From Parvibaculum indicum (lineage in GTDB: Bacteria; Pseudomonadota; Alphaproteobacteria; Parvibaculales; Parvibaculaceae), in assembly GCF_011762095.1 (NCBI RefSeq), contig NZ_JAASQO010000002.1, forward strand, positions 186,001 to 250,000: a stretch of 64,000 nucleotides of DNA, given 5' to 3'. Below, piece after piece: positions 1 to 64,000 of this stretch. The notes beneath the pieces are model-generated. The model saw nothing but the letters and a program-made list of their open reading frames with translations. It ran no database searches and was not told the DNA's origin. A program made the position numbers and the translations under genes. Within the stretch, counting starts at the first letter, position 1; each line of letters begins with the position of its first letter.

Positions 1-397
1 TCCCGATCCGCTGCTCTGGGGCGCCCTCGCCGCGCTATTCAATTTCGTGCCTTATGCGGGCGTCATCGCCGGCATGGCGCTCACCGGCTTTGCCTCCTAT
101 ATCGCCTTCGGCAATCTCGCCGATGCCTTTTACGCCCCGCTCATCTACTTCTTCTGGAACGCCATCGAGTCGCAGATCGTGACGCCGACCATCCTCGGCA
201 AGCGCCACACGCTGAACGCAGCCATCGTGTTCGTGTCGATCGTCTTCTGGGGCTGGTTATGGGGCGTGATCGGCGCGGTGCTCGCCGTCCCGATCCTCGT
301 CATCGCCAATGCCATCTGCGCCCATGTGGAGCATCTGAAACCGATCAGCTATTTCATCGACGGGTCGCCCCGGCCGCATACGCCGCTGCCGGAGTGA
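1..397 (+). CDS. AI-2E family transporter, C-terminal part (cut by window edge)
   Basis: The reading frame is open from the window edge and ends with TGA at 395-397, so only the last ~131 residues are seen. The fragment contains the NFVPYAGVIAGM stretch and several hydrophobic segments followed by a charged tail, as in the PerM/YdiK (AI-2E transporter) family of inner-membrane permeases, where this region makes up the last membrane helices. Family members transport small solutes or ions; the AI-2 label is historical and says little about the substrate. The neighbour msrA is convergent (9 bp apart), so the two genes are not in one operon. The true start lies outside the window. Confidence 0.8.
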   Translation, partial: PDPLLWGALAALFNFVPYAGVIAGMALTGFASYIAFGNLADAFYAPLIYFFWNAIESQIVTPTILGKRHTLNAAIVFVSIVFWGWLWGVIGAVLAVPILVIANAICAHVEHLKPISYFIDGSPRPHTPLPE

Positions 398-406
398 GGC
401 CGCGCG

Positions 407-1063
407 TCAATCCGCGACGACGCCCGTGCCGACCGGACAGCTCACGCCGGTGCCGCCCAGCCCGCAATAGCCGTCGGGATTCTTGGCCAGATATTGCTGG
501 TGATAATCCTCGGCGAAATAGAATTCGGGCGCATCGAGGATTTCCGTCGTGATCTCGCCGATCCCGCGCTTTGAAAGCTCCGCCTGATAGGCCGCCCGCG
601 CCGCTTCCGCCGCGTCGCGCTGCGCATCGGAAAAGACATAGATGCCCGAGCGGTATTGCGTGCCGACATCGTTCCCCTGACGCATGCCCTGTGTCGGGTT
701 GTGGCTCTCCCAGAACACCTTCAAAAGCTGCTCGTAACTCACCTTTTTCGGGTCGTAGACGACGAGCACGACCTCATTGTGCCCGGTCTGCCCGGTGCAG
801 ACTTCCCGGTAGGTCGGGTTGGGCGTGTAGCCCGCCGCATAACCGACGGCAGTGACGTAAACGCCGGGAATATCCCAGAAACGCTTTTCCGCGCCCCAGA
901 AACAGCCAAGGCCGAACATGGCCTTCTCGGCCCCGGCCGGGTAAGGCCCCTTGAGGGCCGCGCCATTGAGGAAATGCGTTTCGGCGGTCGGGATGGCCTC
1001 GCCGCGGCCCGGAAGGGCCTCGTCGCGGGCGGGCATCTCTGCGGATTTGCGCATGGAGAACAT
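407..1063 (-). CDS. msrA: Peptide-methionine (S)-S-oxide reductase MsrA
   Basis: Repairs methionine-S-sulfoxide in oxidised proteins, using thioredoxin as reductant. The 218-residue product has the family motif GCFWGAE with the catalytic cysteine (about residue 52), the [13 protein letters not shown] strand, and two C-terminal cysteines ([12 protein letters not shown]) fitting the resolving cysteines of three-Cys MsrA proteins. I chose the ATG at 1063 because a GAGGGAGG ribosome site lies 7 bases upstream; the frame stays open to 1189 but that extension has no ribosome site and unusual composition. Divergent from the TetR gene, with ~125 bp between them that must hold both promoters. Confidence 0.95.
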
Positions 1064-1187
1064 GAAAACCTCCCTCGCCCGTTTGTGGGGCGCACGGTGT
1101 TGATGTCGTCTTATCCCGCAAGATAGTGCGCCTTGAGCCAACTCAAAAGGCTTGCACGGCGGCCCGCGCCCCACTAAAACCGTGAAC

Positions 1188-1988
1188 ATGATTTACATTT
1201 TTCCCGATAGCGGCGAATTCTCGCCCGCGGTGGCGCAGAACAGGGCGCGCAAGATGCGCGAAATCCTGTCCGTGGCGCTGGATCTCGCGGTGGAAGGCGG
1301 GCTCGACAATCTGACGCTGCACGGGCTGGCCGACCGCATGGGCCGCTCCGTCGCCGCCGTCTATCGCTACTACCCGTCCAAGGAGGCGGTGGTGCGTGAG
1401 CTGCAACGGCTGGTCGCCACCCATATCGGCGTGCTGAACGCGGACACCGCCGAGCGGATCGACGACTGGGCACGCGAAAAAGACCTGTCGAAACAGGACC
1501 TTGCACTGGCGCAGGTGATCGGCTCGGCCAAGACCTACGAACTTTTCGCCCTCGCCTCGCCCGCCGAGTTCGGCCTCGTGACGCACTATCTCGGCAATCC
1601 GGCGGACGTTCTGCCGGAGCAGGATGTGCGCATGGTCTTCGACGTGACGCGCGAAAACCTGAAGCGGCTGGCCGAATTCATCGCCGACGCGCAGGATAAG
1701 GGCGCCATCGGACCGGGCGATGCGCGCGAGCGGACGCTGATGATCTGGGGGGCCCTGCAGGGCACGATCCAGCTTCTGAAGGTGACGCGGCGCGGCGCGG
1801 CCTGGGGCGAGGCGGAGACGCTGCCCGACGCCACACTGCATGCGCTGCTGCAAGGTTGGGGAGCCTCAAAAGCGAGATTGAACATAGTTTCGAGCGAGAT
1901 TGAGCGAGAGGCTCTCGCAGCCCCGACAAGACAGGTGCGCGATCTCCTGACACCCGAAAAAACATCGACGCCGAAAGCGGCGGACTAA
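1188..1988 (+). CDS. TetR/AcrR family transcriptional regulator
   Basis: A 266-residue regulator with an N-terminal TetR helix-turn-helix at about residues 25-70: the stretch [16 protein letters not shown] is the usual recognition helix and following turn. The C-terminal two thirds are a helical ligand-binding domain with no recognisable specificity. The start at 1188 is preferred over 1152 because the conserved domain then begins at a normal distance; neither has a strong ribosome site. The stop lies 17 bp before the amidohydrolase gene, and the two are probably co-transcribed, so the regulator may control that enzyme and itself. The long C-terminal tail is rich in charged residues and is not obviously part of the domain. 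Confidence 0.85.
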
Positions 1989-2005
1989 TCCCCAGGGAGG
2001 ATAAA

Positions 2006-3736
2006 ATGACGGAACATGATCTGGTCATCCGCGGCGGGACGATCGTGGACGGCACGGGCGGCGACCCCTTTACCGGGGATATCGCCATCGACGGCGACAA
2101 GATCAGCGAAGTCGGCGAAGTGACCGGCAAGAGCAAGCGCGAGATCGACGCGACCGGCCTGATGGTCACGCCGGGCTTTGTGGATATCCACACCCATTAC
2201 GACGCGCAGGCGACCTGGGACCCCTATCTCACCCCCTCCTCGCAGCATGGCGTGACGACGGTGGTGATGGGCAATTGCGGCGTCGGCTTCGCGCCGGTGA
2301 AGCCGGAATCGCGCGACGAACTCATCGACCTCATGGAAGCGGTGGAAGATATCCCCGGCGCGGCGATGCATGAGGGCATCAAATGGGAATGGGAAAGCTT
2401 TCCCGAATATATGGACGCGCTCGACAAGCGCAGCTATGCCGTCGATATCGGCGCGCAGATGCCGCATTGCTCGCTCCGCGTCTATGTGATGGGCAAGCGC
2501 GGCATCGACAATGAGCCGGCGACGCCCGACGACATCGCGAAGATGCGCGACCTCACCTATGAAAGCCTGAAGGCGGGCGCGCTCGGCTTTTCCACCTCGC
2601 GCACCGACCTCCACAACACGCTGCAGGGCGATCCCGTGCCCGGCACGCTGGCGGCGACCGACGAACTCTTCGGCATCGCGGACGCGCTGAAAGCCTATGG
2701 CGGCGGCGTCTTCCAGATCGCGGCGACGCATCGCGAGATGGAAAAGGAATTCGACTGGATGCTGAAAATGGCGAAGGACACCGGCCGCATGGTGACCTTC
2801 CAGATCCAGCAGATCGACGAAGCGCCGGACCTCTACAAGAAGATGCTCGACCATCTGGACGAGGCGCGTGCGCAGGGCGTCACCAATATTCGCGGCCAGC
2901 ATTCCGGACGGCCCGTCGGCCTGCTGATGGGCTGGCAGACCTCGGTGCATCCCTTCATCGGCTTCCCGGAATACCGGCCCTATGCGCAGATGCCCTTCAA
3001 GGAGCGGCTTGAGAAACTGAAGGATCCGGCGGTGCGCGCGGAAATCACCGGCGGCAAGAATGTCGACAAGCTCGGCGATTTCGGCACCTTCATCACCACG
3101 AGCTTCCACAAGATGTATCCGATGGGCGAGCAGGAAAACTACGAGCCCGCGCCGGAAGATTCCATCGCCGCCATCGCGGAACGCGAGGGCAAGACGCCGG
3201 CGGAAGTCGCCTATGACGCGATGATGCTGAATGACGGCCAGGCGATGCTCTATTTCCCGCTCTTCGGCTATTCGACCAACGACTACACCGCGATCGAGGC
3301 AACGCTGCGCCACCCGCAGACGGGCCTCAGCCTCGCCGATGGCGGCGCGCATGTCGGCGCGATCTGCGACGGCGGCACGCCCACCTTCATGCTGACGCAT
3401 TGGGCGCGCGACCGTTCGCGCGGCGCGAAGCTGCCGATCCAGGACATCATCCGTATCCAGACGAAGGACACGGCGGAGCAATACGGTCTTTTCGACCGGG
3501 GCGTGCTGAAGCCCGGCATGAAGGCGGATGTGAATGTGATCGACTTCGAGAACCTCACTTTCACCCACCCGGAGATGCGCTTCGACCTGCCCGCCGGCGG
3601 CCGCCGCCTCTGGCAGGGCGCGAAGGGCTATCGCGCGACGATCCTGTCGGGCGTGACGGTGTCGGAAAACGACGAACCGACCGGCAACCTGCCCGGCCAC
3701 CTCATTCGCGGCGAACAGCCGGCGCCCGCCGCGTAA
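2006..3736 (+). CDS. Amidohydrolase family protein, N-acyl-D-amino-acid deacylase type
   Basis: A 576-residue metal-dependent hydrolase of the D-aminoacylase branch of the amidohydrolase superfamily. The N-terminal beta-sandwich segment (IRGGTIVDGTGG) is followed at about residue 60 by the metal site FVDIHTHYDAQ, then MGNCGVGFAPV, a motif typical of this branch whose cysteine helps hold metal in D-aminoacylases. Later motifs include LADGGAHVGAICDGG (late metal Asp region) and GVLKPGMKADVNVIDFENL, the usual returning sandwich strand. The family removes acyl groups from D-amino acids or hydrolyses related amides; the substrate here is unknown. An AGGGAGGA ribosome site lies 6 bases before the ATG. 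It follows a TetR gene by 17 bp, which suggests local control. Confidence 0.88.
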   Translation: MTEHDLVIRGGTIVDGTGGDPFTGDIAIDGDKISEVGEVTGKSKREIDATGLMVTPGFVDIHTHYDAQATWDPYLTPSSQHGVTTVVMGNCGVGFAPVKPESRDELIDLMEAVEDIPGAAMHEGIKWEWESFPEYMDALDKRSYAVDIGAQMPHCSLRVYVMGKRGIDNEPATPDDIAKMRDLTYESLKAGALGFSTSRTDLHNTLQGDPVPGTLAATDELFGIADALKAYGGGVFQIAATHREMEKEFDWMLKMAKDTGRMVTFQIQQIDEAPDLYKKMLDHLDEARAQGVTNIRGQHSGRPVGLLMGWQTSVHPFIGFPEYRPYAQMPFKERLEKLKDPAVRAEITGGKNVDKLGDFGTFITTSFHKMYPMGEQENYEPAPEDSIAAIAEREGKTPAEVAYDAMMLNDGQAMLYFPLFGYSTNDYTAIEATLRHPQTGLSLADGGAHVGAICDGGTPTFMLTHWARDRSRGAKLPIQDIIRIQTKDTAEQYGLFDRGVLKPGMKADVNVIDFENLTFTHPEMRFDLPAGGRRLWQGAKGYRATILSGVTVSENDEPTGNLPGHLIRGEQPAPAA

Positions 3737-3745
3737 GCAGAGGAC

Positions 3746-3842
3746 GATGCTTCGAGACGCGGCTTCGCCGCTCCTCAGCATGAGGCATACATAAAAAAAC
3801 CCTCATCCTGAGGAGGGCCGCAAGGCCCGTCTCGAAGGATGG
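3746..3842. repeat. Paired-palindrome repeat, family B copy 1
   Basis: Two inverted, related arms face each other: a left arm at 3746-3786 (TGCTTCGAGACG ... CTCCTCAGCATGAGG) and a right arm at 3799-3842 whose reverse complement reads CATCCTTCGAGACG ... CTCCTCAGGATGAGG. Each arm folds on itself around a GC-rich centre. A short A-rich spacer separates them. A second copy is at 13841-13933. Repeats with this core are common between genes in Hyphomicrobiales (from memory). It lies in the 185-bp gap between the amidohydrolase and TauE genes. Confidence 0.85.
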
Positions 3843-3921
3843 CCACCGCGTAAGACGTAACAACAACACCCCTTCCGGACGCGGGCCTTCGGGCCCGCGT
3901 TCTTCCTGAGTATATCGTTTC

Positions 3922-4692
3922 ATGGATTTCCTGATTTCCGTCTTCGCCGACGCGCTGCCGTCCGGCCCCGACCTGGCGCTCGCCTTCGCGGCTGTGCTGT
4001 TTTCCACCACGCTGAAAGCCTTTGCCGGTTTCGGCTTCGGCCTTTCCGTGGTGCCGCTGCTGTCGCTCATCATGCATCCGGCTCAAGCCGTGCCCATGGC
4101 GCTGATGCTCGACCTCATCGGCTCCTCGCAGCTCGTGCCCATGGCGCGCAAAAAGGCCGACTGGAAATCGCTGAAACTGCTCGTGCCCGCCGCCTTCGTC
4201 TGCATCCCCTTCGGCATCTATGCGCTGAGCGTGGTGCCCGGCGACAGTCTCAGGATCGCCATTGCCGCGATCCTGCTCGCGACGGTGGCGCTGATGGCGA
4301 CGGGCGCACGCCTGCCGGAACACCTCCCCGTCCCCGCCGTGCTGGGCGTGGGCGGACTTGCGGGCGCGCTGTCGGGCGGCATGGCCATGCCCGGACCGCC
4401 CGTCATGGTCTATTTCCTCGCCCGCCCCGTGACGGCGGCGGTCAACCGCTCCTCGCTGCTGATGTTCTTCTTCTTCACCGATGTGGGATCGATTGCGACG
4501 GGGCTTGTCTCAGGCATTGTGGGACTGAAGATCGTCCTGCTCGCCATCATGCTGAGCCCGGCGCTCATCCTCGGCAATGTCGCGGGCCACTGGCTCTTCG
4601 GCAAGGCGCATGAAACGCTCTACCGCCGCATCGCGCTGAGCCTGCTGACGATCATCGCCGTGGTGACGCTGGTGGAAGCGATCAGGGGTTGA
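3922..4692 (+). CDS. Sulfite exporter TauE/SafE family permease
   Basis: A 256-residue integral membrane protein with about eight hydrophobic segments. The first repeat contains KAFAGFGFGLSVVPLL and the second GALSGGMAMPGPPVMVYFLA, the internally duplicated pattern with glycine-proline motifs of the TauE/SafE (DUF81) family. Members move sulfur-containing or organic anions across the inner membrane; the substrate here is not predictable. The gene follows a family-B repeat and overlaps the last 11 bp of a convergent membrane-protein gene, so it is probably a single-gene unit. A second family member starts at 63328 with a different sequence. Confidence 0.88.
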   Translation: MDFLISVFADALPSGPDLALAFAAVLFSTTLKAFAGFGFGLSVVPLLSLIMHPAQAVPMALMLDLIGSSQLVPMARKKADWKSLKLLVPAAFVCIPFGIYALSVVPGDSLRIAIAAILLATVALMATGARLPEHLPVPAVLGVGGLAGALSGGMAMPGPPVMVYFLARPVTAAVNRSSLLMFFFFTDVGSIATGLVSGIVGLKIVLLAIMLSPALILGNVAGHWLFGKAHETLYRRIALSLLTIIAVVTLVEAIRG

Positions 4693-5410
4693 ATCGAATC
4701 TTGAGCAGATGCGGGCTGGTGGTCCAGGCAGCAGGATCCCAAACCTGTGCCCGGAAGGGCCATGTCACAGCTTCAAAAAGTGCTTCATCGGCAATGAAAA
4801 GTCGTATGGCGACAATCCCCCAGACAGTAGCGGCTACCGCCACGTAGAACACGAATGCGGATCTGGGAAATTTCGCCTCGAAGGTGAAGGCCGCCAAAGC
4901 CGCATACAAGCCAAAAAAACCGACCAGACTTACCGCCGCCTTGCAGGGTATCATCACGAGCAAGCCATAGAGTGGCGGAGTTATCAGATACGCCACCACC
5001 AGCATATTTCGCCGAAGCGCAGTCGTTTCCTTTGAGGACATATAGGCGAACACCGCCGCAGGAATGGCGACGACCGTGAGCGCAATCCCGGTCAGAACAT
5101 AGCCAAGTATCGGGACTTCGCTCATCGCGAATCCCATGATCGTCCACAGAAAGGCAACCGGAAAGCCGACGATCAGCGTGAACACCGCCATCCAGAATAT
5201 TCCGGCACGCGTCCCTGGCTCGACAATCGCCCGACCGCCGAAGAAAGCAATATAGACGATCACGAGTTGGGTAAACGGAAACACGAACCAAATACCGATC
5301 ACGGCGCGCGACGACGACAGATGGAGTTGCACACTCGCCAGCATGAAGAAAACGCCCAGCGCGAAAATGGCCGCAGCCCATTTCAGTTTTTCTGCACCGT
5401 ACTCTGACAA
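4682..5410 (-). CDS. Hypothetical multi-pass membrane protein
   Basis: I do not recognise the family. The 242-residue product shows about seven hydrophobic segments separated by short loops, with few charged residues, so it is an inner-membrane protein. The frame begins at TTG (5408-5410); a GGGAG ribosome site lies about 9 bases upstream and no better ATG is near the start of the first membrane segment, so TTG looks real. Third-position GC is visibly lower than in the neighbours (many codons such as AAA, TAT, ATA), which may mark a more recent arrival. Its 3' end overlaps that of the TauE/SafE gene by 11 bp. Confidence 0.7.
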   Translation of the reverse strand: MSEYGAEKLKWAAAIFALGVFFMLASVQLHLSSSRAVIGIWFVFPFTQLVIVYIAFFGGRAIVEPGTRAGIFWMAVFTLIVGFPVAFLWTIMGFAMSEVPILGYVLTGIALTVVAIPAAVFAYMSSKETTALRRNMLVVAYLITPPLYGLLVMIPCKAAVSLVGFFGLYAALAAFTFEAKFPRSAFVFYVAVAATVWGIVAIRLFIADEALFEAVTWPFRAQVWDPAAWTTSPHLLKIRFNP

Positions 5411-5483
5411 TATTGTTTCTCCCTTCCGTGACTGAATTCGTTGCCCGCGCTTCGGATTTCACGACGTCCCGTCAATTCTCATT

Positions 5484-5987
5484 CTACCCGAACCAGTCCG
5501 CCAGCTCCTCCCACGGCCCTAGCGACCAGTAGCGCGTCGCGGCGCCCGAGGGCGAGGTGAGCACGAAAGTGACGGGCTCCCCCGGTATGTCCGGCTGGCG
5601 GCCATAGGCGATCCTGCCCGTCGGCTTGCCGAGATAAAAGCTCGCCGCCTTCTTGCTGGTGAAGGCGATGGCTTGCGGCCTCGCCTTTGCCAGCCGCTCA
5701 TGCAGACCCGCTGCGTCGAAATCATGCGCTGCGATTTCATGATCCATGCCGGAGCCGGTTTTGGAGACATCGGTAAAGCCGATACCGAGTTTCGTCAGTT
5801 CCCGGAACTCCTGCGGGGCGAAACGGCGAGGCGTGAGGCCGACCTCATGCAGCGTGCGCCAGAAGCGGTTTTGTGGATGCGCATAGTAGGCGCCCTCCGC
5901 CGCCGAACGCGTGCTGGGCGCGGTGCCGATGAAGACGAGCCTGAGGCCCGGCTTCAGCATGTCGGGGAGAACGGGTTTCGGCGGCAT
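5484..5987 (-). CDS. DNA glycosylase of the uracil-DNA glycosylase superfamily (Mug/TDG-like)
   Basis: Predicted base-excision enzyme that removes damaged or mismatched bases. At 167 residues it is the right size for the Mug/TDG or hypoxanthine-glycosylase branches. Motif 1 reads VFIGTAPSTRS followed by YYAHPQNRFW; the second half of that stretch is strongly typical of the superfamily, while GTAPS replaces the GINPG of classical Mug, so the catalytic Asn of Mug is absent at that position. The late motif is LTSPSGAA, near the usual NPS-type loop. It starts 7 bp after the VOC gene stop and is probably co-transcribed with it. Assignment between the Mug and DNA-deoxyinosine branches is uncertain. 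Confidence 0.8.
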   Translation of the reverse strand: MPPKPVLPDMLKPGLRLVFIGTAPSTRSAAEGAYYAHPQNRFWRTLHEVGLTPRRFAPQEFRELTKLGIGFTDVSKTGSGMDHEIAAHDFDAAGLHERLAKARPQAIAFTSKKAASFYLGKPTGRIAYGRQPDIPGEPVTFVLTSPSGAATRYWSLGPWEELADWFG

Positions 5988-5994
5988 GGCCGGA

Positions 5995-6369
5995 TCAGAT
6001 CTCTTCCGGCGCGCAGCCGAATTTCAGGAGGTTGCCGTGCGGGTCCCAGACATAGAATTCCTTCATGTTCCAGGGCCGGACCTCGAAATCGGAAATGCGC
6101 TCGCCGCCGATGGGGTCGGTCCCGATGCCCGCTTTCGCATATTCCGCATACAGCGCCGGCACCTGCCCGCCCCTGATGTAGCAGGAGGTGTTTTCGGGAT
6201 GGATGCGGTCGTCGGCGAGCCAGAAATGAAGCTCCATGTCGTCGCGCTTCACGATGAGATAATCGCCATAGCGCTCCGCCGCGAAGCCGAGCTTCTCCGT
6301 ATAGAAGCGTTGCGACTGATCGAGGTCGAGCGAGGCGAGAACGGGAATGGCGCGGGCGTAATCGGTCAT
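5995..6369 (-). CDS. VOC family protein (glyoxalase/bleomycin-resistance fold)
   Basis: A 124-residue single-domain protein of the vicinal-oxygen-chelate fold. It has the two beta-alpha-beta-beta-beta halves: ARAIPVLASLDLDQSQRFYTEKLGF at the N-terminus and the C-terminal EFYVWDPHGNLLKFG strand, typical of bleomycin-resistance-like members. Such proteins bind or modify small electrophiles or sequester glycopeptides; the ligand cannot be read from sequence. I chose the ATG at 6369 since the upstream 18 codons of open frame have no domain similarity. Seven bases separate it from the downstream DNA glycosylase gene, suggesting one transcript. Confidence 0.85.
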   Translation of the reverse strand: MTDYARAIPVLASLDLDQSQRFYTEKLGFAAERYGDYLIVKRDDMELHFWLADDRIHPENTSCYIRGGQVPALYAEYAKAGIGTDPIGGERISDFEVRPWNMKEFYVWDPHGNLLKFGCAPEEI

Positions 6370-6441
6370 GGCGTTCCGTGGATTTGAAGCGAGTGGGTTT
6401 CGGGAGCAGATGCGGGACGGCATCTATAATCTAACATATCA

Positions 6442-6812
6442 TGTCGTCCCGGCACTTGTTGCCGGGACCCACTCTCGGACCCGCAGGCGATGAGCTATTT
6501 CGTCTACATCCTCGCGAGCCGCAAGCACGGTACGCTTTACATCGGCGTGACGAACGACCTTGCCCGGCGTGTTTGGGAACATCGGGAGGGAAAAGGTTCG
6601 CACTTTACCGCGAAGCACAAGGTTCACCGCCTCGTCTATGTCGAACCCTTCGAGGCAATCGAACGGGCGATCCAGCGTGAAAAGACAATGAAGGAATGGC
6701 CGCGCGCGTGGAAGATAAGGCAGATCGAGAAGGACAATCCCGAGTGGGACGATCTCTACGACCTGCTGAACCGATAGGCGAGTAGGCCCCGGGAACAAGT
6801 CCCGGGGCGACA
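6442..6812. mobile_element. Paired-hairpin unit carrying a GIY-YIG gene (family A, copy 1)
   Basis: The unit begins TGTC followed by a 9-bp stem hairpin with loop CTTGT (6446-6468) and ends with a mirror-image 9-bp stem hairpin with loop ACAAG (6786-6808) followed by GACA. The ends are therefore terminal inverted repeats that are themselves palindromes. Between them is a single gene, the GIY-YIG nuclease at 6490-6777, whose stop is 9 bp from the right hairpin. A second unit with the same ends begins 19 bp away. I infer a small mobile or formerly mobile element; no target duplication is visible. Confidence 0.6.
6490..6777 (+). CDS. GIY-YIG nuclease family protein (stand-alone domain)
   Basis: A 95-residue protein that is one GIY-YIG (URI-type) nuclease domain. 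It opens with YFVYILASRKHGTLYIGVTNDLARRVWEHR: the YVY/YIG-type strands, the conserved Arg of the first helix and the His-Arg pair are all present, and a Glu (about residue 58, VEPFEAIERAIQREK) fits the metal-binding position. The C-terminus is the usual NPEWDDLYD stretch. It is often annotated as a UvrC fragment but is a complete small protein. The function of this family is unknown. It sits exactly between two inverted hairpin ends, with no other gene in the unit, so I infer that it acts on those hairpins or their copies. Confidence 0.9.
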   Translation: MSYFVYILASRKHGTLYIGVTNDLARRVWEHREGKGSHFTAKHKVHRLVYVEPFEAIERAIQREKTMKEWPRAWKIRQIEKDNPEWDDLYDLLNR

Positions 6813-6831
6813 TAGGAGGTTAAAATGCAGG

Positions 6832-7004
6832 TGTCGTCCCGGCACTTGTTGCCGGGACCCAATCACGGATCGGCAGGAGCAAAGCTGCTTTGTTCATCTC
6901 CTCGCAGGCGACAAAACGCGAAAGAGGAGCCGTCGAAGGGGGCAATCGCGACGACCTGCTAAACCGACAGGCGAGTAGGCCCCGGGGATAAACCCGGGGC
7001 GACA
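6832..7004. mobile_element. Deletion derivative of the GIY-YIG hairpin unit (family A, copy 2)
   Basis: The left end is identical to copy 1 for 30 bp (6832-6861 against 6442-6471). The right end keeps a matching hairpin (6979-7000) followed by GACA. Just inside it, 6953-6986 matches the last codons, stop and following bases of the GIY-YIG gene (6760-6793) with two differences, one changing the TAG stop to CAG. The rest of the gene is missing. It looks like a non-autonomous remnant of the same element and lies between copy 1 and the end of thiC. Confidence 0.65.
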
Positions 7005-7014
7005 CTTCGTTTTA

Positions 7015-9064
<2,050 letters not shown>

Positions 9065-9238
9065 GCGCAGTGTGACTCTGGCAAGGCGCAAGGTAAAGGG
9101 GCGACATGACAACACATAATCATGGATGCGCCCTGCACGGATGCGGCCTAGACTCCCGTGAGTCGTTCGCCTGCCGAAGGGCGGATGGCGGGCTTGTGGC
9201 AGAGCCTTTTCATGAACCAAGGCTGGGGAGAGAGCCGA

Positions 9239-9649
9239 ATGATGTCATCAATGCCGTTCGAACTGTCCGTACTCGTCTGGAGCGCGGCGCTTCTGTTCAT
9301 TCTCATCGTGATCTACGCCAATGCCAATGTGTCCGCCATGGGCATGCAATGGGGCATCGGCAATCGCGACGAAGGATCCACCGCCGCCGGCGCGGGCCCC
9401 CGCGCGAAACGGGCCGCGTCGAACCTGATCGAGAATTTGCTGATCTATGCCTGCCTCGTCATTCCGGCGCATCTGACGGGCATCCATACGAACCTGACCG
9501 TGCTGGGCGCGGAACTGTTCCTGATCGGGCGCATCGCCCATGCGCTGGTCTACACGACCGGGCTCACCTTTCTCGGCATCCGCACCATCGCCTGGGCGGT
9601 CGCGGTGATCGGCTATCTGATCATCTTCTATGAAATCGTGACCTTCTGA
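9239..9649 (+). CDS. MAPEG family membrane protein
   Basis: A 136-residue membrane protein with four hydrophobic segments, fitting the MAPEG family (membrane-associated proteins in eicosanoid and glutathione metabolism), which in bacteria includes small proteins of unclear function, some with glutathione-transferase activity. Visible hallmarks are the RAKRAASNLIENLLIYACLVI helix after a hydrophilic loop and IGRIAHALVYTTGL in the third helix. I chose the ATG at 9239 because GGGGAGAG precedes it; the open frame to 9158 carries no domain. A strong terminator follows. It is divergent from thiC. Confidence 0.8.
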   Translation: MMSSMPFELSVLVWSAALLFILIVIYANANVSAMGMQWGIGNRDEGSTAAGAGPRAKRAASNLIENLLIYACLVIPAHLTGIHTNLTVLGAELFLIGRIAHALVYTTGLTFLGIRTIAWAVAVIGYLIIFYEIVTF

Positions 9650-9674
9650 CGGGAAGGCCCGGATCGCTTCCAGG

Positions 9675-9704
9675 GGGCGCCGCGTTTGTCGCGGCGCCCT
9701 TTTT
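9675..9704 (+). terminator. Rho-independent terminator after the MAPEG gene
   Basis: A perfect 10-bp stem (GGGCGCCGCG / CGCGGCGCCC) with loop TTTGT and a following run of five T residues. It sits 25 bp after the MAPEG stop and abuts the 3' end of the convergent CPBP gene, whose stop codon overlaps the T run. Confidence 0.9.
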
Positions 9705-10543
9705 CATGGCTGCGCGACGGCGAAAAGGAAGATGAGCGACACGCCGTTATTGAGCGCATGAAGCGCAATGCCCGGCCAGAGCGACCGGCTCTTCATGTAG
9801 AGGAACATGAGCGCCGCCCCGAGCAACAGCACCTGCGCGGTGGTCACCACGGCAACGACGCCGCCGGCCAGCGCATATTGTAGATGGATCGCCGCGAAAC
9901 CGAGCGTGGCGATCCCCGCCGCGACCAGTCGCGGCATGTGACGCGAAAGTCCCTGATAAAGCGCGCCGCGAAAGGCCACTTCCTCCAGAAAGGGCGCAAT
10001 CGCAACGACCAGCAGGGCCGAGCCCGCCGCCCAGAGCGTTTCCTTGCCGACAAGGCCGTCCATCGTCCGGTAGCTTGCCTCGATCGTCGCCTCGTCGAGA
10101 AAGGTCATGAGCCAGACGCTGAGGCCCTTGAGCGCGAAGAAAAGCAGCAGGACCAGCGCGAACCAGCCCCCGCCCGCCCGGACGAGACCGATCCCCGACG
10201 GCGTGATCCGCCGCCCGCGCAGCAGATGGACGATCCAGAGCAGCATCGCCAGATAGCCGCAGAAGCCGCTCACCACGACCATATGATTGCGGAAGGGATC
10301 GTGCTGAATCTTCCAGAGAAGGTCCTGAACCGTGCCGTCCCCCGTGAGATAGAGCACGGCGCCATAGCCGATCACGCCGAGGAACTGTCCGACCAGCGTG
10401 GCGGCGATGATGATGAACGCATCGCGCAGCCGGAACCCGTGCACGCCCTCTTCTGCGCCCTCCGGCGCCCCGTCGGCGTCCGGCGGCAGCGCCGCCTCGG
10501 CGGGCGGCACGGCCGCCCTCGTGCTGTCGGGACCCCACACCAT
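9704..10543 (-). CDS. CPBP family intramembrane glutamic endopeptidase
   Basis: A 279-residue multi-pass membrane protein with a hydrophilic, acidic N-terminal ~35 residues and about eight membrane segments. The CPBP (CAAX protease and bacteriocin-processing, ABI) motifs are present: FLEEVAFRGALYQGL (EExxxR), a later histidine in FAAIHLQYAL and HALNNG in the last motif. Family members are membrane proteases related to Rce1; substrates in proteobacteria are mostly unknown. It starts 15 bp after the purA stop and is probably its downstream operon partner. Confidence 0.87.
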   Translation of the reverse strand: MVWGPDSTRAAVPPAEAALPPDADGAPEGAEEGVHGFRLRDAFIIIAATLVGQFLGVIGYGAVLYLTGDGTVQDLLWKIQHDPFRNHMVVVSGFCGYLAMLLWIVHLLRGRRITPSGIGLVRAGGGWFALVLLLFFALKGLSVWLMTFLDEATIEASYRTMDGLVGKETLWAAGSALLVVAIAPFLEEVAFRGALYQGLSRHMPRLVAAGIATLGFAAIHLQYALAGGVVAVVTTAQVLLLGAALMFLYMKSRSLWPGIALHALNNGVSLIFLFAVAQP

Positions 10544-10558
10544 CCTGTCGTCCTTCCG

Positions 10559-11851
<1,293 letters not shown>

Positions 11852-11928
11852 CGCTTCTCAGCCTTTGAAATTCAGTGGCCGGCGCTCCGCAGCCCGGATT
11901 CCCGAAAAACCGGATCGCCAGACACGCC

Positions 11929-11960
11929 AAAAGCCCCGCGCCTTGCCGGCCGGGGCTTTT
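11929..11960. terminator. Bidirectional terminator-like hairpin
   Basis: A 10-bp inverted repeat (AAAAGCCCCG / CGGGGCTTTT) with a 12-base loop and T residues on both strands. It lies between serA and purA, both on the minus strand, and would stop any transcript reading past the first serA terminator into purA. Confidence 0.7.
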
Positions 11961-12039
11961 CGAGGTTCTAGCGCATGGGGGGATGAAAGGCCAGCGCACT
12001 TTGCAAACGGCGGATCCCCTGCCGATTCGCCCTCTTCCG

Positions 12040-12129
12040 TCATTGCGGGGAGGCCAGGCCGACGACGCAATCCAGCACGGGATTTGCCGCCCTGGATTGC
12101 CGCGCGCCCCGACGGGCGCTCGCAGTGAC
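12040..12129. repeat. Paired-palindrome repeat, family C copy 1
   Basis: Left arm GTCATTGCGGGG ... GACGCAATCCAG (12040-12076) and right arm CTGGATTGC ... GCTCGCAGTGAC (12092-12129) are inverted relatives. The same plan is found at 53375-53456, and its outer parts surround a family-B repeat at 13809-13945. It fills part of the 335-bp gap between purA and serA; the remainder of that gap holds two terminator hairpins and no gene. Confidence 0.8.
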
Positions 12130-12132
12130 AAA

Positions 12133-12161
12133 GGAAAAGGGCGGCCCGAGGACCGCCCTTT
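12133..12161 (-). terminator. Rho-independent terminator after serA
   Basis: A 9-bp stem (AAAGGGCGG / CCGCCCTTT) with an 8-base loop, followed on the minus strand by a short T-rich tract, 25 bp beyond the serA stop codon. Confidence 0.8.
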
Positions 12162-12186
12162 CCGCATTCCGTAACGCCGATTCGGC

Positions 12187-13764
12187 TCAGAAGTTCATGC
12201 TCTTGGCCGAAACAACATTCGGCAGGGCCTCGATCTTGTCGAGCACGTCCTGTTTGACTTCGCTGTCCACCTCGATGAGGCAGATGGCGCCGCCACCTTC
12301 CTTTTCGCGGCCGAGATTGAAGTTGGCGATATTGATGCCCGCTTCGCCCAGCGTGGAGCCGATGGAACCGATGAAGCCCGGCTTGTCATTGTTGGTGACA
12401 TAGAGCATGTGCTCGCCGAGGGCTGCTTCCATATCCACGCCCTTCACCTGAATGAGACGCGGCAGTCCGCCCGTGAAGACCGTCCCGGCAACCGAACGCT
12501 CCTGACGCTCCGTCTTCACGGTGAGGCGGATATAGGTTTCATACGCGCCCTGCTGCTCGCGCTTCACCTCTTCCACCTTGATGTCGCGTTCCTTCGCGAT
12601 CACCGGGGCGGAGATCATGTTGACGTCCGACAGCAGCGGCTTCAGCAGACCGCAAAGCAGCGCGTTCGTCAGCACGCGCGTGTTCATCTCCGCGACATCG
12701 CCTTCATACTCGATCTTGACGCCGGAAATGCCGGTCTCCGTCGCCTGGCCGGCGAAGGAGCCGAGCTGTTCGGCAAGCTTGATGAAGGGCGAGAGCTTCG
12801 GCGCTTCGTCGGCGGAGACCGCCGGCACGTTGATCGAGTTCACGATCGCGCCCGTCAGCAGATAGTCCGAAATCTGTTCGGCCACCTGAAGCGCCACGTT
12901 TTCCTGCGCTTCGGAAGTGGAAGCGCCCAGATGCGGCGTGCAGACGACGTTTTCCATGCCGAACAGCGCATTGTCCTTGGCCGGCTCTTCCTCGAACACG
13001 TCGAGCGCCGCGCCCGCGACCTGACCGCTTTCCAGCGCCGCCTTGAGATCGGCCTCGACGATGAGACCGCCGCGCGCGCAGTTGATGATGCGCACGCCCT
13101 TCTTGCACTTCGCCAGCGCCGCGCCGTCGATGATGTTGCGCGTCTTGTCGGTAAGCGGCGTGTGCAGCGTGATGAAGTCCGCGCGGCCCAGCAGCTCGTC
13201 GAGCTCGACCTTCTCGATCCCCATATCGCCCGCGCGCTCCGGCGTCAGGAAGGGGTCGAAGGCGACGACCTTCATGCGCAGGCCCTTGGCGCGGTCGATG
13301 ACGATGGAGCCGATATTGCCCGCACCGATGACACCGAGCGTCTTGCCGGTGACTTCGACGCCCATGAATTTCGACTTTTCCCACTTGCCCGCATGGGTGG
13401 AAGCGTTGGCATCCGGGATCTGGCGGGCAAGCGAGAGCATCATCGCGATGGCATGCTCGGCGGTGGTGATGGAATTGCCGAAAGGCGTGTTCATCACGAT
13501 GACGCCGGCCGCCGTCGCGGCGGGAAGATCGACATTGTCGACGCCGATACCGGCGCGGCCGACGACCTTCAGCTTCTTCGCGGCTTCGATGACGGGCGGC
13601 GTCACCTTGGTCGCGGAGCGGATGGCGAGACCGTCATACTCGCCGATGATCTTGATGAGCTCTTCCTTGTCGAGGCCGGGCTTCACGTCGACCTCGATAC
13701 CGCGATCCTTGAAGATCTGCGCGGCGGCGGGGGAAAGCTTGTCGGAAATCAGAACCTTGGGCAT
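12187..13764 (-). CDS. serA: D-3-phosphoglycerate dehydrogenase SerA
   Basis: Oxidises 3-phosphoglycerate to 3-phosphohydroxypyruvate with NAD, the first step of serine synthesis. At 525 residues it is the long form: substrate domain, nucleotide domain with GVIGAGNIGS (about residues 145-155), the Arg in NCARGGLI, the catalytic His in VCTPHLGAST, then an intervening domain and a C-terminal ACT domain (LYVTNNDKPGFIGSIGSTLGEAGINIANF) that usually senses serine. An AGGGAGG site lies 5 bases before the ATG. serC lies just upstream on the same strand but is separated by ~200 bp holding a nested repeat, so co-transcription is possible but not certain. Confidence 0.97.
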   Translation of the reverse strand: MPKVLISDKLSPAAAQIFKDRGIEVDVKPGLDKEELIKIIGEYDGLAIRSATKVTPPVIEAAKKLKVVGRAGIGVDNVDLPAATAAGVIVMNTPFGNSITTAEHAIAMMLSLARQIPDANASTHAGKWEKSKFMGVEVTGKTLGVIGAGNIGSIVIDRAKGLRMKVVAFDPFLTPERAGDMGIEKVELDELLGRADFITLHTPLTDKTRNIIDGAALAKCKKGVRIINCARGGLIVEADLKAALESGQVAGAALDVFEEEPAKDNALFGMENVVCTPHLGASTSEAQENVALQVAEQISDYLLTGAIVNSINVPAVSADEAPKLSPFIKLAEQLGSFAGQATETGISGVKIEYEGDVAEMNTRVLTNALLCGLLKPLLSDVNMISAPVIAKERDIKVEEVKREQQGAYETYIRLTVKTERQERSVAGTVFTGGLPRLIQVKGVDMEAALGEHMLYVTNNDKPGFIGSIGSTLGEAGINIANFNLGREKEGGGAICLIEVDSEVKQDVLDKIEALPNVVSAKSMNF

Positions 13765-13808
13765 TCATGCCTCCCTGGAACTTCTGGGTTCAATTGAATT
13801 CAGTGATC

Positions 13809-13945
13809 GTCATTGCGCGGCTGCATCGAGCGGGAGCAATCATCCTTCGAGACGGCCCTTCGGGCCTCCTCAGGATGAGGGCTGTTTTTCCGCCTCCTCA
13901 TGCTGAGGAGCGGCGAAGCCGCGTCTCGAAGCACCTCGCAATGAC
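13809..13945. repeat. Nested repeat: family B copy 2 inside family C copy 3
   Basis: The outer ends GTCATTGCG at 13809 and CTCGCAATGAC at 13935-13945 are family-C ends. Between them, 13841-13933 is a complete family-B pair: left arm CATCCTTCGAGACG ... CAGGATGAGG (13841-13880) and right arm CCTCATGCTGAGG ... CGTCTCGAAGCA (13896-13933). The B pair lies precisely between the two C ends, as if inserted there. It separates serA from serC. Confidence 0.75.
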
Positions 13946-13965
13946 GGGAACTGTGTCTGGAAAAC

Positions 13966-15138
13966 TCAGGCCGCTTCGAGCGAGGCGAGCGCTTCGGCGA
14001 AGGCCCAGTCGAGCCAGGGCATCAGCGCTTGCATGTCGGACACCTCGATGGTGGCGCCCGCCCAGATGCGAAGACCGGCCGGTGCGTCGCGATAGCCGTT
14101 CACATCCATCGCCACGCCTTCGCTTTCGAGCAGCGAGGACATCTTCTTGGCAAACGCCGCCTGATCGTCCTCGGAGAGCGAGGCGACCTTGGGGTCCACG
14201 ACCTTGAGGCAGACGGAGGTGTTGGAGCGCGTCTCCACCTTCTCGGCGAGGAAGTCGACCCACGGCGTCCGCTCGACCCATTCCGCTATCACCGCGGTAT
14301 TGGCGTCGGCGCGCGCGATGAGCGCCTTCAGCCCGCCGATGGAATCGGCCCAGTCCAGCGCGTCGATATAGTCTTCCACGCAGAGCATGGAGGGCGTGTT
14401 GATCGTCTCGCCCTTGAAGATGCCTTCGATGAGCTTGCCACCCTTGGTGAGACGGAAGATCTTCGGCAGCGGCCATGCGGGCGTGTAGCTTTCCAGCCGT
14501 TCCACCGCGCGAGGGCTGAGGATCAGCACGCCATGCGCGGCCTCGCCGCCCAGCACTTTCTGCCAGGAGAAGGTGACGACATCGAGCTTCGGCCAGGCGA
14601 GATCCTGCGCGAAGGCGGCCGACGTCGCATCGCAGATCGTCAGGCCTTCGCGGTCGTCGGCGATCCACTCGCCGTTCGGCACGCGCACGCCGGAGGTGGT
14701 GCCGTTCCAGGTGAAGACGACGTCGTTCTTGAAATCGACCGCGCCGAGATCGGGAAGCTGACCGTATTCGGCCTTCAGCGTGCGGGCGTTTTCGAGCTTG
14801 AGCTGCTTGGCGACATCGGTGACCCAGCCCTGCCCGAAACTTTCCCAGGCGAGCATGTCCACACCGCGCGCACCGAGAAGCGACCAGAGCGCCATCTCGA
14901 CGGCGCCCGTGTCGGACGCGGGAACGATGCCGATCTTGTAGTCGGCGGGCACGTTCAGCACCGCGCGCGTCTTCTCGATGGCGTCGGCAAGACGGGCCTT
15001 GCCGGGCTTCGAGCGATGGCTGCGGCCGAGAACGGCGGATTTGAGATTTTCGAGGGCCCAGCCGGGGCGCTTCGCGCAGGGGCCGGAAGAAAAGTGCGGA
15101 TTAGCCGGACGCACGGCCGGACGCTCTTGAGCGGTCAT
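13966..15138 (-). CDS. serC: Phosphoserine aminotransferase SerC
   Basis: PLP enzyme that converts 3-phosphohydroxypyruvate and glutamate to phosphoserine, the second step of serine synthesis; it can also serve pyridoxine synthesis. The 390-residue product has the N-terminal [13 protein letters not shown] motif and the PLP lysine in [15 protein letters not shown] (about residue 195), features of the alphaproteobacterial/archaeal type of SerC rather than the E. coli type. The ATG lies directly after a leader RNA (15139-15200). serA, the preceding enzyme of the pathway, is next downstream. Confidence 0.96.
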
Positions 15139-15200
15139 ATAGCTATCCTCTCAGATAGTTTGCCCCTCGTTGGGGAGGGGTGTCCCGCCGCAATAGCTAT
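15139..15200 (-). promoter_or_regulatory. serC leader RNA motif
   Basis: On the minus strand the 62 bases before the serC ATG contain a hairpin CCCCTC-CCCAAC-GAGGGG, then GCAAACTATCTGAGAGGA, and the self-complementary octamer ATAGCTAT at both ends (15193-15200 and 15139-15146). The second octamer touches the ATG and follows the GAGAGGA ribosome site, so pairing of the two octamers would close the leader and could mask translation. This matches my recollection of the serC motif known upstream of serC in Alphaproteobacteria. The ligand or mechanism is not known to me. Confidence 0.65.
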
Positions 15201-15343
15201 GCTTGCGCCCGGAGGAAGTCAAATGGATGTCGCGTGAAACAGGGCCGCGAAAATGTGAAACATCCCGCCCGCCCGGTCGCCTCCCTGAAAAAACCGCATT
15301 AGGCTGCCAAAAAGCCGCCCCTCCCCCCTGCGACGAAATTTTC

Positions 15344-16240
15344 ATGACCTCACGCCCCCTATCTCACTGGATCCTGCTCGCCCTGCTCGTCTTCTGCTGG
15401 GGCTCGGCCTTCGCCTTCACCAAGCTGGCGCTCAGAGGCATGACGCCCGAATGGGTGATGGCGCTGCGCCTCGGGTTCGGCGGCCTGCTCCTCCTGGCGC
15501 TGCTGCTGTTCAGCAATAACAGGCTGACCGCCCGCTGGCGGGACTGGCGATGGTTCGTCGCGCTCGGCCTTGTCGGCAATATCCTCCCCTTTTTCGCCAT
15601 CAGCTGGGGGCAGCAGCAGGTTCCTTCCGCGCTGGCGGGCATCCTGATCGGGTTCGTGCCGCTGGCCACGCTCGCGCTGGCGCATTTCTTCGTGCCGGAA
15701 GAACGGATCACGCTGCCCCGATTCGCAGGATTTTCGATCGGGTTCGCCGGGCTCGTCATCGTGATCGGCCCCGGCGCCCTCACCAGCCTGGCAGGCGACG
15801 GAGCGATACTGATGGGCGAACTGGCCGTGCTCGCCGGGGCGTTCTGCTTTGCCTGCAACAATGTGCTGGCCCGGCGCGCGCCCGACATGCCGATCATCGC
15901 GAAATCGACCGGCGTCCTCACCGCGGGCGCGGTCGCGGGGCTTCTGGTCGCAAGCACCGTCACGCCGCCGGCCCGGCTGATGGAGGCGGGCGCGGTGCCG
16001 CTGCTGAGCGCGGCGGGGCTCGGCTTTCTGTCGACGGGGCTCGCCGCGCTGGTGTTTTTCCGGATCGTCGACCGGGCGGGCGCGACCTTCGTGGCGCTGT
16101 CGAACTATCTGGTGCCCGCCTTCGCCGCGCTGGCGGGCTATGCGCTGTTCGACGAGGAACTGACGCTCCGCACACTGATCGGGCTTGCGCTCATTCTCGT
16201 CGGCATCGCGGTCAGCGAATGGCGCCGCCGTCGCGCCTAG
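15344..16240 (+). CDS. EamA/DMT superfamily permease
   Basis: A 298-residue inner-membrane protein with about ten hydrophobic segments in two homologous halves, each an EamA domain. Typical features are LVFCWGSAFAFTKLAL in the first helix, AGILIGFVPLATLALAHFF late in the first half and LVPAFAALAGYALFDEELTLRTLIGLALIL at the end of the second. The family exports metabolites and amino acids; the substrate is unknown. The ATG at 15344 was chosen because membrane segment 1 begins right after it; the longer open frame upstream would run into the serC leader. It shares the bases CTAG with the convergent LysE gene: both genes stop there. Confidence 0.88.
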   Translation: MTSRPLSHWILLALLVFCWGSAFAFTKLALRGMTPEWVMALRLGFGGLLLLALLLFSNNRLTARWRDWRWFVALGLVGNILPFFAISWGQQQVPSALAGILIGFVPLATLALAHFFVPEERITLPRFAGFSIGFAGLVIVIGPGALTSLAGDGAILMGELAVLAGAFCFACNNVLARRAPDMPIIAKSTGVLTAGAVAGLLVASTVTPPARLMEAGAVPLLSAAGLGFLSTGLAALVFFRIVDRAGATFVALSNYLVPAFAALAGYALFDEELTLRTLIGLALILVGIAVSEWRRRRA

Positions 16241-16830
16241 AGCAGGATGGCCGCACCGACGCTGACCACCATGAGAAGGGACGCCGTGACCGCGACAAGG
16301 CGCATCGCACGTTCGTTATGCGTGAACCGGCGGATGGCGTCGCCGCCCATGCCCCAAAGCGAGGTAGCCGCCACCATCGTCCCAAAGCAGAGCGTGCCGA
16401 GCAATGCGGCCTGGGGCAGATAGGCCGTGCCCGGCGTGACGAAGCTGGAAAACACCATGCCGACCTGGACATAGGCTTTCGGATTGACCGGGTGAAGGCC
16501 TGCGCCCGCCCAGAAGGACGGCGCGATCTCATGCGCACTCCCGCCAAAGCCCGCCCGGGCGAGTTTCCACGCCAGCCAGCAGATATAGACGAAGCCGACG
16601 ATCTTCATCGCCAGAAAGAGCTTCGGCGCGGCCACGAAAAGCGCCCCGAGCCCCGCCGCGCCCGCCGCGACGACGGCAAGCCCGCCGAGCCAGACGCCGA
16701 GGAGATAGGGCAAGGCCCGCGAAAGCCCCACCGAGGCGCCGACCGACAGCATGCTGAGATTGGCCGGGCCCGGCGTGAAGCTCATTGTACAGATGAAAAG
16801 CGCAGCAAGCGCCAGGGCGTCGCCATGCAT
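16237..16830 (-). CDS. LysE/RhtB family amino-acid exporter
   Basis: A 197-residue membrane protein with about six segments. The N-terminal ICTMSFTPGPANLSMLSVGASVG stretch is the signature of LysE/RhtB exporters, and HPVNPKAYVQVGMVFSSFV is the usual mid-protein motif. These proteins export amino acids or related metabolites. It lies 37 bp downstream of phzF on the same strand and is most likely in one operon with it, controlled from the palindrome at 17680-17703. The start at 16830 has AGGTG upstream; earlier in-frame starts would overlap phzF and add non-membrane sequence. Confidence 0.88.
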   Translation of the reverse strand: MHGDALALAALFICTMSFTPGPANLSMLSVGASVGLSRALPYLLGVWLGGLAVVAAGAAGLGALFVAAPKLFLAMKIVGFVYICWLAWKLARAGFGGSAHEIAPSFWAGAGLHPVNPKAYVQVGMVFSSFVTPGTAYLPQAALLGTLCFGTMVAATSLWGMGGDAIRRFTHNERAMRLVAVTASLLMVVSVGAAILL

Positions 16831-16867
16831 GACCACACCTGCCTTCGATTGAGAAGCGACGTAAAAC

Positions 16868-17665
16868 TCAGAGCGAGAATTCGCCCTTGAGATAATCCAC
16901 GCAGCGACCGCGAATGATGACGCGCTCGCCCGCATCCGTGCACCAGACCGTGCCGCCCCGCGCCGACACCTGGCGCGCGACGAGATCGGGCTTACCGAGT
17001 TTCTTCGCCCAGTAGGGAACGCTGGTGCAGTAGGACGAGCCGGTGACCGGGTCTTCGTCGATGCCATGGGCCGGGGCGAAGACGCGCGAGACGAAATCGA
17101 ACTCCGATCCCTCCTCCGCTTCCGCGCTGACGATCAGCACCGCGTTGAAGGGCGTCAGGATCCGTTTCAGCGCCGCGAAATCCGGCTTCAGCGCGCGCAC
17201 TTCATCCGCGCTGTCGAAAACCGCCATGACATTGGGCGTGCGGACATAGATGCGCGGCTTGATGCCCAGCGCATCGGCGAGCCCCGCCGGCTCCGGCATG
17301 GGCCTGGGCGTCGCCGCCGGAAAATCCATCGCATATTTGTCGCCCTCGCGCGTCACGATCAGTTCGCCGCTGCGCGTCCGGAAGGAAATCCGCGGGGCGT
17401 CGTAGCCCAGATGCGTGTAGAGCACATGCGAGGTGGCCAGCGTCGCATGGCCGCAAAGCTCGGCCTCCACGGTCGGCGTGAACCAGCGCAGATGGAACCC
17501 CTCGCCCTCCGGCACGAAGAAAGCGGTCTCGGCCAGATTGTTCTCCGCGGCGAGCGACTGCATCGCCTCGTCGGGCAGCCATTCCTTAAGCGGCACCACG
17601 GCGGCGGGATTGCCCTCGAAAACGCGATCGGCAAAGGCATCCACCTGATAGAGGGGCGTCGTCAT
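16868..17665 (-). CDS. PhzF family phenazine-biosynthesis-like isomerase
   Basis: A 265-residue protein of the PhzF/diaminopimelate-epimerase fold, with two similar halves. The catalytic glutamate is in ENNLAETAFF (about residue 46), and the conserved strand GNPAAVV and the motif ELCGHATLATSHVL are present; the second half has DEDPVTGSSYC. Members isomerise metabolites of several kinds; there is no phenazine cluster here, so the real substrate is unknown. An AAGGAG site lies 6 bases before the ATG. It is first in a two-gene unit with a LysE-type exporter and is divergent from a MocR-type regulator that probably controls it. Confidence 0.9.
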   Translation of the reverse strand: MTTPLYQVDAFADRVFEGNPAAVVPLKEWLPDEAMQSLAAENNLAETAFFVPEGEGFHLRWFTPTVEAELCGHATLATSHVLYTHLGYDAPRISFRTRSGELIVTREGDKYAMDFPAATPRPMPEPAGLADALGIKPRIYVRTPNVMAVFDSADEVRALKPDFAALKRILTPFNAVLIVSAEAEEGSEFDFVSRVFAPAHGIDEDPVTGSSYCTSVPYWAKKLGKPDLVARQVSARGGTVWCTDAGERVIIRGRCVDYLKGEFSL

Positions 17666-17679
17666 CTCTCACTCCTTGA

Positions 17680-17703
17680 CCGGATTGTATCGATACAATC
17701 CGG
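17680..17703. promoter_or_regulatory. 24-bp perfect palindrome between phzF and the MocR gene
   Basis: The sequence from 17680 to 17703 equals its own reverse complement; the core is ATTGTATCGATACAAT. It lies just upstream of the phzF ribosome site and about 100 bp from the regulator start. Further ATTGTA/ACAAT copies occur at 17768-17806. This is a likely operator for the divergent MocR-type regulator. Confidence 0.7.
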
Positions 17704-17799
17704 CGATATATGGCTTTTTCAGAGCTATTTTCGGTGCAATTGCGCCGTTCGAGTAATATGATGGGGACAATATCCGCAGACAATGTATTTATTGTACCC

Positions 17800-19224
17800 A
17801 TGACAATTTACAGTTTCGACCTCGACGATATCACCGCCCGCCCCGGTCCGCGCTACCGCGCCATCGCCGATTCGCTGCGCGACGCCATCGCCGGGGGCCA
17901 TGCCGAGCCGGGCGCGCAACTGCCGCCCATGCGCCGGCTCGCCTATGCGCTCGGCGTGACGGTGGGCACGGTGACGCGCGCCTATGCGCTGGCGGCGAAT
18001 CGGGGCGAGGTGACGGGCGAGGTCGGGCGCGGCACCTTCATCGCCGGCGCGGAAACGCAATCGCGCGGCAACAGGGGCGTCGGCTCGGCGGCCTTCGTCA
18101 CCCTGCCGGAGGGAACCGAGATCGCCATGAAGGCGGCCTTCGCGCCCACCGTGGGCCAGACCGACATCGTGTCCCGCGCACTCGCCGCCACCATGGCCGA
18201 ACCGCGCCCGGCGGAAGAACCCTTCAACGTCTATCTCGCGCCCGGCGGCAGCCCGCGCCATCGCGCGGCGGCGGCGCAATGGCTCGCCCATGGCGACTTC
18301 GCGCCGGAGGCCGACGACATCGTGGTCTGTTCCGGCGCCTCGCAGGGCATCCTCACCGCCATCCTCGCCACCACCGCGCCGGGCGATGTCATTCTCGCCG
18401 AAGAGATGACCTATCAGGCGATCACGCAGCAGGCCGCGCTGATGGGACGGCGCATCGTCGGCGTGGAAATCGACGCGGAAGGGATCGTGCCGGAGGCGCT
18501 GGCCCGCGCCGCGAAGGAACACGCCCCCGCCGCGCTCTTCATCGTGCCCAATCTGCAAAACCCGACCAGCGCGGTGATGGGCGAAGCACGGCGCCGGGAA
18601 ATAGCGGAGATCGCCCGCGCGCATGAGATCGCCATCATCGAAGACGATGTCTATGGCGCGCTGCTGCCCGAGAGGCCCTTGCCCATCGCCTGTTTCGCGC
18701 CGGAGATCAGCTTTTTCGGCACCAGCCTCGCCAAGACGCTGGGCTCGGGCCTGCGCATCGGCTTTCTGGTGCCGCCCCGACAGATGCTCGACCGCGCCCG
18801 CGCCATTCAATTCGGCTTCGGCCAGACCGTCCCGCCCCTGATGGCGGACCTCGCCGCGACGCTCATCGAAAGCGGCGAAGCCCGCACGCTGTGCGGGGCG
18901 ATGCGCGCGGAAGTGGCCGAACGCCACCGGCTGACGAAAGACGCGCTGGCGGGCTACACGCTCCGCCAGCACGACGCCTCGCTTTATGTCTGGGTGGAAC
19001 TGCCGGAGATATGGCGCGCGCATCATTTCGTGGAAGCGGCCCGCGCCAAGGGCCTCGCCATCGCCGCGGGCGACGATTTCATGGTGGGGCGGACGGACCG
19101 CACCTCGCGCCATATCCGGCTGGCAATCGGCCAGCCCGCATCGCGCGATCAATTGTCGAAAGGTCTCGCCATCCTGCGCGAGCTGCTCGAAACCGGCCCG
19201 CTCTCCACCCCGCTAGTGGCGTAG
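17800..19224 (+). CDS. MocR-type regulator (GntR helix-turn-helix fused to aminotransferase domain)
   Basis: A 474-residue fusion. Residues about 10-85 are a GntR winged helix (RYRAIADSLRDAI ... LPPMRRLAYALGVTVGTVTRAYALA); the rest is a fold-type I aminotransferase domain with VVCSGASQGIL, IVPNLQNPTSAVM and the PLP-binding region FFGTSLAKTLGSGLRIGF, where the lysine should form the Schiff base. MocR regulators bind PLP or an amino-compound adduct and control adjacent genes. The start at 17800 is favoured because the GntR domain begins at once; the frame stays open to 17710. Its 3' end overlaps thiD by 12 bp. The palindrome at 17680-17703 is its probable target. Confidence 0.88.
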   Translation: MTIYSFDLDDITARPGPRYRAIADSLRDAIAGGHAEPGAQLPPMRRLAYALGVTVGTVTRAYALAANRGEVTGEVGRGTFIAGAETQSRGNRGVGSAAFVTLPEGTEIAMKAAFAPTVGQTDIVSRALAATMAEPRPAEEPFNVYLAPGGSPRHRAAAAQWLAHGDFAPEADDIVVCSGASQGILTAILATTAPGDVILAEEMTYQAITQQAALMGRRIVGVEIDAEGIVPEALARAAKEHAPAALFIVPNLQNPTSAVMGEARRREIAEIARAHEIAIIEDDVYGALLPERPLPIACFAPEISFFGTSLAKTLGSGLRIGFLVPPRQMLDRARAIQFGFGQTVPPLMADLAATLIESGEARTLCGAMRAEVAERHRLTKDALAGYTLRQHDASLYVWVELPEIWRAHHFVEAARAKGLAIAAGDDFMVGRTDRTSRHIRLAIGQPASRDQLSKGLAILRELLETGPLSTPLVA

Positions 19225-20067
19225 CATCGAGCCCATTTCGGGCGTCTCGTCCTCATCCGGCAGGGCGAGAAAATTGAGCGGCCCATGCCCCTGGCCGAAG
19301 CCCGGCGCGGTGCGGATCGCCTCATGCACATAGTCGCGCGCCGCCTCCACCGCCAGCACGATTTCCACGCCCTGCGACAGCAGCGCCGCGATGGCGGAGG
19401 CGAGCGCGCAGCCCGTGCCATGGGTGTGGCGCGTGTCGATGCGCGGGCTCGTCATCGTATGGATCGCCTCCTGCGTCGCCAGCACATCGGTGACGATCGC
19501 CCCTTCCAGATGGCCGCCCTTGATGAGGACCGCATCCGCGCCGAGACCGAGCAGCGCATCGGCCGCCGCCTTCTGGCCGTCCAGCGTCTTGATCTCGCGG
19601 CCCGTCAGCACTTCGGCTTCCGGCACGTTGGGCGTAAGCAGCGTGGCCATGGGAATGAGGACCTGGCGCATGGCGTCGACGGCGTTTTCCGCCAGCAGAC
19701 GCGCCCCGCCCTTGGCGATCATCACCGGGTCCACCACCAGCGACGCCTCCGCCGCGCCCGCCTCGATCTCGGCGGCCGTGCCCTCGATGATCTCCACGCC
19801 GTGCAACATGCCGGTCTTCACCGCATCCGCGCCGATGTCGGAAAGCACCGCCTTCATCTGGTCGCGCACGATCTGCGGCGGAACTTCGTGAATGCCGGTC
19901 ACGCCCAACGTGTTCTGCACGGTGACGGCGGTGATCGCCGTCATGGCAAAGCCGCCCATCATGGTCACGGCCTTGATGTCGGCCTGGATTCCGGCGCCGC
20001 CGCCCGAATCCGAACCGGCCACGATCAATACGCGGCCCTTCGGCTCGCCACTGGCGTCATTGGTCAT
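19213..20067 (-). CDS. thiD: Hydroxymethylpyrimidine/phosphomethylpyrimidine kinase ThiD
   Basis: Phosphorylates hydroxymethylpyrimidine and its monophosphate to give the pyrophosphate used by ThiE. The 284-residue ribokinase-fold protein has VAGSDSGGGAGIQADIKA near the N-terminus, MTAITAVTVQNTLGV, and the C-terminal anion hole HTHGTGCALASAI with the catalytic cysteine. It follows glmM by 47 bp on the same strand, so it could be transcribed with it. No riboswitch is visible in front of this gene, unlike thiC. Confidence 0.94.
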   Translation of the reverse strand: MTNDASGEPKGRVLIVAGSDSGGGAGIQADIKAVTMMGGFAMTAITAVTVQNTLGVTGIHEVPPQIVRDQMKAVLSDIGADAVKTGMLHGVEIIEGTAAEIEAGAAEASLVVDPVMIAKGGARLLAENAVDAMRQVLIPMATLLTPNVPEAEVLTGREIKTLDGQKAAADALLGLGADAVLIKGGHLEGAIVTDVLATQEAIHTMTSPRIDTRHTHGTGCALASAIAALLSQGVEIVLAVEAARDYVHEAIRTAPGFGQGHGPLNFLALPDEDETPEMGSMLRH

Positions 20068-20114
20068 ATCGCTGTTCCGGCGTTTACCGCCCGTATTCGG
20101 GCCTCAGGCGGCCC

Positions 20115-21461
20115 TCAAGCGGCGTTGGCTTCGATAGCCGACACAATATCGTTGACGACGGCGTTCACCAATCCCTCGTCATCGCATTCGCCCATTACGC
20201 GAATGAGCGGCTCCGTCCCGGATTTACGGATCACCAGCCGTCCGTTCTTCGCCAGCCGCGTCTCGCCTTCCCGGATCGCCTCCTTCACTTCCGCCTTGTT
20301 CAGCGGTTCGCCCTGCCGGAAGCGCACATTCCTGAGGATTTGCGGCACCGGGTCGAAGACATGGGCGAGTTCGCTCAGCGGCCTGCCCGTCGCCTTCAGC
20401 ACGGACAGCACCTGCAGCGCGGCAATCAGGCCGTCGCCCGTGGTGGAGAAATCCTTGAGCACGATATGGCCGGACTGCTCGCCGCCCACATTGAAGCCGT
20501 GCTGGCGCATATATTCGACCACATAGCGGTCGCCCACCTGCGTGCGATGGAGCGACAGGTCGATGGATTTCAGGAATCGCTCAAGCCCCAGATTGGACAT
20601 CACCGTCGCCACCACGCCCGGCGCGGAGAGCGTGCCCATTTCCTTCCAGTGGCGCGCGACGAGCCCCATGATCTGGTCGCCGTCGATCACCCGGCCGGTC
20701 TCGTCGGCGATGATGACGCGGTCCGCATCGCCGTCGAGCGCAATGCCGATATCGGCGCGGCGCTCGCGCACCACCTCGCACATGCGCTCGGTCGCGGTGG
20801 AGCCGCATTCGTCATTGATGTTGAAGCCGTTGGGCTCGGTCCCGACCGTCACCACTTCGGCGCCGAGTTCCCACAGCGCGGCGGGCGCGACCTTGTAGGC
20901 GGCGCCATTGGCGCAGTCGATCACGATGCGCAGGCCTTCGAGCGTGAGATCCTTCGGGAAGGTGTGCTTCACATGCTCGATATAGCGCGCTTGCGCATCG
21001 TCGATGCGCTTGGCCCGGCCCAGCTCGCGCGCATCGGCCAGATTGTCCTTCAGGCCGTTATCCATGTGGTACTCGATCTCGAGTTCCACCTCGTCGGACA
21101 GCTTGAAGCCGTCCGGTCCGAAAAGCTTGATGCCGTTATCCTCGAAGGAATTGTGCGAGGCGGAAATCATCACGCCGAGATCGGCGCGCAGGGAGCGCGT
21201 CATCATCGCGATGGCGGGCGTCGGCAGCGGGCCGAACAGGAAGACGTCCATGCCCATGGACGTGAAGCCTGCCGTCAGCGCCGGCTCCAGCATATAGCCC
21301 GACAGCCGCGTATCCTTGCCGATCACCACGCGGTGGCGGTGATCGCCGCGCCGGAACACGCGCCCCGCCGCCATGCCCACGCGCAGCGCGGTCTCGGCGG
21401 TCATCGTTCCCCTGTTGGCGGTTCCGCGGATGCCGTCGGTTCCGAAATATTTGCGCGACAT
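20115..21461 (-). CDS. glmM: Phosphoglucosamine mutase GlmM
   Basis: Interconverts glucosamine-6-phosphate and glucosamine-1-phosphate for peptidoglycan and lipopolysaccharide precursors. The 448-residue length is normal. It opens with [11 protein letters not shown], has the phosphoserine loop [15 protein letters not shown] (about residue 100), the metal loop ALDGDADR and the C-terminal [12 protein letters not shown] phosphate loop. The ATG at 21461 is chosen because [12 protein letters not shown] is the true N-terminus of the family; the frame is open upstream but carries unrelated sequence. folP lies upstream on the same strand, the standard ftsH-folP-glmM order of proteobacteria. Confidence 0.97.
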
Positions 21462-21700
21462 GAAGGTCCTCGATGCGTCTCGATGCGGCTGCGTTACACG
21501 CCCATTGCGACAAATCGGCGGCGTCCCGATTGAAAGCCGCTCCCCGGGCTGTCCCCTCCGGACGGATCGACCGAAAGGCGGAGAACGGATTTCCCGGTCG
21601 GCCGAAATCCCGAAACAGGATTCCCCGACCGGCATCCGCTCTCGTAGCAAATATAGGGCCGCCGGCCTGCAACGCAGTTAACGATTTCTTGCCGTTTCTT

Positions 21701-22519
21701 TCAGTGTGGAGGCTTTCCGGCCTCATGCGCGGCCAGCACCTTCAGCGCATCCAGCAGCGGCGCGGGCTCATGCGTGCGGATCATGTCCGCCCCGCCCTGC
21801 GCGGCCAGCACTTCCGCCGCCAGCGTCGCCGCCGCCGCCTCGCCCGGCACCCGGCCCGTCACCTTGCGCAGGAAGCTCTTGCGCGACACCGAAATCAGCA
21901 CCGGCAGGCCGAAACGGGCCCTGATCTCTCCGAACCGCGCCAGCACCGAAAAGGAGGTCTCGGGCGCGGACCCCAGAAAGAAGCCCATGCCGGGGTCGAG
22001 CACCACGCGCTCGGGCGCGATCCCGGCGCGGGAGAACGCCTCCAGCCGTGCCTCGAAAAAGCGGCAGATATGCTCGATCATGTCGCCTTCCGGCGCCGCG
22101 CGGCGGTCGGCGGTTCCCCGCCCCTGCACCGAATGCATGACGATGAGGCCGCAAGAGGCATCCGCCAGCCGGGGATAGAGGCTTTCATCGGGAAAGCCCT
22201 GAATGTCGTTGAGCCAGGCCACGCCGCGCTCCAGCGCGTAGACCTGCGTTTCGGGCTGGAAACTGTCGACGGAGATTTCCGCCCCCGCCTCGCCCAGCGC
22301 ATCGAGCACCGGCGCGATCCGGCGGATTTCCTCTTCCGCGCTCACCGGCTTTGCATCCGGATTGGACGAGGCCGGCCCGATATCGAGCAGGTCCGCCCCC
22401 GCCGAAAGCAGCTCCCGCCCATGCGCGATGGCCGCGTCGGGCTCGAAATACCTGCCGCCGTCGGAAAAGGAATCCGGCGTGACGTTGAGAATGCCGAGAA
22501 TTTTGGGGCGTCTGATCAT
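21701..22519 (-). CDS. folP: Dihydropteroate synthase FolP
   Basis: Condenses p-aminobenzoate with hydroxymethyl-dihydropterin pyrophosphate in folate synthesis; the target of sulfonamides. The 272-residue TIM barrel has the signatures ILGILNVTPDSFSDGG, GADLLDIGPASSNP and LDPGMGFFLG, plus SVSRKSFLRKVTG near the end. In the second signature GGES is replaced by GPAS, a variant I have seen in alphaproteobacteria but cannot check. The 3' neighbour is glmM, 240 bp away; the 5' neighbour on the chromosome is a VapBC-type pair instead of ftsH directly. Confidence 0.93.
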   Translation of the reverse strand: MIRRPKILGILNVTPDSFSDGGRYFEPDAAIAHGRELLSAGADLLDIGPASSNPDAKPVSAEEEIRRIAPVLDALGEAGAEISVDSFQPETQVYALERGVAWLNDIQGFPDESLYPRLADASCGLIVMHSVQGRGTADRRAAPEGDMIEHICRFFEARLEAFSRAGIAPERVVLDPGMGFFLGSAPETSFSVLARFGEIRARFGLPVLISVSRKSFLRKVTGRVPGEAAAATLAAEVLAAQGGADMIRTHEPAPLLDALKVLAAHEAGKPPH

Positions 22520-22609
22520 GCCCGGTTTCTAGCACAGTCCCGGCCGACGCCAATCGGCCGGGCATGAGCGCCCGGCGAAATCGTCCGCCCCAACTTGACG
22601 GCTTGCGGA

Positions 22610-22638
22610 ATGGATATACATTTAATTTGTATATCCAT
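22610..22638. promoter_or_regulatory. Operator-like inverted repeat before the vapBC pair
   Basis: Two perfect 11-base arms (ATGGATATACA and TGTATATCCAT) are separated by TTTAATT. The repeat starts 10 bases after TTGACG (22595-22600), overlaps the probable -10 region (TATACA or TTTAAT) and ends 13 bases before the antitoxin ATG. This fits autorepression by the AbrB-type antitoxin or the toxin-antitoxin complex. The stretch is strikingly AT-rich against its surroundings. Confidence 0.75.
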
Positions 22639-22651
22639 GGAGTTCGGAGCC

Positions 22652-22909
22652 ATGAAACTCGCAAAATGGGGCAACAGCCTGGCCATACGCCTGCCCGCCA
22701 GCATCGTCGCAGCGCTCGACCTGAAGGAAGGCGACGAGGTGGAAGTCCGCGTCGGCGACGGCGAGGGGTTCCTGATCCGGCGCGACATGAGCCGGGAGAC
22801 GGCCCTCAAAGAGCTGAAAGCGCTGCGGGGCCGGATCGGCCTGAAATTGCCCCGCAACCATCGTTTCGACCGGGCCGCCCTTCACGAGCGCAACCGAAAA
22901 GCTCAATGA
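22652..22909 (+). CDS. AbrB/MazE-type antitoxin (VapB-like)
   Basis: An 85-residue protein with an N-terminal SpoVT/AbrB swapped-hairpin domain: KLAKWGNSLAIRLPASIVAALDLKEGDEVEV is the full DNA-binding signature. The basic C-terminal half (RNHRFDRAALHERNRKAQ) is expected to bind and block the toxin. I chose the ATG at 22652, which follows CGGAGCC and begins at the domain; upstream in-frame ATGs fall inside the operator. Its stop overlaps the toxin start (ATGA), so the pair is translationally coupled. Confidence 0.85.
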   Translation: MKLAKWGNSLAIRLPASIVAALDLKEGDEVEVRVGDGEGFLIRRDMSRETALKELKALRGRIGLKLPRNHRFDRAALHERNRKAQ

Positions 22910-23310
22910 GCGGCATCTTTCTCGACACCAATATCATCGTTTATGCGCTCGCGCAGGACGAGCCGCGCAGCGACCGGGCCATTGAACTTCTGGCAAGCGG
23001 CGCCACGGTCAGCGTTCAGGTGCTCAACGAATTCGCATCGCTGTGCAGCTCGCCGAAATTCGGCCTTGGCTGGCCGAAGATCAGCGACGCGATAAACGTC
23101 ATTCGATCCCATTGCCGTATCGAAGATCTCACAATAGGGATGCATGAACGCGCGCTCGGCGTGGCGGAACGACACAAGTTCCATTTCTACGATGCGCTGA
23201 TTATCGCCGCGGCGCTGGAAACGGATTGCGACACGCTCTATTCGGAAGACATGCATGACGGCATGCGGATCGAAAAGGAGCTGGAAATCGTGAATCCGTT
23301 CCGGCGCTGA
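22906..23310 (+). CDS. PIN-domain toxin (VapC-like ribonuclease)
   Basis: A 134-residue PIN domain, typical length for VapC. The acidic metal-binding residues are in place: Asp in FLDTNIIVYAL (residue 7), Glu in VLNEFASLC (about 43), Asp in FYDALIIAAAL (about 99) and the terminal SEDMHDG. Such proteins cut RNA, often tRNA or rRNA, when released from the antitoxin. The ATG overlaps the antitoxin stop. The pair lies between ftsH and folP, on the opposite strand, in a place where most proteobacteria have the two housekeeping genes side by side. Confidence 0.87.
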   Translation: MSGIFLDTNIIVYALAQDEPRSDRAIELLASGATVSVQVLNEFASLCSSPKFGLGWPKISDAINVIRSHCRIEDLTIGMHERALGVAERHKFHFYDALIIAAALETDCDTLYSEDMHDGMRIEKELEIVNPFRR

Positions 23311-23327
23311 CGCTCCGCCCGCCCACG

Positions 23328-23350
23328 AAAAAGGGAGGCCGGAGCCTCCC
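23328..23350 (-). terminator. Rho-independent terminator after ftsH
   Basis: A 7-bp stem (GGGAGGC / GCCTCCC) with loop of 4 bases, followed on the minus strand by five T residues, 25 bp beyond the ftsH stop. It insulates ftsH from the VapC-like gene. Confidence 0.85.
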
Positions 23351-23374
23351 TCAATCATTCCAATTCGTCAGGGC

Positions 23375-25306
<1,932 letters not shown>

Positions 25307-25517
25307 CTCTCGGACCTTCCCTCGGCTGAACGCATACGATGTCAGCCTGTGTGCAGGCACCATGCCATGCGCGAAACGCGCGGGCCGGCGGCTTTTCGAC
25401 CTTTTCTAATCTAGTGACAAGATAGTGAACCCGAAAGGGTTTACCAAGAGCCGTCACCGTCGATTGTCTCGTGAAATGCTATCAGCGCAGCCGGTAACAA
25501 GACGTTATGAGACAGGC

Positions 25518-26840
25518 TTAACGAACCGGAATCGCGCGAAATTTCACCTTCCCCCGGCCAATTCCCACCGCCGCCTCGCCGAAAGGCGCGGCAATGAGAC
25601 GCTTACCGGCGAAAAGTGCCGGCATTGCGGCAAGCACCTGCGAGGGGACATCCGGCAGCGCCACCCCCGCCGCCCGCAGGGTTTTGAGCCCTTCGGGCCC
25701 CAGCAGATCCACCCGGTATCCGCCGCGCCGGGCCGGCGCCTCGCCCAGAAAAACGCGGAAACGCCCGTCCCAGACACCCTCGTCGCCCGGCGAAAGCGCG
25801 AGCGGGGCCGCGCCCCGCGCCGCCGCCAGCTCCCGCGTCACCGCGACATGGCGGCCCTTGTCGGCGAATTTGCAGCCCGACAGCGTCCGCCCCCGCCCGA
25901 GCCCGCCGGCCCGGACGGCGTCCAGGATCGCCCGCAGCGCCTCGTCGCGCGGCGGAAAGGCTCCGCCGCCGACCGTCCGGCCCAGCCGCGCCAGCACCCT
26001 GAGTGCGATTTCGTCGGGCGCCGCCGCCAACGCCTCGCGCTCGATCAGCGCGCTGCCCCAGTCGGTCTGGAGGCCATGGAGCGACATGAACCGCGCCGCC
26101 TCCCCGTCCAGCGCCTCGCGCGCCCGGGCCATGCGCTCGGCGGAGCGGGCAAGCGTGGCGGCATCGAGCCCGATCTCGGCCAATTGCGGCAGCGCGCGCC
26201 GCAGCCGGACCCGCTCATAACGCTCGTCCTCATTGCTGGGGTCCTGCGCGGGCGTGAGCCCCGCCTTCGCCACGCCGGCGGCAAGCCGTGCGCGCGGTAC
26301 GTCGAGCAGCGGCCTGAGTAGCCGCAATCGCGGCGCCTGCCCGTCATAATCGCGCGCGGCGGCCATGGCCGAGAGCCCGTCCACCCCGCTGCCGCGCGCC
26401 AGACGCAGCAGAAACGTCTCCGCCTGATCTTCCAGATGATGCGCAAGCAGCAGATCGCCGATGCCCGCCTTGCGGCAGGCCGCCGCCATCAGCGCGTAGC
26501 GCGCCTCGCGCGCCGCCGCCTGAATGCCGTGCGACGGCTTCTTGCCCTGCCATTTCAGAATGCGGTGGGAAACGCCGAGCGCGCGGGCCTGCGCACCGGC
26601 GCGGGCGGCTTCCTTCGCGGCTTCGGCGCGGAGCCCGTGATCGACGGTCAGCGCCAGCACCGAAGCGCCCTTGCGCCGCTTCGCCCAGCGCGCGGCGTGA
26701 AGGAGAAGCGCCAGCGAGTCGGGCCCGCCCGACAGCGCCACGGCAATGTTCCGGCCCGGCGAGAGCGCATTCAGCCTTTTGTCGAATTCGCTCTGGCGCA
26801 ATGCGCCTTCGCCGGACGAGGCCATGCCGCCGGTCAGCAC
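25518..26840 (-). CDS. tilS: tRNA(Ile)-lysidine synthase TilS
   Basis: Modifies C34 of the CAU-anticodon tRNA to lysidine, changing it to read AUA. The 440-residue protein has the PP-loop VALSGGPDSLALLLHAA near residue 35, LTVDHGLR, and HHLEDQAETFLLRLARGSG, all diagnostic, with the less conserved tRNA-binding C-terminal domain complete. The frame opens with GTG at 26840, overlapping the cpoB stop by 7 bp; an ATG at 26825 is the alternative start. It belongs to the tol-pal-cpoB-tilS-ftsH string typical of the group. Confidence 0.93.
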   Translation of the reverse strand: MLTGGMASSGEGALRQSEFDKRLNALSPGRNIAVALSGGPDSLALLLHAARWAKRRKGASVLALTVDHGLRAEAAKEAARAGAQARALGVSHRILKWQGKKPSHGIQAAAREARYALMAAACRKAGIGDLLLAHHLEDQAETFLLRLARGSGVDGLSAMAAARDYDGQAPRLRLLRPLLDVPRARLAAGVAKAGLTPAQDPSNEDERYERVRLRRALPQLAEIGLDAATLARSAERMARAREALDGEAARFMSLHGLQTDWGSALIEREALAAAPDEIALRVLARLGRTVGGGAFPPRDEALRAILDAVRAGGLGRGRTLSGCKFADKGRHVAVTRELAAARGAAPLALSPGDEGVWDGRFRVFLGEAPARRGGYRVDLLGPEGLKTLRAAGVALPDVPSQVLAAMPALFAGKRLIAAPFGEAAVGIGRGKVKFRAIPVR

Positions 26841-27793
26841 CCGGCCTTTTGCCGCTCCCGCTGGGCGCGAGCCACAATGGCCGGAGAGGCGTTGGGGAAC
26901 TTGTTGCCGAGTTCGCCGAAGACGGAACAGGCCGCGTCCTTCTGCCCGAGCACGATCATGGTCATGCCGAGCTTCAACAGGCTGTCCGGCGCCTTCTGGC
27001 TGGCCTTGTAGGTGGTGTAGCCGTTGAGAAAGGCGTCCGCCGCGTTCTTGTACTGGCCTTGCGCATAATAGGTCTCGCCCAGCCAGTATTGCGCATTGCC
27101 CGACAGCGTGTCGTTGGGATGCACCTTCAGGAATTGCTCGAAGGCGGAACGCGCTTCGCCGTAACGGCCCTGCTTCAGCAGGCCGCGCGCATATTCATAC
27201 TGCACTTCGGGCGTACCTTCCGGCAGCGACACGGAAGCCGATGCCGAAGACCCGCCGCCCGAGGCAGCGTTCCCGGCGGGCATCGTGCCCAGGACGCCAG
27301 AGGAATTACCAGGTGAGGAATTCCCGGAGGAGGCGCTTCCGGACGAGGAACTTTGGGGGCTCGTGGACATCGGCGCCGCCGCCCCGCCCGACGCACCCGA
27401 ACCGGCCCCGCCCTCGAGCTTGCTGAGGCGAAGATCCATATTCTGCTGAAGCTGCTGAAGCCGCTGGTCGCTCTGCTGCAAGCGGTGGCTCATCTCGTCG
27501 AGCTGTCCGGTCAGCCGGCGCACCTGATCTTCGAGCTGCAGGAGGCGGGACTGGGTATCGGCACTCGACCCGCCAATATCGCTCGTCGTCACCGCGCCCG
27601 GCGCGCTCGTACCGCCCGGCCTGCCATCCGTTGCGCCGGACCCGTTGCCGCCCTGATTCTGCCAGTCCAGCCAGTCGGGATTGTTTTCCTGCGCATGCAA
27701 TCCGCCGACGCCGATCGCCGCGGCCAGAAGAACGCCTGCTGCAAGGCCCCCCGCGAGCCTTTTCCGGGTCGGGGCCTTGGTGCCTTTGAGCAT
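26834..27793 (-). CDS. cpoB: Cell division coordinator CpoB (YbgF), Tol-Pal associated
   Basis: Periplasmic protein that links Tol-Pal action with peptidoglycan synthesis at division. The 319-residue product has a signal peptide (LAAGVLLAAAIGVGGLHA) after a basic start, a predicted coiled coil (LLQLEDQVRRLTGQLDEMSHRL and the Gln-rich repeat that follows, about 75-115), a Ser/Gly-rich linker of about 60 residues, and three C-terminal TPR-type repeats (YEYARGLLKQGRYGEARSAFE, AQYWLGETYYAQGQYKNAADAF). The ATG at 27793 has GAGG upstream. The low-complexity linker is longer than I would expect. Confidence 0.92.
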   Translation of the reverse strand: MLKGTKAPTRKRLAGGLAAGVLLAAAIGVGGLHAQENNPDWLDWQNQGGNGSGATDGRPGGTSAPGAVTTSDIGGSSADTQSRLLQLEDQVRRLTGQLDEMSHRLQQSDQRLQQLQQNMDLRLSKLEGGAGSGASGGAAAPMSTSPQSSSSGSASSGNSSPGNSSGVLGTMPAGNAASGGGSSASASVSLPEGTPEVQYEYARGLLKQGRYGEARSAFEQFLKVHPNDTLSGNAQYWLGETYYAQGQYKNAADAFLNGYTTYKASQKAPDSLLKLGMTMIVLGQKDAACSVFGELGNKFPNASPAIVARAQRERQKAGC

Positions 27794-27959
27794 ATTGTCC
27801 TCAATACCGGTATCGAATCCGATCAGCGCCATCCTAGCGCCAAACAAGACGAAATTTGGGCGGTTTTCACGGCAAGTGCAAACCGCTTGTCCGAAAAGCA
27901 GCGTGCCCCCATGCGAGAGATCGCAAGGGGGCACGCATGTCGCGAGACCGAAAAAACGG

Positions 27960-28472
27960 TCAGCTCGTGGCGCCGCTCGTCACGACGGTGACCGACCGGC
28001 GGTTCTGCGCCCAGCAGGTCTCGGTGCTGTCGAGGCAGACCGGACGTTCCTTGCCATACGAGATGGTGCTGAGGCGGGACGCCGGAACGCCCAGGCTGAC
28101 GAGATAGTCTTTCACCGCATTGGCGCGGCGCGACCCCAGACCGAGATTGTAGTCGCGCGTACCGCGTTCGTCGGCATGGCCTTCGACCGTGAAGGCCAGG
28201 TTCGGATAGGTCTTCATCCATGCGGCCTGACGCTGCAGGGTCGCACGGGCTTCGCTATCCAGCGTGGACTTGTCGGTGTCGAAGAACACGCGATCGCCGA
28301 CATTGGTCACCAGATCTTCCTGGCTGCCGGGCGTAACGGTGCTCGCCGCGCCGCTGTCGATAGAGGTGGAGGGAGCGGGGGCAGCTTCTTCGTCCGTGGA
28401 GCTGCAAGCAGCCACGATAAGCATAGCGGCGGCCGCAACAGCGAACCGCAGGCCAACTTTGGGGGACTTCAT
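27960..28472 (-). CDS. pal: Peptidoglycan-associated lipoprotein Pal
   Basis: Outer-membrane lipoprotein that binds peptidoglycan and TolB. The 170-residue precursor has a lipoprotein signal ending LIVAAC (lipobox, Cys about residue 23), a short linker, and an OmpA-like domain with RVFFDTDKSTLDSEARATLQ, FTVEGHADERGTRDYNLGLGSRRANAV and RLSTISYGKERP, containing the diaminopimelate-binding Asp and Arg. AAGGAG lies upstream of the ATG at 28472. The 350-bp gap from tolB holds a likely promoter of its own. Confidence 0.97.
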   Translation of the reverse strand: MKSPKVGLRFAVAAAAMLIVAACSSTDEEAAPAPSTSIDSGAASTVTPGSQEDLVTNVGDRVFFDTDKSTLDSEARATLQRQAAWMKTYPNLAFTVEGHADERGTRDYNLGLGSRRANAVKDYLVSLGVPASRLSTISYGKERPVCLDSTETCWAQNRRSVTVVTSGATS

Positions 28473-28682
28473 TGAGGTAATCTCCTTGTGATCTCTGGCG
28501 GCCATGGCGCCTCAGCGCTCGAATTCGCGGGCGCCTCGATGAACGATCCGTTGCCGGTGGCCCGTAATATTCGCCGGCAACATTTCTCTGACATCCGCCC
28601 GTCTCTTATGGCTCCCGCCGCAGGACCGCAAGGCCTGCCGTTTGCCCGAGACCGGCGCTGTGGGTTGCTGTACCGCCACATA

Positions 28683-28711
28683 ACATTATCCGCACCCTGA
28701 CTAATCCGCAA
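28683..28711 (-). promoter_or_regulatory. Predicted promoter for pal
   Basis: On the minus strand TTGCGG (28706-28711) and TAATGT (28683-28688) are 17 bases apart, a good sigma-70 type spacing, about 210 bp before the pal ATG. The 28473-28822 gap otherwise shows no gene or conserved RNA that I recognise. Confidence 0.45.
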
Positions 28712-28822
28712 GGAACATCCTTCAGATTGTCGCTTCGGGGTACCGCCTAGTGACATTTTTACACCAACCCTTCATCCCGCCGGAAAGGCGGCGATGAATT
28801 TCGAATTCCGTTTCCCGCCCCG

Positions 28823-30181
28823 CTATTGAAGCCGGGGCGACCAGGCCGGGTCGGACCCGAAACCCGTCGTCGGTACCGGCCTCTCATTGTAGCCGGTCAC
28901 ATCGACCGACCACAGATTGGGTCCGCCCTGCGCCCCGCGCGTCTCGCGGAAGAACATGATGACGCGGCCGTTCGGCGACCATGTCGGCGCCTCGTTGTGA
29001 TAGCCCTCCGTCAGCACGCGCTCGCCGGAGCCGTCGGGCTTCATCACGCCGATCACGAAACGGCCGGACGCCATTTTGGTGAAGGCGATGAGATCGCCGC
29101 GCGGCGACCAGACCGGCGTGGCGTAGCGCCCCGTGCCGAAGCTGATGCGGCGCTGGTTCGTACCGTCCGAATTCATCACGTAGAGCTGTTGCGACCCGCC
29201 GCGGTCGGATTCGAAGACGACCTGATTACCGTCCGGCGAATAGCTGGGCGAGGTGTCGATCGCCGCGGTATCGGTGAGCTTCGTCACCCGTCGGCTGCGC
29301 AGATCCATCGTGTAGATGTCGGCATTGCCGCCGCGCTGCAGGCTCATGATGATCCGCTGCCCGTCCGGCGAGAAGCGCGGCGCATAGGTCATGCCCGGAA
29401 AATCGCCCACCGCCTCCTGCTGGCCGGTCTCGATATCGAGGATGAAGACGCGGGGATTGTTGTTCCGATAGGACAGATAGGTGATTTCCTGCGAGTTCGG
29501 GCTGAAGCGCGGCGTCAGCACCATATAGCTGCCATTGGTCAGCATCCGCGGATTGTGACCGTCCTGGTCCATGATGGCGAGCCGCTTCACGCGCTTGTTC
29601 TTCGGCCCCGACTCCGCGACATAGACGATCCGCGTATCGAAATAGCCTTCCTCGCCCGTCAGCCGCTTGTAGATCGCATCGGAAATGAGATGCGCCACGC
29701 GCCGCCAATTGTCGGGGCTGGTGAAGAACTGAAGCCCGGTGAGCTGCTGCTCGCCCAGAACGTCCCAGAGCCGGAACTCGACCCGCAGCCGCCCGTCCGT
29801 TTCCGTCGTCGCCTTGCCGGTCACCAGCGCCTGCGCATTGATGATGCGCCAGTCGCCGAAACGCGGCTGGACGTTGATCGCGCCGATCTGCTGGATGAAG
29901 GAGCGCTGCGGCAGAGGCCGGAAAAGGCCCGACCGCTCCAGATCGTTGGACACGACGGAGGCGATATCCGATCCGACCGACTTGTCGTTCTCGGTCTCGC
30001 CCATGAAATTCGTGATGGCGATGGGCAGCGGATCGACATTGCCCTGCGTGATGTCGATCTGCAGCGCGGCCCGCGCGGGCGCCGCCGCCATCGCGGCACA
30101 CAGGACGACCAGACAGACGGCAAGCATCCTGCCGAGCCCCCCGGCTGCCGCCGCGACCGAAGCCTTCGATTTCATCGTCAT
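28823..30181 (-). CDS. tolB: Tol-Pal system beta-propeller protein TolB
   Basis: Periplasmic protein that couples the inner-membrane TolQRA motor to Pal. The sequence has a signal peptide ([19 protein letters not shown]), an N-terminal TolB domain ([22 protein letters not shown]), and repeated beta-propeller blades with the SPDG motifs ([55 protein letters not shown]). Three in-frame ATGs are possible: 30199, 30181 and 30175; 30181 is chosen because AAGGA lies 6 bases upstream. tolA ends a few bases before it. Confidence 0.96.
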
Positions 30182-30203
30182 CACGCTTCCTTTACCCATG
30201 CTG

Positions 30204-31088
30204 CTACCCGCCTAGCATCTGTCTTGGATCGAATGTCAGATCGATTTCGCGCCAGCTATTGTATTTGTCCGCCGGCATCTTGAAGGGCTGGCAGAGCCTG
30301 ATCGCGCGCAAGGCGGCATCCGCAGCCGCGCGATAGGTCGTCCCGCCCGTAATCAGTTTCGTCCGGTCCATCAGTTCCGGCGGCTGCGCCAGCGACCCGT
30401 CCGGGCTGAGATAGACCTTGATCTTCACCACCAGCTTCTCCGCGCCCGCCGCGCCCGCCGGCACCGTCCAGCATTTGGCCATCTGCACCTTGAAGGCGTC
30501 GAGTTCCGACATGGTCAGCGGCAGGTCCGGATCGTCCGTCCGGGGCGCATCCACCTGCGCCTCGGACTGCTGTTGCGGCTGCTTGGGTGCATTGTCCTCG
30601 GGCATCTTGTTCAACAGGGCCGCCAGCCGGTTCGGATCGAAGCTCTTCTTCTTTTCCGCCGGGGCGGATTTCTGAGCCTTCTTTTCCGGTTTCGGCTTCG
30701 GCTTGGGTTTCTCCTTCGGCGCGGGCTTCGGTTCCTTCTTCGCTTCCTTGGTCGGCAAGGGCTCGGCCCTGGGTTCCGGCTTGGCCTCGGCTTTCGCCTG
30801 CTGCGTCGCTTTGGGCGCGGGCGGCGCCGGGGTCGGCTCCGGCTTCGGTTCGCTCTTGGTTTCAGGCCTTTCGGGCGCCGGCGGCTTCGGCGTCTCCTTC
30901 GGCTTTTCCACCTTCTTTTCCGTCTTCGTCTGGCGCTTCATATTGGTGAACTCGTCGATCGTGACGAGATCCACCGGCAAGGCGCGCGTCTCCACGGACG
31001 GCAGTTCGTCCGGCGAAGGAAGAACCACGATTGCCAGGCCGAGGATGGCGACATGCATCCCGACGGAATAGAGAAGCGAACTGCGCAT
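30204..31088 (-). CDS. tolA: Cell envelope integrity protein TolA
   Basis: Inner-membrane protein that spans the periplasm and transmits force from TolQR. The 294-residue product has one N-terminal membrane helix ([20 protein letters not shown]), a long Lys/Pro/Glu-rich middle domain (about 55-160) of low complexity that should be extended or helical, and a C-terminal domain ([25 protein letters not shown] ... [15 protein letters not shown]) with the two cysteines usual for TolA domain III. It lies 8 bp after tolR on the same strand. Confidence 0.92.
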
Positions 31089-31096
31089 TCCCTGAG

Positions 31097-31561
31097 TTAC
31101 CGTTTACCTGCCCCGGAAGGCGGGCTTGTATCCGTATCCGTGACGAGCCCGACCTTGGAAAAACCGGCCGCGCTGATCCGTCCCATGATTTCCATGACCT
31201 TGCCATGCGTGACGGCCTTGTCCGCCCGCACGAAGATCCGCTGCTTGTATCCGTTCTCCCCGATGGCCAGGAGCTGATCGACCAGCTTGTCCGGATCGAC
31301 CTCCGTCTCCTGCACGAACACCTTTCCATCCTTGCCGATGGTGATGGTCAGCGGCTCGGTGTCGCCGGTCAGCGGCTCGGCCTGCGTCTTGGGCAGATCC
31401 ACCGGCACGCCCACCGTCAGAAGCGGCGCCGCCACCATGAAGACGATCAGCAGCACCAGCATGACGTCCACCATGGGCGTCACGTTGATCTCGCTCATCG
31501 GCGCGCGGGTATAACGCCCGCGTTGCGATCCCCTTCTCGTGTTCTGGGCGTTGAAAGCCAT
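31097..31561 (-). CDS. tolR: Biopolymer transport protein TolR
   Basis: Part of the proton-driven TolQR motor. The 154-residue protein has one membrane helix with the essential Asp in MSEINVTPMVDVMLVLLIVFMV, then the periplasmic ExbD/TolR domain (VPVDLPKTQAEPL, ADKAVTHGKVMEIMGRISAAGFSKVGLV). It lies 3 bp after tolQ, so the two are surely co-transcribed. Confidence 0.96.
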   Translation of the reverse strand: MAFNAQNTRRGSQRGRYTRAPMSEINVTPMVDVMLVLLIVFMVAAPLLTVGVPVDLPKTQAEPLTGDTEPLTITIGKDGKVFVQETEVDPDKLVDQLLAIGENGYKQRIFVRADKAVTHGKVMEIMGRISAAGFSKVGLVTDTDTSPPSGAGKR

Positions 31562-31564
31562 GCC

Positions 31565-32290
<726 letters not shown>

Positions 32291-32497
32291 TCAGCAGCCT
32301 CTCCTCGTACTCGAGCCTGTTGAGGGGTTGTGAGTGCAACGAGCTGTCCATAGCGCCAAGCGGCACCTGTGAAGCCCCCCAAATGCGGCTGATTTGTTCT
32401 TCCAATTATGTCAACAGCGTGGCGCAACGCGCGCCGCGGCGGATGCGGCGCGGCGGAACACCTCTAATGTTGCCAAGAGACAACATAATGTCAGCGA

Positions 32498-32998
32498 TTA
32501 ACTGGCGACAAGCGGCGCCATGGCCTCGCGGACAGCCGCCGGAAGACGCCTGGGACGGCCCGCCTGGTCGATACAGGCCGCATAGACCTGCGCCCGCCAC
32601 AGCACCTCGCCCTCCGGCATCGCGCCGCCGGCCGAGACCAGACACACGATCTCCTGCGTCGCCTCGATTCGCGCCCCGCTCGCCTTCACATAGCGCGTGC
32701 GGACCTCGAGCAGATCGTCGATTCGCGCCGGTTTCACGAAATCCATCTCCATGCGATGGATCGCAAAGGCCAGCGGATCGTCGCCGTCGAAGAGATCGGT
32801 GTGATGCACGCCGATGAGGCGCAGGAAATCGGACCGGCTCCTCTCGGCGAATTTCAGATAGTTCGCGTGATAGACGACGCCGGAAAAATCCGTGTCCTCG
32901 TAATAGACCCGGATCGCCAGGCGATGGAGATTACCGTCGAGACGGCCCGATGCGTCGGGCCAGCCATGACCTGCCGGATCCTGCGCGCCGTCGCTCAT
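32498..32998 (-). CDS. ybgC: Tol-Pal associated acyl-CoA thioesterase YbgC
   Basis: Hot-dog fold thioesterase found with tol-pal genes. The 166-residue protein has the family motif [31 protein letters not shown], with the catalytic Asp in YEDTDFSG, and continues with the usual [19 protein letters not shown] strand. It overlaps the ruvB stop by 4 bp (ATGA), so it is translated from the ruv transcript. The N-terminal ~25 residues before the fold are poorly conserved. Confidence 0.93.
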
Positions 32999-34038
32999 AG
33001 ATCCTCGCCCCCTTCGTCGAAAAGCCGTGCCTGCCCCGGATCCGCGACCGGCGCGGGCAGCCCGAGATGGGTAAAGGCCGCCGCCGTCAGCAGGCGGCCG
33101 CGCGGCGTGCGCGCGACAAGCCCCTGCTGGATCAGATAGGGCTCGATGATTTCCTCGATCGCGTCGCGCGGCTCCGACAGCGAGGCGGCGATGGTTTCGA
33201 TCCCGACGGGCCCGCCGCCGAAATTGAGCGCGATGGCCCTGAGATAGCGGTGATCGAGCGCATCGAGCCCGAGTTCGTCCACTTCGAGCTTTTGAAGCGC
33301 CCGGTCGGCCACCGCCGCGTCGATGGGGCTTGCGCCTTCCACGGCGGCGAAATCGCGCACGCGGCGCAACAGCCGTCCCGCGACACGCGGCGTCCCGCGC
33401 GCGCGCCGGGCAATCTCATGCGCGCCGTCCTGCGTCATCTCCACCCCCAGCACGCGCGCGCCGCGCCGGACGATGAGTTCGAGTTCGGCGACCTCATAGA
33501 AATTGAGCCGGACCGGAATACCGAAGCGGTCGCGCAAGGGCGTGGTGAGAAGGCCCGTGCGCGTCGTCGCGCCCACCAGCGTGAAGGGCGCCAGCTCGAT
33601 CCGCACCGAGCGCGCGCCCGGCCCCTCGCCGATGATGAGGTCGAGCTGGAAATCCTCCATCGCCGGATAAAGGATTTCCTCCACCGCCGGCGACAGCCGA
33701 TGGATCTCGTCGATGAAGAGAACGTCGTTGGCTTCCAGATTTGTGAGCAGCGCGGCGAGATCGCCCGCCTTGGAAATGACGGGGCCGGAGGTGGCCTTGA
33801 AATTCACGCCGAGTTCGCGCGCCACGATTTGCGCCAGCGTCGTCTTGCCGAGGCCGGGCGGACCCGCCAGCAGCACATGGTCGAGCGCCTCGCCGCGCGA
33901 TCGCGCCGCCTCGATGAAAACGGACAGGTTCTCGCGCGCCCGCGCCTGGCCGGTGAAATCGGCAAGCACCTGCGGGCGGAGGCCGCGCTCCAGCTCGTCC
34001 TCTTCGCGAAGGCCCGCGCTCACAATGCGTTCGCTCAT
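32995..34038 (-). CDS. ruvB: Holliday junction branch migration helicase RuvB
   Basis: AAA motor that moves Holliday junctions with RuvA. The 347-residue length is normal. Motifs: [12 protein letters not shown] at the N-terminus, Walker [13 protein letters not shown] (about residue 59-70), Walker [16 protein letters not shown], sensor [19 protein letters not shown], and the C-terminal winged helix ([13 protein letters not shown]). Overlaps ruvA and ybgC by 4 bp each. No LexA-type box is visible within the operon. Confidence 0.97.
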
Positions 34039-34658
34039 CGCGCCAGCTCCTTCAGGCCCACCCGGATGAGTTGCTCGGTACTCGCATCCTCATCGAGCTT
34101 CTTTGCCGCGGCCGCCACCGCGCCCGCGGCTTGCGCCTGTTGATAGCCCAGATTGACGAGCGCCGACACCGCATCGCGGATCGCCCGGTCGCCCGCCCCC
34201 GCTTCGGAGGCCTGCAAGGCAACCCCGACATCGAGTACGGCATTGAGATCTTCCGAAGCGGGCGCCTTGTCCTTCAGTTCGGAAACGATGCGGCCCGCCA
34301 CTTTCGGCCCGACGCCCGGCGCGGCGGAAATGGCCTTCTTGTCGTCGAGCGAGATGGCGCGGGCGAGATCGGCAGGCGCCAGCGTGCCGAGAATGGCAAG
34401 CGCCACGCGCATGCCCACGCCCTGCACCGACAGAAGCAGGCGGAACCAGTCGCGCTCGCGGTCGCTCTCGAACCCGATCAGCCGGATCGCGTCGTCGCTC
34501 ACCTTGGTTTCGATGGAAAGCGTCACCGGCTCGCCCGGCGCGGGCAGATGCGCCAGCGTGCGCGACGAACAATGGACGTGATAGCCGACGCCGTTGACGT
34601 CGATGACGACCCAGTCCTCGCCCGTGCTGTCCACCAGCCCCTTCAGCTTGCCGATCAT
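34035..34658 (-). CDS. ruvA: Holliday junction branch migration protein RuvA
   Basis: Tetramer that binds the four-way junction and loads RuvB. The 207-residue protein has the N-terminal OB fold ([28 protein letters not shown]), the helix-hairpin-helix domains ([40 protein letters not shown]) and the C-terminal domain III ([26 protein letters not shown]) that touches RuvB. Overlaps ruvC and ruvB by 4 bp each. Confidence 0.97.
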
Positions 34659-35176
34659 GCGCCCGCCTTTTGCAGCGCCGCGGCGAGGCGATCATTGCCC
34701 GCGCCCGAATGCGCATGGCAGATCGCGATGGCCAGCGCGTCGGCGGCATGTTCGCTCTTCATCCGCGCGCCCGGCAGCAGCATGCCGACCATGAGGCGGA
34801 TCTGCGCCTTGTCGGCATGGCCGGCGCCGACCACGGCCTTCTTGATGTGATTGGGGGCATATTCGGCGACGGGCAGGCCTGCGCGCGAGGGAACGAGCAA
34901 CGCGATCCCGCGCGCCTGGCCGAGCTTCAGCGCGGCGGAGGCGTCGCGCGCGACGAAAGCCTGTTCCACCGCCACATGCGCCGGATCGTGCGCGGCCAGC
35001 ACCGCCTGAAGCCCCGCCTCGATCTCGACGAGGCGCTCGGCCAGGCTGAGCGACGAAGTGGAGGCGATCGTGCCGTCGGCGATATGGCGAAGGGCCGAGC
35101 CCGATTGCTCGATCACGCCCCAGCCGGTGAACCGCAGTCCCGGATCGATTCCCAGATATCTGACCGCGGCGGGCAT
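34655..35176 (-). CDS. ruvC: Crossover junction endodeoxyribonuclease RuvC
   Basis: Resolves Holliday junctions by paired cuts. The 173-residue RNase H-like protein has the four acidic residues in expected places: Asp in [14 protein letters not shown] (residue 11), Glu in [12 protein letters not shown] (about 70), and the two Asp residues in the C-terminal stretch [16 protein letters not shown]. It is first in a ruvC-ruvA-ruvB-ybgC run with 4-bp overlaps and lies 70 bp downstream of yebC. Confidence 0.96.
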
Positions 35177-35246
35177 GAGGAGGAACGAGCCTTTCTGCTG
35201 CTTGAGCGACGCCGTCCCGCGCCGCTTGTGGCAGCTTCATGCGCGA

Positions 35247-35993
35247 TCAGGCGGAGAGCTTCTCCATGAACGAATCGGACATTTCGAAGTTCGCATAAAC
35301 CTGCTGCACATCGTCATCGTCGTCCAGAGCATCGAGCAGCTTCATCATGGTTTCGGACTTGTCGTCGTCCAGCTCGATGGTGTTCTGCGGCTTCCAGACG
35401 ATACGGGTGGAATTGGCCTCGCCCAGCGTCGCCTCCAGCGCCTGCGCCACTTCATGCAGGTCGTCGGGCGCGCAAACGAACTCATGGCCGTCCTCGCCGG
35501 AGACGCAATCCTCCGCGCCGGCCTCGATAGCGGCTTCCAGCATGGCCTCCGCCTCGCCCTTGTCGGCGGGATAGAGGATCTGGCCCACCTGGTCGAACAT
35601 GAAGGAAACGGCGCCGGTTTCGCCCAGATTTCCGCCATGCTTGGAGAAGATCGCGCGCACGGCGCTCGCCGTGCGGTTGCGATTGTCGGTCAGCGCCTCG
35701 ACGATGACCCCCACGCCGCCGGGGCCGAAGCCCTCATAGCGCATCTCTTCATAGTTCTCGCCGCCCTGATCGGTACTCTTCTTGATCGCGCGCTCGATAT
35801 TGTCCTTGGGCATGTTCTCCGCGCGCGCGGCCTGTATCGCCGCCCTCAATCGCGGATTGTGCTCCGGCTCGGGCATTCCCATTTTGGCCGCGACGGTGAT
35901 TTCTTTCGCCAGTTTGGCGAACAATTTGGCGCGTTTCTTATCCTGCGCGCCCTTGCGATACATGATGTTCTTGAATTGCGAATGGCCGGCCAT
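35247..35993 (-). CDS. yebC: YebC/PmpR family DNA-binding regulator
   Basis: A 248-residue protein of the YebC/TACO1 family; members act as transcription factors or help ribosomes through difficult stretches. It opens with [25 protein letters not shown] and has the family motif [33 protein letters not shown]. The acidic patch [19 protein letters not shown] at the C-terminus is typical. TTTTGGAGG precedes the ATG. Its place directly upstream of ruvC is conserved in many proteobacteria. Confidence 0.95.
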
Positions 35994-35999
35994 GCCGCC

Positions 36000-36409
36000 T
36001 CCAAAACCCTGATCCGACTGGAAATTTCGGGGATGCCCCGCTTCGTTCCGGGCCCGAGGCGCCTTTATATGTGCCAGCGGCGGCGAAATCCATAGGCCAC
36101 AAAATCACACGGAAAATGATTAAGTTAAAACACGCATAGGTTGCTTTTCTTTTTGGCACACCCCTTTAACGTGCAGTTAACAATTGATGACTTACCTTCC
36201 GATCGTTGCCGCTGCCACCCAGGGGTGCATGCCCAACCACTCCAACACCCGGCGGCACATAAAGTCCGGTTTACGACCCGCCCAATCCGTAAACCGGCAT
36301 TGCCTGCGCAGAACGCACAGGCATGGAAACGCCCCGTCGCCTGCATCCTCCACCCACCTCGGATGCTCGCGGCGGGGTTGTTCCTTCCCGGATGCGGGAA
36401 GCGGGCGCC
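36000..36409. other. 410-bp intergenic stretch between yebC and the glycosyltransferase gene
   Basis: No gene is supported here. The part from 36108 to 36200 is AT-rich and should hold the promoter of yebC-ruv (minus strand). The only recognisable site is a CtrA-like box at 36166-36181. The rest (36200-36409) shows no conserved RNA, repeat or convincing open frame. Confidence 0.6.
36166..36181 (+). promoter_or_regulatory. CtrA-box-like sequence TTAA-N7-TTAAC
   Basis: TTAACGTGCAGTTAAC matches the full CtrA consensus TTAA-N7-TTAAC of Alphaproteobacteria, with the exact 7-base spacing. It lies 173 bp upstream of the yebC ATG. A match to nine fixed bases in 64 kb of GC-rich DNA is unlikely but possible by chance. 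Confidence 0.45.
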
Positions 36410-37438
36410 CTACCCCTTATGCACCGTCGTCGGCCAGGCGAAGCCGTCCCCGGCCTCGCCGCTCACAGCCACCTGCTCGATGAAGCGGGCGACGAGCCTT
36501 TCATTGAAGAGCGCGTGATAGCGGGCATGGCCGTTGCGCGCCACGCGCTGCCGGTCCCCGTCATGGGCGAGGAAGAAGCGCAGGCGGTCCGCCAGATCCT
36601 CCATATCCCGATAGAAGACGAACTCCTCATCCGTGAAGATGTCATCATAGCCGGTCTCGCGGGCGAGGAAGGTCAGAAGCCCGTTCCCCGCATATTGCGC
36701 GAAACGGTCCGACGAATAGAGGTAATGATCGTCGGCCCGGCTGAGATTGAGCCCCATCCGCGCATCGCCGATCGCATCGAAATAGGCGCTGCCGAAAACC
36801 GACGGCCGCTCGTCCAGCCCGTAGTAGGCATAGCGGCACCCCGGCACCTTGTCGCGCAGGGCGCGCATGAACTCGCCCCGCCAGGGCGTTCCCTGCTCGC
36901 TGCCGATGGTGCAGATGAGATCGCTGGCCTGATCCTCCCGCGCGAAACATTCCAGACTTTCGACGGAAGGGTCGACCGGATTGGGAATGAAGGCCACGCG
37001 ATGCGTCGGTGTGGCGAATTCCTGAAGCCGGGCGCCCGCCGTGGTGATGAAGGTCACATCGGCCACTTCCGCGAAGCGGCGGATGCGCGGCGGATTTTCC
37101 GGCAGGAACAGCGGATCGAGATTGACCACCGCCACCGGCATGTCCGGCCGCGCGGCGCGGATCTCGCGGATCGTGTCATTGGCGATCTTGTCGGCATGGA
37201 ACAGGATCAGCAGATCGGGTTTGAAATTTCCGACAAGTTCGACGAGACGCCGGTTGGCGCCCCGCCCGCCGGCACGCCCGATCCCCCAGCCGCTTTCCTC
37301 GCGCGCCACATCGCGGTCGCTGAACGGCATGACGTGATGCCCGTTGCGCGTGAAACCGTTGGTGAGCTTGCGCACCGTCGCATAGAAATTCGCCCCGGCC
37401 TTCTTTTCGTTGTAGTTGCCGACGATGACGATTTTCAT
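36410..37438 (-). CDS. CgeB-like glycosyltransferase family protein
   Basis: A 342-residue protein that looks like a GT-B glycosyltransferase with CgeB-like (spore maturation) similarity. The N-terminal Rossmann-like half begins KIVIVGNYNEKKAGANFY and continues PDLLILFHADKIAN; the C-terminal half has DARMGLNLSRADDHYLYSSDRFAQYAGNGLLTFLARETGYDDIF, the usual nucleotide-sugar region of this type, and ends with a helix. Acceptor and sugar are unknown. The ATG at 37438 follows AGGA; an in-frame ATG at 37453 overlaps the ymdB stop (ATGA) and is an equally possible coupled start. The pairing with ymdB is notable and unexplained. Confidence 0.8.
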   Translation of the reverse strand: MKIVIVGNYNEKKAGANFYATVRKLTNGFTRNGHHVMPFSDRDVAREESGWGIGRAGGRGANRRLVELVGNFKPDLLILFHADKIANDTIREIRAARPDMPVAVVNLDPLFLPENPPRIRRFAEVADVTFITTAGARLQEFATPTHRVAFIPNPVDPSVESLECFAREDQASDLICTIGSEQGTPWRGEFMRALRDKVPGCRYAYYGLDERPSVFGSAYFDAIGDARMGLNLSRADDHYLYSSDRFAQYAGNGLLTFLARETGYDDIFTDEEFVFYRDMEDLADRLRFFLAHDGDRQRVARNGHARYHALFNERLVARFIEQVAVSGEAGDGFAWPTTVHKG

Positions 37439-37449
37439 GGGCGCGATCC

Positions 37450-38274
37450 TCATGCCTCGCCCCATTGCGGCATGGCGGCATGAAGCCGCCCGCCCAGGCG
37501 CACCGGCTCGACCCGTCGGGCAAGCCCGGTCGACCCGTCCGTCTCCACCAACACGCCGCAGATCGTGGCCGGGCCCAGCGCGGGCTGGAACCGCCCGCTC
37601 GGGATTTTCGTCGTGAAACGGTTGAGCGGCTCTTCCTTTTCCATGCCGATCACCGAGTCGTAATCGCCGCACATGCCCGCATCGGTCTGATAGGCTGTGC
37701 CGCCGGGCAGAATCTGCGCATCCGCCGTGGGAACATGACTGTGCGTCCCGACCACAAGGCTCGCCCGCCCATCGCAGAAATGGCCCATCGCCATCTTCTC
37801 CGACGTCGCCTCGCCGTGAAAATCCACCAGGATGGCATCCGCCGCCACGCCGAGAGGACAGGCCCCCAGCTCGCGTTCCACGGCGGCGAAAGGATCGTCC
37901 AGCGCATCCATGAAGATGCGGCCCATGGCATTGACCACCAGCACCTGCGCGCCCGAGCGCGTCTCGATCAACGCCGCGCCGCGCCCCGGCGTGCCCGGCG
38001 GGAAATTGGCGGGGCGGATCAGCCGCCCCTCGCGCTCGATGTGAACGAGCGCCTCTTTCTGGTCCCAGGCATGATTGCCCAGCGTGATCGCATCCGCGCC
38101 CGCGTCGAAAAGCTCGTTGCAGATCGTGCCGGTAATGCCGAAACCGCCCGCGGCGTTCTCGCCGTTCACCACGACGCAATCGGCTGCCAGCCGCTCGCGC
38201 AGCGACGGCAAATGCGACACCACGGCATCGCGCGCCGACCGGCCGACCAGATCCCCCAGAAATAACAGTCTCAT
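37450..38274 (-). CDS. ymdB: YmdB family metallophosphoesterase
   Basis: A 274-residue calcineurin-like phosphodiesterase of the YmdB type (TIGR00282-like), which in Bacillus acts on cyclic nucleotides. Metal-site motifs: RLLFLGDLVGRSARDAV, VVNGENAAGGFGIT, TLGNHAWDQKEAL, VDFHGEATSEKMAMGHF and VVGTHSHVPTAD, all in family order. The C-terminus is complete (GRLHAAMPQWGEA). The ATG at 38274 starts at the first beta-strand. It lies 69 bp after the cyclo-ligase gene, on the same strand, and overlaps a possible start of the glycosyltransferase. Confidence 0.93.
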   Translation of the reverse strand: MRLLFLGDLVGRSARDAVVSHLPSLRERLAADCVVVNGENAAGGFGITGTICNELFDAGADAITLGNHAWDQKEALVHIEREGRLIRPANFPPGTPGRGAALIETRSGAQVLVVNAMGRIFMDALDDPFAAVERELGACPLGVAADAILVDFHGEATSEKMAMGHFCDGRASLVVGTHSHVPTADAQILPGGTAYQTDAGMCGDYDSVIGMEKEEPLNRFTTKIPSGRFQPALGPATICGVLVETDGSTGLARRVEPVRLGGRLHAAMPQWGEA

Positions 38275-38343
38275 ATGAAAACTCCCGCGCCGGACTTCGG
38301 AAGCCGCCCGGCTACGCATTCGGATTTCGGTCTTGCCGCCTTT

Positions 38344-38940
38344 TTAGGGGCTGGCGAAGGAGATTGCACGTCGCTCGGTCACGAGCCAGTCGAGACGCTG
38401 ATCGTGCGGGTCTGCCGGCAAATGGTCCGTGCCCTGCTCGGCATAGGCAAGCCCCACCGCCAGAACCTGTTGCCCCGCCGCGCGCAAGGCCGCCAGCGTC
38501 CGGTCGTAATACCCGCCGCCATAGCCGAGCCGGATCCCGCCCGGCTCGAAAGCGAGCATCGGCACGATAACGATGTCGGGCCGGAGCACGGGCCGCCCCG
38601 TCATCGGCTCTTTCGTGCCATGCGCGCCCCCGGCCAGCGGATCGCCCGGCGCCCATTGCAGGAACTGGAGCGGGCTGGCCTTTTCCGCCACGCGCGGCAG
38701 ACAGGTGCGATAGCCCCGTTTCACGGCCTGCGCCAGCAGTTCGCCCGGATCGGCCTCATGATTGAGCGGCACATAGCCCGCGATCACGCCATGACGCGGC
38801 AGGGGAAGGGAATGAAAGAAATGTTCGGCGAAAAGCCCCGGCGCCGCCGCGCCGAGATCGCGATGCGCCTGCTCGCGCCGGGCGCGCGCGGCCACCCGGG
38901 CGGCCTCCTTGGCACGGGCCGGATCCTCCGCACCGCTCAT
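38344..38940 (-). CDS. 5-formyltetrahydrofolate cyclo-ligase
   Basis: Converts 5-formyl-THF to 5,10-methenyl-THF with ATP; counterpart of E. coli YgfA (FAU1). The 198-residue protein has the N-terminal Ala/Arg-rich helix (ARRE), the IAGYVPLNHEADPGELL core and the signature FEPGGIRLGYGGGYYDRTLA (about residue 145), with the phosphate-binding Gly-rich loop. It lies 40 bp downstream of the 6S RNA, the same order as ssrS-ygfA in enterobacteria. Confidence 0.93.
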   Translation of the reverse strand: MSGAEDPARAKEAARVAARARREQAHRDLGAAAPGLFAEHFFHSLPLPRHGVIAGYVPLNHEADPGELLAQAVKRGYRTCLPRVAEKASPLQFLQWAPGDPLAGGAHGTKEPMTGRPVLRPDIVIVPMLAFEPGGIRLGYGGGYYDRTLAALRAAGQQVLAVGLAYAEQGTDHLPADPHDQRLDWLVTERRAISFASP

Positions 38941-38980
38941 GGCAGGGCCTCGCCGGTACGGCAGGGGAAAAGAAGAAAGA

Positions 38981-39138
38981 GCGGGGCCGCCTCGGCCGTG
39001 GAACTGTGCTTCCTCGGAGACCTACATAAGTAGGTGGGCGCCGTGTGAAGAGGACCACAATCCTCCCCAGGGACAGCTCCCTTCAGAAGCGTAAGGCCCC
39101 GAGACAATTTCGTTCTCACGAACCAGGCAGCACCCGCA
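38981..39138 (-). ncRNA. ssrS: 6S RNA
   Basis: Regulatory RNA that binds sigma-70 RNA polymerase. Read on the minus strand, the 5' part (CCTGGTTCGTGAGAACG, TCTCGGGGCC) pairs with the 3' part (CCGAGG, GTTCCAC, GGCCGAGGC), while the middle GGGAGCTGTCCCTGGGGA and TGTGGTCCTC forms the open-complex-like centre. A T-rich tract follows the 3' side. Position between zapA and the cyclo-ligase gene is the conserved ssrS context. Ends are estimates; the 5' end is placed from the promoter. Confidence 0.85.
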
Positions 39139-39144
39139 TCCATT

Positions 39145-39173
39145 CTAATCTGCCCAGATGGGTTCCGCGTCAA
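39145..39173 (-). promoter_or_regulatory. Predicted promoter for 6S RNA
   Basis: On the minus strand TTGACG (39168-39173) and GATTAG (39145-39150) are spaced by 17 bases and lie just before the predicted 5' end of 6S RNA. Confidence 0.6.
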
Positions 39174-39199
39174 GCAAAGGCAAGGAGGGAGAGACGCTT

Positions 39200-39559
39200 T
39201 CACGCAGCCTCGATACGCTTGGACAGCTCCTCGATGCGCCGCGCCGCGCCGTCCAGCACCTCGGCAATGGCATTTTCCGACTGGGAACTGCGCTCCTCCG
39301 CCGAGGCGCGGGCGCCGGTCAACTTTTCGATTTCCTCTTCCAGCATCCGGTTTTTCTGCATCGAGTCGGACAATTCGTCGGCGATCAGCAGGCTGGCCAT
39401 CAGCAGCAGGCGCGCCTCGCCCACCTGCCCCACTTCATCGGCCAGCGCCGCCACATGCCGGTTCACATAGGCCGCCAGCTCGCGAACATGGTCTTCCTCG
39501 CCATCGCCGCAGGAAACGGCGTAAGAGCGGTCGTTGATCGATACCTTGACCTGTCCCAT
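39200..39559 (-). CDS. zapA: Cell division protein ZapA
   Basis: FtsZ-ring stabiliser. The 119-residue protein starts MGQVKVSINDRSYAVSCGDGEE, the ZapA globular domain with VRELAAYVNRHVAALADE, followed by a long C-terminal coiled coil (about 55-119). It lies upstream of 6S RNA and 31 bp after the DUF4164 coiled-coil gene on the same strand; the two small coiled-coil proteins are probably co-expressed. Confidence 0.92.
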   Translation of the reverse strand: MGQVKVSINDRSYAVSCGDGEEDHVRELAAYVNRHVAALADEVGQVGEARLLLMASLLIADELSDSMQKNRMLEEEIEKLTGARASAEERSSQSENAIAEVLDGAARRIEELSKRIEAA

Positions 39560-39590
39560 CAGAATTCCTCCGGATGCCTCTAATCGGTTC

Positions 39591-39857
39591 TCAGGCTTCC
39601 GCCAGAACCTCGCGAATGCCCTCTATCGCATTGGAAAGCGTTTCCGACGCGCGTTCGTTCAATTCATTGAGCCGCCTGGCCTCGGACTTGAGTTCGTCGA
39701 GTTCCTCGGCCATTGCCGAGCGGTCGTCCTGCAGCGTGTCGATCTCGCCCTGAAGCTTCCGGGCGGCTTCCAGCCGCTGGCTCTGCCTGTTGATGGCCGC
39801 TTCCAGACGGTCCAGGGAGCCGTTGAAACGCTGAATGGCATCGTCAAGTTTGCTCAT
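39591..39857 (-). CDS. DUF4164 family small coiled-coil protein
   Basis: An 88-residue protein that is almost entirely coiled coil (LDDAIQRFNGSLDRLEAAINRQ ... LDELKSEARRLNELNERA), ending IEGIREVLAEA. It fits DUF4164, a family next to zapA in many Alphaproteobacteria; a ZapB-like role at the division site is plausible but only inferred from context. The ATG at 39857 is chosen since the coiled coil begins there; the frame is open to 39977 without family resemblance. Confidence 0.8.
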   Translation of the reverse strand: MSKLDDAIQRFNGSLDRLEAAINRQSQRLEAARKLQGEIDTLQDDRSAMAEELDELKSEARRLNELNERASETLSNAIEGIREVLAEA

Positions 39858-40329
39858 CTTTTTCAAGATCCGGGAAGGGGGAAGACGCCGCGTCGCCGGC
39901 GGCGCCCAGCCACAACGACATGTCGGGCGCAAAGCCATAACCGCATTTAGAGTGGCTTGCCAGCTTCCCGAGGTCAATCTGACGCACCGCCGGGCCTCTC
40001 CGCGCCGTCTCCATGCGGAAAAAACAAATGCCCCTTCGCGCTTTTTCGCCCGCGATTCCGCTCGCGCCGCGAAACCGCACGATAATGCGCCTTTCGGCCC
40101 GATCCGGCATTGACTCCTAGGGAGGCCATGGTCATTGTGGCGCCGCTCTCGGCAAGGGCCGATCCGAGCACACGATCAGGCCTGCTCAGTCGATTTCCGG
40201 AGCTACGTAAAGGCCGTTATTGCCGGCCGTTTACAGGCCATGTAGCCGGGTTCCGGTGGGGATCCCCCTCTGCGAACCCAATGTCGCCGCCCGGACCGTA
40301 TTCCGGTTCGCCCGGCTATCGAGTGACAG
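39858..40329. other. 470-bp intergenic region between DUF4164 and tkt
   Basis: Divergent promoter region with no gene I can support. TTGACT (40110-40115) and CATTGT (40133-40138), 17 bp apart, are a weak candidate promoter for tkt. An imperfect inverted repeat (GTAAAGGCCG ... CGGCCGTTTAC, 40206-40233) about 100 bp before the tkt ATG could be an operator for the sugar-phosphate operon. No known riboswitch is recognised. Confidence 0.5.
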
Positions 40330-42369
40330 ATGACGACAACCGAAAAATCCGCCGCCGCCGAAAAGACGTCTTCCGAGAACGCGACCGCAAGCCATGACCG
40401 CATGGCCAATGCCATTCGCGCGCTGGCGATGGACGCCGTCCAGAAGGCCAATTCCGGCCATCCCGGCATGCCGATGGGCACCGCCGACATCGCGACCGTG
40501 CTCTTCACCAAGTTCCTGAAGATCGATCCGCGTACGCCGAATTGGCCCGACCGCGACCGCTTCGTGCTCTCCGCCGGCCATGGTTCCATGCTGCTTTATG
40601 CGCTGAACTACCTGCTCGGCTATGAGGACATGACGATCGAGCAGATCGAGAATTTCCGCCAGCTCGGCTCCATCACGGCCGGCCATCCCGAATACGGCCA
40701 TGCCGCGGGCGTGGAAACGACCACCGGCCCGCTCGGCCAGGGCATCGCCACCTCGGTGGGCATGGCGCTTGCCGAACGGATGCTGAATGCGCAGTTCGGC
40801 GACGACGCCGTCAATCACTACACCTATGTCATCGCCTCCGACGGCGATCTCATGGAAGGCATCAGCCATGAGGCGATCAGCCTGGCGGGCCATCTGAAGC
40901 TCTCCAAGCTCATCGTGCTTTACGACGACAACGAAATTTCCATCGACGGACCGCTGAGCCTGTCGGAAACCGGCGACGCGCTGAAGCGATTCGAGGCCGC
41001 GGGCTGGGAAGCGTCGAGAATCGACGGCCACAATCCGGCCGAGATCGAAGCCGCGATCGAGGCGGCCCGCAACAGCGACAAGCCGAGCCTGATCGCCTGC
41101 CGGACCGTGATCGGCTTCGGCTCGCCCAACAAGCAGGGCAAATCCTCCTCGCATGGCGCCGCCCTCGGCGAAGAGGAAATCGCCCTGACCCGCCAGGAAC
41201 TCGGCTGGGACGCGGAGCCCTTCTCCATCCCCAGCGACGTGCTGGACGCCTGGCGCATTGCCGGCTGCCGCAACGCCAAGGCCCGCAAGGCCTGGGAAGA
41301 CCGGCTGAACGGGCTCGACAAGGAAACCCGCGCCGAATTCGACCGCCGCCTGAAAGGCGAGCTGAAACCCGAACTCGCCAAGGCCATCGCCGCCTTCAAG
41401 CGCAAGGTCTCGGAAGAAAAGCCGAAATGGGCGACGCGCAAATCCTCCGAGGAGACGCTCAACGTCATCAACGCGGTGCTGCCGGAAACCGTGGGCGGCT
41501 CCGCCGACCTGACCGGCTCCAACAACACCCGCTCGAAGGACCAGAAGGCGGTCACGCCGGACGATTTCTCCGGCAGTTTCATCCATTACGGTGTGCGCGA
41601 GCACGGCATGGCCGCGGCCATGAACGGCATGGCGCTGCACAAGGGGCTGATCCCCTATTCCGGCACCTTCCTCGTTTTCACCGACTATTGCCGCCCGGCG
41701 ATCCGGCTCTCTGCGCTGATGGGCCAGCGCGTCGTCTATGTGATGACGCATGATTCCATCGGCCTTGGCGAAGACGGCCCCACCCACCAGCCGGTGGAAC
41801 ATCTGGCCAGCCTGCGCGCCATGCCCAACCTCAACGTGTTCCGCCCCGCCGACGTGGTGGAAACGGCCGAATGCTGGCAGCTCGCGCTGGAAGCGGCGGA
41901 CACGCCGTCGATTCTCGCGCTGTCGCGCCAGGGCCTGCCGACGCTGCGCACCGAGCACACGGACGACAATCTCTGTGCCCGCGGCGCCTATGAGCTGTCC
42001 GGCACCGCGCTCGAGGCCAAGGTGACGCTGATCGCCACCGGCTCGGAAGTCGAGATCGCGATGAACGCAAAGCGCATTCTCGAAAAGGAAAATATCGGTA
42101 CGCGCGTCGTCTCCATGCCCTGCGCGGAGCTTTTCGACGCCCAGCCGGCTCAGTACCAGAAAGAAATTCTCGGCCCCGGCACGGTGCGTGTCGCGGTCGA
42201 GGCCGCGATCCGCTACGGTTGGGACCGCTATGTGGCGCCTGACGGAGATTTCGTCGGAATGAACGGTTTTGGCGCCAGCGCCCCTGCCGGGGACCTGTAC
42301 AAGCATTTCAACATTACCCCTGAGGCCACGGCGGAAGCCGCGAGAAAGTGCCTCGCCGCACGGTCCTGA
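40330..42369 (+). CDS. tkt: Transketolase
   Basis: Thiamine-pyrophosphate enzyme that moves two-carbon units in the pentose-phosphate or Calvin pathways. The 679-residue length is normal. Visible motifs are [21 protein letters not shown] (N-terminal), [33 protein letters not shown] (TPP/metal GDG motif) and the pyrimidine-domain [22 protein letters not shown]. The first ~15 residues (Thr/Ala/Glu-rich) precede the family N-terminus. It heads a tkt-gap-pgk-fba series; the gene order resembles carbon-metabolism operons, but no rubisco genes are in the window. Thiamine genes elsewhere in the window feed its cofactor. Confidence 0.96.
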
Positions 42370-42394
42370 CACCGCAATTTGGAGAAAGAAAAGA

Positions 42395-43402
42395 ATGGCT
42401 GTTCGCGTCGCGATTAACGGTTTCGGTCGCATCGGGCGTCTGGTTCTGCGCGCCATCGCAGAATCGGGCCGCAAGGACATTGAAGTGGTCGCCATCAACG
42501 ACCTGGGCTCGGTCGAGGCCAATGCCCAGTTGCTGCGTTTCGACAGCGTGCACGGTCCCTTTCCCGGTAAGGTGAAGACCACCAAATCGACCATGGATCT
42601 CGGCCGCGGCAAGATCCAGGTGCTGGCCGAGCGCGATCCGGCGCAGCTTCCCTGGGACGAACTCGGCGTCGACATCGCGCTGGAATGCACGGGCATCTTC
42701 GCCTCCAAGGAAAAGGCCTCCGCGCATCTGACCGCCGGCGCCAAGAAGGTGCTGGTCTCCGCACCCGCCGAGAACGCCGACGCCACCATCGTCTATGGCG
42801 TGAACACCAAGGATCTGCGCAAGAGCCACAAGGTCGTCTCCAACGCCTCCTGCACGACGAACTGCCTGGCGCCCGTCGCCAAGGTCCTGAACGATCTGTG
42901 CGGCCTGAAACAGGGCTACATGACGACGATCCACGCCTATACGGGCGACCAGCAGACCGTGGACACGCTGCACAAGGATCCGCGCCGCGCCCGCGCCGCC
43001 GCCGTCAACATGATCCCGACCTCCACCGGCGCCGCCAAGGCCATCGGCCTCGTGCTGCCGGAACTGAAGGGCAAGCTCGACGGCACCTCCATCCGCGTGC
43101 CGACCCCGAACGTGTCGCTGATCGACCTCGTCTTCACGCCGAAGAAGAAGGTTACGGTGGAAGAGATCAACGAGGCGATGATCGCCGCCTCCCGCGGGGC
43201 CCTGAAGGGCGTACTCGGCGTCAACAAGGAGCCGCTCGTTTCCAGCGACTTCAACCACAACAAGGCCTCATCCACCTTCGATCTGACCCAGACCCAGATC
43301 GTCGACGGCAATCTCATCCGCGTGATGAGCTGGTACGACAATGAATGGGGCTTCTCCAACCGTATGGGCGACACCGCCGTCGCCATGGGCAAACTGCTCT
43401 GA
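42395..43402 (+). CDS. gap: Glyceraldehyde-3-phosphate dehydrogenase, type I
   Basis: Oxidises glyceraldehyde-3-phosphate with NAD(P) and phosphate. The 335-residue product starts [18 protein letters not shown], has the catalytic cysteine in [12 protein letters not shown] (about residue 154) and the His in [10 protein letters not shown], with [11 protein letters not shown] following. The ATG at 42395 has GGAGAAAG upstream, the same type of ribosome site found before pgk and fba in this operon. It follows tkt by 25 bp. Confidence 0.97.
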
Positions 43403-43421
43403 CGAATACGGAGAAAGCGAT

Positions 43422-44633
43422 ATGGGGTCCTACAAGACTCTCGACGATCTGATTGCCGCCGGCCCCCTCAAGGGCCGGCGCGTTCTTGTGCGCGCGGACC
43501 TGAACGTGCCGATGGCCGAGGGACGCATCGCCGACGCCACCCGCGTGGAGCGCGTGGCGCCGACGCTGAAGGAACTCGCGTCCCATGGGGCGAAAGTCCT
43601 CGTGCTGTCGCATTTCGACCGCCCCAAGGGCAAACGCATAGCCGAGATGAGCCTCAAGCCCGTCGCGGATGCGATGCATGAATGGGTGGGCCAGCCGGTC
43701 GGCTTCGCGCAGGACTGCATCGGCGGCGAAGCCGCGGGTGCGATCGCTGCAATGGAAGACGGCGGCATCCTCGTGCTGGAAAACACCCGCTTCCATCCCG
43801 GCGAGGAAAACAACGACGCGAATTTCGCCCGTCAGCTTGCTGAAATCGGCGACGTCTATGTGAACGACGCCTTTTCCTGCGCCCATCGCGCCCATGCCTC
43901 CACCGAAGGCATCGTGCATCACCTGCCCTCCTATGCGGGCCGGGCGATGGAAGCGGAGCTGAAGGCGCTCGACGCCGCGCTCGGCAATCCGGCGCGCCCC
44001 GTGGTCGCCATTGTCGGCGGCGCGAAAGTGTCCACCAAGATCGCGCTGCTGGGCAATCTGGTGAAGAAGGTGGACTGCCTCGTCATCGGCGGCGGCATGG
44101 CCAATACCTTCCTGGCCGCGCAGGGCAAACAGGTCGGCAAATCGCTTTGCGAACTCGACCTCCTCGATACCGCCCGCCACATCATGGCGAATGCGCGCGC
44201 CGCCAATTGCGAAATTCTCCTGCCCACCGACGCCGTGGTGGCCAAGGAACTCAAGAAGAACGTGGAAACCCGCACGGTCAACGTGAACGAGGTCCCCGAG
44301 GACATGATGATCCTCGATGTCGGCCCGGATACGCTGGCGCATCTGTCGGGACGGTTTGAAACCGCGCAGACAGTGGTGTGGAATGGCCCTCTCGGCGCCT
44401 TCGAGATACCGCCCTTCGACGAGGGAACCATGACCGCCGCGCGCCAGGCCGCCATGCTCACCAGGATGGGGAACCTGATCTCCGTCGCGGGCGGCGGCGA
44501 CACGGTGGCCGCCCTCAACGAAGCCGGGGCCGCCGACGAGTTTACCTATGTGTCCGCCGCGGGCGGGGCCTTCCTGGAATGGATGGAAGGTGTGGAACTG
44601 CCCGGCGTGGCAGCGCTTGAAAACGCCGCCTGA
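43422..44633 (+). CDS. pgk: Phosphoglycerate kinase
   Basis: Transfers phosphate between 1,3-bisphosphoglycerate and ADP. The 403-residue protein has [23 protein letters not shown] at the N-terminus, [38 protein letters not shown] (hinge region), and the nucleotide loop [15 protein letters not shown] near the end. GGAGAAAG precedes the ATG at 43422. It starts 19 bp after gap. Confidence 0.97.
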
Positions 44634-44664
44634 GCGGCAGTATCCGATCTGGAGAATGGAAAAA

Positions 44665-45684
44665 ATGACTGAAACGCTTGAATCCATCGCAGAAGCCATG
44701 GTCGCGCCGGGCAAGGGCATCCTTGCCGCCGACGAAAGCTCCGGCACGATCAAGAAGCGTTTCGACTCGATCAATCTCGAGTCGACCGAAGACAATCGCC
44801 GCGACTACCGCGAAATGCTGTTCCGCACCGAAGAGGCGATGAAGAACAACATTTCCGGCGTCATCCTTTATGACGAGACCATCCGCCAGAAGGCCAAGGA
44901 CGGCACGCCGCTCGTGGACCTCATCAAGGCCGCGGGCTCCATTCCCGGCATCAAGGTCGATATGGGCGCCAAGGAAATGGCCGGCTTCCCCGGCGAGAAG
45001 ATCACCGAAGGCCTCGACGGCCTGCGCGAGCGCCTGGCCGAATATTATGACCTCGGCGCCCGCTTCGCGAAATGGCGCGCCGTGATCGACATTGCCGACG
45101 GCATCCCGACGCAAGGCTGCATCGAAGCCAATGCCGAGGCGCTGGCGCGCTATGCCGCGCTCTGCCAGGAGCAGAAGATCGTGCCGATCGTCGAGCCGGA
45201 AGTGCTGATGGATGGCGGCCACGATATCGACCGCTGCGATGAAGTGACGGAAGCCGCGCTGCGCACCGTTTTCGCCCGCCTTGCCGCCCACCGCGTAAAC
45301 CTCGAAGGCACCATCCTGAAGCCGAACATGGTGATCTCCGGCAAGAAATGCACAAAACAGGCCTCCGTCGAGGAAGTCGCCGCGCGCACCATCGCCTGCT
45401 TCAAGAAGGTCGTGCCGGCCGCGATCCCCGGCATCGTCTACCTCTCCGGCGGCCAGTCCGACGAAGACGCGACGGCGCATCTGAACGCGATGAACGCCAT
45501 CGGCGGCTTCCCCTGGAAGATGTCCTTCTCCTATGGCCGCGCGCTCCAGCACGCCCCGCTCACCACCTGGGGCGGCAAGGCGGAAAACGTGGCCGCGGCC
45601 CAGGCCGCCTTCGCGCACCGCGCCAAGATGAACGGCCTTGCCACGCAGGCCGGCTGGAAAAAGGACCTTGAAAAGGCCGCCTGA
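44665..45684 (+). CDS. Fructose-bisphosphate aldolase, class I
   Basis: Schiff-base aldolase splitting fructose-1,6-bisphosphate. The 339-residue protein belongs to the class I family known from animals and plants: GKGILAADESSGTIKKRF, NNISGVILYDETI, WRAVIDIADGIP, the Schiff-base lysine in LEGTILKPNMVISG (about residue 220), and YLSGGQSDEDATAHLNAMN. GGAG at 44651 gives good spacing to the ATG at 44665 but not to the earlier ATG at 44656, so the later one is chosen. It is last in the tkt-gap-pgk-fba unit and is followed by a terminator. Confidence 0.95.
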   Translation: MTETLESIAEAMVAPGKGILAADESSGTIKKRFDSINLESTEDNRRDYREMLFRTEEAMKNNISGVILYDETIRQKAKDGTPLVDLIKAAGSIPGIKVDMGAKEMAGFPGEKITEGLDGLRERLAEYYDLGARFAKWRAVIDIADGIPTQGCIEANAEALARYAALCQEQKIVPIVEPEVLMDGGHDIDRCDEVTEAALRTVFARLAAHRVNLEGTILKPNMVISGKKCTKQASVEEVAARTIACFKKVVPAAIPGIVYLSGGQSDEDATAHLNAMNAIGGFPWKMSFSYGRALQHAPLTTWGGKAENVAAAQAAFAHRAKMNGLATQAGWKKDLEKAA

Positions 45685-45708
45685 TCCGGCCTCGCCTGCC
45701 GAATACGA

Positions 45709-45742
45709 AACGCCCCGCCCTCACCGAGAGCGGGGCGTTTTC
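45709..45742 (+). terminator. Rho-independent terminator of the tkt-gap-pgk-fba operon
   Basis: A 10-bp stem (AACGCCCCGC / GCGGGGCGTT) with an 11-base loop and following T residues, 25 bp after the aldolase stop. The convergent regulator gene ends 20 bp beyond; A residues on the other side allow it to act on both strands. Confidence 0.88.
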
Positions 45743-45761
45743 CGTTTCGGCCTCGACCGGC

Positions 45762-46223
45762 CTATTCCAGCGCGCCGGTTTCCGACAGGACGGAAAAGAG
45801 CCGCCTCAAATTCCTCAATTGCGGCTCCAGAACCGCGTCGGGATCGAAATCCTCGATGATCGTCTGCCTGATGCAGAGCCCGCCGCGCTTGTCCTCGACC
45901 ACCACGCCCATCTCGATCATGGCGGCGACCTTACGGCGCACCGTCTCGCGCGGCAGGCCGGTGGAGCGTGACAGCGCCAGCCGGCTGATCGGCGTGTAGA
46001 GGGAGGAAGGGATCACCTCGTCGAAACTCGCATAGCGCGCGCGAAGTTCCGGATCGTTCATCACATGATGCTCATTGCGCGTCGAGATCGCGAGGAACAG
46101 GAGAGTCATTTCATAGTCGTTATTGAAACTGCCCTCCATCGTCTCGGCACACCGCAGAACGAATTCGGCAATGGAGTGAGCGATCAATCGGGAATAGGGC
46201 TCATAATTCACGGGCTTCTTCAT
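45762..46223 (-). CDS. Winged-helix transcriptional regulator, family uncertain
   Basis: A 153-residue protein. The C-terminal half has a clear helix-turn-helix (ISRLALSRSTGLPRETVRRKVAAMIEMGVVVEDKRGG, about residues 80-118) of winged-helix type; the N-terminal half is helical (LIAHSIAEFVLRCAETMEGSFNNDYEMTLLFLAIS) and probably dimerises. I do not recognise the family with confidence. The ATG at 46223 has no clear ribosome site; the frame is open to 46304. It is convergent to the sugar-phosphate operon, so it may or may not regulate it. The 46224-46410 stretch upstream is AT-rich. Confidence 0.65.
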   Translation of the reverse strand: MKKPVNYEPYSRLIAHSIAEFVLRCAETMEGSFNNDYEMTLLFLAISTRNEHHVMNDPELRARYASFDEVIPSSLYTPISRLALSRSTGLPRETVRRKVAAMIEMGVVVEDKRGGLCIRQTIIEDFDPDAVLEPQLRNLRRLFSVLSETGALE

Positions 46224-46410
46224 AATATCAAAACACGCCTTTTCTACGCCTGCGACAGATAAAGGCACGGACCGCCGGACCGTCGCCAATAGCCAGCTAC
46301 CCATTATGGGCAGTCTAGTGCTTCAAATATTCCGGATTCTTTGGCATCATCCAGATTGGTGGGTACTTGTCTTGTATCGGGTTGGGCTTCAATGGATATG
46401 GATACGCGGC

Positions 46411-46566
46411 GTGAGCCGCACAATGAACGGCCGCGGCCGGAAGAAGCCGGTCTCTCGTCGAATGCCCGAGGGCTGGTATATCGCGCCGGGCATGGTTCTC
46501 GGTCTCGTGTTCTGGGGTTTCGCGGTCTATGGCCTGCTCGATCTTCTGGATATCGTGAAAGGCTGA
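46411..46566 (+). CDS. Hypothetical small membrane protein
   Basis: A short frame encoding a basic N-terminus ([17 protein letters not shown]) followed by one hydrophobic segment ([26 protein letters not shown]). The frame remains open to 46306, but codon use in 46306-46410 is AT-rich and unlike coding DNA here, so I favour the GTG at 46411 or ATG at 46423. There is no clear ribosome site. No family recognised; it could also be a chance frame. Confidence 0.4.
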
Positions 46567-46618
46567 CCCGCCCTCAAAACGGATGCAAGGGCCGCCGCTT
46601 CGCGTTAAAACCGGCGGC

Positions 46619-47290
46619 ATGAGCTCCACAGAAGATAATTACCGCTGCCGCCTCTACCTCATCACGCCGCCCCGGCTTGAGCCGCGCGCCTTTGCCGATA
46701 CGCTGCGCATGGCGCTGGACGGCGGCGACGTCGCCTGCCTGCAACTTCGCCTGAAGCGCGAGGACGAAACGCCGGAAAGCGACGACACGATCCGCCGCGC
46801 GGTCGAGGCGCTGATGCCCGTGGCGCAGGAACGCGATGTCGCCTTTCTGGTCAACGACCGGCCGGATATCGCCGCCGAGATGGGGGCCGACGGCACGCAT
46901 ATCGGTCAGGACGACATGCCTTATGCCGAGGCCCGCAAGCTGCTGGGCCCGGACCATATTGTCGGTGTGACCTGCCATGACAACCGCCACCTGGCCATGG
47001 AACTGGCCGAGGCGGGCGCGGATTACGTGGCTTTCGGCGCCTTTTATCCAACTGACACAAAAAACGCCAAGAGTGTCGCCGACCCTGAAATCCTGGCCTG
47101 GTGGTCGGAAGTGTTCGAAGTCCCCTGCGTGGCCATCGGCGGCATCAAGATCGACAACGCCGCGCCGCTGGTGCGGGCGGGCGCCGACTTCCTTGCCGTC
47201 TCCTCAGGCGTCTGGACCCATCCCGAAGGACCGGCGGCAGCCGTGCGCGCCTTCAACCATTTGATGAGCGAAGAGAGCGTGAGTTCATGA
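46619..47290 (+). CDS. thiE: Thiamine-phosphate synthase ThiE
   Basis: Joins hydroxymethylpyrimidine pyrophosphate and thiazole phosphate to thiamine phosphate. The 224-residue TIM barrel starts [19 protein letters not shown], has [37 protein letters not shown] (pyrophosphate-binding Asp residues), [16 protein letters not shown] and [29 protein letters not shown], all in family order. Its stop overlaps the next gene's start (ATGA). Only a weak ribosome site is seen. No TPP riboswitch lies before it. Confidence 0.93.
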
Positions 47291-48402
47291 TCCGGTTCCC
47301 CGTCCTGCTGCTGAGCGCTTCGGCCATCGTCTTCGGCGCGTCCATCGCCGCCCATGCCGACCTCTCCCCGCTTCGGCCCGAAACGAAGGGCGCGGCCCAG
47401 CCGGCCGAGGCCGAGGCCGGAGGCGCCATGAGCGCGGCCGTCGCCGCTTACAATGCCGCCGATTTCGAAAAGGCGCGCCGTCTGGCCGCGCCCCTCGCGG
47501 AAGGCGGAAACGTCAACGCCCAGCTCATGATGGGCGCGATCTACAACAACGGTCAGGGCGTGGACCGCGATCCGAAACAGGCGGAGCGCTGGTTCGGCAT
47601 GGCCGCCGCGCAGGGCAATGCGAGCGCCCATTACGCGCTCGGTCTGCTGGAAATGGGCGGCATCGACGGCAAGGTCGATCTCGCCCGCGCACGAACCGAA
47701 TTCGACGCCGCGGCCAGGGGCGGCCTCGCCCTTGCCCAGACCGAACTCGGCCTGATGAAACTGTCCGGCACGGGCGGCCCGCAGGATCTGGCGGGCGCGG
47801 CGGCGCTATTCCGCGAGGCCGGAAAAAACGGCGATCCCGCCGGCCACTACAATCTCGGTGTGCTCTATGCGACGGGCAAAGGCGTGACGAAAGACCTCGC
47901 CATGGCGGCGGCGAATTTCCAGGCGGCTTCCGACAAGGGACATCCCGAAGCCAGCTACCAATACGGCCTGATGCTGCAGGACGGCGTCGGCGTGCCGCAA
48001 AAAGACAAGACGGAAGCCGTGCAGCGCTTCGGCGCGGCCGCCAAGCGCGGCCTGCCCAAGGCCCAGACGGCGCTGGCCTTCGCCTATTACAGCGGCGAAG
48101 GCATCGCCAAGGACGAGACCAAGGCCGCCCAGTGGTTCACCGAGGCGGCCATTCGCGGCAATGCGCTGGCGCAGGACAGGCTGGCCCGGCTCTATTTTCT
48201 GGGTCAGGGCGTGAAACGCGATCTGGTCTCCGCCCTTCTCTGGCTCACGCTGGCCGAGCGCAACGGCCAGAAAGACGAGACGCTGCGTGCCGCCATGGCC
48301 CCCGACATCACCCCTGAGATCAAGGCGCAGGTGAAAGAGCAGATCGACAAGCTCGACAAGAACATGAAGGCCGCCCGCGACGCGGTCGTGCCCTCTCGAT
48401 AA
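47287..48402 (+). CDS. Sel1-repeat (TPR-like) exported protein
   Basis: A 371-residue protein with a signal peptide ([24 protein letters not shown]) and about six or seven Sel1-like repeats of 36 residues, each with the A-x-x-x-LG-x-(L/M)-Y-x-x-G-x-G-V-x-x-D pattern (for example [34 protein letters not shown] and [24 protein letters not shown]). Such proteins act as scaffolds, often in envelope or signalling complexes. The ATG overlaps the thiE stop by 4 bp, but a functional link to thiamine is unlikely; the coupling is probably accidental. Confidence 0.88.
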
Positions 48403-48680
48403 CCGGCCCGATAGCGGGCAAAGCCGCTCCGGAAAGCCCCCGAAAAGCGCCGGCTGCCCTCCTTTTCGGGGAATCGGCCGCGCAATATCCCTGTCATTTG
48501 AGGCCGCCTGATGTTATCAGAGCGCGCATTGCGGCTTTGGAGCGCGAGGCCGGTCATGCAGGCGCCGCCCGAGACGACCCGGCGGCGACCATGATCTGCC
48601 TCCCCGGCCCGCCCGCCGCGCATTCATATTCTGAAGACCCCGGCCTCCCGGAGGCCGCAGAACCGAGAAGTTCAATCGCG

Positions 48681-49244
48681 ATGAAGATCAACGGCAACGA
48701 AATCCGTCCCGGCAATGTGATCGAGCATGATGGCGGCCTCTGGGCGGCTGTGAAGGTCCAGCATGTGAAGCCCGGCAAGGGCGGCGCCTTTGCGCAGGTG
48801 GAACTGAAAAACCTCGTCGACGGCCGCAAGCTCAACGAACGCTTCCGCTCCGCCGAAACGGTCGAGCGTGTCCGCCTCGAACAGAAGGACTACACCTATC
48901 TCTATGAGAGCGACGGGATGCTGACCTTCATGGACGACGAGAGCTACGAGCAGATCGAGCTCCAGAAGGAATGGGTCGGCGAACGCGCCGCCTTCCTGCA
49001 GGACGGCATGAAGGTCACGGTGGAAAGCCATGAAGGCAAACCGCTCGGCATTTCCCTGCCCGACCAGGTGACGCTGGAAGTGGTGGAAACCGAACCCACG
49101 GTGAAGGGCCAGACGGCGGCCAGCTCCTACAAGCCTGCCATGCTGGAAAACGGCGTGCGCTGCATGGTGCCGCCTTTCGTCACCACCGGCGAAAAGATCG
49201 TCGTGGACACGAACGAAATCACCTATCTGCGCCGCGCCGACTGA
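48681..49244 (+). CDS. efp: Translation elongation factor P
   Basis: Helps ribosomes through polyproline stretches. The 187-residue, three-domain protein has the N-terminal [21 protein letters not shown] strand and the loop [10 protein letters not shown], with Lys33 at the tip where modification by EpmA/EpmB-type enzymes occurs in other bacteria; those enzymes are not in this window. The C-terminal YLRRAD ending is typical. The ATG at 48681 starts at the family N-terminus; the frame is open upstream to 48498. The 48403-48680 gap holds an inverted repeat (48438-48471) and presumably the promoter. An IMPase gene follows 26 bp later. Confidence 0.96.
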
Positions 49245-49270
49245 TTTCATTTCCCGCAAAAGAAAATCAC

Positions 49271-50074
49271 ATGTCGCGTCACAGCCCCGCCCTCACCGTC
49301 ATGATCGCCGCCGCGCGCAAGGCCGCGCGCGGTCTCCAGCGCGATTTCGGCGAAGTCGAAAATCTTCAGGTGTCGCTGAAAGGCCCCGGGGATTTCGTTT
49401 CCAATGCCGACCGCAAGGCGGAAAAGATCCTGTTCGAGGAACTGTCCAAGGCCCGCCCGGGCTACGGCTTCCTGATGGAGGAAAGCGGCACCGTCGAAGG
49501 GCCCGATAAGTCGCATCGCTGGATCATCGATCCGCTGGACGGGACGACGAACTTCCTGCACGGCATCCCGATGTTCGCCATCTCCATCGGGCTGGAGCGC
49601 GACGGACAGATCGTGGCCGCGCTCGTCTATAATCCGGTCACGGATGAAATGTTCGTCGCCGAAAAGGGTGGCGGCGCCTTCCTGAACGACCGCCGTATCC
49701 GCGTTGCCTCGCGCCGCGATCTTGCACAGTCGGTTGTCTGCTGCGGCATTCCCCATCTGGGGCGCCCCGGCCATCGAGGTTTCCTGACCGAACTCTCCGC
49801 CGTGATGAACGAAGTGTCGGGCGTTCGCCGCACCGGCTCCGCGGCGCTGGACCTGGCTTACGTCGCCGCCGGCCGTTTCGACGCCTATTGGGAGGCCGCC
49901 CTTTCCGCCTGGGACATCGCAGCGGGTATTCTGCTGGTGCGCGAAGCGGGCGGTTTCGTCAGCGACATCGACGGGTCCGACCGCATGCTGACCACGGGCA
50001 ACATCATCGCAGGCAACGACCAGCTCCGCAGCCAGCTCGAAAAACTGCTGAAAAAGGCACGCCGCGAAGGCTGA
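49271..50074 (+). CDS. suhB: Inositol monophosphatase family protein (SuhB-like)
   Basis: Magnesium-dependent phosphatase. The 267-residue protein has the metal-site motifs FLMEESG (about residue 73), WIIDPLDGTTNFLHGIP (about 85-100) and the C-terminal WDIAAGILLVREAGGFVSDIDG, and the mid-motif RRTGSAALDLAYVAAGR. In bacteria members act on inositol phosphates, NADP or, as SuhB, on rRNA transcription. It follows efp by 26 bp and precedes four envelope genes, so it may lead their transcript. Confidence 0.93.
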   Translation: MSRHSPALTVMIAAARKAARGLQRDFGEVENLQVSLKGPGDFVSNADRKAEKILFEELSKARPGYGFLMEESGTVEGPDKSHRWIIDPLDGTTNFLHGIPMFAISIGLERDGQIVAALVYNPVTDEMFVAEKGGGAFLNDRRIRVASRRDLAQSVVCCGIPHLGRPGHRGFLTELSAVMNEVSGVRRTGSAALDLAYVAAGRFDAYWEAALSAWDIAAGILLVREAGGFVSDIDGSDRMLTTGNIIAGNDQLRSQLEKLLKKARREG

Positions 50075-50170
50075 CCCCGCCTTGTGCCCGCGCCGCCAAG
50101 CAGCGCCCGGCCCCGCCCTATTCTCGCCATAGAGCTGGGCGGAGATGGTTGCCGGGAGGAAATACCGGCC

Positions 50171-50863
50171 ATGCGCGCACGCTTTTTATCTGTCACACAC
50201 AAAATCCCCTTCGTTCTGGCGAGCGCCCTCCTCATCGCGCCGGCGGCGCCTTTATGGGCGACGCCGCTCGACACGGTAGAGGGCGTTCTGGACGGCACGC
50301 TCGCAAGAACGCCCGGCGACGGAGAAAGCGCGACACGGCAAGGCGTGCCCGCAATCCCGACGGTTCGCGAAAGCCCGATCGACCGGGTGCTCGACCGCAA
50401 TTCTGTGCCGTCATCGCCTGCGAGCGCCAGCCGATCCGCCTCGCCCGCTCCATCCACGCCGCCGCGCACAAGCGCGCAGCCACGCCCCTGCGACCGCGCG
50501 GACGACACCGCCCCGTGCCGCACACCCGACACCTCGCTTGAGGCCGTTCTCCCCGGACGCCTGCTGCAGCGTGTCTACTTCATGCGGAACAGCGCCACGC
50601 TCGATGAAAGCGGCAAGCAGGATCTGGCAAATTTCGCCCGTCTCTACAGCCGCCGCATCGGCGATCTGGTTCTTGTCGGCGCCACGCAGAAAACGCCCGG
50701 CGATATGCCTGAAACCGATCAGCTCGGGCTGGAGCGCGCCCTGGCCGTGGAAACCGTTCTCCGGCAAAACGGCCTCGGCCCCTCCCGCCTGCGCGTGACG
50801 GAAGCCGCGGCGACCGAGGGCCGGACGGGCGACTATGTGGAAATCCGCCTTGATGGATACTGA
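50171..50863 (+). CDS. OmpA-like exported protein, divergent
   Basis: A 230-residue protein with an N-terminal signal sequence (FVLASALLIAPAAPLWA), a Pro/Ser/Arg-rich linker of about 70 residues, and a C-terminal OmpA-type domain (RVYFMRNSATLDESGKQDLANFARLYSRRIGDLVLVGA ... ALAVETVLRQNGLGPSRLRVTEAA). The peptidoglycan-binding Asp/Arg pattern is weakly kept: the usual GHTD motif is replaced by GATQ, so binding may be lost. GGGAGGA lies about 12 bases before the ATG. First of four adjacent envelope genes. Confidence 0.75.
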   Translation: MRARFLSVTHKIPFVLASALLIAPAAPLWATPLDTVEGVLDGTLARTPGDGESATRQGVPAIPTVRESPIDRVLDRNSVPSSPASASRSASPAPSTPPRTSAQPRPCDRADDTAPCRTPDTSLEAVLPGRLLQRVYFMRNSATLDESGKQDLANFARLYSRRIGDLVLVGATQKTPGDMPETDQLGLERALAVETVLRQNGLGPSRLRVTEAAATEGRTGDYVEIRLDGY

Positions 50864-50918
50864 GCGCGCGCCCTCATCTCCCCTGTTCGCCTCCGCCCCG
50901 TCGCGCTAGACTTCGCGC

Positions 50919-51398
50919 ATGGGACGGGTGGTATCGAATGCCTTCGGATATGGCGGACGGAGCAGCAAGGCGGTGCTTTGCCTCATGGCGGGGTTGTGCC
51001 TCGCCCCGGGCGCGATGACCGCGCAGGCCGCCTCGGTCGACATGACCGCCGTTTCCGAGCCGCACGAAAAGCCCCTTCCGCCGCCCGCGCCGGTACTCGC
51101 CCGCATCCCCTTTACGGAAGGCGACGCGACCGTTTCCAGAAATGCGGAAACGCAGATCGTCGCTTTCGCGCATGACTTCCGGAAGAAGAGCGGCCGCCTC
51201 ATGATCGTCGCCCATGCGGGTCCGCCGCGCGGCCAGGGCCTCGATGCGCGCCGCATCTCGCTCAAGCGCGCGCGCAAGGTGCGCGGCATACTCATCCGCG
51301 AAGGCATCGTGAAGGAACGCATCCTTGTGCGCGCGCTCGCAGGCGTGGAGGATAACGGCCCGACCGAGCGCGTCGACATCAACTACGCAGGCAGATAG
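50919..51398 (+). CDS. OmpA-like exported protein, small
   Basis: A 159-residue protein with a signal peptide (AVLCLMAGLCLAPGAMTAQA) and a short OmpA-like domain: RIPFTEGDATVSRNAETQIVAFAHDFRKKSGRLMIVAHAGPPRG ... ARRISLKRARKVRGILIREGIVKERILVRAL. The order FTEGDATVS (beta1), LMIVAHAG (beta2) and RISLKRARKVRGIL (helix) follows OmpA, but, as in the previous gene, the GHTD/R peptidoglycan motif is altered. It lies between the first OmpA-like gene and the MotA-like gene and is separated from the latter by 11 bp. Confidence 0.75.
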   Translation: MGRVVSNAFGYGGRSSKAVLCLMAGLCLAPGAMTAQAASVDMTAVSEPHEKPLPPPAPVLARIPFTEGDATVSRNAETQIVAFAHDFRKKSGRLMIVAHAGPPRGQGLDARRISLKRARKVRGILIREGIVKERILVRALAGVEDNGPTERVDINYAGR

Positions 51399-51409
51399 CA
51401 GGAACGGAC

Positions 51410-52324
51410 ATGGCGAAAAGAGATGGCGGCGGTTTCGAACTGTCCAAACCCGGCCCCTACCTGACACGAATGTTGCTCTTTCTCGTGCTGGCGGGCTTTC
51501 TCGTCGTCATTCTGGCGCCGCAGATCGAGACGGCCTTCATGTCCAATCCGGGCCTGAACGGCCTGATCCTCGGCGTTCTCGTCATCGGCATCCTCTATGC
51601 GTTCCGGCAGGTGATGAGCCTCACCGACGAAGTACGATGGGTAAACGAGTTCCGCCGCAGCGATCCCGGTCTTGCGATTTCCTCCGCGCCGAAGCTCCTC
51701 GCCCCGATGGCGACCATGCTGGGCGAGCGCAAGGGCCGCATGACGCTCAACACCTCCTCCATGCGCTCCATTCTGGATTCGCTGGGCTCGCGCCTGGAAG
51801 AGCAGCGCGAGATTTCGCGCTACATGATCGGCCTGCTCGTCTTTCTGGGCCTCTTGGGCACCTTCTGGGGCCTGCTGACCACGGTGACCTCCGTGGCGGG
51901 CACCATCGGCAGCCTGAGCGTCGAATCCGCCGACCCCGCCGCCGTCTTCACCAATCTGAAGGCCGGTCTGGAAGGCCCGCTGAAGGGCATGGGGACGGCG
52001 TTTTCGTCCTCGCTTTTCGGCCTGTCCGGATCGCTGGTGCTGGGCTTTCTCGACCTGCAGGCGGGCCAGGCGCAGAACCGGTTCTACAACGAACTGGAGG
52101 AATGGCTTTCCACGGTCACCGATATCGCCCATGCCGGCGAGCTGGCCGGTGCCGGGGCCGCCGAGCGCCTCGAGGCCATCGAAAAGCTTCTGGAACAGGA
52201 CGGCTCTCCGTCCGCGCAGGCGCTGATGGCGCTCGCCGGGCAGGTCACCGCGCTCACCGACCAGATGCGCAAGGAACAGGCCCTTCTCGAAGAGCTGACG
52301 AAGAAACTCGGCAAGACGGACTGA
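51410..52324 (+). CDS. MotA/TolQ/ExbB-family proton channel protein
   Basis: A 304-residue inner-membrane protein. It has a membrane pair near the N-terminus (MLLFLVLAGFLVVIL and NGLILGVLVIGILYAF), a cytoplasmic segment, then the channel pair ISRYMIGLLVFLGLLGTFWGLLTTV and GPLKGMGTAFSSSLFGLSGSLVLGFL, which matches the TolQ/ExbB/MotA pattern with GTFWGL. The C-terminus is a coiled coil. AGGAA lies 5 bases before the ATG. It forms a pair with the MotB-like protein next door (4 bp gap), but there are no flagellar genes, so it is not a flagellar stator by context. Confidence 0.85.
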   Translation: MAKRDGGGFELSKPGPYLTRMLLFLVLAGFLVVILAPQIETAFMSNPGLNGLILGVLVIGILYAFRQVMSLTDEVRWVNEFRRSDPGLAISSAPKLLAPMATMLGERKGRMTLNTSSMRSILDSLGSRLEEQREISRYMIGLLVFLGLLGTFWGLLTTVTSVAGTIGSLSVESADPAAVFTNLKAGLEGPLKGMGTAFSSSLFGLSGSLVLGFLDLQAGQAQNRFYNELEEWLSTVTDIAHAGELAGAGAAERLEAIEKLLEQDGSPSAQALMALAGQVTALTDQMRKEQALLEELTKKLGKTD

Positions 52325-52328
52325 GCGC

Positions 52329-53351
52329 ATGGCCATCGGCTCCAGAAAGATCAGGGGACGCGCCCCGAGCACCGACTACTGGCCCGGCTTCGTCGACGCC
52401 ATGTCGAGCCTGCTGCTCGTCCTCATCTTCCTGCTGACGATCTTCATGATCACGCAGTTCTTCCTGACGCAGATCGTCTCCAACAAGGATTCCGCGCTCG
52501 ACTATCTGAAGAACCAGATCGCCGAACTGACCAGCCAGCTCGCCGTGTCGAAACGCGAAAAGGCCGATTTGCAGTCGACCATCGCCTCGCTGCAGGCCTC
52601 TCTCTCCGCCGCCAATGAAGAGAAGGACCGCCTGTCCGGCAGGCTCGCCGAGGCGGAAGGGTCCGGCGACAAGGTATCGGCGCTGCAGGACAGGCTCGAC
52701 GCCGAGAAGGAAATCTCCGACGACGCGCTCCGGCAGGTCGCCCTGCTCAACGAACAGATCGCCGCCATGCGCCACCAGCTGGCCCAGCTTCAGGCCGCGC
52801 TCGACGCAGCGGAGAAAAAGGACGAGGAATCCCAGGCGCAGATCGCCAATCTCGGCAAACGCCTCAATGCCGCGCTCGCCCAGAAGGTGCAGGAACTGGC
52901 CCGCTACCGCTCCGACTTCTTCGGCCGCCTGCGGGAAATTCTCGGCGACAGGAAAGACATCGAAGTGGTGGGCGACCGCTTCGTCATCCAGTCGGAAATC
53001 TTCTTCGATTCAGGTTCGGCCGATCTGAGCCCGGAAGGAAACCGCGAACTGACGCAGATCGCCGACGCGGTGAAGCAGATCGCAAGGGAAATCCCCGCCG
53101 ACATCCCCTGGGTGCTGCGCGTGGACGGCCACACCGACGCCAACCCGATCAACACGCCGGAATTTCCCTCCAACTGGGAACTCTCCGCCGCGCGCGCGCT
53201 GGAAGTGGTCCACCTGCTGGAAAACGAAGGCGTTCCGCCCAAGCGGCTCGTCGCCGCCGGCTTCGGCGAATACCAGCCGCTGGTGACGGGCACCTCGCCC
53301 GACGCCGACCGGCGCAACCGCCGCATCGAGTTCAAGCTGACGGAACGGTGA
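52329..53351 (+). CDS. MotB-like OmpA-domain protein with coiled coil
   Basis: A 340-residue protein with one N-terminal membrane helix (GFVDAMSSLLLVLIFLLTIFMI), preceded by TDYWPGFVDAM; the Asp is at the place of the proton-binding Asp of MotB. Then comes a long coiled coil (about 50-190) and a C-terminal OmpA domain (IFFDSGSADLSPEGNRELTQIADA, WVLRVDGHTDANPINT, NWELSAARALEVVHLLENEGVPPKRLVAAGFGEYQP) with the intact GHTD and Arg motifs that bind peptidoglycan. With its MotA-like partner it should be a proton-driven unit anchored to the wall; its load is unknown. It lacks flagellar and gliding partners in the window. Confidence 0.85.
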   Translation: MAIGSRKIRGRAPSTDYWPGFVDAMSSLLLVLIFLLTIFMITQFFLTQIVSNKDSALDYLKNQIAELTSQLAVSKREKADLQSTIASLQASLSAANEEKDRLSGRLAEAEGSGDKVSALQDRLDAEKEISDDALRQVALLNEQIAAMRHQLAQLQAALDAAEKKDEESQAQIANLGKRLNAALAQKVQELARYRSDFFGRLREILGDRKDIEVVGDRFVIQSEIFFDSGSADLSPEGNRELTQIADAVKQIAREIPADIPWVLRVDGHTDANPINTPEFPSNWELSAARALEVVHLLENEGVPPKRLVAAGFGEYQPLVTGTSPDADRRNRRIEFKLTER

Positions 53352-53374
53352 GCGGCCCGGGGCACCCTTCTCGT

Positions 53375-53456
53375 GTCATTGCGAGGAGCAAAGCGACGAC
53401 GCAATCCAGCGCTTCACCCTATCGCCTCTGGATTGCTTCGCTTCGCTCGCAATGAC
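53375..53456. repeat. Paired-palindrome repeat, family C copy 2
   Basis: Left arm GTCATTGCGAGGAGCAAAG ... GCAATCCAG (53375-53409) and right arm CTGGATTGC ... GCTCGCAATGAC (53428-53456) are inverted relatives around the centre CGCTTCACCCTATCGCCT. The same plan is seen at 12040-12129. It lies between the MotB-like gene and the convergent paraoxonase-like gene. Confidence 0.85.
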
Positions 53457-53470
53457 GAGCATAAAACACC

Positions 53471-54574
53471 TCAATAGGCCTTCATCTCAGTGTTCTGCTT
53501 GCAGGCGAGGATCTTCGGCTCGAATACCGCGCCGATGAGCATTTGATCCTTGTAGCCCGCCGCGACCGAAAGACCGGAAATCTGCTCGCCCTTGTCGAGA
53601 TAGATCGTTCCGGCCTTGCCGCCGCCTTCCATTGCAGGTTCGACGCGCACCACCTGGCCCGGCGACGGCGCCTCGGGATCGCCGGCATGTTCCATGAACA
53701 TGACGAGATCGGGATGCGCGCCGATGAGCAGCGTACCGTCCGGCAAGACGTCGATATTGTCCGTGCCCGTTCCGAGCCGGGCGAAATCGAACGCCTCCAG
53801 CGACCCGCTTTGAGGCTCGCGCTTGTAGACATGCAACGCCGCCTCCATGGTCGTCGTCACATAGATCCGCATCCCGTCCGGGCTCACATTGATGCCGTTG
53901 GGATAGCCCAGCGTTCCGGCGGCGACCCGCATCTCGCTGCCGTCGTAATAGACGACATTGCCGTTCCGCAGCAGCAGGAAGTCGTCCACCATCTTGCCGG
54001 TGGGCGAAGACGTCCCGTGATCGTTGGTCGCATAGAAGCTGTCGGGGCCGACCGCGACCACATCGTTGGGAGAGACGAGAAGCGAGCTGCGCACGGTCTG
54101 CGCAAGCGTGAGCTGGTTGTCGTCGCCGATGTCGTAGATGAGGATTTCGCTGGCCGCGCTGGCCGGATGATTGACGACGAAGAGCCGCCGTATTCCGGCC
54201 GCGTCTTCATAGAGCGATATGCCGTGAGGACGGAAACTCTCCGGCGCGCGAGGCGTCGCGGGACGAAGGCCCCAATCCTCGCGCGGCCCCTTCAGGTCGA
54301 TGAGATAGATCCCGCCGCGCACGGCATCGCTGCCCTCGCCGCCCGCCATGACGGCCCGCCGGTCATAGGCGGACACGAAAGCCACGCCGCGTTCGGTATC
54401 CACCGCGATGTCTTCCGGCCCCGGCACGGAGCGGATTTCATGGCAATCGGCGGCGACTTCCGTCTTGATCTCGGTGAAATAGCCCGCGGCCGACAGAAAG
54501 CGCCAGGTCAGCACACTGCCGATAAACACCACCGCGAATACGGCCAGACCCGAATACACCAGCCATCTGGGCAT
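53471..54574 (-). CDS. Paraoxonase (PON)-like arylesterase/lactonase
   Basis: A 367-residue protein whose order of motifs matches animal paraoxonases: an N-terminal hydrophobic helix (WLVYSGLAVFAVVFIGSVLTW) as anchor or uncleaved signal, GPEDIAVD (calcium-site Glu/Asp), FRPHGISLY (catalytic His region), SPNDVVAVGPDSFYATNDHG, YPNGINVSPDGMRIYV and TDNIDVLPDGTLLIGAHPD (calcium Asp/Asn). In PON1 these form a six-bladed propeller that hydrolyses lactones and aryl esters. The ATG at 54574 has GGGGAGGGG 5 bases upstream, better than the start at 54598. It lies on the strand of the ABC gene, 38 bp after it. Confidence 0.85.
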   Translation of the reverse strand: MPRWLVYSGLAVFAVVFIGSVLTWRFLSAAGYFTEIKTEVAADCHEIRSVPGPEDIAVDTERGVAFVSAYDRRAVMAGGEGSDAVRGGIYLIDLKGPREDWGLRPATPRAPESFRPHGISLYEDAAGIRRLFVVNHPASAASEILIYDIGDDNQLTLAQTVRSSLLVSPNDVVAVGPDSFYATNDHGTSSPTGKMVDDFLLLRNGNVVYYDGSEMRVAAGTLGYPNGINVSPDGMRIYVTTTMEAALHVYKREPQSGSLEAFDFARLGTGTDNIDVLPDGTLLIGAHPDLVMFMEHAGDPEAPSPGQVVRVEPAMEGGGKAGTIYLDKGEQISGLSVAAGYKDQMLIGAVFEPKILACKQNTEMKAY

Positions 54575-54612
54575 CCGCCCCTCCCCTGTTGGTCTCATTG
54601 TCCGTTTGGTCT

Positions 54613-56454
54613 CTATTGCGCGATCGCTGCGGCCTGCAGCGCCTCGACGGATCCCCCTGCAAATTGCAGCCTGGCGAGCCTCCCGTAAAGCCCGCCATTG
54701 GAAACGAGTTCCTTGTGGGTGCCCGTTTCGACCACCCGGCCGTTTTCCATGACGATAATCCGGTCGGCCTTGAGCACGGTGGCGAGCCGGTGCGCGATGA
54801 CCAGCGTCGTGCGGTTCTGCATCAGCTCTTCAAGGGCGGCCTGCACGAGATGCTCGCTCTCGCTGTCGAGCGCGCTCGTCGCCTCGTCGAGCAGCAGCAC
54901 CGGCGCGTCGCGCAGGATGGCGCGCGCAATGGCGATACGCTGGCGCTGCCCGCCGGACAGCGTCACGCCCCGCTCGCCCACATGGGTGTCGTAGCCCTTG
55001 GGCAGCGCTTCGGCGAATTCGGCGATCCGGGCCGCCTGCGCCGCCGCGCGCACTTCCGCGTCGCTCGCTTCCGGGCGGCCGTAACGGATGTTCTCGGCGA
55101 CCGTCGTGCCGAACATCACCGTGTCCTGCGGCACCACGGCCAGATGCTTGCGCACTTCTTCCGGATCTGCTTCCGCCAGATCGATGCCGTCCAGCATCAC
55201 CCTGCCCGATTGCGGGTCGTAGAAACGCAGGAGGAGCTGGAAGACGGTACTCTTGCCCGCGCCGGACGGGCCCACCAGCGCCACCGTCTCGCCGGGCGTT
55301 ATATCCAACGAGAATTCGTGCAGCGCGGAGAAATCGGGCCGCGTCGGATAGGAGAAGGTCACCTTGTCGAAGCCGATGGCACCCGCCACGCGGCTCGGCA
55401 GCGCCCTGGGGTTCGCCGGAGCCTGAATTTCAGGCTCCACATGCAGCAGTTCCACCAGACGCTCCGTCGCGCCCGCCGCCATCTGCATGTCGCCCCATAC
55501 CTCGGAGAGCGAGGCGAGCGAGGTCGCCGCGAACAGCGCATAGAGGATGAATTCGGCGAGATTGCCGCCCGTCATCGTGCCTTCCAGCACGGCCTTGGCG
55601 CCGAGCCAGAGCACCACCACCACGCTCGACATGCCGAGGAAAAAGATCAGCGCCGTCAGCACGGCCCGCGCCGTGATGCGCCCGCGCGCGGCATTGAAGG
55701 TCCGCTCCACCGTCTCGGAGAACCGCTCGATCTCGATCTTTTCATGCGTGAAGGCCTGCACGGTCTGCACCGCGTTGAGGCTTTCGGTGCCGAAGGCGCT
55801 CGAATCCGCCAGCCGGTCCTGGCTGTCGCGCGAAAGCCGCCGGACCCAGCGCCCCAGCAGGATGAGGGGCAACATGATCGCGGGGATGGCGAAAAGCACG
55901 TAAAGCGACAGGCGCGGGCTCGTATAGACCATCATCGACACTGCGCCGATAAAGAGGAAGAGATTGCGCAGCGCCACCGAGGCCGACGATCCCACCACCT
56001 GCTTGATGAGCGTGGTGTCGGCGGTGAGACGCGACAGCACCTCGCCCGTCCGCGTCATCTCGAAAAAGGCGGGCGACAGGCGCAGCACATGCGCATAGAC
56101 CGCGCTGCGGATATCGGCCACCACGCGCTCGCCGAGCCAGCTCACGAAGAAGAAACGCGAGGCCGACGACACCCCCAGTACCGCCGCGACCCCGATCAGC
56201 GCCAGAAAATACTGGTCGATCAGCGAGGCATCCTCGGCATTGAAGCCGTGATCGATGATGCGGCCCGTGGCCAGCGGAAAGGCGAGCGTGGCCAGCGTCG
56301 CGCCCATCAGGGAGATCAGCGCCATCAGCAGCATGCCCTTGTAGCGCCCCAGAAACGGCCTGAGCTTGCCGATGGGTCCCACACCGCGCGCCGGCGCGCG
56401 GCGCAGGGCCTCTTCCTCAATGGCTTCGGCGACGGTATTGGCTGACCTGCTCAT
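54613..56454 (-). CDS. ABC transporter, transmembrane-ATPase fusion (MsbA-like exporter)
   Basis: A 613-residue half-transporter: an N-terminal six-helix membrane domain (about 40-330) and a C-terminal ATPase with Walker [18 protein letters not shown]-loop [19 protein letters not shown], signature [16 protein letters not shown], Walker [13 protein letters not shown] and H-loop IAHRLATV, in order. It resembles lipid A or multidrug exporters; substrate unknown. The ATG at 56454 starts the likely protein; the frame upstream is open to 56742 but would overlap the rpmE promoter. It is divergent from rpmE. Confidence 0.92.
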
Positions 56455-56659
56455 CGATGGACCTGGAAACTGTTGGCAAAAAGGGCCGGTCCGGGCAAAG
56501 GGCTTCCTGCCGAAAGCGGGCCCGCGGCATGTTCCGGTGAGGTTGTATATCAACCCGTTGGACAGCCAACAATCTGAGGCGGCCCGCCCGCGCCGATATG
56601 TCCCGCCCCCGGCAATTACAAATGCGTAAGGAAACCGCCGGAAAGGCGTGCCAAACCCC

Positions 56660-56688
56660 TTGCACGGGGCGGGGCTCTTCGTTATAAG
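56660..56688 (+). promoter_or_regulatory. Predicted promoter for rpmE
   Basis: TTGCAC (56660-56665) and TATAAG (56683-56688) with 17-bp spacing, 81 bp before the rpmE start. Good match to a sigma-70 type promoter. The 56455-56768 gap otherwise shows no gene. Confidence 0.7.
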
Positions 56689-56768
56689 CCCCCATTCCGG
56701 CAGCGCGGGCGATGAGCCGTCGCGCGCCGGCATCCGCGACATTCAAGCCCTTCAGGAAGGCGCGAGCC

Positions 56769-56987
56769 ATGAAGAAAGACATTCATCCCGAGTACCACGT
56801 CATCAACGTGGCCATGACCGACGGGACCACCTTCCAGACCCGCAGCACCTGGGGCGCGGAAGGCGACACGATGACCCTCGATATCGACCCGACCACCCAT
56901 CCGGCCTGGACGGGCGGCTCGGCGCAGCTCGTCGACCGTGGCGGTCGTGTGAGCCGCTTCAAGAAGAAGTTCGACTTCATCAAGTAA
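56769..56987 (+). CDS. rpmE: 50S ribosomal protein L31
   Basis: A 72-residue ribosomal protein (bL31) starting [29 protein letters not shown] and ending [11 protein letters not shown]. It has no cysteines, so it is the non-zinc form. AGGAAGG lies upstream of the ATG. It stands alone with its own promoter and terminator, as is usual. Confidence 0.95.
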
Positions 56988-57011
56988 GGCGATATCGCCC
57001 GAACGACGCGA

Positions 57012-57051
57012 AAAAGCCCCGCTTTCCATATGGAAGGCGGGGCTTTCGTTT
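57012..57051 (+). terminator. Rho-independent terminator after rpmE
   Basis: AAAGCCCCGC and GCGGGGCTTT form a strong stem, extended by TTTCC/GGAA, with T residues after. It begins 25 bp after the rpmE stop and stands before the convergent rcdA gene. Confidence 0.88.
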
Positions 57052-57074
57052 TGTCCGATGGAAGAATGCGGCGC

Positions 57075-57629
57075 CTATTCGGGAACCGGAAAGCGCAGCA
57101 CGTTCTCCTGGAAGAAATCTTCGGCCCGGCGGATCTGATCGGCCACGGGATTGGCCGCGCGCGACCGCGTCTGCACGCCCCGCCTCAACTGATCGTCCAG
57201 CCTTTCCACCCGCTCGTAAAGCCGCTCGGACCGCTCGACGAGTTCGAGGAAAGCCTCCGGCAGGCCCGGCGTCTCCTTCATGGAGGCCGTATCGGCCAGT
57301 TCCCTGGCCGAGAGCCGGTAACGCTCGTCCTCGGCCTCTTCCGGCGACACTTCGGCGCTCACCACGGCCTTGCGGATCAGGAGCCAGGCGGCCACCTGCA
57401 TCAGCCTGGTGGTCAGGCGCATGCTCTCCGTCGCATAGGCAAGCGAGGCATGACGGTTCAGATAGCGCGCCGCCTCCCGTCCATCCCCGTCCAGATAGGC
57501 CGAGGTCTGTTCCACCAGCAACATTCCCTCTTCATAGGTCCGCTCGAAGAGCTCGCGCTGCATGGTCGCCGCCAGCCCGGTGCCGGGCTCTGCGAAAACG
57601 ATTTCGTCGGGATTTTCATTTCTTGTCAT
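57075..57629 (-). CDS. rcdA: DUF1465 family protein, RcdA-like (regulator of CtrA degradation)
   Basis: A 184-residue all-helical protein of DUF1465, the family of Caulobacter RcdA, an adaptor that helps ClpXP degrade CtrA. The helix TYEEGMLLVEQTSAYLDGDGREAARYLNRHASLAYATESMRLTTRLMQVAAWLL is characteristic; the C-terminus is charged and probably flexible. The ATG at 57629 is favoured because GGGAG lies about 6 bases upstream; ATGs at 57635 and 57656 are alternatives. It is near the CtrA-linked trcR gene and a DUF1192 gene, which recur together in Alphaproteobacteria. Confidence 0.78.
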   Translation of the reverse strand: MTRNENPDEIVFAEPGTGLAATMQRELFERTYEEGMLLVEQTSAYLDGDGREAARYLNRHASLAYATESMRLTTRLMQVAAWLLIRKAVVSAEVSPEEAEDERYRLSARELADTASMKETPGLPEAFLELVERSERLYERVERLDDQLRRGVQTRSRAANPVADQIRRAEDFFQENVLRFPVPE

Positions 57630-57783
57630 TGCCATCTCCCACCCTGTCGGGTGGTCCATCTCGAAACAACCTGACGGACAGGCATCAAGAGCCATGCCAG
57701 CGCAGGCTGTGCCGCAACGGGCCATAAACAGGGGGATGAGGCCGAAACCTACCCGGAAAAGGCGCCCGGACAAAGACGCCTGG

Positions 57784-57813
57784 ACAAAAAAGAGCCGCGG
57801 CGAACCGCGGCTC
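57784..57813 (-). terminator. Rho-independent terminator between the DUF1192 gene and rcdA
   Basis: On the minus strand a 9-bp stem (GAGCCGCGG / CCGCGGCTC) with loop TTCG is followed by six T residues. It lies 200 bp beyond the DUF1192 stop and 155 bp before the rcdA ATG. Two smaller hairpins precede it (GAGTGG/CCACTC near 57840 and AATCCAG/CTGGATT near 57861). Confidence 0.88.
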
Positions 57814-58012
57814 AAGTTAAAACAGGGAGGCGTCAAACAGAGTGGATAGGAGCCACTCAAAATCCAGATGGCTGGATTTACGCAAGGTCACCCTAGCAAC
57901 CTCTTACTAACAGAAGCTTACCCTTGTGGCAATTTGCCGCAAGGGCGGAAGCCGGATTTTTACCCGATAACGGACAAATAAATCGTTTTATTCCAATGAG
58001 TTACGTCATTGC

Positions 58013-58210
58013 CTACTTTTTGAACAGCGCTTCCGCCTCCGACCGGCTTCCCCGCTTGCTATCCAGAAAATTGCGCACACGCTCGATTTCACCTTCCAGC
58101 GCCGTGATTCGTTCCTGAAGCTCCTCGATGCCGAGAAGGCTCAGATCCTCTTTCAGAAATGCGCTCAGCGACGCGGCCCGCTGACGGCGAGGTTCGTTGT
58201 CGTCATCCAT
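58013..58210 (-). CDS. DUF1192 family small protein
   Basis: A 65-residue protein with an acidic start (MDDDNEPRRQR), the motif LSLLGIEELQERITALEGEIERVRNFLDSKR (short coiled coil) and a SEAEALFKK tail, fitting DUF1192, a short alphaproteobacterial family of unknown role. The ATG at 58210 follows GAGAGGA at a somewhat long distance. It is divergent from the quinone oxidoreductase gene. Confidence 0.8.
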   Translation of the reverse strand: MDDDNEPRRQRAASLSAFLKEDLSLLGIEELQERITALEGEIERVRNFLDSKRGSRSEAEALFKK

Positions 58211-58335
58211 CGTTCTCGTCCTCTCATTTCCGGACATCTCTCGTCTCACGCCCAGTGTGAAAGCGGCGGTCTTGACCTGCAAGCGGGGCGCGCGGATTGT
58301 CCGGTATCCGACCCATTCCCCTTCAGGAGCCCCCC

Positions 58336-59340
58336 ATGCCAGACGCCCTTCCCGCCCGGATGACCGCCATCGCCATCAAGGAGCCCGGCGGCCCCGACAT
58401 GCTGGTGCCCGCCGAGATCGACCGCCCGGAGCCGGGCCATGGCGAAATCCTGATCCGGGTCGGCGCGGCCGGCGTGAACCGGCCCGACGTCATCCAGCGT
58501 CAGGGCTTCTACCCCGCCCCGCCCGGCGCGCCGGAAACCCCCGGCCTGGAAGTCGCCGGCGAAGTGGTGGCGACGGGCCCCGGCGTCACCGCCTGGAAGA
58601 CGGGCGATCGCGTCTGCGCGCTGGTAGGCGGCGGCGGCTATGCCGAATATTGCCTGGCCCATGAAAGCCACGCCCTGCCCGTACCCGCCGGGTTCGGCCT
58701 GACCGAGGCGGCGGCCCTGCCGGAAACCTTCTTCACCGTCTGGACCAATGTCTTCGAGCGCGGTGCGCTGAAGGCGGGCGAAACCTTCCTCGTCCATGGC
58801 GGCACCAGCGGCATCGGCACCACCGCCATCCAGCTCGCCTCGCTGATGGGCGCCCGCGTCTTCGCCACGGCGGGCTCGCCCGAAAAATGCGAGGCCTGCC
58901 TGAAACTCGGCGCGGAAGCCGCCATCGACTACAAGACCCAGGATTTCGTGGCAGAAACGAAGTCCCTCACCGGAGGGCGCGGCGTCGATGTGATCCTCGA
59001 CATGGTGGGCGGGGACTATATTCCCCGTAATATCAAATCCGCGGCCCAGGACGGCCGGATCGTCTCCATCGCCTTCCTGAACGGCTCCACGGCGGAAGTG
59101 AACTTCATGCCGATCATGCTGAAACGGCTGACGCTGACGGGCTCCACGCTGCGCGCCCGGGGCATCGAGGAAAAAGCGGCCATCGCCGCCGCGCTGCGGG
59201 AAAAGGTCTGGCCGCTGCTGGAGGCGGGCCGGGCAAAACCCGTCATCGACGCGACTTTCCCCCTCCGGGACGCCGCAAAGGCCCATGAACGCATGGAATC
59301 CAGCGCCCATATCGGCAAGCTCATGCTCACATTGGAGTGA
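58336..59340 (+). CDS. NAD(P)H quinone oxidoreductase, zinc-less MDR family
   Basis: A 334-residue medium-chain reductase of the quinone oxidoreductase (PIG3-like) branch. It has AAGVNRPDVIQRQGFYP, PGLEVAGEVVATGPGV, and the cofactor loop VHGGTSGIGTTAIQLAS (AxxGxxG-like, about residue 150), with RGVDVILDMVGG later. Catalytic-zinc cysteines are absent. The ATG at 58336 follows CAGGAG. The members reduce quinones by one or two electrons; the native substrate is unknown. Divergent from the DUF1192 gene. Confidence 0.9.
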   Translation: MPDALPARMTAIAIKEPGGPDMLVPAEIDRPEPGHGEILIRVGAAGVNRPDVIQRQGFYPAPPGAPETPGLEVAGEVVATGPGVTAWKTGDRVCALVGGGGYAEYCLAHESHALPVPAGFGLTEAAALPETFFTVWTNVFERGALKAGETFLVHGGTSGIGTTAIQLASLMGARVFATAGSPEKCEACLKLGAEAAIDYKTQDFVAETKSLTGGRGVDVILDMVGGDYIPRNIKSAAQDGRIVSIAFLNGSTAEVNFMPIMLKRLTLTGSTLRARGIEEKAAIAAALREKVWPLLEAGRAKPVIDATFPLRDAAKAHERMESSAHIGKLMLTLE

Positions 59341-59465
59341 GCAAGGCCCGGATCGGGCTTTCATTGGAAGCCGTTTGAAATTATATAAGCGGCATACCCA
59401 CTCAATTCTCGATCAGGAGAAAAGGGGTCATCCGGCTGAAACCCGGGTGAACCAGAGGAGATGAT

Positions 59466-60227
59466 ATGACCCAGCCGCTTATGCCGAAGGCGACCGCCGT
59501 CTGGCTCGTCGAAAACACCGCGCTGACCTTCGACCAGATCGCGGAATGTTGCGGCCTCCACGTGCTCGAAGTGAAGGGCATCGCCGATGGCGACGTCGCC
59601 GCGGGCATCAAGGGCATGGACCCCGTGGCCGCCGGCCAGCTCACCCGCGCGGAAATCGAGCGCTGCCAGAACGACACCGACGCCCGCCTCAAGGCGGCGG
59701 AGAGCAAGCACAAGCTGCCGCCGGTCGTCGCCCGCAAGGGCCCGCGCTACACGCCCGTCTCCCGCCGTCAGGACCGCCCGGACGCGATCGCCTGGCTACT
59801 GCGCTACCATCCGGAACTTTCCGATGCGCAGGTCGGCAAGCTCGTCGGCACCACCAAGCCGACCATTCAGAGCGTGCGCGACCGCAGCCACTGGAACTCC
59901 GCCAACATCAAGCCGGTCGATCCGGTGACGCTGGGCCTGTGCTCGCAGATCGAACTCGACGAAGCGGTGCAGAAAGCGGCGAAGAAGCTGGAGCGCGAGC
60001 GCAAGAAGCTCGGCCTCAGCGAAGACGACACCACGCTGCTGCCGACCAGCGAGACCGCCGGCCGGCCGGCCGATCCCTATCCGGCCGAACTGGAAGCGGA
60101 AGCCGGCGAGCCGCCCGTTCCCGCCCAGCAGGACGAAGAGAAGGAAAGGGAATACGACCCCGACAGCGTCTTCGCCAAGCTCAAGGATGTGAAGACCGAC
60201 GAGGACGAAGACGAGAGCAAAGAATAA
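59466..60227 (+). CDS. trcR: DUF1013 family cell-cycle regulator (TrcR-like)
   Basis: A 253-residue protein of DUF1013, found throughout Alphaproteobacteria. The first half (PLMPKATAVWLVENTALTFDQIAECCGLHVLEVKGIADGDVA) is a helix-turn-helix-like segment; a second (DRPDAIAWLLRYHPELSDAQVGKLVGTTKPTIQSVRDRSHWNSANIKPVDPVTLGLC) follows; the C-terminal ~70 residues are acidic and charged (EEKEREYDPDSVF ... EDEDESKE). The Caulobacter homologue is described as TrcR, which tracks with RNA polymerase (recalled, not checked). AGAGGAGA lies 5 bases before the ATG. Confidence 0.85.
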   Translation: MTQPLMPKATAVWLVENTALTFDQIAECCGLHVLEVKGIADGDVAAGIKGMDPVAAGQLTRAEIERCQNDTDARLKAAESKHKLPPVVARKGPRYTPVSRRQDRPDAIAWLLRYHPELSDAQVGKLVGTTKPTIQSVRDRSHWNSANIKPVDPVTLGLCSQIELDEAVQKAAKKLERERKKLGLSEDDTTLLPTSETAGRPADPYPAELEAEAGEPPVPAQQDEEKEREYDPDSVFAKLKDVKTDEDEDESKE

Positions 60228-60250
60228 TCCTCGGCCCGTCCATCTGAATT

Positions 60251-60382
60251 CCTCCCCCTTGAAGGGGGAGGGTTGGGAGGGGGTGGAGCGACATCGTTGA
60301 ACGTCTGCGTCAGGCTTTCGTGGCCTCCCCCCCACCCGGAAATTCGCCAGCGAATTTCCGACCTCCCCTCAAGGGGGAGGTA
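60251..60382. repeat. Paired-palindrome repeat, family D
   Basis: Outer arms CCTCCCCCTTGAAGGGGGAGG (60251-60271, shown only in part elsewhere) and CCTCCCCTCAAGGGGGAGG (60363-60381) are inverted relatives, each a palindrome; between them GGGAGGGGGTGG and CCTCCCCCCCACCC are also inverted, and a hairpin CGGAAATTCG/CGAATTTCCG is at 60338-60360. A mosaic of palindromes between trcR and the SDR gene. Confidence 0.8.
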
Positions 60383-60413
60383 GAGGAAAGACAACTCTTC
60401 CCAACTCGACGTT

Positions 60414-61256
60414 CTATTCCGGACCCGGATTTTTCTTGCCTGTCAGCGCGTCGGCCTTCGACGTGCCTTCCATCGTGTAATTGAGAGCCAGACGCCCGCC
60501 ATCGGCGTAGATCGTCTGCCCCGTCACATAGCTCGACGCCGCCGAGGCGAGGAAAACGGCGACCGACGCCACCTCGTCCGGCTGCCCGATGCGGCCCAGC
60601 GGGGTACGCGACAGGATGACGTCTTTCGCCCGCTTGTCGTCGTTGACGCTGGCCAGCATGTCGGTCTGGATACTGCCCGGCCCGATGGCGTTGACGCGGA
60701 TGCCGTGCGGCGCAAGCGAGATCGCCATGGTTTCGGTGAGTTGCCTGATCCCGCCCTTCGACGCGGCATAGGCCGCCTGGCTTGGAATGGCGACGACCGC
60801 GTTCACCGAAGACATATTGATGATGGTGCCGGGCTCGCCGCCCTCTTCCACCTGCGCCACCATTTGCTGCGCCACCGTCTGGCCGACCAGAAACGCACCC
60901 TTGAGATTGGTCCGGACGACCTTGTCGAAGCTCTCTTCTTCCAGCGTCAGGAAGTCCCCGCCCAGCGCAATGCCGGCATTGTTGACGAGAATGTCGACGC
61001 GGCCCCATCTGTCCGTCGTCGCATAGACCATGTTGCGCACATCGAGCCGCTCGCCGACATCGCAATAGGCAAACGCCGCCTCGCCGCCGCGGCCGACGAT
61101 TTCTTCCGCCGCCGCTTCGCCGTCTTCTTCCTCGATATCGGCGATCATCACCTTCGCGCCCTGATCGGCGAATGCCCGCGCGACGGCCTTGCCGATCCCG
61201 CGCGCACCGCCCGTCACGATCGCAACCTTGTCCAGAAGAATATCGGTCGCCGTCAT
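60414..61256 (-). CDS. Short-chain dehydrogenase/reductase
   Basis: A 280-residue SDR with the classical motifs: cofactor loop VTGGARGIGKAVARAF (TGxxxGIG), the NNAG strand (DILVNNAGIALGGDF), catalytic Ser in INMSSVNAVV, YxxxK in AAYAASKGGIRQL and GPGSIQTDM. After the core comes a ~20-residue tail (ALNYTMEGTSKADALTGKKNPGPE) that is longer than usual for FabG-type enzymes. It is 30 bp downstream of the acyl-CoA synthetase gene on the same strand; a metabolic link is possible. Substrate unknown. Confidence 0.9.
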   Translation of the reverse strand: MTATDILLDKVAIVTGGARGIGKAVARAFADQGAKVMIADIEEEDGEAAAEEIVGRGGEAAFAYCDVGERLDVRNMVYATTDRWGRVDILVNNAGIALGGDFLTLEEESFDKVVRTNLKGAFLVGQTVAQQMVAQVEEGGEPGTIINMSSVNAVVAIPSQAAYAASKGGIRQLTETMAISLAPHGIRVNAIGPGSIQTDMLASVNDDKRAKDVILSRTPLGRIGQPDEVASVAVFLASAASSYVTGQTIYADGGRLALNYTMEGTSKADALTGKKNPGPE

Positions 61257-61286
61257 GGCCTGTTCCCGCCCGATTGTTTCGCCAAC

Positions 61287-63197
61287 TCAGCCGGTCTGTT
61301 TCAACCCGGCATCGCCAAGCACCATGGCGATCTCGTCCAGAATCGCCGGATCGTCGATGGTGGCGGGCATGGCCCAGTCCTGCCCGTCCGCGATCTTGCG
61401 CATCGTGCCGCGCAGCACCTTGCCCGAGCGCGTCTTGGGCAGGCGCTGCACCACCATCGCCTTCTTGAAGGAGGCCACCGCGCCGATCCGGTCGCGAATG
61501 ATGGCGACGGCTTCTTTCTCCACCTCCTCTGCGGGCCGGTTTACCCCCGAATTCAGCACGAGGAAGCCCACCGGCACCTGGCCCTTGGTGGCGTCGGCAA
61601 TACCGATCACGGCACATTCGGCGACATCGGGCAGCTCCGCCAGCACTTCCTCCATGCCGCCGGTGGAAAGCCTGTGCCCCGCCACGTTGATGATGTCGTC
61701 GGTGCGGCTCATCACGAAGAGATAGCCGTCCTCATCCAGATAGCCCGCATCCGCCGTCTTGTAGTAGCCCGGATAGTCTGCGAGATAGGCCTCGCGGAAG
61801 CCGTCGTCGTTTTCCCACAAGGTCGGCAGGCATCCAGGTGGCAAAGGCAGCTTCACCACGATGGCGCCCGTCGCGTTCGGCGCGACCTGCTTGTTCGCCT
61901 CGTCCACCACATGGATTTCATAGCCCGGCATGGCGACGGAAGGCGAACCGTATTTGACGGGCAGCCTTTCGAGCCCGACGGGATTGGCCGCGATGGGCCA
62001 GCCCGTTTCCGTCTGCCACCAATGGTCGATCACCGGCACATTGAGCATACGCTCCGCCCACTGAATGGTGTCGGGATCGGCGCGCTCGCCCGCCAGGAAC
62101 AGCGTATCGAGCGAGGAAAGATCGTATTTGCCGATGAACTCGCCCTTCGGGTCTTCCTTCTTGATCGCGCGGAAGGCGGTCGGCGCGGTGAAGAGCGCTT
62201 TCACGCCATGATCCGCGATGACGCGCCAGAAGGTGCCCGCATCGGGCGTGCCGACGGGCTTGCCCTCGAAGAGAATGGTGGTGGCGCCATGCAACAGCGG
62301 CGCATAGACGATATAGGAATGGCCGACCACCCAGCCGACGTCCGACGCCGCCCAGAACACATCGCCCGGATCGACGCCATAGACGTTTTTCATCGTCCAT
62401 TTGAGCGCGACCATGTGCCCGCCATTGTCGCGCACCACGCCTTTCGGCTTGCCGGTCGTGCCCGAGGTGTAGAGCACGTAGAGCGGATCGGTCGCATCGA
62501 GCGGCACGCAATCGGGCTTGTTGCCCGCCGCCGCGGCCTTCTCCATCTCCGCCTTCCAGTCGAAATCGCGCCCCTCGACCATGGAGGCCTCTTCCATCTC
62601 GCGCTGGAAGACGATGCAGGCCTCGGGCTTGTGCGACGCCATGTCGATGGCGCGGTCGAGCAGCGGCTTGTAGGCGATGACGCGGCCCGGCTCGAGCCCG
62701 CAGGAGGCGGAGACGATGAGTTTGGGCTTGGCATCGTCGATGCGCGTCGCCAGCTCCTTCGCCGCGAAGCCGCCGAACACCACGGAATGGACGGCCCCGA
62801 GACGGGCACAGGCGAGCATCGCCACTGCGGCCTGCGGCACCATGGGCATATAGACGATGACGCGGTCGCCCTTGCCGACGCCCTTGCTCTGGAGAACGCC
62901 GGCGAAGGTCGCGACCTTCTCCGTCAGTTCCGCATAGGTGAATTTCTTCACCTTGCCCATCATCGCGGAATCGTAGATGAGCGCGAGACGGTCGCCATGG
63001 CCGGCTTCCACATGCCGATCGAGCGCATTCCAGCAAGTGTTGCAGCTTGCCCCCGCATACCAGTCCGCAAGCCCGCCCTCGCGCATTTCGCGGACCTTCC
63101 CGACCGGCGTGAACCAGTCGATCTCGCCCGCGGCATCGCGCCAGAAGCCCTCCGGATCGGTCTGCCAGTTACGATAGGTTTCGGCATAGCTGCTCAT
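61287..63197 (-). CDS. prpE: Propionate/acetate-CoA ligase (PrpE-like)
   Basis: A 636-residue adenylating acyl-CoA synthetase. Motifs: VLYTSGTTGKPKGVVRD (P-loop), IDHWWQTETGWPIAANPVGL (substrate/AMP region, PrpE-like), DEDGYLFVMSRTDDIINVAGHRLS (hinge, catalytic Asp/Arg), and the acylation lysine in KTRSGKVLRG. The N-terminal FWRDAAGEIDWFTPVGKV is typical for the Acs/PrpE branch. I call PrpE on the WWQTETGW context and length, but activity on acetate is possible. A GGGAG site lies 8 bases before the ATG at 63197. It is divergent from a TauE/SafE gene and upstream of an SDR gene. Confidence 0.87.
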   Translation of the reverse strand: MSSYAETYRNWQTDPEGFWRDAAGEIDWFTPVGKVREMREGGLADWYAGASCNTCWNALDRHVEAGHGDRLALIYDSAMMGKVKKFTYAELTEKVATFAGVLQSKGVGKGDRVIVYMPMVPQAAVAMLACARLGAVHSVVFGGFAAKELATRIDDAKPKLIVSASCGLEPGRVIAYKPLLDRAIDMASHKPEACIVFQREMEEASMVEGRDFDWKAEMEKAAAAGNKPDCVPLDATDPLYVLYTSGTTGKPKGVVRDNGGHMVALKWTMKNVYGVDPGDVFWAASDVGWVVGHSYIVYAPLLHGATTILFEGKPVGTPDAGTFWRVIADHGVKALFTAPTAFRAIKKEDPKGEFIGKYDLSSLDTLFLAGERADPDTIQWAERMLNVPVIDHWWQTETGWPIAANPVGLERLPVKYGSPSVAMPGYEIHVVDEANKQVAPNATGAIVVKLPLPPGCLPTLWENDDGFREAYLADYPGYYKTADAGYLDEDGYLFVMSRTDDIINVAGHRLSTGGMEEVLAELPDVAECAVIGIADATKGQVPVGFLVLNSGVNRPAEEVEKEAVAIIRDRIGAVASFKKAMVVQRLPKTRSGKVLRGTMRKIADGQDWAMPATIDDPAILDEIAMVLGDAGLKQTG

Positions 63198-63327
63198 GAG
63201 GACACTCCCGGCAAAATGGGCCTTTACGGCGCTCGTTACGTTTGGAAGGAGCCTATACCGGCCCGGCGGCAATCAAAAGTGTGCCGGACGGCTGCGCCGA
63301 CCGCCAATTCCCGCTAGAACAGCGGCC

Positions 63328-64000
63328 ATGATTACCGATCCCTGGTTCTATGCCGCCGCCATTCCCGCCATCCTGATCGTCGGTCTCTCCAAGGGAGGGT
63401 TCGCGGGCGGGCTCGGCATTCTCGGCGTGCCGCTCATGGCGCTTGCCGTGCCGCCGCTTCAGGCGGCGGGCATCATGCTGCCCATCCTCTGTGCGATGGA
63501 CGTGATCGGCATCTGGGCCTATCGGCACAGCTTCGACCGGCACAATCTGAAGATCCTCGTACCCGGCGCAATCGCGGGCATTCTCATTGCCGCCTTTACC
63601 GCGCGCTATCTGTCGGAAGCCGTGATCCTGCTGCTGGTGGGCGGCATCGCCGTCGTCTTCACGCTCGACCACTGGATCGGGCGGCGCGCCTTGCAGGCGC
63701 CCAAGCCGAGGCACACGCTGAAGGGCTCTTTCTGGGGCAGCGTGGTGGGCTTTACGAGCTTCATCGCCCATGCGGGCGGCCCGCCCTATCAGATCTATAT
63801 GCTGCCGCAGAAGCCCGACAAGAAAATCTATGTCGGCACCAGCGTCTTCTTTTTCTGGCTGGTGAACCTCTTCAAACTGCCGCCCTATGCCTATCTGGGC
63901 GAACTGTCGCTCGGCAATCTGGCCACCTCCGCCGTGCTGCTGCCGCTCGCGCCCATCGGCATGCTGCTCGGCATCAAGGCGCTGCATGTGATCCCGGAAA
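63328..64000 (+). CDS. Sulfite exporter TauE/SafE family permease, N-terminal part (cut by window edge)
   Basis: The frame from ATG 63328 runs off the window end, giving 224 residues. It has the first TauE repeat motif VGLSKGGFAGGLGILGVPLMALAV, a second-repeat segment FWGSVVGFTSFIAHAGGPPYQIYML, and at least six hydrophobic segments. Sequence similarity to the other TauE/SafE gene at 3922 is limited to family motifs, so they are not recent duplicates. The gene is divergent from prpE with ~130 bp between. Confidence 0.88.
   Translation, partial: MITDPWFYAAAIPAILIVGLSKGGFAGGLGILGVPLMALAVPPLQAAGIMLPILCAMDVIGIWAYRHSFDRHNLKILVPGAIAGILIAAFTARYLSEAVILLLVGGIAVVFTLDHWIGRRALQAPKPRHTLKGSFWGSVVGFTSFIAHAGGPPYQIYMLPQKPDKKIYVGTSVFFFWLVNLFKLPPYAYLGELSLGNLATSAVLLPLAPIGMLLGIKALHVIPE

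Follow-up and report, generated by a model that had tools for sequence, protein, structure and literature searches.

A nuclease gene between mirror-image hairpins

At positions 6442-6812 of the window, by which we mean the whole 64-kb stretch of DNA that was analysed, lies a unit of 371 bp. Direct reading of the sequence resolves it into a TGTC-tagged 9-bp hairpin, a GIY-YIG nuclease gene and the mirror image of the hairpin (Table 1). This is the arrangement that the original prediction had described, and it is confirmed by the sequence reading, by the folds of the two ends and by the copies of the hairpin elsewhere in the genome. Folded as single-stranded DNA, the left hairpin (6442-6470) reaches -11.3 kcal/mol (z -4.96) and the right hairpin (6784-6812) -12.6 kcal/mol (z -5.39), and in neither case did any of 200 shuffles equal the value. 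Both ends have a 9-bp stem and a 5-nt loop. They are not identical: in register, 24 of 29 positions are the same, and four of the five differences fall into two stem pairs (positions 6/26 and 12/20) in which one change compensates the other, which preserves the hairpin shape. The first stem pair is G-C in both copies, the left one starting GT/AC and the right one GC/GC, and the tail at the right end, reading from the tag, is CTA where the left end has CCA.

Table 1. Features of the unit and of the adjoining shortened pair (window positions)
Feature	Position	Strand	Description
Left REP hairpin	6442..6471	+	tag TGTC 6442-6445, stem 6446-6454, loop CTTGT 6455-6459, stem 6460-6468, tail CCA 6469-6471
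Stand-alone GIY-YIG nuclease gene	6490..6777	+	95 aa; PF01541 53.7 bits
Right REP hairpin, mirror image	6783..6812	-	tail 6783-6785, stem 6786-6794, loop ACAAG 6795-6799, stem 6800-6808, tag GACA 6809-6812
Left REP of shortened pair	6832..6860	+	29 bases, same sequence as the unit's left REP
Putative remnant of the unit's interior	6861..6975	+	right end matches clearly, left end weakly, middle missing
Right REP of shortened pair	6976..7004	-	DNA fold z -3.08

A scan of the 64-kb window for CGTC/TGTC hairpins gave nine matches against seven in the reversed-sequence control. The two hairpins of the unit and the two of a neighbouring pair are the only ones we judged convincing; the other five were taken for chance. 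The hairpins of the unit are not chance, and it is repetition across the genome, not the window scan alone, that separates true from chance matches: the left hairpin has 32 copies in the 4.02-Mb genome at up to three mismatches, while the reversed pattern has none.

The neighbouring pair (6832-7004), which the original prediction had overlooked, adjoins the unit and encloses only about 115 bp. Its right REP has an 8-bp stem and a 6-nt loop. Local alignment of its right inner part with the right end of the unit scores 28, against a maximum of 17 in 60 shuffles. The left inner part matches more weakly, in register after the hairpin over about 50 nt and into the start of the coding region; taken alone, this match scores 17 and equals the shuffled maximum. 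We read the pair, a single case, as a probable decayed, gene-less derivative of the unit that would have arisen by internal deletion.

The 95-aa protein

The match of the 95-aa protein to the Pfam family PF01541 (GIY-YIG) stands against a cut-off of 22.6 bits; T5orf172 is the only other Pfam family found, and no model of the NCBIfam library matches. R27 and E64, which we take to be the catalytic Arg and Glu of the GIY-YIG family, are conserved without exception in an alignment of 77 relatives (rows with stop codons omitted). In the PDB, the predicted structure (pLDDT 93.4, pTM 0.85) comes closest to the UPF0213 protein BH0048 (E 1.3e-4); Slx1 and a further UPF0213 structure come next, with weaker E values from 0.02. 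By sequence, the best PDB matches are two UPF0213 proteins. The domain together with the conserved Arg and Glu places the protein in the GIY-YIG nuclease superfamily. An HUH/Y1 transposase domain is absent from the protein according to Pfam, and the fold is nearest to UPF0213 and Slx1.

Its own genome holds nine GIY-YIG matches in all, the further ones being absent from the original prediction, and a phage collection yielded three weak relatives. In line with the guess that the gene is misread as a UvrC fragment, three of seven Sphingobium records annotate it as excinuclease ABC subunit C. The copy in Sphingobium TomTYG73 (L168) is in two pieces and carries no annotated gene.

Relation of the hairpins to the CGTC-tagged REP superfamily

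The hairpins recur in the genome as dispersed pairs laid out as tag, hairpin and CCA, a spacer of about 20-45 nt, and the mirror image of the same elements. Pairs with their tags outward are common; 59 distinct ones were counted over all stretches analysed, with a median spacer of 30. Seven stretches of the genome selected as REP-rich (121 kb) gave 57 matches in the hairpin scan, some of them visibly chance stem-loops, against none in the reversed sequence. The types found at the ends of the unit (A left, B right) also form the commonest dispersed pair, with six of the 16 pairs on which the pairing of REP types in this genome rests. Many other copies start with AT in the stem, unlike those of the window. 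We found no direct target-site duplication in the 59 distinct pairs: a 3-base match occurs once (expected 1.05) and a match of at least four bases never.

With these properties the hairpins fit the CGTC-tagged REP superfamily of Di Nocera 2013 (PMC3733652). Shared with it are the unpaired CGTC/TGTC tag, a stem of 8-9 bp, a loop of 4-5 nt, the CCA tail at the left end and the paired layout, as well as dispersed copies that often form pairs in opposite orientation. There are also differences. In the superfamily the stem is described as starting 'almost invariably' with two A-T pairs, whereas the first stem pair in the copies of the window is G-C, and their right-end tail is CTA and not CCA. The paper also equates dRS3 with CGTC-1. 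It states that these repeats "apparently lack a dedicated transposase", reports them without association to transposase genes and leaves open what moves them; here, in contrast, a dedicated nuclease gene is present.

Pairing of gene and repeats in relatives

Two samples of relatives were examined for repeats around the gene. The first consists of the best 80 of 560 confirmed stretches, fetched by protein sequence alone and therefore biased to close relatives; 76 have full flanks. For each, the 180 bp on the upstream side were compared with the 180 bp on the downstream side, and the best ungapped inverted match was scored, with at least 15 as threshold. An inverted repeat at this threshold flanks 56 of the 76 relatives and 2 of 788 other ORFs that served as controls in these loci, and outward CGTC/TGTC-tagged hairpins stand on both sides in 37/76 compared with 1/788. 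When flanks were swapped, so that the upstream part of one gene was compared with the downstream part of another, 14 of 237 combinations scored at least 15.

The second sample was drawn evenly from the class and comprises 241 alphaproteobacterial genomes, 87 of which have a match at E <= 1e-10 and 72 a strong one (best E below 1e-29). Besides the window's own locus it provided 127 loci (29 of the 30 given by the search, 94 further listed places and the four paralogues of the own genome), and flanks of 200 bp were complete in 123. The threshold is reached in 67/123. Among 640 random positions, all placed in first-sample loci, it is reached by 1, and among 491 swapped flanks by 11. Thus, in both samples more than half of the homologues are flanked by inverted repeats, the opposite of what would have spoken against the original prediction. 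The other 56 of the 123 loci lie below the inverted-repeat threshold; imperfect or direct repeats are present at some of them and no repeats at others. When direct repeats are counted along with inverted ones, 34 of a subset of 43 loci (40 random ones plus own paralogues) are flanked; for direct repeats the other GIY-YIG clades serve as control.

The original prediction had confined the system to Alphaproteobacteria. It holds within the class and is in fact wider. In the same phylum outside the class, 12 of 28 loci have inverted repeats and 20 of 28 have inverted or direct ones, counts that have no control alongside (28 loci of 33 listed, five partial or contig-edge ones being omitted). Inspected by eye, ten records of a plasmid collection have tagged repeats on both sides in eight cases, including N. 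gonorrhoeae, Spirosoma and Planktothrix. Two plasmid copies from Rhizobium, closely related to each other, lack an upstream REP and have a single hairpin 183 bp downstream. The N. gonorrhoeae record, which is filed as a plasmid and is 2.17 Mb long, has a GIY-YIG gene (L164, 3001-3270) with dRS3-like CGTC repeats, CGTCATTCCCGC..., on both sides. This is the likeness to Neisseria dRS3 seen in the one Neisseria record examined. The pairing of gene and REPs is general and extends beyond Alphaproteobacteria.

Some of these distant loci have further features. The Planktothrix family member (L169, 2995-3279) lies between an MmeI-type restriction gene and the DISARM gene drmA, near further GTCAT-tagged repeats. 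Two small genomes (L245 and L309) have family members beside unusually long palindromes that start with a GTCAT tag.

Nuclease clades and repeat load

The other GIY-YIG genes of the genome were compared within the same sample of the class. A second GIY-YIG clade, represented by a gene at 1489-1755 of locus L002 and by the class loci L348-L377, is likewise associated with repeats: 14 of 25 loci have inverted ones, and 16 of 25 when direct repeats are included. Its repeat is a different one, CTGAG...TCGAAG (CCTCATCCTGAGCTTGTCGAAGG and kin). The clade of the L004 gene, which we presume to be UPF0213-like, is flanked in 2 of 27 loci, and both of these places are also listed in the second clade. 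For the clade of the L003 gene the counts are 0/28 inverted and 2/28 direct. The L003 gene itself (1480-1713, minus strand), which represents a third GIY-YIG type in the own genome and is counted among these 28 loci, sits between long direct repeats and, by eye, beside an apparent tRNA gene. A tree of 130 rows mostly separates the GIY-YIG groups, with many weak forks; as exceptions, two first-clade rows and one second-clade row carry repeats that a crude rule assigns to the type of the other clade.

Repeats were counted in the 241 genomes with one exact pattern per repeat, which misses other stem types; the reversed controls gave 0 for both. At least five CGTC REPs are present in 26 of the 72 strong carriers and in 6 of the 169 other genomes (Fisher 1.2e-10, a p value that is too small as the genomes are related). 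REP-rich genomes are thus rare among those without a strong family member, and this second finding, too, is the opposite of what would have told against the original prediction. For the CTGAG repeat, at least five copies occur in 11 of 27 second-clade carriers versus 4 of 214 others. Genomes with the first clade only have at least one CGTC REP in 28/58 and at least one CTGAG repeat in 5/58, those with the second clade only in 0/13 and 9/13, and those with neither clade in 16/156 and 9/156, respectively. Across the 241 genomes, CGTC and CTGAG repeats each follow their own enzyme clade.

Within families that contain both kinds of genome, carriers are higher in CGTC REPs in nine, lower in three and tied in the rest (sign test p 0.073, hand tally). 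Six of the 32 genomes with at least five REPs have no strong family member. A Pfam GIY-YIG search of these six and of two other genomes gives one match in each of the six, a long reading frame that we read as UvrC, and one of the six also holds a broken gene of the L003 type. Many genomes carry a single copy of the nuclease gene. A match of REP type to paralogue was seen within the genus and discounted, as it is not independent of descent.

Presence and absence of units

Among 27 genomes of the genus, the own one included, seven congeners have units 74-77% identical to that of the window, and the homology begins and stops no more than about 12 bp from the ends of the hairpins. Comparison with 14 other units, of which ten belong to congeners and four to the own genome, showed none that shares flanking sequence with the unit of the window. 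The congener units L132/L134 and L133/L135 share both flanks, so some units have been inherited in place. Two congeners share a syntenic stretch in which each carries the unit at a site of its own and lacks it at the site of the other; the junctions of these reciprocal sites are too diverged for a base-exact comparison. The congener that is most similar around the unit of the window has a single REP-like hairpin in place of the unit and its neighbour. At two intergenic sites of another stretch, compared between this congener and the own genome, the sequence is unrelated.

Similar differences occur in other genera. In Azospirillum lipoferum 4B a unit separates sufB from sufC, and it is absent in the three relatives compared, and in Shinella the unit is present in two genomes and absent in two. 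At the corresponding sites of the three Azospirillum relatives and of two Shinella relatives there is no REP pair, and the unit thus came or went together with its REPs. Sphingobium TomMM15 and TomTYG46 have the unit between fnrL and a regulator gene. At the corresponding site, TomTYG64 (L178) has a single double-tagged palindrome and TomTYG74 (L177) a decayed version; in two further relatives no intact one is present. This palindrome looks like a left and a right REP joined together and could be an excision scar or the product of a simple deletion between repeats.

Units thus appear to come or go at corresponding sites, and in each case the direction might be gain or loss. The original prediction had likened the gene and its hairpins to a one-gene mobile unit and proposed a comparison of occupied with empty sites; presence and absence at corresponding sites agree with it, but no base-exact empty site was found among the Azospirillum, Sphingobium, Shinella and congener sites compared.

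Discussion

Here we describe a small nuclease gene that is framed by palindromic repeats in a large part of its relatives. The gene and its REPs occur as a pair, the clades are specific for their repeats, the repeat load matches the clade, units are present at some sites and absent from the corresponding ones, and one shortened derivative adjoins the unit of the window. We consider it likely that the unit represents, in its autonomous form, a REP system with a stand-alone GIY-YIG nuclease, that the dispersed REP pairs are its short, gene-less form, and that the nuclease cuts REP hairpins and in this way helps to spread both the REP pairs and its own gene. The REPs would form hairpins in single-stranded DNA, or else cruciforms. 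A nuclease with an Slx1-like fold might then cut at the junction of the unpaired tag and the stem, and the freed piece, REP-core-REP or REP-gene-REP, would be inserted or copied elsewhere by host repair without a target duplication. The branched-DNA substrates named in the titles of Slx1 structures fit such a structure-selective enzyme. The cutting of the hairpins, the position of the cut and the role of cutting as the driver of dissemination are what we infer here. Against this reading speak the six REP-rich genomes that have no strong family member, the sign test within families, the 56 loci of the second sample below the threshold, the two Rhizobium copies with a single hairpin, the units inherited in place, the 59 REP pairs free of target duplication and the search for a base-exact empty site, which yielded none. 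Of the original prediction that the nuclease moves or maintains the paired palindromes of Alphaproteobacteria, the association therefore stands, while moving and maintaining, like cutting, keep the rank of a proposal.

We regard the nuclease as a strong candidate for the missing enzyme behind CGTC REPs. More tentatively, with confidence somewhat short of even, we suggest that it represents a second, independent kind of REP system in bacteria, in which at least two GIY-YIG clades would each mobilise a palindromic superfamily of their own (CGTC REPs and CTGAG...TCGAAG) by structure-selective cutting of hairpins.

A different role for the nuclease would be that of a homing-like selfish gene. It would cut gene-free REP pairs, and repair from a copy that carries the gene, in which the REPs serve as short arms of homology, would insert the gene, while the REPs themselves spread by other means. 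The GIY-YIG domain was first seen in homing endonucleases (PMC1564403). In the window the gene takes the place of the core of a REP pair, and the end types of the unit are also those of the commonest dispersed pair, 6/16. The Azospirillum and Shinella relatives compared have no REP pair at the corresponding site, so that the unit would have come or gone there with its REPs, and the repeat load that follows the enzyme clade is left unexplained. We hold homing to be unlikely.

Somewhat less probable still is a caretaker function, in which REP hairpins that stall replication are resolved or trimmed by a domesticated nuclease, which stays close to them on that account but does not spread them. The branched-DNA nucleases of the Slx1 type among the nearest solved folds and the single copy in many genomes would agree with such a function. 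However, a caretaker has no need to sit exactly between two REPs, to change place between congeners or to leave a shortened copy behind, and REP-rich genomes without the gene exist.

That REPs moved by something else picked up a small gene with another job, for example against phages, is very improbable. Such a passenger would agree with the REP-rich genomes that are without the gene and with the as yet hypothetical cutting by the nuclease. Two Caulobacter GIY-YIG genes, whose membership in this family is not implied, are repressed by host and phage XRE regulators, and a benefit during infection is suggested by the authors (PMC10688885). Against a passenger stand the flanking of 56/76 relatives compared with 2/788 neighbouring ORFs, the two clades with two different repeats, and the report that CGTC repeats are not associated with transposase genes (PMC3733652).

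The likely reading, that the nuclease spreads REPs by cutting their hairpins, has several consequences. CGTC REPs are a large superfamily that was described in 2013 without a dedicated enzyme, and a candidate of 95 aa makes the question directly testable. The nuclease may also explain why related bacteria differ so strongly in their REP load. If the reading is true, the task of spreading palindromic repeats has been taken on by enzymes that are unrelated to each other, and there is a function for the genes that now go by the name "excinuclease ABC subunit C" or "GIY-YIG nuclease family protein". If the reading with two clades is true as well, DNA would spread without any known transposase chemistry, and some of the most widespread short repeats of bacteria would be explained.

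The original prediction had known of no formal description of such a system. The repeats are in fact a named superfamily, but a link between them and GIY-YIG nucleases was found in no paper of the literature searched, which had most subscription journals and bioRxiv preprints outside its scope; within the same scope, the number of papers containing both "CGTC-tagged palindromic" and "GIY-YIG" is 0. The string "palindrom" is nowhere in the accessible part of the 2006 GIY-YIG survey (PMC1564403), nor is "nuclease" or "GIY" in that of the 2025 RepRanger paper. REPs and the GIY-YIG domain were both known already, and the link between them is new as far as the literature searched goes.

Comparison with known systems

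Slx1, UPF0213 proteins and GIY-YIG homing endonucleases share the catalytic domain and fold of the 95-aa protein. The difference lies in the surroundings of the gene, which is bounded here by palindromes, whereas the L004-gene clade, UPF0213-like by our presumption, is not flanked. Homing enzymes usually have an extra DNA-binding part. With respect to a classical transposon and its MITEs, the target duplication is absent here, and an internally deleted derivative is present in one case.

The closest likeness in layout is that to REP/RAYT (TnpA-REP) and REPINs, whose features are in part described in PMC3733652. In both systems a single small gene lies between inverted palindromic REPs of a dispersed family, and gene-less REP pairs with their tags outward are dispersed in the genome. 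The RAYT enzyme, however, is an HUH tyrosine transposase, while Pfam and fold indicate a GIY-YIG nuclease here; the tag of RAYT REPs is GTAG, that of the present ones CGTC/TGTC (TGTC in the window); and within the sampled genomes the system described here is found mainly in Alphaproteobacteria. The analogy to RAYT drawn in the original prediction thus holds for the layout and not for the enzyme, which is unrelated. The system resembles REP/RAYT in its layout, but neither by its enzyme nor by its tag is it a RAYT member.
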